NCBI GenBank assembly: GCA_947476895.1
Contig: CANJRX010000024.1
Coordinates: forward strand, 1-34,173
Direction of reading: 5' to 3'
Length of the DNA: 34,173 nt
Source: Fidelibacterota bacterium
Lineage (GTDB): Bacteria > Pseudomonadota > Alphaproteobacteria > Rhodospirillales > Rhodospirillaceae
Position numbers and translations under genes: made by a program. How positions within the stretch are numbered: the first letter of the stretch is position 1; the number at the start of each line of letters is the position of its first letter. Of this stretch, positions 1 through 34,173 are shown one piece after another. A model generated the notes under the pieces. That model saw only the letters and a list, made by a program, of their open reading frames with translations. It did not search any database and was not told the origin of the DNA.

Positions 1-62
1 CGGCGAATGTCCTTGAGCACCCGCTCAGCAGGCGCCTTCGTGGTCATGGGTTTTGATCTCAT
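1..62 (-). CDS. IS3-family transposase OrfA, N-terminal fragment
   Basis: Twenty complete codons are visible from an ATG at 60-62, running off the left edge. The peptide contains KAPAERVLKDIR, which matches the characteristic start of IS3-family OrfA proteins, where a helix-turn-helix DNA-binding domain follows. A good ribosome binding site (GGAGG, at 70-74 on the opposite strand) sits seven bases before the ATG; a second in-frame ATG at 45-47 is possible but has no such site. OrfA normally binds the element's ends and is joined to OrfB by programmed frameshifting. The family call rests on this short N-terminus and on the matching OrfB tail at the other end of the window. Confidence 0.65.
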   Translation of the reverse strand, partial: MRSKPMTTKAPAERVLKDIR

Positions 63-112
63 CTTCGTTCCTCCGTCACTGCGATGAGACCAAAACCCTC
101 CTTAACTCACCA
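1..112 (-). mobile_element. 5' end of an IS3-family insertion sequence (partial, leaves the window)
   Basis: The leftmost bases hold the start of an IS3-type orfA read leftward, with its upstream leader. A possible terminal inverted repeat lies at 90-112 (read inward it begins TGGTGAGTTAAGG and ends GTTTTGG). It has the same length as, and shares the TG start and GTTTTGG end with, a segment at 34058-34080 at the other IS end. The two agree at about 13 of 23 positions, so the boundary is tentative. The rest of the element lies outside the window. Confidence 0.6.
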
Positions 113-444
113 CCCCAATTCGGTCCCATAGGCGCTGACGCCGTACATGTATGTAGATCATTCGCGCTTCCGAGCGGGCGATTATTGCCTTGATAGTTAT
201 AATTCCCGAGGCCTGTGCCAAGGACGCCAATCGCGTTTGGCGAAATAGTTATAGCGATCAGTTTGTCCCCGCCCACGTTTCAACATTTTGACACGCCACG
301 GATACCATTCGCTTATCGGAATATCCCAACGGTTGGCGATGGTAGAACGGCCATGTTTGCCATACCACCGCACCTTCCAGAAGCGGCAGCGGCGCAGAGT
401 ACTTTTACGAAATCTGCGGGGTCTTGTGGTCACGCCTATTCTTT
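113..444. other. Gene-free stretch next to the IS end
   Basis: No convincing gene is seen. The short open frames here are either Arg/Trp-rich with a GTG start and no ribosome binding site, or read across the IS end. The stretch is somewhat AT-richer than the genes nearby. It could be remnants of whatever the IS inserted into, but nothing recognisable remains. Confidence 0.5.
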
Positions 445-1191
445 TTATTTCGATTTCGCGCGAGGGGTGAGGTCATCAGACAGCGCTGCGCGCTCGTCGA
501 ATACGAAGCATTCACCCTGCCAGTGACGGCCCGTGGTCTCGGCAAAATATTTCAGAATGCCGCCATCAAGTTGATACACGTTGGTCAATCCAAGCTCATG
601 CATAAAAAGCGCGGCCTTCTCGCAACGGATTCCGCCCGTGCAATAGCTCACGACGGTCTTGCCCCGCAGGGCCTCCCGATGCTGCTGGACGGCCTCCGGA
701 AATTCCGTGAATTTCTGAATTCCCAGGTCGAGGGCATTTTTAAACGTTCCAACATCGACTTCGTAGTCGTTACGCGTGTCGAGCATGAGCACGGCGTTGC
801 CGGCGTCGTCGGTGCCTTGGTCGAGCCAGCGCTCCAGTGTTTGGCTATCTACCGCCGGTGCACGCTGGTGAGCGGGGCGAATGGTCGGATGATCCATGCG
901 GATGATTTCTTTTTTGACTTTAACTTTAAACCGCAGGAACGGCACCCGCGCCGACCAGCTTTCCTTCGCGGGCATTGCTTCAAACCCCGGCACTTCGCGC
1001 AGACAGGCGAGCATTTTTCGGCAAGGGTCTTCTTCGCCGGCCAAAAACGCATTCAGACCTTCAGGCGTAACCAGGATGGTGCCCTTGATGCCCAAAGCCC
1101 TGCCCACGTCGCCGAGCGTACGGCGCACGCACTGAGGCTCTGCAACAGGCGAGAACTGGTAAGCGGCGAGATTCAAAATCGGCAGGCTCAT
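445..1191 (-). CDS. trhO: tRNA uridine(34) hydroxylase TrhO (rhodanese-domain, YceA/UPF0176 family)
   Basis: The 248-residue protein matches the TrhO/YceA family, which uses oxygen to make 5-hydroxyuridine at the wobble position of certain tRNAs in the cytoplasm. The N-terminal ~95 residues form the family's ferredoxin-like domain (GIKGTILVTPEGLN at 34-47). A rhodanese domain follows from about residue 115, with the active-site loop SYCTGGIRCEK; Cys184 is the expected catalytic cysteine and Cys190 is the second conserved one. The DTRNDYEV motif at 138-145 is also typical. The protein is a little shorter than many homologues because it lacks the C-terminal Cys-rich extension. The ATG at 1189-1191 is used; no strong ribosome binding site is evident. 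It stands alone between the IS and the hemerythrin gene. Confidence 0.9.
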   Translation of the reverse strand: MSLPILNLAAYQFSPVAEPQCVRRTLGDVGRALGIKGTILVTPEGLNAFLAGEEDPCRKMLACLREVPGFEAMPAKESWSARVPFLRFKVKVKKEIIRMDHPTIRPAHQRAPAVDSQTLERWLDQGTDDAGNAVLMLDTRNDYEVDVGTFKNALDLGIQKFTEFPEAVQQHREALRGKTVVSYCTGGIRCEKAALFMHELGLTNVYQLDGGILKYFAETTGRHWQGECFVFDERAALSDDLTPRAKSK

Positions 1192-1398
1192 TATAGGACC
1201 GTTCCGTAAATACGGCCGTTCGCCGAGCCGGCGGCTAGCCCATCAGGCAACGGGCCTTCACTACGTATACGCTTTATAAAGTAGCGACCGATGCGACAAC
1301 GCGCAAGTTCGTGATTTGTTGGTATTTTCCCGGCGGCTATCGCACCGCCTAGCGCAGCGAAAGCGGGGCAAAAGCCACCCGCCTCATCTGGCCAGACT

Positions 1399-2007
1399 CT
1401 AACCTAGCGGTTTGTGTCTAATCTTTTTCTCGATTTCTGCAGCAGCTTTTTCCGCCTTCTTGCGACGCGCGAACACCCGGCGCATGTGAAGTTGGTCTTT
1501 CTGGCTAAGTGTCTTTTCGGCTGCGACGAATTGTTCCGTTTCCTCTTCGAGGATGTGATCCAGATATTCTTCTTTTAGCGTCGCAAAATGGCGCAGCCAC
1601 CCGCGCGTGGTCATATCGCGCGCTGCCGCATCCGCCATCAGCTTATCCAATTTGTGATGGTCCCCGACCGCATGGCGTGCAAATTCAGTAGTCTCTGGAT
1701 TACGCATAACAGTGGACCATAAGGCTTGCTCCTCGGCAGCCGCATGACCGTGAACATCGCGGACGAATTCTTCGAATAGCTTCTTTCGTGCAGGGTCCTT
1801 GGCTCCCGTCGCCTCGATCATGGCGAGCAGCGCGCGATGTTTGTCGTGATCCTGCACCAACCGCCCGAAAATCGCGGGATCGCCCCGGTATTTTGTCGCA
1901 GGTGTCGAGCCGATGCGTGCAGGCACCTCGGGCGCAACCAATTTTGCACGGGCTATCGAGGCGGCCTTTGCTTCTTTTTTCTTTAAGGAGCTTGCTCGTT
2001 TGAACAT
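1399..2007 (-). CDS. Hemerythrin-like HHE cation-binding domain protein
   Basis: The 202-residue protein has the spaced His/Glu pattern of the hemerythrin HHE family, which binds a di-iron centre and is used for oxygen, nitric oxide or iron sensing or storage. Likely ligands are His54/His57 (DHDKH), His86/His88 and Glu92-93 (VHGHAAAEEQ), His117/118 and His151/Glu155 (DHILEEE). Both tails are rich in Lys and Ala (residues 1-25 and the last 25), giving a basic protein without a signal peptide. I start it at the ATG at 2005-2007 rather than a longer upstream frame, since a weak AGGGAA site precedes it and the upstream frame overlaps a promoter-like sequence. A stress-sigma type promoter lies about 110 bases upstream, which fits a role in stress. 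The exact function is unknown. Confidence 0.8.
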   Translation of the reverse strand: MFKRASSLKKKEAKAASIARAKLVAPEVPARIGSTPATKYRGDPAIFGRLVQDHDKHRALLAMIEATGAKDPARKKLFEEFVRDVHGHAAAEEQALWSTVMRNPETTEFARHAVGDHHKLDKLMADAAARDMTTRGWLRHFATLKEEYLDHILEEETEQFVAAEKTLSQKDQLHMRRVFARRKKAEKAAAEIEKKIRHKPLG

Positions 2008-2109
2008 CGTCAATTCCCTATTTTCTGCAACGGCCGATAATTCCGCACACCAAAGTGAACCTCGGCCCTGACCACCACTTCTATCGAAAGACATCGGGTT
2101 TTAGAGTGA

Positions 2110-2131
2110 TGAGACAACGCACGTTGTCTCA
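2110..2131. repeat. Perfect 22-base inverted repeat between tRNA-Phe and the hemerythrin gene
   Basis: TGAGACAAC and GTTGTCTCA pair around a GCAC loop. It begins 44 bases past the 3' end of tRNA-Phe, so it may be the tRNA terminator (though no T-run follows in that direction), or an operator overlapping the stress-type promoter of the hemerythrin gene. Confidence 0.5.
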
Positions 2132-2141
2132 CTTGGGTTCC
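2116..2141 (-). promoter_or_regulatory. Candidate EcfG-type general stress promoter for the hemerythrin gene
   Basis: Read leftward, GGAAC (2137-2141) is followed after 17 bases by CGTT (2116-2119). This matches the GGAAC-N16/17-CGTT consensus of the alphaproteobacterial general stress sigma factor EcfG. It lies about 110 bases before the hemerythrin ATG. A perfect 22-base palindrome (2110-2131) overlaps the -10 half and contributes its CGTT, so the match could in part be due to that hairpin. Confidence 0.5.
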
Positions 2142-2174
2142 ACTATTCTGGCGGATCAAGTACTTGCGAGGAAA

Positions 2175-2250
2175 TGGTGCCCGGGGACGGATTTGAACCG
2201 CCGACACACGGATTTTCAATCCGTTGCTCTACCAACTGAGCTACCCGGGC
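2175..2250 (-). tRNA. tRNA-Phe (anticodon GAA)
   Basis: A 76-base cloverleaf can be drawn: acceptor stem GCCCGGG/CCCGGGC, D-arm with AGCTCAGTTGGTAGAGC, anticodon stem ACGGA/TCCGT with loop TTGAAAA (anticodon GAA), T-arm with GGTTCAAATCC, and an encoded 3' CCA. A good housekeeping promoter lies upstream at 2293-2321. In many alphaproteobacteria tRNA-Phe lies just downstream of yacG, as here. Confidence 0.97.
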
Positions 2251-2292
2251 ATAAGGGCGAGGTCACGAGGGACGATGCCTTGGAAGGCGCGC

Positions 2293-2321
2293 TTTATAAA
2301 AGAGAAAGCGGGGGCTGTCCA
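2293..2321 (-). promoter_or_regulatory. Sigma-70-type promoter for tRNA-Phe
   Basis: Read leftward, TGGACA (-35, 2316-2321) and TATAAA (-10, 2293-2298) each match the consensus at five of six positions and are separated by an ideal 17 bases. Transcription would start near 2286, giving a leader of about 36 bases before the tRNA. Confidence 0.65.
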
Positions 2322-2423
2322 GCGGCCCTGCCGGGGGCAGTGATTGGGGCGAAATCCTTGGGAAATCTCGGATTTTTCGGGAAATCGGAGGCGTTTTGAG
2401 GGGCTTTGCCGACTCCGTCCGGT

Positions 2424-2642
2424 TTAGGGCTTCTCGGGCTCGCCGCTGCCGTCGGAATTATCGTCAGGCGCTTCGTCCGAGGCCACGCGGTAACTGCCCG
2501 AGAACCAGGAGCCGAGGTCGATGTCGGCGCAGCGCTGGCCGCAGAAAGGCCTAAAGCGCGGTTGCACGGGTTGGCCACAGCGCACGCACTTTGGCGCCGC
2601 CACGCGTACGCCCAACAGCTTTGGTTCACCTTCGTCGGTCAT
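2424..2642 (-). CDS. yacG: DNA gyrase inhibitor YacG (small zinc-finger protein)
   Basis: This 72-residue protein carries the YacG zinc-binding pattern: Cys19-X2-Cys22 and Cys34-X3-Cys38 (KCVRCGQ ... FCGQRCADIDLGSW), followed by the family's conserved DLGxW and YRV. YacG binds one zinc ion and blocks DNA binding by GyrB. The tail after residue 53 is acidic and probably disordered. I use the ATG at 2640-2642; a GTG eight codons upstream is possible, and neither has a clear ribosome binding site. In related genomes yacG directly follows the short RNase E/G gene; here a glycosyltransferase gene on the opposite strand lies between them. Confidence 0.88.
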   Translation of the reverse strand: MTDEGEPKLLGVRVAAPKCVRCGQPVQPRFRPFCGQRCADIDLGSWFSGSYRVASDEAPDDNSDGSGEPEKP

Positions 2643-2718
2643 GACGGAATATTTGAGAGACTTCACGCAAAGGTCAAGCGTGCTTGGATGGGTTGGGCCC
2701 GCTTGCTACCATCGCGCC

Positions 2719-3813
2719 ATGACCGACGACCTTTACGGCCTGCATTTCGACACGGCCCTTACGCCCCAGCAGCTTTTCCATGCCCATGTTGTTTATGGCC
2801 GGCAATATCCGGCCGTGCCGCGCCCGCCGCGCAAAGCCAACCCGAAAATCCGCGTCGGTTATGTGTCCGGCGATTTCTATTCCCACGCGGCCGCCTATTT
2901 CCTACTGCCGCTGCTCGACGCCCACGACCGGGAAAAGTTCGAGATTTTTCTTTATTCGAAGACCAAGAAGACCGACGCCGTCACCGCCCGCTTCAAACAG
3001 CGCGGCCATTGGCGCGAGTTGAGCGCCGACGACGCCGAAGCCTTTCAGATGATCCAAGCTGACGTCATCGACATCCTGGTGGATTGCAGCGGCCACACAC
3101 CGGGCAACAGCCTGTCCCTGTTCGCGCTGCGGCCGGCACCGGTGTCGGTCACGTTTTTGGGCTATCCCAACACCACGGGCCTCAGCCAGATCGACTATCG
3201 CCTGACCGATAGAATCATCGAACCCGAAGGCGCGCTGGCCACCGAACAACTGGTGCGGCTGCCCCACGGCATCCACACCTATCGGCCCCTGAACGACACG
3301 GATGAACCCAAGCCCCGCAGCGGGCCGATTGTGTTTGCCAACCTGGGCCGCGCGAAAAAAGCCACGCCCCGGGCCGTAGCGTTGTGGAACCGCATTCTCG
3401 ATGCCGTGCCCGGCGCGGAACTTGTGCTCAATGTCGAACGCGCGCTGACATTGCCGGAGTATTTTAAAATCTTCGACAAACTCGACATCGTGCTCGACAC
3501 CTTCCCTTACAACGGGACCACGACCATTTGTGATGCTTTGTATATGGGTGTGCCCGTCGTGACACTACAAGGCGATAGAACCTGCGCGCGCGTGGGCGCG
3601 AGCTTGCTGACACACATCGGCCTGCCTGAATTTATCGCCACGACTGAAGACGACTATGTGCGCATCGCAGTTGAAGCGGCCCGAGACCGTGTGCAACTCA
3701 ATGCCCTGCGCACGGGCTTGCGCGCGCGGTTTTTGGCCTCGCCCTTGGGCAATCCGCGCTTTGTCGTTGGCGATCTTGAGGCGTTTTATGTCGAGGCGCT
3801 GGAGCGCGTCTGA
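2719..3813 (+). CDS. Glycosyltransferase family 41 (SPINDLY/O-GlcNAc-transferase-like) catalytic protein
   Basis: The 364-residue protein resembles the catalytic part of bacterial O-linked N-acetylglucosamine transferase homologues (GT41). Visible signatures are RVGYVSGDFYSHAAAYFL (45-62, with His56 at the usual catalytic-histidine position), VDILVDCSGHTPGN-type sequence at 117-130, SVTFLGYPNTTGLSQIDYRL (143-162), LDTFPYNGTTT (259-269) and GVPVVTLQGDRTCARVGASLL (277-297). There are no N-terminal TPR repeats. The segment between PGAELVLN (231-238) and LDTFPYNG is only about 20 residues; from memory family members carry about 30 more there, so the second nucleotide-binding half looks shortened. 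The upstream frame in the ORF is ignored because the ATG at 2719 starts the recognisable protein. Its stop codon abuts that of the RNase gene (TGA|TCA). The target, protein or glycan, is unknown. Confidence 0.8.
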   Translation: MTDDLYGLHFDTALTPQQLFHAHVVYGRQYPAVPRPPRKANPKIRVGYVSGDFYSHAAAYFLLPLLDAHDREKFEIFLYSKTKKTDAVTARFKQRGHWRELSADDAEAFQMIQADVIDILVDCSGHTPGNSLSLFALRPAPVSVTFLGYPNTTGLSQIDYRLTDRIIEPEGALATEQLVRLPHGIHTYRPLNDTDEPKPRSGPIVFANLGRAKKATPRAVALWNRILDAVPGAELVLNVERALTLPEYFKIFDKLDIVLDTFPYNGTTTICDALYMGVPVVTLQGDRTCARVGASLLTHIGLPEFIATTEDDYVRIAVEAARDRVQLNALRTGLRARFLASPLGNPRFVVGDLEAFYVEALERV

Positions 3814-4923
3814 TCACGCGCGCTTGATCTCGAAGCGTGGTCGCGCAAAATCTTCGCGCACCGTCAATGTAATCTCGCCTTTGATCTCATCGCGCGCTTC
3901 ATCCAATGCCGCCCGCAAAGGGCCTTGCAGCGCGGCAACCACATCGGGCGCGGCTGTCGCCGTTACACCCGCCGCTTTCTCATCATGGGCAAAGCGCACT
4001 GCATCGCGCAGCAGTTTGTAAGCCACGCTGGCCGGCGTTAGAGCGCCGTCAACGCCCGTCAAAATTTCCGCAAGCGACAGGCCAACCCGTCGGCGGGTCA
4101 GTTCGATCATGCCGAGCGGCGTAAGCCCCGCGATATGGGCGGCGATAGGATCGGGGCTTAAGGCATCGGCCAAGAGGCGGGGAAATTCAGAACGGCGGCG
4201 TGTCGGAATAATATCAACCAAAATATGCCCCGCGATATTACGCCTGCGTAGCTCTACCGCCACCGCCGCCACCGCTTCTTTATTGGCGACCGTGGGATCG
4301 GCGGCGCCGGAGTTGATATCGATCGCGACCACGGCTGCCGTGGACTCGATGATCAAGCTGCCGCCGCTCGGCAACGGTACGATGGGGCCGAGCGCGGCTT
4401 CAATGGCTTCGTCGACGCCGTAGGCTGCAAACACGTCACCGCTCCCCTCTTCCACCGGCGCATCCTGATCCAACAGCGCCTTCACGCGCGCGGTCTCGCG
4501 GCGGGGGGCGCAGACGATACTGGTGATGCCGTCGCGGTAACATTGCCACCAATCGGCAACGGGTTCTGGCGCGCTCTTCAGCAGCGTCGGCGCTTTGGCG
4601 CCTGCGGGGACTTCAGCTTCGGCAGGCTTCAGCTCCGGCCCCTTATCGCCGCGGGCCGGCACAATCACCACCACCGGCACAGCGGTGCCTTGCGGCGGCG
4701 CACGGCCTTTCATGGGCAGCACACCGGAAAGCCCTGTGCCGAGTTCTATGAACACTGCGGCCACACCCGGCACGCCCGCGCCGATGCGCCCCAGATATAC
4801 GGCCCCAGCCTGCATGGCGGCATCGCGCCGGTGCGCGACCTCGATCAGCGTTTCCCCGGCCAGCAACGCGTAACGCGTCTCGCCGGGCGAGCGCTGGACC
4901 AGGATGGTATCGGGTGCGGGCAC
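3814..4923 (-). CDS. Short ribonuclease E/G-family protein
   Basis: The 369-residue protein matches the short RNase E/G homologues common in alphaproteobacteria, which act in RNA decay or rRNA maturation. A small S1-like region lies at about residues 35-90. The catalytic core shows VVAIDINSG (198-206, Asp202 equivalent to the first metal-binding Asp) and HILVDIIPTR (233-242, Asp237 equivalent to the second). The C-terminal scaffold and the zinc-link CxxC of full RNase E/G are absent, so it is much shorter than E. coli RNase G. Activity is plausible but not certain. It ends exactly where the convergent GT41 gene ends, with no intergenic base. In related genomes maf is upstream and yacG immediately downstream; here neither is adjacent. 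Confidence 0.82.
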   Translation of the reverse strand: MPAPDTILVQRSPGETRYALLAGETLIEVAHRRDAAMQAGAVYLGRIGAGVPGVAAVFIELGTGLSGVLPMKGRAPPQGTAVPVVVIVPARGDKGPELKPAEAEVPAGAKAPTLLKSAPEPVADWWQCYRDGITSIVCAPRRETARVKALLDQDAPVEEGSGDVFAAYGVDEAIEAALGPIVPLPSGGSLIIESTAAVVAIDINSGAADPTVANKEAVAAVAVELRRRNIAGHILVDIIPTRRRSEFPRLLADALSPDPIAAHIAGLTPLGMIELTRRRVGLSLAEILTGVDGALTPASVAYKLLRDAVRFAHDEKAAGVTATAAPDVVAALQGPLRAALDEARDEIKGEITLTVREDFARPRFEIKRA

Positions 4924-4929
4924 GTGAAC

Positions 4930-5808
4930 TCAGTTCTGCTCGTGGGTGAAGTAGCGGCCGTCGGCGTGGTTATAAAGTATGGTCTTCAGCGGCGGTCCCA
5001 TGGCTTTGTCCACGAGATGACCGAAGCCGATAGCCTTCAAGTGCTTGGCGATCACACGATCGCTCAGGCGCTTCATGTCTTCGGGGATGATCGGCGTATA
5101 GCGCTGCAGCACCTTCACGCATTCGTCGCGGTAGACATCGCGCTGAGTCACGGCGGCATTGGCGCCGTGATAGCGGTAAATGCCAAGGGGCACCGGCAAG
5201 ACATAGAGATCGGTTTTCTGAATGAAGCGCGCCCACAGTTCGAAATCGCCAGCGAGTTTGAGCGACAAATCAAATTCGCCGCCCACCTCGTCCCACAAAT
5301 CGCGCCGCCAGAAGGTGCAGTCCTGCACAATCCAACCAGACGACGGCAGACCCAGCGAGCGCACGTATTCGCCGTTGAAGAAACCCCAGTTGTCCACGCC
5401 CGGCAGGAAATCGGCTTTGATCACCACACCGTCTTTGCGCGCCTGCATGGGATGGCGCGAGGTGATCCAGCGTACGTCCGGCAACTGGTCAAAAATATCG
5501 AGCACGCTTTGAATGGCCCACGGCGCCAGCTGATCGTCGGAATTCAGCCAGCCCATGTAGGGCGCGTCTGACTTGGTGAAACCCGCCTGAATAGCGTGAT
5601 ACATGCCGGCGTCTTTTTCCGACTGCCAGTGTTTCAGCTGTGGGGCGTAGCCCTTGATGATGTCGACAGAATTATCGGTCGAGCCGCCGTCCATCACCAC
5701 ATAGTCGACGCGCTCCGCGCCCTTGCTGGTCAAAATCGACTTCATACAGTCGTCGAGATAGGCGCCGTAGTTGAAGTTGGTTGTGACCATGCACAGGCGA
5801 GAGGTCAT
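4930..5808 (-). CDS. Glycosyltransferase family 2
   Basis: The 292-residue protein has a GT-A fold typical of GT2 enzymes: VVMDGGSTDNS (37-47) for nucleotide binding, WLNSDDQ (87-93) as the DxD-like metal site, and QDCTFWRRDLW (about 162-172) with AGDFELWARF as the acceptor-side and catalytic region. Such enzymes add a sugar to a polysaccharide or glycolipid on the inner face of the membrane. There is no membrane segment or signal peptide. Its ATG overlaps the TGA of the HAD-domain gene upstream by four bases, so the two are translationally coupled and probably work in the same surface-glycan process. Sugar and acceptor cannot be read from the sequence. Confidence 0.85.
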   Translation of the reverse strand: MTSRLCMVTTNFNYGAYLDDCMKSILTSKGAERVDYVVMDGGSTDNSVDIIKGYAPQLKHWQSEKDAGMYHAIQAGFTKSDAPYMGWLNSDDQLAPWAIQSVLDIFDQLPDVRWITSRHPMQARKDGVVIKADFLPGVDNWGFFNGEYVRSLGLPSSGWIVQDCTFWRRDLWDEVGGEFDLSLKLAGDFELWARFIQKTDLYVLPVPLGIYRYHGANAAVTQRDVYRDECVKVLQRYTPIIPEDMKRLSDRVIAKHLKAIGFGHLVDKAMGPPLKTILYNHADGRYFTHEQN

Positions 5809-8297
5809 GATTGCGTCCCGAACAGTGGATCGAGCCTCAAGTATTTATAGCGGATGGTGAGTTCCAGCGCATGGGGCCAGGACGGCGGCGTATCGAGCGC
5901 GATGATCGCCTCAGCCGGTTTGCCAGCCTCGATGAAATAAACGCCACCAGAAATTTTCAAGGCACCGCTCCAGACCGGATTGCGCAGCGTGGCCGGGCGG
6001 CGCTCCCGTTCGCCGACATAGACCGCGCTGACGCTGTCGATCTGCGCCACGGCGCGAAGCGAGGGCCAGGTGAGCCGCAAGCGCCAGTACGCCTCGGGTC
6101 CAAACGGTTTGACGAGGGCCTGGATTTCACCGCGTCCGAAGGCGTTCACATCCAACGGCACGACACCCTGGCGCTTGGTGTCAAAGCCCACGCCGATATC
6201 CGGGCAAATGGTCAGCCCGCCCAGAAGCGGCCCCGCGCCCAAATGCGCCGGGCCCCAAGCCCCCTCTAGTCCCGCCGCGAAGGCGGAGGCGACAAACGGA
6301 TTGGCCACGGCCAGGGCCGCTGCGGGCCAATAGACCTGATGGCGTCCCAGCTCGTTCAAGGCCGTCCAGCCGCGGTATTCGAGGTCTTGGGGATTGAAGG
6401 AGAGGTCCCCCAAGCGGCGCTTATCGCTCACGTCAAAGTTCGCCTCGTGCCGCCAGCCGCCGAGGGCGCTGGCCTCGCCGGTCGTCGGGTGCATCAAGGA
6501 CGCGGAGATGATTTGCGCAATCTGGCTTTTCAGTGTGGGCGTCGAAGCCGGCGTGCGGTCCAGGCCGCCCAAGAGGCCGTTGATGGCCTGCACGCCCGCC
6601 ATGATGCCGTCCTGCGTGGCTTCCATTTGCGTGAGCTGGATTTCGTCGCGCTGGTTGGGAAGGAAAACCGGGCTCCCTTGATCATCATAGCTGTCGAGGC
6701 TGCCCTCGCGGCACATGCAGGCGTGTTCCAGCACGTCGGGCGTGCGCGACAGAAGCGCGGCCGTCATGCCCGAGAAGCCTTCGCCGTTGAGATAGGCGCG
6801 CAGATCAGCGCCGCCGCGCATATGAAGCATGGCCTTGTCGTTGAGCGCGACATAAAGGCCCACAAGCTTCACCGGGCTGCTTTCCCGCTCCAAGATACGC
6901 GCGAGCACGCTTTGAATGGTGGCGGCATAGCCCAGGTCCAGGACCGTGACCGTCTGGGGCTTGGCGAGGTCGATCTGCTTCCCAAGACCCTTCAGCAAGT
7001 TCGCGCGCTGCGTCGCTGACCGCGCCAGAACTTTTTCTCTCAATGCCGGCGTCGCAACAATCGCCTGCGCCAACACCTGCAAGCCATCGACCTGCGCTAA
7101 GTTGAACGTCGGCGGCAGCACACCATTGAGATCGTCTTTGGAAAAACCAAGACCAGTGTAGATGTCGTCGGCGCTGGTCCCGGGGTTCATCAGAATCGCT
7201 TCTGGCAGCAGGTGGAAATCGTCGTCGTAAAGACCGGCGCGCACTACGGCGCGGCGCGAGAGCCACAGCTCCTCGACCGCCAAAGGCTTGCCGAGTTGCT
7301 GCGCCGTAGCTTCGACGACGCGCTTCAGGAAACGCCCCTCGCGCATCAGACCGAAAACTTTGCCGCTGGCTGCGGCGGCCGCCCAGCGAGCGTAACCTGC
7401 GAATACCGGCGCGAGGACAGCAGCGCCGTAACCCCAGAACGGTTTCAACGCAGCCGCTAGGTGTGCCGGCGGGCGATTGCCGATGCGCGAACGCAAGCCG
7501 GACAGACCGAAATCGCCGGTGCTGCCGAGCAAGGCCACGCGCTTCGGACGTTTAAGCGGGAATTCGATGGATTGAACGCGGGGCGAGAAGCTCCATTTAT
7601 CGTAAACCGATACGGCGATGCCGCGCGCACGACACGGATTGATGTCGGCCTCGAGCGAGTCACCGACATGCACCATGGCTGCCGGTGCAACGCCGAGATC
7701 CTTTAAGATCACATCAAAAAGATCGCGGTACTTGGGTTTGCCCTGCTCACAGGAGACATAGATTTTGTCGATCAGCGCGTCGTCGGTGAAACCGGCATGG
7801 GCGAGAAAGCTGCGCAGTTCATCGGCCGAGAAATAAGTATCCGATGCCAGAATGACGCGGGCGCCTGCGGCCTTGGCGGCTTGCATGAGCGCCACGAGAT
7901 CCCGGTCCAGGACCAGCATGTCGCGCTCCATCGCCAACTCGGCTTCAACCTGATCGGCCTTGTCGAAACCAGATGTGAAGATGTGCTCAGGAATGGCGGC
8001 ATAAATATCGGCGAGTGTGACTTCGCGGTAGCCCGTAACGCTTTGCACCTTTTCGCGCGCCGCCATTTCACCGGCGCGGCGCAGATCGGCAAATCCAACG
8101 GCCGCGATATGAGCGGCAAGCTTGCCGTTGTCCGCGAGGCGGTTTCCCAGCACGAGAAACATGTCTTGCGGTTCAGGCACACGCCGCCACAGCAGCGTGT
8201 CGAACACGTCGAGCGACAGCACTTGGAATTGGCCGGCGGTTAAACCGCTCAGCACAGGCGCAAGCCGTAAATCCGTCACTCCCGAAACCTCAGACAC
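5805..8297 (-). CDS. Large HAD-superfamily hydrolase-domain protein (COG5610-like)
   Basis: The 830-residue protein begins with a complete HAD phosphatase core: motif I LSLDVFDTLL (Asp30 and Asp33), motif II ILASDTYF (Ser152), motif III Lys187 in QGKPKY, motif IV VHVGDSLEADI (Asp213). A helical cap lies between motifs I and II. Residues ~260-600 form a second region with conserved-looking segments (FGLMREGRFL, VLDLGYAATIQSVLARIL) resembling the extended part of COG5610-type proteins often found in surface polysaccharide loci. The last ~180 residues are rich in beta-strand-like sequence and I do not recognise them. It starts at a GTG preceded by GGGGGA. It is coupled by a four-base overlap to the GT2 gene, which suggests a role in glycan assembly or modification. 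Substrate unknown. Confidence 0.72.
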   Translation of the reverse strand: MSEVSGVTDLRLAPVLSGLTAGQFQVLSLDVFDTLLWRRVPEPQDMFLVLGNRLADNGKLAAHIAAVGFADLRRAGEMAAREKVQSVTGYREVTLADIYAAIPEHIFTSGFDKADQVEAELAMERDMLVLDRDLVALMQAAKAAGARVILASDTYFSADELRSFLAHAGFTDDALIDKIYVSCEQGKPKYRDLFDVILKDLGVAPAAMVHVGDSLEADINPCRARGIAVSVYDKWSFSPRVQSIEFPLKRPKRVALLGSTGDFGLSGLRSRIGNRPPAHLAAALKPFWGYGAAVLAPVFAGYARWAAAAASGKVFGLMREGRFLKRVVEATAQQLGKPLAVEELWLSRRAVVRAGLYDDDFHLLPEAILMNPGTSADDIYTGLGFSKDDLNGVLPPTFNLAQVDGLQVLAQAIVATPALREKVLARSATQRANLLKGLGKQIDLAKPQTVTVLDLGYAATIQSVLARILERESSPVKLVGLYVALNDKAMLHMRGGADLRAYLNGEGFSGMTAALLSRTPDVLEHACMCREGSLDSYDDQGSPVFLPNQRDEIQLTQMEATQDGIMAGVQAINGLLGGLDRTPASTPTLKSQIAQIISASLMHPTTGEASALGGWRHEANFDVSDKRRLGDLSFNPQDLEYRGWTALNELGRHQVYWPAAALAVANPFVASAFAAGLEGAWGPAHLGAGPLLGGLTICPDIGVGFDTKRQGVVPLDVNAFGRGEIQALVKPFGPEAYWRLRLTWPSLRAVAQIDSVSAVYVGERERRPATLRNPVWSGALKISGGVYFIEAGKPAEAIIALDTPPSWPHALELTIRYKYLRLDPLFGTQS

Positions 8298-8344
8298 CCG
8301 TCCCCCACTAAAAATCCGCAGCGTGGGGTGGAGTGTAGCGAAAC

Positions 8345-9451
8345 CTAGGCGCGAGCGGAACGGCCTAAGGCGCGCATCGTTTTCAGGTCGCGGAAGCGGA
8401 TCAATTGCTTACCGGCCTCATCCCACAGCGCGAGGCGCGTGCAGCGGAGGGATTCCAGCAGGGTGACCCGCCGCACCTGGTCGAGTTCCGGCACGCGGTC
8501 CTGGCATTCCTGCAGACGATAGTTCGGCACGCGGCTGCACAGGTGGTGGATGTGGTGAAGGCCGATGTTGGCGGTCAGCCACTGCAGAACCTTGGGCAGG
8601 GTGTAATAGGAACAGCCGTAAAGTGCGGCGTGATCCGGGTTCCAGTCGTCGCCGCGCCACCAATGCACGCCGTCGAATTGATGCTGGATGAAGAACAGCC
8701 ACACGCCGATGGCCGAGGCGATGAGCGTGACGGGCACTTGCAGCTTGATCAGGTCAATCGGCCCGATCAAAAGCCCCAGCACCACCAGAACCGCGGCAAT
8801 CGCACCGTTGGTGGACATCACGCTGCCCCACATCCGGGTTTTGCGGAGGGAGAGATCGAGCGGGAAACGATGCTTGATGACGAAAACATAAGCCGGGCCG
8901 ATCCCAAACAGCACGATGGGATGGCGATAAAGCTGGTACAGGAACCGTTGCCAACGCGAGAGCGCGAGATATTCGCGCACGGTCAGCGTCGTCACATCGC
9001 CGACGCCGCGGCGATCAAGATTGCCCGAGGTGGCGTGGTGTTCGGCGTGCATACGGCGCCAGTAGGTATAAGGCGTCAGTGTCAGCACACTGAGCATGCG
9101 GCCCACAAGATCGTTGGCGCGCTGAGAGCGGAAGAACGAGCCGTGACCGCAGTCGTGCTGGATCAGAAAAAAGCGCACCAGGAAAAAGCCGGCCGGCACC
9201 GATAGCGCCAGCGTCAGCCAATAGCTGACATCCAGCGACCACCACATGGTCAACCAAAGACCGCAAAAGGCCGCCGCGGTGACCAGCAGCTGGCGCAAGC
9301 CTTTGAAGCTGTCGGGGACAGCATGAGCTTTCACCCGCGCGACAAGGTCGTGGGGCGTGGCCGTGGGTGAAACTTCAGGAGAAGACGAAATGCATGGTGC
9401 GGAACCTTGACTGCCCGCAGGATGTACGTCGATCACGATACCAAAACTCAC
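8345..9451 (-). CDS. Membrane fatty acid desaturase
   Basis: The 368-residue protein carries the three histidine boxes of integral-membrane fatty acid desaturases: HDCGH (99-103), HAEHH (135-139) and HHIHH (299-303), which bind a di-iron centre that removes hydrogens from acyl chains. Membrane segments flank the boxes (about 57-72, 76-97, 178-193, 212-229, 238-255). It fits the DesA/Delta-12-type group (COG3239), but regiospecificity cannot be told. The start is uncertain: the GTG at 9449-9451 has no good ribosome binding site, and no in-frame ATG occurs before the first box region, so a GTG a few codons later is equally possible. It stands alone, 47 bases after the start of the HAD gene's promoter region, pointing the same way. 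Confidence 0.87.
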   Translation of the reverse strand: MSFGIVIDVHPAGSQGSAPCISSSPEVSPTATPHDLVARVKAHAVPDSFKGLRQLLVTAAAFCGLWLTMWWSLDVSYWLTLALSVPAGFFLVRFFLIQHDCGHGSFFRSQRANDLVGRMLSVLTLTPYTYWRRMHAEHHATSGNLDRRGVGDVTTLTVREYLALSRWQRFLYQLYRHPIVLFGIGPAYVFVIKHRFPLDLSLRKTRMWGSVMSTNGAIAAVLVVLGLLIGPIDLIKLQVPVTLIASAIGVWLFFIQHQFDGVHWWRGDDWNPDHAALYGCSYYTLPKVLQWLTANIGLHHIHHLCSRVPNYRLQECQDRVPELDQVRRVTLLESLRCTRLALWDEAGKQLIRFRDLKTMRALGRSARA

Positions 9452-9776
9452 TAGTCGTTATGGGAGCAATCGGGTTGCCGGCATCCCCGGCCTTGCGATC
9501 ACCGATCGCCTTGTCCCCCCGCGCGACTGCGTCCCTTCAGTCACGCGGCGCGGACAATACATGACGCCGAACTTGGGCGCTATCTTGAATAGGCGGCGAA
9601 TTTCGGTGTCGAATCAACGGCACACGCTTGACGGGCGTCAACGCCGCGCCCACCTCACGGCAAAGCTGCGCTTTCCGCGCCAGTTGCCTAAAGTCTGTTC
9701 GTGTACCAACCTTTTGCGCATGTTTACCGTGTGCCCTGAGGTCGATGAAATATCTGAAATTCGAGGAGTGTGAGCC
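9452..9776. other. Divergent intergenic region between desaturase and aldo/keto reductase
   Basis: No gene is seen in these 325 bases. The region must hold promoters for both neighbours. An inverted repeat TTGACG-GG-CGTCAA at 9628-9641 is the clearest structure and could be an operator or part of a -35 element; no convincing complete promoter could be assigned. Confidence 0.4.
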
Positions 9777-10820
9777 ATGGAATACCGGCGTCTTGGCGCT
9801 TCCGGTCTGCGGGTGCCTGTTCTGAGTTTCGGTACCGCCACCTTTGGCGGTGGCAATGATTTCTTCAAAGCCTGGGGCTCGACCGACTCAGGCGGCGCAG
9901 CGCGGCTGGTGGATGTCTGCCTGGATCACGGCGTGTCGCTGTTCGACAGCGCCGACGTTTATTCAAATGGGCTTGCTGAGCAAATCCTGGGCGAGGCCAT
10001 CAAGGGCCGGCGCAATCGGGTGATGATCTCGACCAAAGCGACCTTTGCCGTGGGCGATGGACCCAATGACTATGGCTCATCACGCCAGCACCTGATCGAT
10101 GCGGTGGATAGTGCCTTGAAACGTCTCGGCACCGATTACATCGACCTGTTTCAACTGCACGGCCAGGACTACAACACGCCGGTCGAAGAGACCCTCGCGA
10201 CACTGGATCAACTCGTACGCGCGGGAAAAATCCGCTACGTCGGCGCGTCGAACTTCTCAGGCTGGCACATGATGAAGTCCCTGGCCGCTGCCGACCGTTA
10301 TGGCTATCCGCGCCATGTTGCGCATCAAATCTATTACTCGCTGCTGAACCGCGACTATGAATGGGAACTGATGCCGCTGGGCGTTGATCAAGGCATCGGC
10401 GCGTTGGTCTGGAGCCCGCTGGGATGGGGAAAACTCACCGGAAAAATCCGCCGCGGCCAGCCGGCGAAGCCTGGCACGCGCGCCTTCGACATCGCCGGCA
10501 CCGGACCGCATTTCGAAGAAGAACGCCTGTTCCGCATCGTCGATGCGCTCAGCGCCGTGGCCGATGAAACCGGCAAGACGATCCCGCAGGTGGCGCTCAA
10601 CTGGCTGCTGCAACGCCTGACCGTCGCCAATGTCATCATCGGCGCGCGCGACGAGAAACAGCTGATCGACAATATCGGCGCCGTCGGCTGGACGCCCACG
10701 CCGGCGCAAATGACCGCGCTGGACGCTGCCAGCCTCACACCCGCGGCCTATCCGGTCTGGCATCAGTACAGCTTCCCGAACCTCAACGAGCGGGCGTCGG
10801 TGCCTTATCCCAAAGTCTAA
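9777..10820 (+). CDS. Aldo/keto reductase
   Basis: The 347-residue protein is an NADPH-dependent aldo/keto reductase with the family's TIM barrel and catalytic tetrad: Asp57 and Tyr62 (FDSADVYSNG), Lys87 (ISTKAT) and His128 (LFQLHGQD). The C-terminal cofactor site shows VANVIIGARDEKQL, typical of the YajO/Tas-like group (COG0667). It would reduce an aldehyde or ketone in the cytoplasm; the substrate is not evident. The ATG at 9777 is supported by GAGGAG nine bases upstream. The gene is monocistronic and ends at a strong hairpin shared with the convergent polyamine gene. Confidence 0.92.
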   Translation: MEYRRLGASGLRVPVLSFGTATFGGGNDFFKAWGSTDSGGAARLVDVCLDHGVSLFDSADVYSNGLAEQILGEAIKGRRNRVMISTKATFAVGDGPNDYGSSRQHLIDAVDSALKRLGTDYIDLFQLHGQDYNTPVEETLATLDQLVRAGKIRYVGASNFSGWHMMKSLAAADRYGYPRHVAHQIYYSLLNRDYEWELMPLGVDQGIGALVWSPLGWGKLTGKIRRGQPAKPGTRAFDIAGTGPHFEEERLFRIVDALSAVADETGKTIPQVALNWLLQRLTVANVIIGARDEKQLIDNIGAVGWTPTPAQMTALDAASLTPAAYPVWHQYSFPNLNERASVPYPKV

Positions 10821-10824
10821 ACAG

Positions 10825-10858
10825 AAAGAGCGCGACCGGTTTTTCGGTCGCGCTCTTT
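10825..10858. terminator. Bidirectional hairpin terminator
   Basis: A perfect 14-bp stem (10825-10838 with 10845-10858) closes a GTTTTT loop. The stem is GC-rich in its inner part and ends in AAAGAG/CTCTTT, so RNA from either direction has a U-containing 3' flank. It sits between the stop codons of the convergent aldo/keto reductase and the deoxyhypusine-synthase-like gene and should serve both. Confidence 0.8.
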
Positions 10859-10880
10859 ACTGCTGCTTTGCGCAGACGTT

Positions 10881-11972
10881 TTAGTCGAACATCTTCGCGA
10901 ACTTGCGGGCCTTACGCTTTTTCCAGGCGCCGCGGTGGTAGGCGTCAGAGCCGATCAGCGGGATCACGCTGGAAGCTTCGGCGAAGACCATCTGTTCATA
11001 CGCCAGATCAACCTTGCCCCAGGAATTGGCTTCCTTGAGGGTCGAGGACGAGCAGGCGCCGTCGCGCGTATCAGCGACCGTGATCTGCACGGCGTATTTG
11101 TGCATCTCGGCTTCGACGCCCAGGATTTCGGCGCAGACAACCGTGTCTTGCACGAAGTTCTTGGGCACGCCGCCGCCTATCATCATCAGGCCGGTGGAGC
11201 CGGCTTTGATCTTGATGTCGGTCAGTTCGCGGAAGTCGGCGATCGAATCAATGGTCATGTGCGACTTCGGATTGCGCTTCTGGTGCAAGACCAGGCCGAA
11301 GCCGGCCGAGCTGTCGGTGAAAGCCGGGCAGAAGATCGGCACATCCATGTCGAAGCAGGTCTCGACCAGCGATTCCTTCTTGCGGTTTTTACGGCCCTTC
11401 AGCCAGCGACCCATTTCCTTGATGAACGCGCGCGACGAATAGGCGCGCGGCTCCAGGCTATCGGCAATCTCACCGATCACGGCGTCGCAGTGCTGCAACT
11501 CTTCTTCATCGATGTAGGTGTCGTAGATGCGGTCGATGTAATTCGCACGCAGCTCGCTGTCGTCGATGAACTGCGAACCCTGATAGTGCTTGAAGCCGAG
11601 CGCTTCGAAGAAATCCATATCGACGATGGACGCACCGGTTGAGACGATGGCGTCGATCATGCCGTACTTCACCATGTCGACGTACACCTGCATGCAGCCG
11701 CCGGCCGAGGTCGAGCCCGCGAGAGTCAGGATGTTCGAACACTTCGAATCACCAAGCATCATGTTGAAGATGGCGGCCGCGCGCGAGGTATCGCGCGACG
11801 TGAACGACATCTTGCCCATGGCGTCGATGATGGGGCGCGCGTCGAACGACGTGATGTCGATATGCTCGACCGGCGTCGACAGCAGACGGGCCTTCTGGTT
11901 GCTCCGGGCCTTCACGGCAGGAGCTTTCTTGTTTGCTTTCGCGGCAGTCTTCTTTGCTTTGGGCGCAGCCAT
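10881..11972 (-). CDS. Deoxyhypusine-synthase-family enzyme, probable homospermidine synthase
   Basis: The 363-residue protein matches the deoxyhypusine synthase family, including the segment with the catalytic lysine: ANSWGK, Lys320, where the enzyme-imine intermediate forms. Other signatures are LTLAGSTSAGG (82-92), VSTGASIVDMDF (110-121) and MMIGGGVPKNF (263-273), the NAD-binding region. Bacteria lack eIF5A, the eukaryotic substrate; bacterial homologues are known or proposed to make homospermidine or related polyamines. The ornithine decarboxylase just upstream supports this. The first ~30 residues are rich in Lys and Ala, like a histone H1 tail. I use the ATG at 11970-11972; the longer frame would need a TTG start. 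A short inverted repeat (12032-12047) lies between the two genes. Alternative: another bis-aminoalkyl polyamine product. Confidence 0.82.
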   Translation of the reverse strand: MAAPKAKKTAAKANKKAPAVKARSNQKARLLSTPVEHIDITSFDARPIIDAMGKMSFTSRDTSRAAAIFNMMLGDSKCSNILTLAGSTSAGGCMQVYVDMVKYGMIDAIVSTGASIVDMDFFEALGFKHYQGSQFIDDSELRANYIDRIYDTYIDEEELQHCDAVIGEIADSLEPRAYSSRAFIKEMGRWLKGRKNRKKESLVETCFDMDVPIFCPAFTDSSAGFGLVLHQKRNPKSHMTIDSIADFRELTDIKIKAGSTGLMMIGGGVPKNFVQDTVVCAEILGVEAEMHKYAVQITVADTRDGACSSSTLKEANSWGKVDLAYEQMVFAEASSVIPLIGSDAYHRGAWKKRKARKFAKMFD

Positions 11973-12031
11973 GGGTCGAGCGTCCGTTCCTGATAGGGTT
12001 GAGGAAGTAGAGAAAAGGCAGAGCAATACGC

Positions 12032-12047
12032 TCCGGTCAAGACCGGA
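12032..12047. repeat. Short inverted repeat between the two polyamine genes
   Basis: TCCGGT and ACCGGA pair around CAAG, in the 97-base gap between the decarboxylase stop and the synthase-like start. No T-run follows, so it is not a classical terminator; it might affect mRNA processing between the two genes. Confidence 0.35.
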
Positions 12048-12069
12048 ACGGGACTCTGTTAACGCAAAG

Positions 12070-13476
12070 CTATTTTAGCTCAAGCGCCCCGGTGCTGGTG
12101 TTACCGTCCGTGGACAATTCCCGCGACTCCGACGACGGCGGTTCAGGTGCCCTGAGCGTCAAAGGCATTTGGACCGTTTCGCCGCCCGTTGCCGGCTGCG
12201 AGACGTCACCCGGGGCGCGGCGGCGCGGGCGTTCCGCAGCCGCGATCGCTTCTGGCCACACCGTGGCCGCTTCCTGGGAATGGAAGCCGTTGAAACGCGT
12301 CTGCATGGCCGAGCCATAAGCGCCCAGCATGCCGATCTCGATCCAGTCACCTTCCTGGGTGTCCTCGGGCAGCATGAACGGGCCCTTCATCTTGTCCATG
12401 TTGTCGCAGGTGGGTCCGTAGAACACGAACGGCACCAGCTTCTCGGACGGAAGGCGGCTGTTGGGCGTAGACGAGTTCTTGCCGCTGCGGCTCAAGGGGC
12501 GCACCAGACGCACCGGGAAGCGCCAGTTCAGGGCGCCGGCGTCAAACAGGCTGCCGTAGGTGCCGTCGTTGATGAACAGGCGGCGGCCTTTGCGCAGCAT
12601 CACGCGCACCAGCATGGACGCACCCGCGGCCACCATGGCGCGGCCAGGCTCGCACCACAGCTCGGCGCCCGCGGCAATGCCGCCCGGGCCGACGATGTCG
12701 TGGGCCGCATCGGTGATGGCCGAGATGAAGCTCTCCAGCGGCGGGGGCGTCATATTCGGATAAGTCGCGGGGAACCCGCCACCCACATCCAGGATGTCCA
12801 GTTTGACCTTGGCTTTAGCAATGACATCGCCCGCGCGCATGATGGCGGCGCGGTAGGCGGCCGGGTCCATACACTGCGAGCCGACGTGGAAGCAGATACC
12901 GACCTTATGGGCGACCTTGCGGGCATGGCGCAGCAGATCGGCCGCAGCCGAGGGGGCCGCGCCGAATTTGCCGGAGAGGTCATAGGCCGCCGCATTTCCC
13001 GACACCGCCAGGCGGATAAACAGGGTCAGATCCTTGGCGGATTTGGTTTCCTCAAGGATCTTCATCAGCTCGCCTACGGAATCGAGCGAGAAGCTGCGCA
13101 CGCCAAGTTTGTAAGCCGCACGGATGGAATCGCGGCTTTTGACCGGGTGCATGAAGTGCAGGTCGACGCCTTTCGGGAACAGGCCCTTCACCAGACGCAC
13201 TTCGTCCAGCGAGGCCACGTCGAATTGGCGAATGCCGGCGGCATGCATATGGCGCAGGAAATCCGCGCCGGGATTGCACTTCACGGCATAGAGCACTTTG
13301 CCCGGGAACTGGGTAAGGAAACGCTGGGCCTGATTGCGCACGCTTTCAGGGAACACGCACTGCACGGGCGCTTCGGGTTTCAGCCGCTTGGCCACGTCGT
13401 CGACGGAACGGAACAGCGTTTCCGGCGTGTAGCTCGCAGTGGGTTGTTCGAGGTGGCGTGTCTTAAATTGGACCAT
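12070..13476 (-). CDS. Ornithine decarboxylase (alanine-racemase-fold, PLP)
   Basis: The 468-residue protein is a fold-III PLP decarboxylase. Lys66 (LYAVKCNP) binds the cofactor, HVGSQ (197-201) and CEPGRA (275-280) contact its phosphate, and YGPTCDNMD (353-361) carries the Cys357/Asp358 pair typical of ornithine (or ornithine/lysine) decarboxylases rather than diaminopimelate decarboxylase. It makes putrescine in the cytoplasm and would feed the synthase-like gene downstream. It is longer than usual (family about 380-410): residues from about 412 form a low-complexity Pro/Ser/Thr-rich tail, and there is a Ser/Asn-rich stretch near 329-345. The ATG at 13474-13476 has only a distant AGGAA site, and a structured leader with an upstream ORF precedes it, suggesting control of translation. 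Confidence 0.9.
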   Translation of the reverse strand: MVQFKTRHLEQPTASYTPETLFRSVDDVAKRLKPEAPVQCVFPESVRNQAQRFLTQFPGKVLYAVKCNPGADFLRHMHAAGIRQFDVASLDEVRLVKGLFPKGVDLHFMHPVKSRDSIRAAYKLGVRSFSLDSVGELMKILEETKSAKDLTLFIRLAVSGNAAAYDLSGKFGAAPSAAADLLRHARKVAHKVGICFHVGSQCMDPAAYRAAIMRAGDVIAKAKVKLDILDVGGGFPATYPNMTPPPLESFISAITDAAHDIVGPGGIAAGAELWCEPGRAMVAAGASMLVRVMLRKGRRLFINDGTYGSLFDAGALNWRFPVRLVRPLSRSGKNSSTPNSRLPSEKLVPFVFYGPTCDNMDKMKGPFMLPEDTQEGDWIEIGMLGAYGSAMQTRFNGFHSQEAATVWPEAIAAAERPRRRAPGDVSQPATGGETVQMPLTLRAPEPPSSESRELSTDGNTSTGALELK

Positions 13477-13740
13477 CTTTACGTTTCGTTCCTGCTATCC
13501 ACACTTGTCTAAATTGGGGCCGCTTTCGGCGGCGGCATGACTTCAGCCCAACCGGTTTCCCCGGTGCGCTTTTCTCATAACGGTGAGGACGGGATTTCAA
13601 TCCCGAAGGACGAGCGTCCTGGATAAGACCACGCAGGCCCAGGACATCTGACGGCAACGGCGAACGGCCGCCAAAGAGGCGGAGCGTCGCAGACGAGTTC
13701 TCTCTTTTAGAAGGGGCATGCACGGCTTCCTTTGATCAAT
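13477..13740 (-). promoter_or_regulatory. Structured mRNA leader of the ornithine decarboxylase gene (speF-motif-like candidate)
   Basis: About 260 bases read leftward before the decarboxylase contain an upstream ORF with a strong start and at least four hairpins in series: CCGCC-TCTTT-GGCGG (near 13675-13689), AGGAC-GCTC-GTCCT (13607-13620), CGGGAT-TGAA-ATCCCG (near 13587-13602) and ACCGG-GGAAA-CCGGT (near 13551-13565); a further GCCGC/GCGGC pairing lies near 13520-13537. The third overlaps the end of the upstream ORF. The Rfam speF motif is a known conserved leader upstream of alphaproteobacterial ornithine decarboxylase genes; position and context fit, but I could not check the alignment. 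No T-run terminator is obvious, so control by translation or Rho is more likely than classical attenuation. Confidence 0.6.
13597..13719 (-). CDS. Upstream ORF / candidate leader peptide of the ornithine decarboxylase gene
   Basis: A 40-codon frame starts at the ATG at 13717-13719 with AAAGGAAG seven bases before it, a stronger start signal than that of the decarboxylase itself. The peptide is very basic: it begins MPLLKERTRLRRSASLAAVR, continues with RCRQMSW, and ends RTLVLRD before a stop at 13597-13599. It contains nine arginines but no known domain. Arginine and ornithine are metabolically close, and ornithine-sensing leader peptides (SpeFL) control ornithine decarboxylase in enterobacteria; this peptide is not obviously similar to SpeFL. 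The stop lies about 120 bases before the decarboxylase ATG, inside a row of hairpins. Confidence 0.5.
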   Translation of the reverse strand: MPLLKERTRLRRSASLAAVRRCRQMSWACVVLSRTLVLRD

Positions 13741-14070
13741 CAGACGAACAAAAGTCCAACCAACGAAAGGACGCTTACGTCGTTGCTTAACGGCAAGCTG
13801 CTTTAGGCACGTGCGCGTAACGTCTGGGTTCGCATTTACTCCTATTGCGCCGGAAATCAAGTAAAAATCTCCCGGCGCCGGATTTTTTGGGACGCTGTGT
13901 TTTGGCGTCAACACTTTGGAAACCTTTGGCGCGCGCCTCCAGGACTTTTCGAGACAACACTATGGCGCGATCAAGGCGGGCACGCCCCGCGCAAATCAGA
14001 TAGCAACCGCCGGCGCGGCAGCGTAGTCTGTGACACTGTTTGGGGCGTCACCTTTGGGGAGGAATACACC
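13741..14070. other. Divergent promoter region between the polyamine leader and the MAPEG gene
   Basis: Upstream of the leader and of the rightward MAPEG gene lie about 330 bases without a convincing gene. An open frame continuing upstream from the leader ORF exists on the left-going strand but has no supported start. Promoters for both directions must be here; weak TTGAC-like elements occur (for example near 13905-13910, left-going), none with a convincing partner. GGAGG at 14059-14063 is the ribosome binding site of the MAPEG gene. Confidence 0.4.
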
Positions 14071-14475
14071 ATGCTCGCCGCTTATCCGCTGAGCTCTCTG
14101 GTCGTAGTGATCTCACTTTTTGTCTACATCTGGATGTCATTCAAAGTGGGCGCAGCCCGCGCAAAATATGATGTTCATGCGCCCGTCGTCGATGGCGCGC
14201 CGGAATTCCTGCGGGTTTACCGCGTGCACATCAACACGCTCGAGCAGTTGGTGATTTTCTTTCCGGCGCTGATAATGTTCGCTGCGGGCTGGGGCGATTT
14301 GCCGGCGGCGATCGTCGGTATTTTCTGGCCCGTGGGACGCGTGCTCTACGCTCTCGGCTACTTTAAATCGCCCGATAAGCGCGGCCCCGGCTTCGGGATT
14401 TCTTTTCTGTCATCGATGATCTTGCTGCTGGGCGCGTTAGTCGCCGTCGCCCGCATTTTGACCGAGCAGCTGTGA
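14071..14475 (+). CDS. MAPEG-family membrane protein
   Basis: The 134-residue protein has four predicted membrane helices (about 5-23, 52-68, 72-92, 108-130) and the family segment RVYRVHINTLEQLVIFFP (near 46-62), whose Arg/His/Asn/Glu residues bind glutathione in characterised members. MAPEG proteins are membrane glutathione transferases or peroxidases, or relatives without known substrate. Its place close to gshA, which makes the glutathione precursor, is suggestive but the genes are convergent, not co-transcribed. The ATG at 14071 is chosen because it has GGAGG seven bases upstream and starts the first helix; the longer upstream frame is noise. A palindrome follows its stop. Confidence 0.82.
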   Translation: MLAAYPLSSLVVVISLFVYIWMSFKVGAARAKYDVHAPVVDGAPEFLRVYRVHINTLEQLVIFFPALIMFAAGWGDLPAAIVGIFWPVGRVLYALGYFKSPDKRGPGFGISFLSSMILLLGALVAVARILTEQL

Positions 14476-14483
14476 AATAAAGG

Positions 14484-14499
14484 CCCGATTCGAATCGGG
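14484..14499 (-). terminator. Palindromic terminator of the gshA-chorismate mutase operon
   Basis: The perfect 16-base palindrome CCCGATTCGAATCGGG is followed, read leftward, by CCTTTATTT, giving a hairpin plus U-rich tail for the chorismate mutase transcript. In the other direction no T-run follows, so it is weaker for the MAPEG gene. Confidence 0.6.
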
Positions 14500-14513
14500 A
14501 GGGGCGCTCAGCG

Positions 14514-14918
14514 CTACTTGTTCAGCTCTTGCCAGTGGCGCTGCTCATCGGCCGTGAAGGCGTTGATGAGGTCGCGATAAACGCGCTCGATGGTATCGGG
14601 ATTGGTGCCGAGTGTTACAGCCGCCGCCCGCACTTTGCCGATAATCTCCTCGACGCGGCTGGGCACCACGACACCGGACACGGACGGTTTGAAGTTAGCG
14701 GCCTGGGTGACGAAATGAAGGCGCTGACACAGCAGCGGCACAATCACAGCATCCAGGCGGTCGATGTTCTGGCGGATCTCCGCCAGGCTTTTGCACGTCA
14801 CCCAGTTTTTCTTGTTGGAGCTTTTCGCTTTCGCAGCGCGCGTCTTGACCGCGCGCGCGGGCTTGCGGCTTTTGGCTTTTGCTTTGGCCTTTTTAGTTTT
14901 GGATTTCTGAGACGCCAC
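14514..14918 (-). CDS. Chorismate mutase (AroQ/PchB-like) with Lys/Ala-rich N-terminal tail
   Basis: The 134-residue protein has a complete type II chorismate mutase helical domain from about residue 42. Conserved residues are Arg49 (LAEIRQNIDRLD), Arg66, Lys77 (AANFK), Arg88 (PSRVEEI) and Gln126. The spacing and the C-terminal DEQRHWQ resemble PchB, the isochorismate-pyruvate lyase/chorismate mutase, more than the AroQ domain of P-proteins. It would convert chorismate to prephenate, or possibly isochorismate to salicylate plus pyruvate. The first 38 residues are almost only Lys, Ala, Arg and Ser, like a histone H1 tail. It starts at a GTG, with GGGGAAG just upstream, 12 bases after the gshA stop, so both are in one operon. 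No other salicylate or siderophore gene is nearby. Confidence 0.82.
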   Translation of the reverse strand: MASQKSKTKKAKAKAKSRKPARAVKTRAAKAKSSNKKNWVTCKSLAEIRQNIDRLDAVIVPLLCQRLHFVTQAANFKPSVSGVVVPSRVEEIIGKVRAAAVTLGTNPDTIERVYRDLINAFTADEQRHWQELNK

Positions 14919-14930
14919 AGCTTCCCCGCT

Positions 14931-16295
14931 TTAGTAGCTGAATTCCTCGTAGGCCTTGCCGACATCGCCGGCCCAAGGGCCATTATATAACGTCAGCATG
15001 CGCTCTGCCGCGGTTATCCCCGATGCGGTGCTTTCCTGCAAGGGGGCGAGATAGCGGGTTTCGTCCCGGCCCTGGCCGTCCTTGAACCCGCGGCGCGCGA
15101 GACCGGCAGACGACAGTTCCAAAAGGGCCTTGGCGATGTCCTGCACACTACGGTCACGGATCTGGGCCTTAAAGCCTTGCACCGGCACATCGGCCCGCAG
15201 GCGCGCGCGTTCTTCCGCGGTCCAATCCTTGACCAGGTCCCAGGCGGCATCGAGCGACGCCTGATCGTAAAGCAGTCCCACCCAAAACGCGGGAAGGGCT
15301 ACGAGTTTGTCCTGGGGGCCTGAGTCTGCGCCGCGCAGCTCGATATAGTTTTTCACGCGCGCTTCCGGGAAAGCCGTCGACATATGATCGATCCAATCGG
15401 CGACGGTCGGAATCTGACCCGGCAGTGCCGGCAGCTTGCCGTTCATATAATCGCGGAACGATTGACCCGAGGCATCGATGTAGCCGTCGCGATAAACGAA
15501 ATACATCGGCACATCGAGCAGGTAATCAACGTAGCGCTCGAAGCCCATGCCCTCTTCGAAAGCAAACGGCAGCATGCCCGTGCGCGCGGCGTCGGTGTTG
15601 TGCCAAATCTTACCGCGCAACGAGAGATGCCCGTTGGGTTTGCCTTCGGTGAACGGTGAATTGGCCCACAGCGCGGTGGCAATGGGCTGCAGCGCCAGCG
15701 ACACGCGCAGCTTCTTCACCATGTCGGCTTCCGACGCGTAATCCAAATTGACCTGCACGGTGCAGGTGCGCGTCATCATATCGATGCCCATGGTGCCGAC
15801 CTTGGGCATATAGCTGCGCATGATTTTGTAGCGGCCTTTGGGCATCCAATGAATGTCTTCACGCTTCCAATCAGGCGTGAAGCCTAGCGCCAGCATGCCG
15901 ATGCCAAGTTCATCACCGACCGTTTTGACTTCGGCGAGATGCGCCGCGATCTCGGCATCCGTTTGATGCACGTTCTCGACCGCAGCGCCTGAAAGCTCAA
16001 GCTGACCGCCCGGCTCTAATGAAATGGTGCCCTTGCCGCTTTGTTTGAGCGAGATCACATTCTCGCCCTCGCGCACAGGCTCCCAACCAAAGCGTTGCAA
16101 CCCCGCCAACAGCGCGCGGATGCCCGCCGGACCTTCGTAAGGCAACGGCTTGTGGTCGGCTTTGGTGTAACCGAATTTTTCGTGCTCGGTACCGATCCGC
16201 CAACGATCCTTGGGCTTAGACCCCGCCGACAGCGTTGCTATCAGCTGGGCTTTGGATGTGATCGGTTCGTCCTGTTCGGAGCGGAACGACGTCAT
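14931..16295 (-). CDS. gshA: Glutamate-cysteine ligase
   Basis: The 454-residue protein matches the alphaproteobacterial/plant-type glutamate-cysteine ligase (GCS2 family), which joins glutamate and cysteine with ATP as the first step of glutathione synthesis in the cytoplasm. Recognisable segments are WRIGTEHEKFGY (32-43), ISLEPGGQLELSG (91-103), MMTRTCTVQVNLDY, WANSPFTEG and VKNYIELRGADSG. Length is as expected for this group (about 455). The ATG at 16293-16295 starts the protein. The chorismate mutase gene follows 12 bases later. rsmE and ubiA next to gshA is a common arrangement in alphaproteobacteria, supporting the identification. The 157 bases upstream separate it from rsmE, which is read in the same direction. 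Confidence 0.93.
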   Translation of the reverse strand: MTSFRSEQDEPITSKAQLIATLSAGSKPKDRWRIGTEHEKFGYTKADHKPLPYEGPAGIRALLAGLQRFGWEPVREGENVISLKQSGKGTISLEPGGQLELSGAAVENVHQTDAEIAAHLAEVKTVGDELGIGMLALGFTPDWKREDIHWMPKGRYKIMRSYMPKVGTMGIDMMTRTCTVQVNLDYASEADMVKKLRVSLALQPIATALWANSPFTEGKPNGHLSLRGKIWHNTDAARTGMLPFAFEEGMGFERYVDYLLDVPMYFVYRDGYIDASGQSFRDYMNGKLPALPGQIPTVADWIDHMSTAFPEARVKNYIELRGADSGPQDKLVALPAFWVGLLYDQASLDAAWDLVKDWTAEERARLRADVPVQGFKAQIRDRSVQDIAKALLELSSAGLARRGFKDGQGRDETRYLAPLQESTASGITAAERMLTLYNGPWAGDVGKAYEEFSY

Positions 16296-16452
16296 GACAG
16301 GCTCGGGTCCTTATTAGTGTCGCGCTGAAAGCTGCGCTCGCAACGGCGCCCGAGAGACCAGGCCCATAACAAACAATCTCAACCAGTGATGGTCGCGGAT
16401 ACATAAGACGCGTAAGCGCAAAGCGCCAGCCCGCGTCTATAACAATTCCCGC

Positions 16453-17208
16453 TTATTGTGGCCGTGAGGTCCAGTCTCCCAGAAGCGCCTGCCAGCAAGC
16501 GACCGCAGCCAAGGCCGCCGTCTCCGCCCGCAGGATGCGTGGTCCTACCCCCACCGGGGTAGCAAAAGGTAGTTGCCGGAGGGCGTCAAGTTCCAATTGC
16601 GCGAAGCCGCCTTCGGGTCCGGTGAGGAAACCGGCGGGCGTGGGTTTTTGTTGCGCCATCAATTCAGCAGCAAGTGGCGTGCCTTCGCCGGTTTCATCCA
16701 AGAAAAATAGGCGACGGTCTTGCGGCCACGCGGCGATGAAGGCGTCGAAGCTCACGGGCTCGTGAACCATCGGCACCGTCAGCCGCTCGCATTGCTCGGC
16801 GGCTTCGGTGGCATTAGCGCGCAGGCGCTCGACGTTCACACGCTTCACATCTGTGTGGCGCGTGAAGACGGGCAGCAGCGCAGAGACGCCAAGTTCCGAT
16901 GCTTTCTCGGCCAGGAATTCAAGGCGCTTCACAGGTGCAAAGGCGAGCCACAAATCCGGCGTAGCGATTTGCGGACGCGATTGCTGCGTGACATTGAATT
17001 GCACGCGGCGTTTGGCAGGAACTGTAACAGTGGCTTGCCACTCGCCGTCGCGACCGTTGAACAGCGCGACAGTCGCGCCTGCCGCAAGGCGCATGACATG
17101 CAGCAGATAATGCGCCTGCGCTTCGGACGCTTCGACTGTGAGGCCTGCATCTAAGGCGGCATCGACGTACAACCGAATAGCAGACAGGCGGGCAGCGACT
17201 TTCGTCAT
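16453..17208 (-). CDS. rsmE: 16S rRNA (uracil(1498)-N(3))-methyltransferase RsmE
   Basis: The 251-residue protein is an RsmE-family SPOUT methyltransferase, which methylates U1498 of 16S rRNA in the assembled 30S subunit using S-adenosylmethionine. An N-terminal PUA-like RNA-binding domain (about 1-75, with HYLLHVMRL) precedes the knotted domain, which shows AEQCERLTVP, LTGPEGGF and GPRILRAETAALAA, the family's SAM-binding motifs. The ATG at 17206-17208 is used. It diverges from ubiA with 87 bases between the start codons, which must hold both promoters. Confidence 0.95.
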   Translation of the reverse strand: MTKVAARLSAIRLYVDAALDAGLTVEASEAQAHYLLHVMRLAAGATVALFNGRDGEWQATVTVPAKRRVQFNVTQQSRPQIATPDLWLAFAPVKRLEFLAEKASELGVSALLPVFTRHTDVKRVNVERLRANATEAAEQCERLTVPMVHEPVSFDAFIAAWPQDRRLFFLDETGEGTPLAAELMAQQKPTPAGFLTGPEGGFAQLELDALRQLPFATPVGVGPRILRAETAALAAVACWQALLGDWTSRPQ

Positions 17209-17295
17209 GAACTTTGAGACCCCCGATTTGAAGCCAAGGAGATTGAGTGAAGCGGTGGTTCCGCCTAATCTAACGCCCTCAACCGCCGGGGTTCC

Positions 17296-18252
17296 ATGCT
17301 AAATCGAAAAGACCCATTCAAACGCAAGTTCGACGAGCCGCGCGAAAACCGTTTCGGCCATAGCGACCTTCCGCGCCCGCCGTGGATTGATGTGTGGCTG
17401 CCGCCGGGCTTAAGGCCCTTCGCGCGGCTTGCGCGCTTAGATCGTCCCATCGGAACATGGCTGCTGTTGTTGCCAGGCTGGTGGGCCATCGCCTTGGCCA
17501 ACTTCGGCGCCCCCAGCAAAGAGCTGTTGTTGCTATTCGTCGCCGGCGCCCTCGTGATGCGTGGCGCGGGCTGTACCTTCAACGACATCATCGATCGCGA
17601 CATCGACGCGCAGGTCGAACGCACCGCCAAACGCCCGCTGCCCTCCGGCCAAGTCAGCGTCACTGCAGCGTGGATTTTTCTGGGCGTACAATTGGCGCTC
17701 GGGCTTCTCATTCTGCTGCAGCTCAATACCACCGCCATCATCGTCGGTGCAGCGTCGCTGGTGTTGGTGTTCACCTATCCCTTCATGAAGCGCATCACCT
17801 ATTGGCCGCAGGCGTGGCTGGGTCTCACTTTCAATTGGGGGGCGCTGGTGGGCTGGGCCGCCATGCGCAACACTTTGGATTGGGCTGTGCTGCCGATCTA
17901 TGCCGCGGGCTTTTTCTGGACCTTGGGTTACGACACCATCTACGCCCATCAGGACCGCGAAGATGACGCGCTGGTGGGCGTGAAATCTTCGGCATTAGCG
18001 TTGGGACGCTTCACCAAGCCCTTTGTCGCGCTGATGTACGCCCTGACGATGGCGCTGCTCGTCACCGCGAGCTTTCGCTTCGTGACGCCCACATGGCCCG
18101 CACTTGTGCCGCTGATCGCCGCGGGCCTGCACCTCGCCTGGCAAGTGCTGACGCTGGATATTAACAACCCAGCCAATTGCCTCAAGCGCTTCCAATCCAA
18201 CCGTGACTTCGGCCTGCTGATTTTCGCGTCGCTGCTGTTGCAGTGGATATAG
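17296..18252 (+). CDS. ubiA: 4-hydroxybenzoate polyprenyltransferase
   Basis: The 318-residue integral membrane protein is UbiA, which attaches the polyprenyl tail to 4-hydroxybenzoate in ubiquinone synthesis. Both Asp-rich motifs that bind magnesium-diphosphate are present: NDIIDRDID (96-104) and YDTIYAHQDREDD (212-224). Several transmembrane helices lie between residues 52 and 318. The first ~35 residues are a hydrophilic N-terminal extension common in alphaproteobacterial UbiA; the ATG at 17296 is used but a later start is conceivable. ubiD, the next prenylated-ring step, is 2.2 kb downstream in the same direction, beyond the HD-GYP gene on the other strand. Confidence 0.94.
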   Translation: MLNRKDPFKRKFDEPRENRFGHSDLPRPPWIDVWLPPGLRPFARLARLDRPIGTWLLLLPGWWAIALANFGAPSKELLLLFVAGALVMRGAGCTFNDIIDRDIDAQVERTAKRPLPSGQVSVTAAWIFLGVQLALGLLILLQLNTTAIIVGAASLVLVFTYPFMKRITYWPQAWLGLTFNWGALVGWAAMRNTLDWAVLPIYAAGFFWTLGYDTIYAHQDREDDALVGVKSSALALGRFTKPFVALMYALTMALLVTASFRFVTPTWPALVPLIAAGLHLAWQVLTLDINNPANCLKRFQSNRDFGLLIFASLLLQWI

Positions 18253-18259
18253 AACATAT

Positions 18260-18365
18260 CTGTCATTGCCCGACTTGATCGGGCAATCCATTCATCGTCA
18301 CGCTGAGCTGCGCTTTGTTGAGAAATGGATCCCCGGGACGCGCTACGCGCGCCCGAGGATGACAG
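18260..18365. repeat. Dispersed palindromic repeat element with CTGTCAT/ATGACAG ends
   Basis: The 106-base intergenic segment is bounded by inverted CTGTCAT (18260-18266) and ATGACAG (18359-18365). Inside are a strong hairpin, ATTGCCCGA-CTTGA-TCGGGCAAT (18265-18287), and a GC-rich half with GACGCGCTACGCGCGCC-type pairing. Elements of this general form (a TGTCATTGCC start, a ATCCCCGGG-type centre, a GATGACA end) are scattered in many alphaproteobacterial genomes. It is probably a non-autonomous mobile or processing element. Here it also serves as spacer, and perhaps terminator, between the convergent ubiA and HD-GYP genes. Only one copy was seen in this window. Confidence 0.6.
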
Positions 18366-18372
18366 CGGAGCT

Positions 18373-20142
18373 TTACTCTGCCGCTTGCGGCTTCGGCGCG
18401 GGCGGCTGCAGATACTGCTGGATGTCGACTTTGTCGATTTGGTCGGGGCGCAGGAACTGTTCGGCGTAGTCCATGTAGGCGCCCGAGGTCAGGAACAGCT
18501 CGAACAAATCCGGGTCGACGTGTTTGTCCTTTTTCATGAACCAGAGAATCTTCAGGCTCTCGGACAAGGTCTTGGCTTTTTTGTAAGGCCGGTCGGCGGC
18601 GGTCAGCGCTTCGAAAATGTCGGCGATGGCCATCATCTTGGCGGGCCATGACATCTGTGCGCCGGTGAGCTTGTTGGGATAGCCGGTGCCGTCCATCTTC
18701 TCGTGGTGGCCGCCGGCGTATTCGGGCACGCGCTTCAAGTGTTTGGGGAAGGGCATCTCGTTCAGCATGTCGATGGTCAGAACGATGTGATCATTGATCT
18801 TGCGGCGCTCGTCGTCGTTCAACGTGCCGCGCTGGATGCACATGTTGAGCACTTCGCCGAGATTGTATTCGGCTTCGGAATGCTCCGGCAAATCGGCCAG
18901 CAGGTTTTCCCAGCCTTCGGCCGGCGGCGGCGCTTTATCCAAGAGCTTGGCTTCGGTCCACGACAGACCCAGCTTGCGGTCGAAATGGCGATACCATTTC
19001 TGCTTGGAGGCCTCTTTGACCTTGTCCTGCTTTTCCTGCGACATGAACTCGCCGCCGATATTGGCGTCGGCAATGAAGGTCCATTGCTTGCTGAGCTCTT
19101 CGCAGCGGTCTTTGAACTTCTTGCGTTCGATACGCGCGTTTTTGCCCTTAGCAATGGCTTTGAGCATTTTGATTTCGGCATCGCGGCGCAGGACTTCGAA
19201 ACGCATGCGCACTTCATGGATGCGGTCGTAAATGGTTTGCAGCTTGGTGGCTTTGTCGACGACGAATTCCGGCGTCGTGACTTTGCCGATGTCGTGCAAC
19301 CAGGCTGCTACGTGCAGTTCGTACCACTGCTGTTCGTCGAGTTTGAAATCCTGGAAGATGCCTTCTGTCGAGGCTTGCGCCTTGGTCGCCAGCATTTTCG
19401 TAAGTTCAGGCACGCGCTGACAATGGCCGCCCGTGTAGGGCGACTTGGCGTCAATGGCGTGCGCCATAACTTTGATCAGGCTGTCCATCAGCGCTTTTTG
19501 CGCTTCGATCAGGTTCTGGTTGTCGATGGCGACCGCGGCCTGTGAGGCCAGCGCTTCGATGGTGCGCTGAACTTCTTTCGAGAAAGCGATCACATCGGCG
19601 GCGTCGTTCTTGGCGTTGATCAGCTGCAGCACGCCGATGACTTCATCGGAATAGTTCAGCAGCGGAATACACAGGAACGATTTCGAGCGGTAGCCCGTGC
19701 CCTGGTCGAATTTCTTAGTGCCCGAGAAGTCGTAGCCTTCGGCTTCATAAGCATCCGGAATGTTAATCGGCTTCTTGGTGATGGCGGCAGAAGCCGAGAC
19801 GTTATTGTGGTTAGGCTGGCCGGTTTCGGCGTTGTAGAGGCGCACCGGCGGAAACGGAATTGGCACACCCGTTGTGCCGCCCATGGCGATCTTCAACGAA
19901 TTGGTGCGCATGATCGTGAACTTGAGCGCATCTTCTTCAGTGCGCAGATAGAGCGTGCCGCCATCAGCCTTGGTGATGGTCATGGCTTCGAGCAGAATGA
20001 GTTCGGTCAGGCGGTCGTGATTACGTTCGGCCGAAAGAGCCAAGCCGATTTCGATCAGGCGCTCGAGACCGCTCGCGCCATCCGGCACGCTATTACGGAC
20101 GTCGCCCGCACCCACGCTGGTCTGTTCAGCCGCTTGAGACAT
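18373..20142 (-). CDS. GAF and HD-GYP domain cyclic-di-GMP phosphodiesterase
   Basis: The 589-residue cytoplasmic protein begins with a GAF sensor domain (about 25-210, ending in the linker helix EALASQAAVAIDNQNLIEA), then an HD-GYP domain that should hydrolyse cyclic di-GMP. Metal ligands include His240 (TGGHCQRVPELT), HD at 283-284 (WLHDIGKV) and HHE at 479-481; the GYP signature is HHEKMDGTGYP (479-489). Between the HD and HHE motifs there are about 195 residues where simple HD-GYP domains have about 60; the excess (about 310-435) is helical and charged. I have the impression this inserted form is a known subfamily. It has no membrane segment. The ATG at 20140-20142 is used. The GAF ligand is unknown. 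Confidence 0.88.
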   Translation of the reverse strand: MSQAAEQTSVGAGDVRNSVPDGASGLERLIEIGLALSAERNHDRLTELILLEAMTITKADGGTLYLRTEEDALKFTIMRTNSLKIAMGGTTGVPIPFPPVRLYNAETGQPNHNNVSASAAITKKPINIPDAYEAEGYDFSGTKKFDQGTGYRSKSFLCIPLLNYSDEVIGVLQLINAKNDAADVIAFSKEVQRTIEALASQAAVAIDNQNLIEAQKALMDSLIKVMAHAIDAKSPYTGGHCQRVPELTKMLATKAQASTEGIFQDFKLDEQQWYELHVAAWLHDIGKVTTPEFVVDKATKLQTIYDRIHEVRMRFEVLRRDAEIKMLKAIAKGKNARIERKKFKDRCEELSKQWTFIADANIGGEFMSQEKQDKVKEASKQKWYRHFDRKLGLSWTEAKLLDKAPPPAEGWENLLADLPEHSEAEYNLGEVLNMCIQRGTLNDDERRKINDHIVLTIDMLNEMPFPKHLKRVPEYAGGHHEKMDGTGYPNKLTGAQMSWPAKMMAIADIFEALTAADRPYKKAKTLSESLKILWFMKKDKHVDPDLFELFLTSGAYMDYAEQFLRPDQIDKVDIQQYLQPPAPKPQAAE

Positions 20143-20493
20143 CCCTCACCCAATCACCCGCCGGACGGCCACTTAAGGCCTCCGGTTTACCGCAACATAA
20201 GTGTGTGCCCTACGCCCCGTTGACCCCGAGACTGTCAATTTTTGAAGGCTTTTTTTTTGAGCAGCCAGCACGTTAGAGCAAATTTACGAACGAGGCGTAA
20301 ACGTGTTTTATCATAGGGGCGCAGCTGTTTCGCGACAAGACCCAGCGTCTTTTTCTCTTATTAGTTGATAAACACCCCTCCTTAGGCGCGTTTTGCTGCC
20401 GCTTGACGGTTCGGCGGTCTGGGCCTTAAGTACCCGTCACATCCGAACAATTTCCCCTTCGCCCCCGGGTAAAAGGGTTGGCGGGAGCGGCCA
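20143..20493. other. Divergent intergenic region between the HD-GYP gene and ubiD
   Basis: No gene is seen in these 351 bases. A nine-T run lies near 20248-20256. A candidate promoter for ubiD is listed separately. A stretch rich in T (20340-20365) has no recognisable signal. Confidence 0.4.
20403..20431 (+). promoter_or_regulatory. Candidate sigma-70-type promoter for ubiD
   Basis: TTGACG (20403-20408) and TTAAGT (20426-20431) are separated by 17 bases. The -35 matches consensus at five of six positions but the -10 only at three, so this is a moderate candidate, about 60 bases before the ubiD ATG. Confidence 0.35.
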
Positions 20494-22005
20494 ATGCCCT
20501 ATCAGTCCTTGCGTGAGTTCATGGTCCGCCTGGAGAAGGAAGGGCGACTGGTGCGCGTAAAAGCGCCCGTATCCCCCCATCTGGAAATGACCGAAATCCA
20601 GACCCGGGTCCTGGCCGAAGGTGGCCCCGCCATCCTGTTTGAAAACGTGATCGGGGCGGATGGCCGCCCCTCGCCCATACCCGTGCTCGTGAACCTGTTC
20701 GGCACCGTCGAGCGCGTGGCATGGGGCATGGACCGCGAACCTCATCAGCTGCGCGAGGTCGGCGAGACGCTGGCCTTCCTGAAACAGCCCGAGCCACCGG
20801 GTGGCTGGAAAGAAGCCTGGGAGATGCTGCCGCTGGTGCGCACCGTGATGGCCATGAAGCCGAAGGTGGTCTCGAGCGCGCCGTGCCAAGAGATCGTGCT
20901 GACCGGCGCTGACATCGATCTCGGCAAGCTGCCCATCCAAACCTGCTGGCCCGGCGACGCCGGCCCGCTCATCACTTGGCCCCTCGTCGTTACGAAGGGT
21001 CCCGGCGGCGACAAGCGCGATGTCTATAACCTCGGCATCTACCGCATGCAGGTGACGGGGCGCGACACCACACTCATGCGCTGGCTCAAGCATCGCGGCG
21101 GCGCAGGGCATTTCGACCGCTGGAAAGGCCAGAAGAAAGAACCGCTGCCGGCCGCCGTCGTCATCGGCGCTGATCCGGGCACGATCCTCGCAGCGGTAAC
21201 GCCCGTACCGGATACGTTGTCCGAGTATCAATTCGCGGGCCTGTTGCGCGGCAGTAAAGTGGAACTGGTGGATTGCAAGACCGTGCCGTTGCAAGTGCCC
21301 GCGGGCGCTGAGATTGTCATCGAAGGCCACGTGCTGCTGGATGAGTACGGCGACGAAGGCCCCTTCGGCGATCACACCGGCTATTATAATTCCGTCGAGA
21401 AGTTCCCGGTGTTCAAAGTCTCGGCCATCACCATGCGCCGCAATCCGATTTATCTGTCCACCTACACCGGCCGTCCGCCCGATGAGCCCAGCATCCTGGG
21501 CGAAGCGCTGAATGAAGTTTTCATTCCGCTTCTGATCCAGCAGTTCCCAGAGATCGTCGATTTCTGGCTGCCGCCGGAAGGCTGCAGCTATCGCATCGCT
21601 GTGGTCAGCATAAAGAAGTCATACCCCGGCCACGCCAAGCGCGTGATGATGGGGGTGTGGAGCTTCCTGCGTCAGTTCGTCTACACCAAGTTCGTGATCG
21701 TCGTAGACAGCGACATCAATGCGCGCGATTGGAAAGATGTGATGTGGGCCGTGTCCACGCGCATGGACCCCGCGCGCGATATCACGGTGATCGAAAACAC
21801 GCCGATTGATTATTTGGACTTCGCTTCGCCGGAGCCGGGCCTCGGCGGCAAGATCGGTCTCGACGCGACCAACAAGCTGTACCCCGAAACCAAACGCGAA
21901 TGGGGCCAGCAGATCAGCATGGCCGAAGACATCGTGAAGGTGGTCAGCGAGAAGTGGGCGAGATATGGGCTGCCCGGCAGCGGCGCTAAAATCTGGAAAG
22001 ACTAA
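20494..22005 (+). CDS. ubiD: UbiD-family decarboxylase (3-polyprenyl-4-hydroxybenzoate carboxy-lyase)
   Basis: The 503-residue protein is a UbiD-family enzyme, which uses prenylated FMN and a divalent metal to remove the carboxyl group of prenyl-hydroxybenzoate in ubiquinone synthesis. Family segments are [15 protein letters not shown] (178-192), HRGGAGH (200-206), [13 protein letters not shown] (286-298, including the conserved Glu) and, near the C-terminus, [16 protein letters not shown]. Length is as expected. The ATG at 20494 has GCGGGAG upstream. The cofactor needs UbiX, which is not in this window. Proximity to ubiA supports the ubiquinone role, though UbiD relatives for other aromatic acids exist. 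Confidence 0.9.
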
Positions 22006-22020
22006 TCGCCGCTGCCTAGG

Positions 22021-22049
22021 TCTTACGTTCTAAAGCTTCTTACGTTCTA
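22021..22049. repeat. Tandem 12-base direct repeat at the end of the outer-membrane protein gene
   Basis: TCTTACGTTCTA occurs at 22021-22032 and again at 22038-22049. The second copy contains the stop codon of the outer-membrane protein gene (read leftward, TAG at 22047-22049); the first copy carries another TAG further on. It looks like a local duplication. Confidence 0.6.
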
Positions 22050-22700
22050 GAACCGGTAAGCGATGCCGACACGCACCACCGGATAGTATTTGAAGTCGTC
22101 GACATCATCTTGGATGTCCTGGCGCTCTTGTTCCAAGTTCGTCGCAAAACCAGGAATGGCGTTGGCTGTGCCGCTGGCCGTCAGCGCTACGTTACCGCCG
22201 CCTTGGAACATGACACCGGCATCAGCCACGAAGCTGAAACCCGGCTCGCCGCGGCCGCTGGTGTAACCGAGACCAGCGTAAGGTGCGATGTCTTTGAACT
22301 TGATGCGGCCATCGAGCGTGCCGAGCTGGGCCGGCGTATAGATGGTGCCGCCGATCTCGACGTTGCTGGTCGGGGTTGCGGTGATATCAACTTTGTTGCG
22401 GTTCAAGTACGCGCCGCCGGTGAAGCGGAAACCGTTCTGGAACGGGAAAATGTCACCGAGCAAGCCGACGCTTTGCAAGCGCAGGTCGCCGTCGTAGGTC
22501 ACGTCGTCGCCATCGACATCGTGCGACATGCTGAAGTAGTTGCCGCTGGCGCGCACAGCAAACATCTCACCGATATCAAAGCCGACTTCCGCGTTAAAGC
22601 CCTGGGTGCCGATACCTACGCCGACGGATTGGGCCATGGACGTCGCCGGCAGCAAAGCCAAGGCGCCAACCACGATGTAACCGAGATAAGTGAAACGCAT
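22047..22700 (-). CDS. Outer-membrane beta-barrel protein
   Basis: The 217-residue protein starts with a clear signal peptide (MRFTYLG, hydrophobic core to about residue 20, probable cleavage after SMA at 23). The mature part alternates polar and hydrophobic residues with many Gly and aromatic positions and ends in VVRVGIAYRF, a typical final barrel strand with C-terminal Phe recognised by the BAM machinery. The family resembles small eight-strand OmpA/OmpW-like barrels, but I cannot name it. A longer central loop (about 95-125) is Thr/Gly-rich. The ATG at 22698-22700 is set by GGAGG seven bases upstream; the longer frame would need a TTG. A possible stress-type promoter lies 45-70 bases upstream. 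Confidence 0.85.
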   Translation of the reverse strand: MRFTYLGYIVVGALALLPATSMAQSVGVGIGTQGFNAEVGFDIGEMFAVRASGNYFSMSHDVDGDDVTYDGDLRLQSVGLLGDIFPFQNGFRFTGGAYLNRNKVDITATPTSNVEIGGTIYTPAQLGTLDGRIKFKDIAPYAGLGYTSGRGEPGFSFVADAGVMFQGGGNVALTASGTANAIPGFATNLEQERQDIQDDVDDFKYYPVVRVGIAYRF

Positions 22701-22744
22701 AAAATCCTCCAAGATCCGTTCCCGCGCGGATTGCGCGAGGTGTT

Positions 22745-22769
22745 AACTCCACCCGCACTGATTCGTTCC
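22745..22769 (-). promoter_or_regulatory. Possible EcfG-type promoter for the outer-membrane protein gene
   Basis: Read leftward, GGAAC (22765-22769) is followed after 16 bases by AGTT (22745-22748); the consensus has CGTT. It sits 45-70 bases before the start codon, a sensible distance, but one mismatch in the short -10 makes it a weak call. Confidence 0.3.
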
Positions 22770-22880
22770 TGGCTATGACGCGGTTATGGGCGAGCGTTGC
22801 GATTTGGCAACAGGAAGGGTTGAAACCCGGCTGAAAACCGGCAGACTGCCCCCTCACTCGCCCTTTAGTATCGGGACCTC

Positions 22881-24221
22881 ATGTCGCAACCCACGCTTCT
22901 CAACTTGCTCTCGGACCTCATTTCAGACGCCCGCAAGGCCGGAGCTGAGGCCGCCGACGCCATCGTGGTGGACGGAACGTCGGTGTCCGTGACGTCTCGC
23001 CTCGGCAAGCTCGAGCAGCTTGAACGCTCGGAAGGCGGCGACATTGGCCTGCGCGTGCTGATCGGCAAACGCCAAGCCATCGTGTCGTCCTCGGACCGTT
23101 CGAAAGAAGCTTTGAAGGAATTGGTCGAGCGCGCCGTCGCTATGGCCCGCACCGTGCCCGAAGATCCTTATTGTGGTTTGGCTGCGCCCGAGCAATTGGC
23201 GAAGTCTTTGCCCGCGCTCGACATCTGCGATCCTGCCGAGGTCTCGGCCGAAACACTGATCGAAAAAGCCAAAGCCTGCGAAGCGGCGGCTTTGGACATC
23301 AAGGGTGTGACCAACTCCGAAGGCGCTTCGGCGTCGTGGGGCAAATCTCAGGTCGCCATCGCCGCCTCCAACGGTTTCGTGCGGACGTATGAGTCGTCGG
23401 GTTCATCCATGAGTGTGTCGGTCATCGCCGGCGAAAACGATCACATGGAAACCGACTACGATTATACCAGCGCCGTGTACTTCACCGATCTGAAGGCCCC
23501 GGCCGAGGTCGGCGTCGGCGCGGGTACGCGCGCTGTCCGCAAACTTGGCGGCCGCAAGGTGTCGAGCCAGAAAGTCCCGGTGATTTTCGATGCCCGTGTA
23601 GCACGCGGCCTCGTTAGCCATTTCCTCGGCGCGATCAATGGCTCATCCATCGCACGCGGCACGTCGTTCCTGAAGGACGCCATGAACGCGGACGTGTTTG
23701 CGTCCGGTATCAACATCTTCGAAGACCCACACCGCAATCGCGGGCTGCGCTCTAAGCCCTGCGATGCCGAAGGCCTGGCGAATATGGGCCGTGCGTTGAT
23801 TGATAAAGGCCAGCTGACAACCTGGATTTTGGATTTGCGCTCGGCGCGGCAGCTGAACCTCACGCCCACGGGCCACGCCACACGCGGCACCGGATCGCCG
23901 CCCAGCGCCGGCACCACCAACGTGTGGCTGGAAGCGGGCAAGGACAGCCCCATCGCGCTGATGAGCGATATCAAGGAAGGTTTGTTCGTGACGGATCTCT
24001 CGGGCCAAGGCGTCAACGGCGTGACCGGCGACTACAGCCGCGGCGCGGTGGGTTTCTGGATCGAGAACGGCCAGATCACCTACCCCGTGCACGAAATCAC
24101 CATCGCCGGGAACTTGAAAGACATGTTCAAGCGGATCACGCCCGCGAACGATCTTGATCTACGTTACGGCATCGACGCCCCGACGGTGCGTATCGACGGC
24201 ATGTCGCTGGCGGGGACCTAA
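22881..24221 (+). CDS. pmbA: PmbA/TldE-family metallopeptidase subunit
   Basis: The 446-residue protein matches PmbA (TldE), the partner of TldD in a heterodimeric zinc protease that processes or degrades small modified peptides in the cytoplasm. Typical segments are GLRVLIGKRQAIVSSSD, TYESSGSSMSVSVIA, a GATRGTGSPPSAGTTN-like stretch near residues 333-347 and LFVTDLSGQGVNGVTGDYSRGAVGFWIENG (in 370-400). TldE subunits lack the zinc-binding HExxxH motif of TldD, and none is seen here. tldD is not in the window. The ATG at 22881 is used. Its stop codon overlaps that of the convergent lipid kinase gene. Confidence 0.93.
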   Translation: MSQPTLLNLLSDLISDARKAGAEAADAIVVDGTSVSVTSRLGKLEQLERSEGGDIGLRVLIGKRQAIVSSSDRSKEALKELVERAVAMARTVPEDPYCGLAAPEQLAKSLPALDICDPAEVSAETLIEKAKACEAAALDIKGVTNSEGASASWGKSQVAIAASNGFVRTYESSGSSMSVSVIAGENDHMETDYDYTSAVYFTDLKAPAEVGVGAGTRAVRKLGGRKVSSQKVPVIFDARVARGLVSHFLGAINGSSIARGTSFLKDAMNADVFASGINIFEDPHRNRGLRSKPCDAEGLANMGRALIDKGQLTTWILDLRSARQLNLTPTGHATRGTGSPPSAGTTNVWLEAGKDSPIALMSDIKEGLFVTDLSGQGVNGVTGDYSRGAVGFWIENGQITYPVHEITIAGNLKDMFKRITPANDLDLRYGIDAPTVRIDGMSLAGT

Positions 24222-25159
24222 GCCGGAAAAATCAGGCGTACGGGTTCTGGGTCCACAGAAATGTGCGCTGGCAACGTGGCGATGATGTCGCCATCGGCCT
24301 GCACGGGCCGTCCCTTGATTCCATCCACCTCAACATCGCGTCCCGGCACGATCAGCACATCGCTGAGCGTCGAGATTTTTCCCAAGATGAGCGCGATGCC
24401 GTAGCGGGCGATATTGATCCACCCGCGCCCTTGCATCAGCACGACATGGAAACGGTCTTCCGTGAGTGACGCATTGGGCGCAGCGATGAACGGCCCGCCG
24501 TAACGCCGCCCGTTGCACACCACGACCGATGTCGTTTTATAGGACACGCCATCAATGGTGACCGCACAGCCAGCGTGATCTTCGCGGAAAGCCTGCACGG
24601 CGGCCTGCCAGACATAAGCCAAAGGTCCGATCACCTTCTTGAGCGCGAGCGATACGCCGTGCACGACATTGGCGTCGAAACCCGCGCCCGCCATCATCAC
24701 AAAGCGTCGGCCGTTGATCCGCCCGAGATGAATGGGACGGATAGGCCCCAGGGCCAGCGCCCGCGCAGTCGCTTCCACGCTTCGTCCAAGAGCAATTTCA
24801 TCAGCGAGGACATTGGCGGTGCCGAGCGGCATTAAGCCTAGCACCAGCGAACCACCCTTTAGTCCATTCACGATTTCGTTGACGGTACCATCGCCACCGG
24901 CGGCCACAATCACATCGAATTCAGAATTTTGATTGGCAGAGGCTTCGCGCGCGATGGCTTCGGCATGCCCCGGCGCTTTGGTTTCAACCACGCTCACGAC
25001 GCAGCCGCTTTTTCGCAAAAGCTCGACAATGTCATCGAAGCGGGCGCGGCGATTGCGGCCCGCAGCGGGGTTGAACACAGCGAGAATCCGGCGTGGCCCT
25101 GCGTTCACTGCAAGGCTCCCCTGCGCGGTGCGCGGCCAATATCGGCCGACAGCGTCCAT
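24218..25159 (-). CDS. Diacylglycerol/lipid kinase (YegS/DgkB family)
   Basis: The 313-residue protein has the diacylglycerol kinase catalytic domain: LAVFNPAAGR (26-35) and AAGGDGTVNEIVNGL (86-100), with GGDGT at 88-92 as the nucleotide-binding loop, and PLGTANVLADEI near 112-123. It would phosphorylate a lipid substrate such as diacylglycerol at the membrane surface; the true lipid is not evident. The ATG at 25157-25159 is taken, though the first ~22 residues are not conserved-looking and a later start is possible. It diverges from the phosphoesterase-glycosyltransferase pair with only 35 bases between start codons, and its stop overlaps that of pmbA. Confidence 0.87.
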   Translation of the reverse strand: MDAVGRYWPRTAQGSLAVNAGPRRILAVFNPAAGRNRRARFDDIVELLRKSGCVVSVVETKAPGHAEAIAREASANQNSEFDVIVAAGGDGTVNEIVNGLKGGSLVLGLMPLGTANVLADEIALGRSVEATARALALGPIRPIHLGRINGRRFVMMAGAGFDANVVHGVSLALKKVIGPLAYVWQAAVQAFREDHAGCAVTIDGVSYKTTSVVVCNGRRYGGPFIAAPNASLTEDRFHVVLMQGRGWINIARYGIALILGKISTLSDVLIVPGRDVEVDGIKGRPVQADGDIIATLPAHISVDPEPVRLIFPA

Positions 25160-25194
25160 TCGTTACAGTTCCGTTTCATTCGCATGAAGAGACC

Positions 25195-26214
25195 ATGAAG
25201 ACCAACCCCGGGAGTCTAGCAAACGCCGTGCGCTTCACATACATCGATCACGCGCGGTCGTTATTCAAGGAGATTGTGTTGCGCGCGATTGGGTGTTCAC
25301 TGAAGTTCCGCACCATCTTTATCTCCGATATTCACCTCGGCACCCGAGGCTGCAAAGCCGACTTCCTTCTCGACTTCCTCAAACACACCGAATCAGACAA
25401 GCTTTTCTTGGTCGGCGACATCATCGATGGATGGCGCTTAAAGAAAAACTGGTTCTGGACGCAAGAACACAACGACGTGGTGCAGAAGCTTTTGCGCAAA
25501 GCGCGCAAGGGCACCGAAGTCGTTTATGTGCCCGGCAACCACGATGAATTCGCTCGTGACTTTCTGGATCAGGAATTCGGCCAGATCAAAGTGGTGCGCG
25601 ACGTCATCTATGACACCATCGACGGCCGGCGCTTCCTGATCGCCCACGGCGACGAATGCGACGGCGTGATGATCTACGCCAAATGGCTCGCGATTCTGGG
25701 TGACACGGCTTACGTGACGGCGCTGACTCTCAACACCTGGTTCAACGCCATCCGGCGCAAGTTGGGCCTGCCTTACTGGTCCCTGTCGAAATACCTGAAG
25801 CACAAGGTCAAGAACGCAGTCGCGTTCATTTCCAACTATGAGCAAGCCATGGCGCGTATGGCCCGCGAACGCGGTGCCGACGGTGTGGTCTGCGGCCACA
25901 TCCACCACGCTGAAATCCGCGAGATCGACGGCATCACCTATCTCAACGACGGCGATTGGGTGGAAAGCTGCACCGCCCTGGTCGAGCACTACGATGGCCG
26001 CTGGGAAATTTTGCATTGGGCCGACCTGCGCGGCTTAGCGCCCACCGACTCTCTGTCCGATCAAGTCCCCGAAGAATCCTTTTCCATTCCGGCGTTCCCC
26101 CTTCCAACGCCCACGCGAATCCCTTTGGAAGCCACGAACAAGGCAAAAGAATGCGAATACTCATCGTCACCGATGCCTGGCATCCCCAGATCAACGGTGT
26201 TGTCAGAACTCTGA
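25195..26214 (+). CDS. LpxH-like metallophosphoesterase
   Basis: The protein belongs to the calcineurin-like phosphoesterases near UDP-2,3-diacylglucosamine diphosphatase (COG2908). Metal motifs are ISDIHLG (43-49), VGDIIDGW (73-80), PGNHDEF (113-119), IAHGDECDG and CGHIHHAEI. Many alphaproteobacteria use LpxI for lipid A, so this paralogue may act on another nucleotide-lipid or phospho-glycolipid. The start is uncertain: the ATG at 25195 gives 339 residues but has a weak binding site, while TTG (25279) or GTG (25276) lies just after a strong AAGGAG and starts closer to the conserved core. The last 64 bases overlap the next gene, so the C-terminal tail (past about residue 300) is probably dispensable. 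Translational coupling to the GT4 gene is likely. Confidence 0.82.
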   Translation: MKTNPGSLANAVRFTYIDHARSLFKEIVLRAIGCSLKFRTIFISDIHLGTRGCKADFLLDFLKHTESDKLFLVGDIIDGWRLKKNWFWTQEHNDVVQKLLRKARKGTEVVYVPGNHDEFARDFLDQEFGQIKVVRDVIYDTIDGRRFLIAHGDECDGVMIYAKWLAILGDTAYVTALTLNTWFNAIRRKLGLPYWSLSKYLKHKVKNAVAFISNYEQAMARMARERGADGVVCGHIHHAEIREIDGITYLNDGDWVESCTALVEHYDGRWEILHWADLRGLAPTDSLSDQVPEESFSIPAFPLPTPTRIPLEATNKAKECEYSSSPMPGIPRSTVLSEL

Positions 26215-27236
26215 CGACGCTTAAAAATCATCTGACCACGGCGGGCCACGAAGCCATCACCATCACGCCGGATCAGTTCCGCACCGTGCCGTGCCCCAGC
26301 TATCCTGAAATCCGCTTGGCGTTGATGCCGGCGCGCCGCATGGCCCGCACGATTGAAAGCTTCCGGCCTTGCGTGGTGCATATCGCGACCGAAGGCCCCT
26401 TGGGCATGGCGGCGCGGCGCTACTGCGTAAAGCGTGAGGTTCCCTTTACCACCGCGTTCCACACCAAATTCCCTGAGTACCTGAACGCGCGCCTGCGCGT
26501 GCCGGTGAAGTGGACCTATAAAATGATGCGCCATTTCCACGCGCCGTCCAGCTCCGTGATGGTCGCCACGCAAACGGTCGAGAACGAGTTGAAGGTGCAC
26601 GGCTTTAACAACATCATGCGCTGGAGCCGGGGTGTGGACACCGATCTGTTCCGCCCGCGCGACAAAAGCTTCCTCGACCTGCCGCGTCCCATCGCGCTCT
26701 ACGTGGGCCGCGTCGCCGTGGAAAAGAATATTGAAGCTTTCCTGGCCTTGAAACAGCCGGGAAGCAAAGTGGTGGTCGGGGATGGACCGCAGCTAAATGA
26801 ACTATCGCGCAAATATCCCGATGTGGTTTTTGTCGGCACAAAAGAAGGCGAGGATCTCGCGAAACACTTCGCGGCGGCGGACGTGTTCGTCTTTCCAAGC
26901 CTGACCGACACCTTCGGCCTCGTGCTCTTGGAAGCCTTGGCCTGCGGCGTGCCGGTTGCGGCTTACCCCGTCGCAGGACCGCTCGATGTTATCGGTGATG
27001 CTCCGGTGGGATGCCTGCACGCGGATCTTGGAACGGCTGTGCAACGCGCCCTTGGCGCATCACCCGAGGCCTGCCGCGCCCACGCGCAAAGCTATTCTTG
27101 GGAAGCCAGCACGCAGCAGTTCCTGGATAACATCGTACCGTTTCCGCCGGAGCGCTTCTTTCCCGGAGACGGGGCACCGCCCAAGAACGAGATGGCCCCC
27201 AATAGCGCTGCAGGCTTACGGCGTATGCGTACGTAA
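26151..27236 (+). CDS. Glycosyltransferase family 4
   Basis: The 361-residue protein starts MRILIVTDAWHPQINGVVRT, typical of GT4 enzymes of the MgtA/SqdX/PimB-like group that make glycolipids or mannosides. The GT-B C-terminal domain shows YVGRVAVEKNIEAFL, a VVVGDGP loop and SLTDTFGLVLLEALACGVPV with the E-x7-E-type donor-binding pattern. The first residues of the long upstream frame are noise: the ATG at 26151 starts the conserved fold. It overlaps the phosphoesterase gene by 64 bases and has only a weak AAGGCA site, so it probably relies on coupling. The acceptor is likely a membrane lipid, given the neighbours, but that is inference. Its 3' end overlaps a small ORF on the other strand. Confidence 0.88.
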   Translation: MRILIVTDAWHPQINGVVRTLTTLKNHLTTAGHEAITITPDQFRTVPCPSYPEIRLALMPARRMARTIESFRPCVVHIATEGPLGMAARRYCVKREVPFTTAFHTKFPEYLNARLRVPVKWTYKMMRHFHAPSSSVMVATQTVENELKVHGFNNIMRWSRGVDTDLFRPRDKSFLDLPRPIALYVGRVAVEKNIEAFLALKQPGSKVVVGDGPQLNELSRKYPDVVFVGTKEGEDLAKHFAAADVFVFPSLTDTFGLVLLEALACGVPVAAYPVAGPLDVIGDAPVGCLHADLGTAVQRALGASPEACRAHAQSYSWEASTQQFLDNIVPFPPERFFPGDGAPPKNEMAPNSAAGLRRMRT

Positions 27237-27305
27237 ATAATAAAGCCCGGCCACAACCACGGCTCCGATCAGCGCTATCCACAGCAAAGCCCGGTTTGAC
27301 GTCAT
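27216..27305 (-). CDS. Small single-span membrane protein (29 residues), antisense to the GT4 gene end
   Basis: Read leftward, an ATG at 27303-27305 opens 29 codons to a TAA at 27216-27218. The peptide starts MTSNRALLWIALIGAVVVAG, which is one clean hydrophobic helix, and ends LYYLRTHTP, a short basic tail. AGGGGG lies six bases before the ATG, a good ribosome binding site. The frame overlaps the last 21 bases of the GT4 gene on the other strand and diverges from the acyltransferase gene. I know no family for it. The helix and start signal make it a good candidate for a real small protein. Confidence 0.55.
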   Translation of the reverse strand: MTSNRALLWIALIGAVVVAGLYYLRTHTP

Positions 27306-27391
27306 GGCGGCCCCCTAAAACCGGCGCGGTGGGCAGCGTCGCCGATCTGCATTATTGTCCCCCGTATGACACACGGGACGCAAGTTGCCAT

Positions 27392-28108
27392 ATGGCCAAG
27401 CTGATCAAGCGCCTGGGCCGCACACCCTTCGTGCAACGCACGTTGGCGGCATTAGCTGCAGGCCTTATGGGCGCGGTGAAGGCCACGACGCGTTGGCAGT
27501 CGATCGGTGCTGATGTCGCTGCGCCCGCCTGGGCCGGCGATAAGCCGGTCATTGTCGCCTTCTGGCACAACCGGCTTGCGATGATGCCGGCGTGCTGGCC
27601 CTCATCCAAACCCTTCCACATGCTGATCTCGTCGCATCCCGATGGGCGACTAATCGCCAACACGATTGCGCATTTCGGCTTTGGCAGCATCGCAGGCTCG
27701 TCCACACGCGGCGGCGGCGAAGCGATGCGCCAGCTGGTGCGCACATTGAAGAACGGCGAGAGCATCGGCATCACGCCCGACGGTCCGCGGGGCCCGCGCA
27801 TGACGGCGGGCGACGGTGTGTTGGCGCTGGCGCGGCTGGCCGGTGTGCCGATTTTGCCCCTGGCGGTTTCCGTGAGTAACCGCGTTGTGTTGAACACTTG
27901 GGACCGCCTCATCATCCCCTTGCCTTTCGGCCGCGGCGCCATGATATGGGGGCAGCCCATGACCATACCCCGCGATGCCGACGACGCCATGCTCGCGGAC
28001 CTGCGCACAAAATTAGAAGAGGAACTGATCCGCGTGAGCGCCGAAGCCGATGCAAAGGTCGGGCAGACGATCATCATGCGCGAGGGTGCTACAAATGCGC
28101 GCGCCTGA
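27392..28108 (+). CDS. DUF374 lysophospholipid acyltransferase-like protein
   Basis: The 238-residue protein matches the COG2121/DUF374 family, which resembles lysophospholipid and lipid A acyltransferases. Conserved segments are VAFWHNRL (55-62), ISSHPDGRLI (79-88), GSSTRGGGEAMRQL (102-115) and ITPDGPRGPRM (127-137). No lone membrane helix is obvious beyond an N-terminal hydrophobic stretch (about 17-30). I take the ATG at 27392; the longer frame upstream is not conserved-looking. Its 3' end overlaps lpxK by 14 bases, so both lipid A-type genes are read together, as in many alphaproteobacteria. Confidence 0.88.
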   Translation: MAKLIKRLGRTPFVQRTLAALAAGLMGAVKATTRWQSIGADVAAPAWAGDKPVIVAFWHNRLAMMPACWPSSKPFHMLISSHPDGRLIANTIAHFGFGSIAGSSTRGGGEAMRQLVRTLKNGESIGITPDGPRGPRMTAGDGVLALARLAGVPILPLAVSVSNRVVLNTWDRLIIPLPFGRGAMIWGQPMTIPRDADDAMLADLRTKLEEELIRVSAEADAKVGQTIIMREGATNARA

Positions 28109-29069
28109 TTTCTGGCAGAACGATAACGGCATCGCCCGGCTTCTGGAGCCGGCAGGTCTCATTTACGGCGCGATCACGGCCCGGCGTATGGCCCGGGCGA
28201 AACCTTATAAAGCGTCGCAGCCTGTCATTTGCGTAGGCAACCTCACTGCCGGGGGCAGTGGCAAAACACCGCTCGCGGCCTCCATAGCGTCACGCCTGAG
28301 CGATCAGGGGCGCAGCCCCGCGATCCTGATCCGCGGCTACGGCGGCAGCATGGCCGGCCCGGTGCGCGTGAGCGGCAACACCCACACGGTTGAGGAAGTC
28401 GGTGACGAAGCCCTCCTGCACGCGCGCTATGTGCCCACATGGGTCGCGCGCCAGCGCAGCGCTGCGGCACCTTTGGCCATCGCCGCGGGCGCAGATGTGC
28501 TGGTGATGGATGACGGCCATCAACATCCCAGCCTCGCCAAGGATCTCTCGTTAGTAGTCGTGAACGGCTACACCGGCTTCGGCAACGGCCGCATTATTCC
28601 GGCAGGGCCCTTGCGTGAGTCTATTGTCGGCGGTCTCGCCCGGGCCGACGCCGTGGTGGTGATGGGTGAAGACCAACACAACCTCGCGCCGCGTCTTGCG
28701 CAGACGAAGCCGGTTTTAAAAGCCAATCTTGTCTACGGACCCGAGTGGCAAAGCTTGCGCGGCCAGCGTGTGGTCGCTTTTGCCGGCATCGGCGGACCCG
28801 ATAGATTCTTGAATTCGTTGGAAGCCGTCGGCGCGCGCGTAGTGGCCTTCCATCCCTTCGGCGATCACTACGGCTATGCCGCCGCCGATATCCAACCCAT
28901 GCTCGATGAAGCCTATGAAGTCGGTGCGCTTGCGGTCACCACCGATAAAGACGCCGTACGGCTGGACCCGGATCAACGCCAACAGGTCAACGTGCTGACG
29001 ATCAAAGCCATGTGGGAAGACGAGAGCGCGCTGGATCAGCTTTTGGATAAGGCTTTAGCGCGCGGGTAA
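28095..29069 (+). CDS. lpxK: Tetraacyldisaccharide 4'-kinase LpxK
   Basis: The 324-residue protein is LpxK, the membrane-associated kinase that phosphorylates the 4' position of the tetraacyldisaccharide in lipid A synthesis. The P-loop GNLTAGGSGKTP (48-59), a RGYGG segment (80-84) and DDGHQH (139-144; family usually DDGLQ or DDGFQ/H) are present. An N-terminal helix (about 15-30) can dip into the membrane. The ATG at 28095 overlaps the acyltransferase gene; the preceding 15 codons in frame are ignored. Its stop lies 15 bases inside the convergent M23 peptidase gene. Confidence 0.94.
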   Translation: MRAPDFWQNDNGIARLLEPAGLIYGAITARRMARAKPYKASQPVICVGNLTAGGSGKTPLAASIASRLSDQGRSPAILIRGYGGSMAGPVRVSGNTHTVEEVGDEALLHARYVPTWVARQRSAAAPLAIAAGADVLVMDDGHQHPSLAKDLSLVVVNGYTGFGNGRIIPAGPLRESIVGGLARADAVVVMGEDQHNLAPRLAQTKPVLKANLVYGPEWQSLRGQRVVAFAGIGGPDRFLNSLEAVGARVVAFHPFGDHYGYAAADIQPMLDEAYEVGALAVTTDKDAVRLDPDQRQQVNVLTIKAMWEDESALDQLLDKALARG

Positions 29070-29864
29070 AACTGCCAGCAGCGTTTCGGGATCGATGCGG
29101 GTGTTGAACCACGTCGCGCCGAAATGCAGATGTGGTCCGTTAGCGCGCCCCGTCATACCGATTTCGCCGATGACATCGCCCTGTTTCACATGGTCGCCGT
29201 CTTTGACCAAAATCTTGCTCATGTGGATGTAGATGGTCTCAAGGCCGTAGCCGTGATTGAGCACAATGGTGTTACCGGTCATGATCATCATGGGGTGGCT
29301 CAGCGTCACAATGCCATCCGCCGCCGCATGGATCGGCGTGCCAATGGGCCCCGCGATATCAAGTCCGCTGTGGGCCGCCATGGGCGAGCCGTTCAAAATG
29401 CGCTGGCTGCCAAAGGTGCCCGATTTGCGCCCCTCGGCCGGACGGATAAAACCGGTTTGAAAAAACGGCGTCAGTTCCAGCGTCATATAAGCCGCGTACA
29501 TCAGCTTGTTTTCAGCGCCGATCTTTTCCATCAGCACCGGGTCGGGCGTGACCAGCGCCTGCGGAACGCCATCGACCTTTTCGATCTCCCAGGCGCGCGG
29601 TGCGATGGTAAATTTCTGTGTGCTTTTTGTACCGTCCGATGAGACGACCAACAGTTCGCCGGTGGCCGGCGCATCACGGCCAATGCCCAAAAGAAATTTT
29701 CCGTCGGGTGTGACCGGAATGTCTTGTTTGCCATAAGTGATTTTCGCGCCCGGCTGTGCGGTACCGACGACAAGTCCGCCCTGCTCTACTCGTCCTGTGA
29801 GCGACACATCAGCCGCTGCAGCGGGAAGCACAAAGAACATGGAAAGGAAAAGCGCGCGGATCAC
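29055..29864 (-). CDS. Secreted M23-family (LytM) peptidase
   Basis: The 269-residue protein has a signal peptide (hydrophobic to about residue 17, AAA-A cleavage near 16-19) and a C-terminal LytM domain with HSGLDIA and HLHFG as the zinc-site motifs, plus the TFGSQRILNG beginning of the domain. Between them is a beta-rich region. It should cut, or bind and regulate cutting of, peptidoglycan in the periplasm; the motifs look complete, so activity is plausible. It starts at a GTG overlapping the xseA stop (GTGA), so it is coupled to xseA. Its 3' end overlaps lpxK on the other strand. Confidence 0.9.
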   Translation of the reverse strand: MIRALFLSMFFVLPAAAADVSLTGRVEQGGLVVGTAQPGAKITYGKQDIPVTPDGKFLLGIGRDAPATGELLVVSSDGTKSTQKFTIAPRAWEIEKVDGVPQALVTPDPVLMEKIGAENKLMYAAYMTLELTPFFQTGFIRPAEGRKSGTFGSQRILNGSPMAAHSGLDIAGPIGTPIHAAADGIVTLSHPMMIMTGNTIVLNHGYGLETIYIHMSKILVKDGDHVKQGDVIGEIGMTGRANGPHLHFGATWFNTRIDPETLLAVLPAR

Positions 29865-31300
29865 AGCAGCGTGCCCTGTGACCCGCCGTCTTTTTTCGGT
29901 GCAGGCCGTGCCGGTTTCGGCGGGGGCGTTCCATCAACGCGCGCGCTCACTTCACCATCGGCGAATTCAATGCTGAGCACGCACCCCGCCATAGCGCCCG
30001 CAACTGCGGTGATGGGCGCGCCACTGGCATCACGCACCAGCGCATAGCCGCGCTCCAGAACACGTTTCGGCGAAACCGATTCCAGGCGGGCGAACAAGTT
30101 TTCCAAACGCGTCGCGGCATCGCCGGAGGTGCGCTTTAAAGCCGACACGGCGCGGGCCGTCAGGTTTTCCAAATTCTCCCCGTGACGCCGCAAGTCGTCC
30201 GAGAATCGATCCAGCGCCAGGCGTCCGCCCAAGATCGTCAAAGACTCGCTCTTCGCCAGCAGAAGCCGCTGCGGCGCTTCGTTTAAGCGTTCGGTCAGGG
30301 CATCGAGGTCTTGCGTTTTCTGCGCAACAATCATGTCGAGCTTGGGGATGCCGCGCACCAGGCCTTCCAGGTGTATGCGGCGCTCTTCCAGCGTGCGCGT
30401 GACGGCTTGAGCCAAGCGCCCGTGACGTTGCTGCAACTGCGCCAGAAGATCGAGGCGCACCGGCACCGCCATTTCCGCAGCGGCCGTGGGTGTCGGCGCG
30501 CGCTTATCGGCGGCGTAATCCATCAACGTCCAGTCGGTCTCGTGACCCACGGCGGCGATCAAGGGAATTTGCGAACCCGCAGCCGCACGCACAACGACTT
30601 CTTCGTTAAAGGCCCAGAGATCCTCTAAACTTCCGCCACCGCGCGCGACAATGATCACGTCGGGTCGGGGGATCCCGCCGCCAGCCTCTAGCGCGTTGAA
30701 CCCTGCAATGGCCGCGGCAATCTCTGCCGCCGCGCCCTCGCCCTGCACCTTCACCGGCCAAACGATAACCCGGCGCGGGAAGCGGTCGGCGACGCGGTGC
30801 AGAATGTCGCGGATGACAGCGCCCGTGGGCGAGGTCACTACGCCAATCACATCGGGCAGATAAGGCAGCGGCTTTTTGCGGCCCTCATCGAACAGACCTT
30901 CGGCGGCCAATTTTTTCCGGCGATCTTCCAGCAGCTTCAAAAGCGCGCCCTGGCCCGCGAGTTCCATGGAATCGATGATGATCTGGTAGCTGGAACGGGC
31001 GGGATAGGTGGTCAGGCGGCCGGTAACGATGACTTCCATGCCCTCTTCGGGGCGTATCGACAGCTTGGACATCGTGCCGCGCCAGATAATGCCGTCGATA
31101 CAGGCATTTTCGTCCTTGAGGCGCAGGTAACAGTGGCCGGAACTGGGGATTTTGGGCTGAGAAATCTCGCCCCGCACCCGCACATAGTCGAAGGACTCCT
31201 CGACCGTGCGCTTCAGGGCGGCGGAAAGTTCGCTGACGGAAAAAGCCGCCGCATTAGAGGCCGCTTCGCCGATGGTGCCAGGGGGTGACAAATCGCTCAT
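29861..31300 (-). CDS. xseA: Exodeoxyribonuclease VII large subunit
   Basis: The 479-residue protein is XseA, the catalytic subunit of exonuclease VII, which degrades single-stranded DNA. The OB-fold shows [20 protein letters not shown] near 44-63, and the core shows [34 protein letters not shown] and [24 protein letters not shown]-type sequence. A long helical region (about 290-430) and a Pro/Lys tail follow. The ATG at 31298-31300 is used, since the longer frame overlaps purD's promoter. It diverges from purD by 49 bases, a familiar arrangement. The small subunit xseB is not in the window. Confidence 0.95.
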
Positions 31301-31349
31301 GGCTCTGTTATGCCACAGCAGAGAACAGCCATACAGGGCGGGGATAAAG

Positions 31350-32636
31350 ATGCGGGTTTTGGTTGTAGGCGGCGGCGGACGCGAACATGCCTTGTGCTGG
31401 GCCTTGAGCGCCTCGCCTCTGTGTGACGCGCTATATTGCGCCCCGGGAAACCCCGGAATCGCCGCGGTCGCCACCTGCCTTCCCGTTAGCGCTGAGGATG
31501 TGGACGGTGTCGTGGCCGTCGCTCAAAAAGAAAAAATCGACTTCGTCGTGGTCGGCCCGGAAGCGCCGCTCGTGGCCGGGCTTGTGGATAAACTTGCAGC
31601 TGCCGGCATCAAAGCTTTTGGACCCAGCGCTTTGGCTGCGCGTTTGGAAGGCTCCAAAGCCTTTATGAAAGACTTCTTCGCCCGCCATAACGTGCCGACG
31701 GCTGCCTACGGGCGGTTCACGGACACCGCCAAAGCCAAAGCCTTCATCGACGCCAAGGGCGCACCCATCGTGGTCAAGGCCGATGGCCTGGCCGCGGGCA
31801 AAGGCGTGATCCTGTGTCAGAGCATCGCTGAAGCCCACGCCGCCATCGACACCATCATGACCGACAAAGCTTTTGGGGCGGCCGGGAATGAAGTGGTGGT
31901 GGAAGAATTCCTGGACGGCGAGGAAGCCAGCTTCTTTGCCATCGTTGACGGCGAAACCGCGCTGCCATTGGCCTCAGCCCAGGATCATAAAGCCGTCGGC
32001 GACGGCGATACCGGCCCCAACACCGGCGGCATGGGTGCCTATTCACCGGCGCCGATTGTCGATGACGCCCTGCAGCTGCGCGTCATGAACGAGATTATTC
32101 TTCCCACCGTGCGCGGCATGGCCGCCGAGGGGCACCCGTTCAAGGGCGTGCTGTTCGCGGGCCTGATGATCTCGAAAGGCGTGCCCAAGACCCTGGAATT
32201 CAACGTGCGCTTCGGTGATCCGGAATGCGAAGTGCTGATGGTGCGTCTCAAATCCGACCTGCTGCCCGCGTTGGTTGCCGCCGTGGATGGCCAGCTCAAA
32301 AACTTCGATCTGCGTTGGCACGACGACGTGGCGTTGACCGTCATCATGGCTGCCAACGGCTATCCCGGCACGCCGCAGAAAGGCACCGTGATTGAAGGTC
32401 TCGATGCCGCCGCTAAGATTGAAGACGTCACCGTTTTCCATGCCGGCACCAAAGCCGATGCGAGCGGCGCGATTGTCGCCAACGGCGGACGCGTGCTCGC
32501 CGTCACGGCCACGGGCAAAAGCGTGAGCGAAGCGCAAGCGCGCGCCTACAAGGGTGTGGATGCGATCCGTTGGCCGGGAGGATTTTGCCGCCGCGACATC
32601 GGCTGGCGCGCGGTCGCCCGAGAAAAACAGCGCTAG
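31350..32636 (+). CDS. purD: Phosphoribosylamine-glycine ligase
   Basis: The 428-residue protein is PurD, the second step of purine synthesis, with an ATP-grasp fold. Signatures are [15 protein letters not shown] (1-15), [14 protein letters not shown] near 137-150, [21 protein letters not shown] (from about 210) and [12 protein letters not shown]. It ends in [15 protein letters not shown] as expected. The ATG at 31350 is correct for the fold; the longer frame is noise. Its stop is one base away from the stop of the convergent exported-protein gene. Confidence 0.97.
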
Positions 32637-32637
32637 A

Positions 32638-33081
32638 TTAGTGACACTGCGTTGAGAGCGTCTTCGACTTAGGGTCGGACATCAACGGCGGCGACAGTTC
32701 GTCCACCACTTTGACGCCGGAATAATAACCACGGTCTGTGGTATCCGTCGCGATATCCAGCAACGTCTTTTCCATCACATCCCGGCGCTGGCCGACAAAG
32801 TCCGACGGGCCCGGCATGGTTTTATTCAAGTAGAGCAGGAATTTTTCGTGCACGACCGGAGTCATAAAACAGGCCGGACGTTCGTTTAAGCCGACGTCCA
32901 GGATCAGTCGCAGCGTCACCACGTGATACTGCACGCGGCCACCCATTTTGTAGGGCACCATCATGGGGTTCAGTTCCACCATGGCACCGCCGTAGCCGAT
33001 GGGCTTTTCTTCCTCGGCCGCCATTGCCGGCATGGTCAGCAGAAGCGCCGCGAGACAGAGTGCGTACGGGGTAAATTTCAT
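32638..33081 (-). CDS. Exported protein of unknown function (weakly FliL-like)
   Basis: The 147-residue protein has a clear signal peptide (MKFTPY, hydrophobic to about residue 17, cleavage after AMA near 21). The mature part is small and contains VELNPMMVPYKMGGRVQYHVVTLRL-type sequence (in 35-60), which in its beta-beta pattern and later helix resembles FliL-type proteins of the flagellar motor, but too weakly for a name. It ends in a Cys-His. It has no flagellar neighbours here. The ATG at 33079-33081 is used; its binding site is not strong. Its stop is one base from the purD stop. Confidence 0.6.
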   Translation of the reverse strand: MKFTPYALCLAALLLTMPAMAAEEEKPIGYGGAMVELNPMMVPYKMGGRVQYHVVTLRLILDVGLNERPACFMTPVVHEKFLLYLNKTMPGPSDFVGQRRDVMEKTLLDIATDTTDRGYYSGVKVVDELSPPLMSDPKSKTLSTQCH

Positions 33082-33119
33082 AATTCCATGGTACGGCGAA
33101 CCGCCGTTCCTGCAAAGGC

Positions 33120-33569
33120 CTAGCGCCGGGCCGCGAAAAAAGCCTTCAGCAGCCCTTCAGCGCGGCTGGCGTTGACGCCGCCTACGACTTCGGGCCGGTG
33201 GTGGCAGGTGGGCTGATCGAAGACTCGGGACCCGTGGTCGACACCGCCGCCTTTAGGGTCATAAGCCCCGTAGATCACCTTTCTCAGGCGCGCGTGGGAC
33301 GCAGCGGCCGCGCACATCGTGCAAGGCTCGAGCGTTACATAGAGGTCGCATCCGGCCAGACGCGCCGCGCCAAGTTTGGCGGCTGCGGCCCGGATCACCA
33401 GCATCTCGGCGTGGGCGGTGGGATCGAAGGTCGCTTCGGTCTGGTTGCCGGCTGCGGCCAGCACCTCCCCCTTTGCCGGATCGACTAGAACCGCACCCAC
33501 AGGCACTTCACCGCGCGCAGCGGCGGCTTCGGCCTCCTGGAAAGCGAGCATCATGAAATCGGTCGGCAT
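33120..33569 (-). CDS. tadA: tRNA adenosine(34) deaminase
   Basis: The 149-residue protein is TadA, which converts A34 of tRNA-Arg(ACG) to inosine. The zinc-site residues are His53 and Glu55 (TAHAEML) and Cys83/Cys86 (LEPCTMC). The substrate-binding helix and the C-terminal ends look complete, and length is as usual. The ATG at 33567-33569 is used. It is followed, 38 bases on, by the exported-protein gene read in the same direction. Confidence 0.95.
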   Translation of the reverse strand: MPTDFMMLAFQEAEAAAARGEVPVGAVLVDPAKGEVLAAAGNQTEATFDPTAHAEMLVIRAAAAKLGAARLAGCDLYVTLEPCTMCAAAASHARLRKVIYGAYDPKGGGVDHGSRVFDQPTCHHRPEVVGGVNASRAEGLLKAFFAARR

Positions 33570-33616
33570 AGCGGGAGAGTCGGTCGAGAGCCCCCTTACG
33601 TCAAGGGCGCTAAGCT

Positions 33617-34057
33617 CTACTTCGCCGCAGGCGTTTCCGCGGGACGCTTAATGAAGCGAATGCCGGTCACATCGTTGCCGTTGAAGGTCACCAGGGCGTT
33701 GTAAGAATGGGCGACCTTATACATGGCCTCGGTTTCGGCATCTTGGCGCGACTTTACCGACAGCTCGACAACATCAGACAGCATGCCGCGTGTGGCCGGA
33801 CCGGGGACTTCTTTCTTCAGCTTCACCGAGCCGCCGGACTTCGCGACGACGCTGAGCCATTTTTCAATACGCGGCGGCAGCTGATTGGGGCTGAACGGGC
33901 CACTCGGCACGATCAAGGCCTGATCGGGCGCCTTCGCGAGTGTGTCGGCAAGGTCTTTGTCGAAGGCCACAGAGTCGAAGAACGTCAGGCCTTCATCCTC
34001 GGCGACCGCGGCATCTTGCGCCAGCGTGACCTGACCGATTTTCTTTACCAGTCGTGA
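33617..34057 (-). pseudogene. Unknown protein gene whose 5' end is cut by the IS
   Basis: The open frame, read leftward, continues without stop from the IS end at about 34057 to the stop at 33617, 146 codons. No ATG occurs in it upstream of the GTG at 33968-33970, and the residues before that GTG (RLVKKIGQVTL, AQDAAVAEDEGLTFFDSVAF) look as coherent as those after it. The natural start must therefore lie beyond the IS. The protein is soluble-looking with Pro/Lys-rich central and terminal parts; I do not recognise it. The gene is probably inactive unless a fusion transcript from the IS rescues it. Confidence 0.55.
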
Positions 34058-34173
34058 TGTTAGTCTACTGCATGTTTTGGCTCTGTTCGAGTGGTACTGG
34101 TATCGGGCTATAGGTCACCGGCGCCGGCGGCCTATAGCCGAGCGATGAATGGGGCCGCTTGGTGTTGTAGTGC
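34058..34173 (-). mobile_element. 3' end of an IS3-family insertion sequence (partial, leaves the window)
   Basis: The OrfB tail and a possible terminal repeat (34058-34080, reading TGTTAGTCTACTGC... to GTTTTGG) mark the 3' end. The orientation is the same as that of the IS piece at the left end. The bases outside the proposed ends (GTGA before 34058, CCCC after 112) do not match as a target duplication, so this is most simply a second copy of the IS. Confidence 0.65.
34065..34173 (-). CDS. IS3-family transposase OrfB, C-terminal fragment
   Basis: Thirty-five codons enter from the right edge and end at TAG (34065-34067). The peptide contains YNTKRPHSSLGYRPPAP, the hallmark C-terminus of IS3-family OrfB (rve integrase domain, after the last catalytic Glu), which cuts and joins the element's ends. 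The catalytic DDE residues are outside the window. Confidence 0.85.
   Translation of the reverse strand, partial: HYNTKRPHSSLGYRPPAPVTYSPIPVPLEQSQNMQ

Follow-up and report, generated by a model that had tools for sequence, protein, structure and literature searches.

Genes at the locus

The window, that is, the whole stretch of 34,173 nucleotides analyzed here, makes up a single contig in a genome of 2.7 Mb. On its minus strand, a decarboxylase gene lies behind a leader and is followed by a second gene:

12070–13476, minus strand: gene for an Orn/Arg/DAP-type decarboxylase (Pfam PF02784 and PF00278), located behind the leader
10881–12026, minus strand: deoxyhypusine-synthase-like gene, downstream of the decarboxylase (NCBIfam 1,9-bis(guanidino)-5-aza-nonane synthase, 573.8 bits at a cut-off of 500)

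The first-pass annotation had named the enzyme an ornithine decarboxylase, a name that is not carried over here. Because the protein matches no NCBIfam decarboxylase model at its cut-off, and because of the identity of the next gene, the neutral name decarboxylase is used and ornithine is not assumed. The match of 10881–12026 to 1,9-bis(guanidino)-5-aza-nonane synthase means that the pathway may begin at arginine or agmatine instead of ornithine, so that, judged from the neighboring gene, arginine may be the substrate of the decarboxylase. The ATG of the decarboxylase at 13476 is preceded by merely a weak purine run, in agreement with the poor start signal described previously. A divergent MAPEG gene (PF01124; 14071–14475 of the window) adjoins the leader.

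The conserved leader RNA

The leader of the decarboxylase is composed of three layers, namely a near-invariant RNA, a Shine-Dalgarno sequence at the base of a long hairpin, and an upstream open reading frame (uORF). The first layer and the region ahead of it contain the following features:

13852–13861, minus strand: promoter -35-like block CTTGATTTCC, alike in 19 relatives by eye
13833–13840, minus strand: putative promoter -10-like block AGTAAATG
13704–13838, minus strand: conserved leader RNA, match of the covariance model R1 (E 2.9e-45; the single match in its own genome)
13806–13824, minus strand: GACGUUACGCGCACGUGCC, comprising the 5′ strand of helix P0 (GACG) and the CGCACGUGCC block common to ar45/speF leaders
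13769–13786, minus strand: GCAACGACGUAAGCGUCC, the second conserved block and the 3′ strand of P0

The leader DNA is present in 19 of the 61 genomes searched, its own genome counted, and in an alignment of 19 leaders (A1) the stretch between the -10-like element and the beginning of the uORF is almost invariant. The relatives with the leader, which were picked by exact pattern, are metagenome-assembled genomes labeled as Rhodospirillaceae, Alphaproteobacteria, uncultured bacterium, or Candidatus Marinimicrobia. R1, built from 19 rows with the window among them, gave a single match in each of 26 genomes out of 73 in the family; 25 of these matches are convincing, 19 of which come from the model's source genomes. 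A match in genome G031 is weak (E 0.006) and, by eye, lies away from the decarboxylase gene. Among 289 class genomes, R1 gave five matches: its own genome, three distant leaders at decarboxylases (G333, G336, and G295), and one that does not stand at a decarboxylase. Two R1 matches (L141 and L142) were rejected as decarboxylase leaders, as no decarboxylase was seen there by eye.

The range 13477–13740, within which the leader had been placed earlier, misses most of the conserved RNA as well as the promoter-like block at 13833–13861. Likewise, hairpins following the uORF had been put forward as the main feature, whereas the conserved RNA precedes and surrounds the start of the uORF. A consensus promoter scan returned another site (13911–13882) than the 13833–13861 block. 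A terminator was also considered and rejected, as a simple scan of the minus strand found no terminator-like site. The leader is real, and comparison between genomes indicates that it is regulatory.

The leader does not belong to a present Rfam family by score. The speF model (RF00518, gathering threshold 37 bits), proposed in the first-pass annotation as the mark of this leader, matches neither the window nor the rest of its genome, and it does match 6 of 190 class genomes. The same holds for ar45 (RF02347, 40 bits), which is absent from the window and its genome and matches 11 of 289 class genomes. At E≤10, no Rfam family matches 13400–14100. What stands of the proposal is that sequence blocks and layout are common to the window and extended speF.

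The uORF and its peptide

The second and third layers are given by two adjacent features:

13726–13733, minus strand: Shine-Dalgarno sequence of the uORF, AAAGGAAG (AAAGGAGG in 17 of the 19 leaders of A1)
13597–13719, minus strand: uORF of 40 codons, MPLLKERTRLRRSASLAAVRRCRQMSWACVVLSRTLVLRD, an in-frame shortened member of a conserved peptide family

The 40-codon frame with nine arginines was thus described correctly in the first-pass annotation, as was the AAAGGAAG ahead of its ATG, with a spacer that is 6 rather than 7 bases. A uORF of at least 40 codons is found in 23 of 26 distinct leaders, starting with ATG (18), GTG (2), ACG (2), or TTG (1). In these 23 leaders, the uORFs span 40–57 codons and their stop lies 95–140 nt from the chosen ATG of the enzyme. 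The other three have no scorable uORF (L018 with eleven codons, L071 at a contig end, and L078 of the rhizobial type with none); in this L018 leader (L018/L081), a frame of just 11 codons accompanies a retained RNA.

Conservation of the frame in homologous leaders was borne out at the codon level. Over the last 24 codons of 19 intact uORFs, pN/pS is 0.28 in frame versus 1.27 and 1.72 in the shifted frames, values to be read with pS near saturation and with sequence pairs that are not independent. The same 19 uORFs show a third-position excess with a permutation p of 2e-5. The window, L005, L006, and L007 were scored apart from this test. In the window and in three near relatives, the uORF is relaxed, with a whole-uORF ratio of 0.60–0.71 against the intact ones compared with 0.43 among the intact ones themselves, and all four retain the frame and end in VLRD. 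The codon-level conservation expected of a ribosome-arrest leader peptide is therefore present in the 19 intact relatives and weak in the window and its three near relatives.

The peptide is conserved at the C-terminus up to the stop codon, with a consensus ending in DCRHIAWDGHDLVVISRFDVLRD. It is mainly the C-terminal CRHIAWDGHDLVVISRFDVLRD that is conserved, including three well-kept arginine positions. In the window peptide, the consensus DGH residues are missing through an in-frame gap. When 297 genomes of the order were searched with a peptide profile, 15 family genomes matched at E 2.4e-13 or better, all of them adjoining or overlapping R1 matches, and 7 further matches were weak (E 5.9e-4 to 0.008). 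Membership of a known protein family was rejected, with Pfam giving three single-member matches at E 0.12–0.29; NCBIfam and solved structures gave zero matches to the uORF peptide. This peptide is not known to resemble the enterobacterial leader peptide SpeFL.

Predicted structure of the leader

Consensus folding of the leader and of the spacer between uORF and decarboxylase placed the following elements:

13754–13770, minus strand: 5′ strand of hairpin P3, in which CCUUU (13766–13770) is the anti-Shine-Dalgarno sequence (consensus fold of 19 sequences)
13729–13745, minus strand: 3′ strand of P3, ending in AAAGG of the Shine-Dalgarno sequence (consensus fold of 19 sequences)
13720–13727, minus strand: AGCCGUGC, predicted partner of GCACGUGCCU (13814–13805) in the alternative long-range helix P1, with one C-A mismatch in the window
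13590–13605, minus strand: possible hairpin CGGGAUUGAAAUCCCG spanning the stop codon of the uORF, recognizable by eye in many of 17 relatives and absent in some
13547–13566, minus strand: spacer hairpin 1, weakly supported (consensus of 17 spacers)
13519–13536, minus strand: spacer hairpin 2, GCCGC-CGAAA-GCGGC, weakly supported (consensus of 17 spacers)

Jointly, the predicted P3 and P1 bury the Shine-Dalgarno sequence of the uORF. None of the 15 pairs of P3 is broken in any of the 19 sequences; four pairs show one-sided changes (exchanges between wobble and Watson-Crick pairs) and none shows two-sided ones, so that the structure within the window's family rests on conservation. Eight of the nine pairs of the predicted P1 are invariant in the 19 sequences. 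P1 and P0 (GACG../..CGUC, ar45-like) are mutually exclusive. The energy model favors P1 over P0 by about 4–10 kcal/mol, whereas the broad family described below supports P0. Furthermore, a long-range pairing between CGCACGUG and a 3′ CACGUGCG-like strand is possible in canonical speF leaders, by our own reading of these, and in the window leader. This pairing is nearly invariant in the window's family and, by eye, absent in the broad family.

The consensus fold of the 17 spacers consists of two hairpins and a helix around the uORF stop. Its covariation term is unfavorable (+18.0), and the spacer hairpins are therefore weakly supported. Hairpins, as reported earlier, are predicted here as well, but the whole leader folds no better than shuffled sequences (z -0.82; 22 of 100 shuffles were as good).

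A broad family before polyamine-type genes

A pattern scan on the two core blocks in 385 class genomes returned 87 places in 64 genomes. As a reversed control pattern gave about 39 matches, many of the 87 places may be due to chance, and the claim of a broad family rests on the 55 that precede polyamine-type genes. Sixty-six places were examined and three were studied apart (the window, L021, and L143); 18 were left out by eye, one of them, in G339, as a near copy and the others as being without the look of the core. Of the 66, 50 precede a decarboxylase of the same superfamily, 5 a homospermidine-synthase-like gene, and 11 neither, as typed by tblastn at E≤1e-3 with two decarboxylases and one homospermidine-synthase-like protein as queries. 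Two of the five homospermidine-synthase-like genes were typed by Pfam as saccharopine-dehydrogenase family; genes of this family behind the element are taken by us to be homospermidine synthases. At L186 (contig 13 of G216), a homospermidine-synthase-like gene and then a decarboxylase stand behind one element, which suggests, from the gene order, a single polyamine operon. None of 20 broad-family loci matched Rfam at gathering thresholds, and twelve loci gave no match to speF or ar45 at E≤1; two ar45-positive places among the 66 (L159 and L160) lie outside both sets.

In 48 of the 55 leaders, an ATG lies 52–82 nt past the core, at a distance of 9–16 nt from where a Shine-Dalgarno-like run begins, as found by a script that sought a purine run followed by an ATG 6–23 nt later. 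This ATG opens a uORF in 39 leaders and the decarboxylase itself in 9, among which L191 was moved by eye from the scripted uORF call to a direct enzyme start. In L143, the enzyme likewise starts directly at this site, with no uORF. In these 9 leaders and in L143, hiding or exposing the site can therefore control the enzyme itself.

For the structure of the broad family, 36 leaders were aligned blind to structure (A3), comprising 34 of the 42 listed among the 48 and two of the window's family. RNAalifold predicted only the 5′ domain on A3, with compensatory changes in P0; P3 was not returned and was supplied by hand for the structure test. In the drawn structure, 90.0% of cells are paired compared with 27–59% in slid structures, and 11 pairs carry two-sided changes compared with 4.7 in shuffles, of which 1 in 500 was as high. 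Slid structures likewise have 6–9 pairs with two-sided changes, and three of six slides (-2, +1, and +2) give 19, 24, and 20 two-sided cells versus 19 for the real structure. As slid structures rival the real one in this respect, the covariation is moderate.

The uORFs outside the window's family have ratios of 0.55–1.17 and show no clear peptide-level selection. A similar 14-codon uORF occurs in seven leaders, five before a homospermidine-synthase-like gene and two cut by a contig end; with a ratio of 0.90 across the seven, no peptide selection was seen. In nine leaders of several lineages (L147, L165, L202–L205, and L208–L210), the uORF ends have the nucleotides UCnAGUAU or similar in common, which are possibly conserved as RNA and not as peptide.

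Proposed mechanism and alternatives

The earlier claim is supported in so far as the polyamine-type decarboxylase has a leader that combines structured RNA with a conserved upstream frame and is related to the alphaproteobacterial speF leader. By sequence comparison, we find a conserved RNA, a Shine-Dalgarno sequence within the predicted P3, peptide-level selection in relatives, and a recurrent link to polyamine genes. We lean, by little more than an even chance, toward the leader being a divergent relative of extended speF (ar45 plus speF) outside the present Rfam families, which sequesters a Shine-Dalgarno sequence and gates a leader peptide. The 5′ domain, in which P0 joins the CGCACGUGCC/GCAACGACG core, would fold and be followed by the long hairpin P3. 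With P3 closed, CCUUU would pair with the Shine-Dalgarno sequence and initiation just downstream would be blocked. In the window's family, the gated start codon would open the uORF with its selected C-terminus. A signal from the polyamine pathway may then, through the RNA, set the frequency of uORF translation. Ribosomes that slow down or stall at the conserved C-terminus could change the structure before the decarboxylase or protect the message and thereby set the enzyme output. For this mechanism, we infer the switching of the RNA, its ligand, the arrest of the ribosome by the peptide, and the direction in which enzyme output changes.

A wider and more tentative proposal is that of a two-layer polyamine sensor spread in Alphaproteobacteria, in which speF-type RNA would gate one start site and the window's family would add a nascent-peptide sensor. 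The gated site would be filled by a lineage-specific leader ORF, by the enzyme itself, or by the short uORF before homospermidine synthase. If so, two circumstances would have kept speF an orphan riboswitch candidate: the absence of the start codon in the lineage tested, and the assignment of the 5′ domain to a separate sRNA, ar45.

The leader might also be a translational riboswitch acting by RNA only, where the uORF is a ribosome-loading site that couples Shine-Dalgarno access to downstream unfolding and the peptide sequence is irrelevant. This would fit an RNA whose conservation across families exceeds that of the peptide, the direct enzyme starts in 9 of 48 leaders and L143, and the lack of clear peptide-level selection in uORFs beyond the window's family. 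It leaves unexplained the in-frame pN/pS of 0.28 over the last 24 codons in the window's family, where synonymous change is near-saturated, and we consider it rather unlikely. Control by the leader peptide only, a SpeFL-like nascent-chain sensor of ornithine, arginine, or polyamine with the RNA just setting the translation rate, would agree with the C-terminus conserved up to the stop, with the 95–140 nt between uORF stop and chosen enzyme ATG in 23 leaders, and with the possible stop-codon hairpin in many of 17 relatives, as well as with the description of SpeFL as an ornithine-sensing arrest peptide in the part of PMC8429421 consulted. However, the conservation of the RNA is stronger than that of the peptide, L018 retains the RNA without the frame, and the window's own peptide is degenerate, which makes a peptide-only sensor improbable.

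Another reading makes the 5′ domain a trans-acting, ar45-like sRNA with a secondary role as a leader. For ar45, independent expression beside speF in Bartonella is described in the consulted part of PMC7717549, and canonical leaders end ar45 with GGGC-UUUUUU, but the window's family is without that U-run (UCCUUUCGUU), the simple scan of the minus strand revealed no terminator-like site, and the Shine-Dalgarno sequence and uORF come immediately after, so that a primary sRNA role appears very improbable. Arginine-supply attenuation, in which the arginine codons of the uORF slow ribosomes at arginine shortage, is what the arginine-rich frame had suggested in the first-pass annotation. The window frame contains 9 arginines in 40 codons, whereas its two alternative frames contain 4 in 39 and 5 in 40, and in the broad family the arginine fraction is 0.127 in the uORF frame versus 0.088 in the downstream proteins. 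The other frames of the broad family, however, reach 0.134 and 0.170, and over 23 leaders of the window's family the fraction of 0.142 lies between the 0.099 and 0.160 of the other frames, as base composition predicts. Many arginine positions of the uORF also differ among relatives, and the scan that found no terminator-like site weighs here as well. As judged from these sequences, arginine richness is not the conserved feature of the uORF, and a supply sensor is scarcely credible.

The leader as a Shine-Dalgarno-sequestering relative of extended speF would matter in several respects. No ligand accompanied the 2005 description of speF, and the new leaders place a buried Shine-Dalgarno sequence and a start codon inside the element. 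They also extend it to a second, homospermidine-synthase-like type of polyamine gene, and the conserved peptide is a candidate for stalling tests. As related RNAs stand before polyamine genes across the same class, a long-unsolved control element becomes testable by reporter and toeprint assays.

Comparison with known leaders

In the parts of the 2005 report consulted, extended speF consists of a conserved sequence close to the transcription start site that leads into a paired stem and is followed by a bulged stem-loop of ~80 nt, ahead of a COG0019-type decarboxylase (PMC1273637). There, in-line probing of speF showed no binding of six metabolites, and more conserved blocks ahead of the start codon are mentioned with no role assigned. 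The Bartonella paper of 2020 calls the function of speF unclear in the portion consulted (PMC7717549), the consulted pages of a Sinorhizobium survey list the locus of speF under the name smrC45, possibly an independent sRNA (PMC2573895), and a 2020 review, as far as consulted, lists speF as an orphan riboswitch candidate and credits Greenlee 2018 with additional conserved speF parts (PMC7266159). Greenlee 2018 may already include some of the broad family. Within the parts of open-licence papers covered by our literature search, neither a uORF in a speF leader nor the element before homospermidine synthase is reported.

The window and extended speF plus ar45 stand before the same kind of gene and have the same order of blocks, CGCACGUGCC, GCAACGACG, and a long hairpin with a purine-rich 3′ strand. 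Canonical leaders have CGCACGUGCC and AGCAACGACG in the same order followed by a long hairpin, and in L052 and L053 ar45 is directly followed by speF ahead of a decarboxylase. The extended-speF layout and the common blocks fit the window, as judged by blocks and their order and with a putative transcription start. Unlike canonical extended speF, the window leader has no U-run after the 5′ domain and carries a strong Shine-Dalgarno sequence, a start codon, and a uORF, none of which was seen by eye in the canonical leaders inspected. L078 bridges the two types: it combines GCACGUGCCUAA..AAGCAACGACG with a hairpin of the rhizobial type and lacks the uORF.

Further leaders deserve mention. In L052, L053, L084, and L087, the 5′ ar45 domain ends in GGGC followed by UUUUUU and has the look of an intrinsic terminator, which could make ar45 a prematurely ended leader. 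Between the speF element and the start of the decarboxylase, inspection by eye of the rhizobial-type leaders L052–L057 and L078 shows a hairpin whose loop is CUCCA. Upstream of the decarboxylase in relatives without the element, L024, L025, L026, and L233 have variants of a common block, CC(U)AAGCAC[GU]GC.GC, which is possibly another undescribed leader; L024 and L025 additionally carry GCACGGCGACCGGCUC.

With SpeFL, the window has in common a short ORF in a polyamine context, which in the window sits before a polyamine-type decarboxylase. Features are also common to the window and odc1 (uORF-25-1), which in the sections of PMC8632094 consulted is an alphaproteobacterial decarboxylase leader whose main stem holds the ribosome binding site in its right shoulder and whose uORF encodes a conserved peptide; pfam01124 is named there among the genes downstream of odc1. 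The odc1 uORF encodes 11 amino acids and its UUG precedes the enzyme's own UUG by two bases, whereas the window has an ATG uORF of 40 codons, an ATG enzyme start, and no UUG-NN-UUG tandem. The uORFs of the window's family end 95–140 nt before the enzyme. Two other leaders upstream of decarboxylases (L226 and L229) are odc1-like, with UUGAAUUG tandem starts and without the CGCACGUGCC..GCAACGACG core. An identity of the window leader with odc1 was rejected, as start arrangement and sequence differ, and odc1 is, with its different sequence, the nearest published analogue of the window leader.
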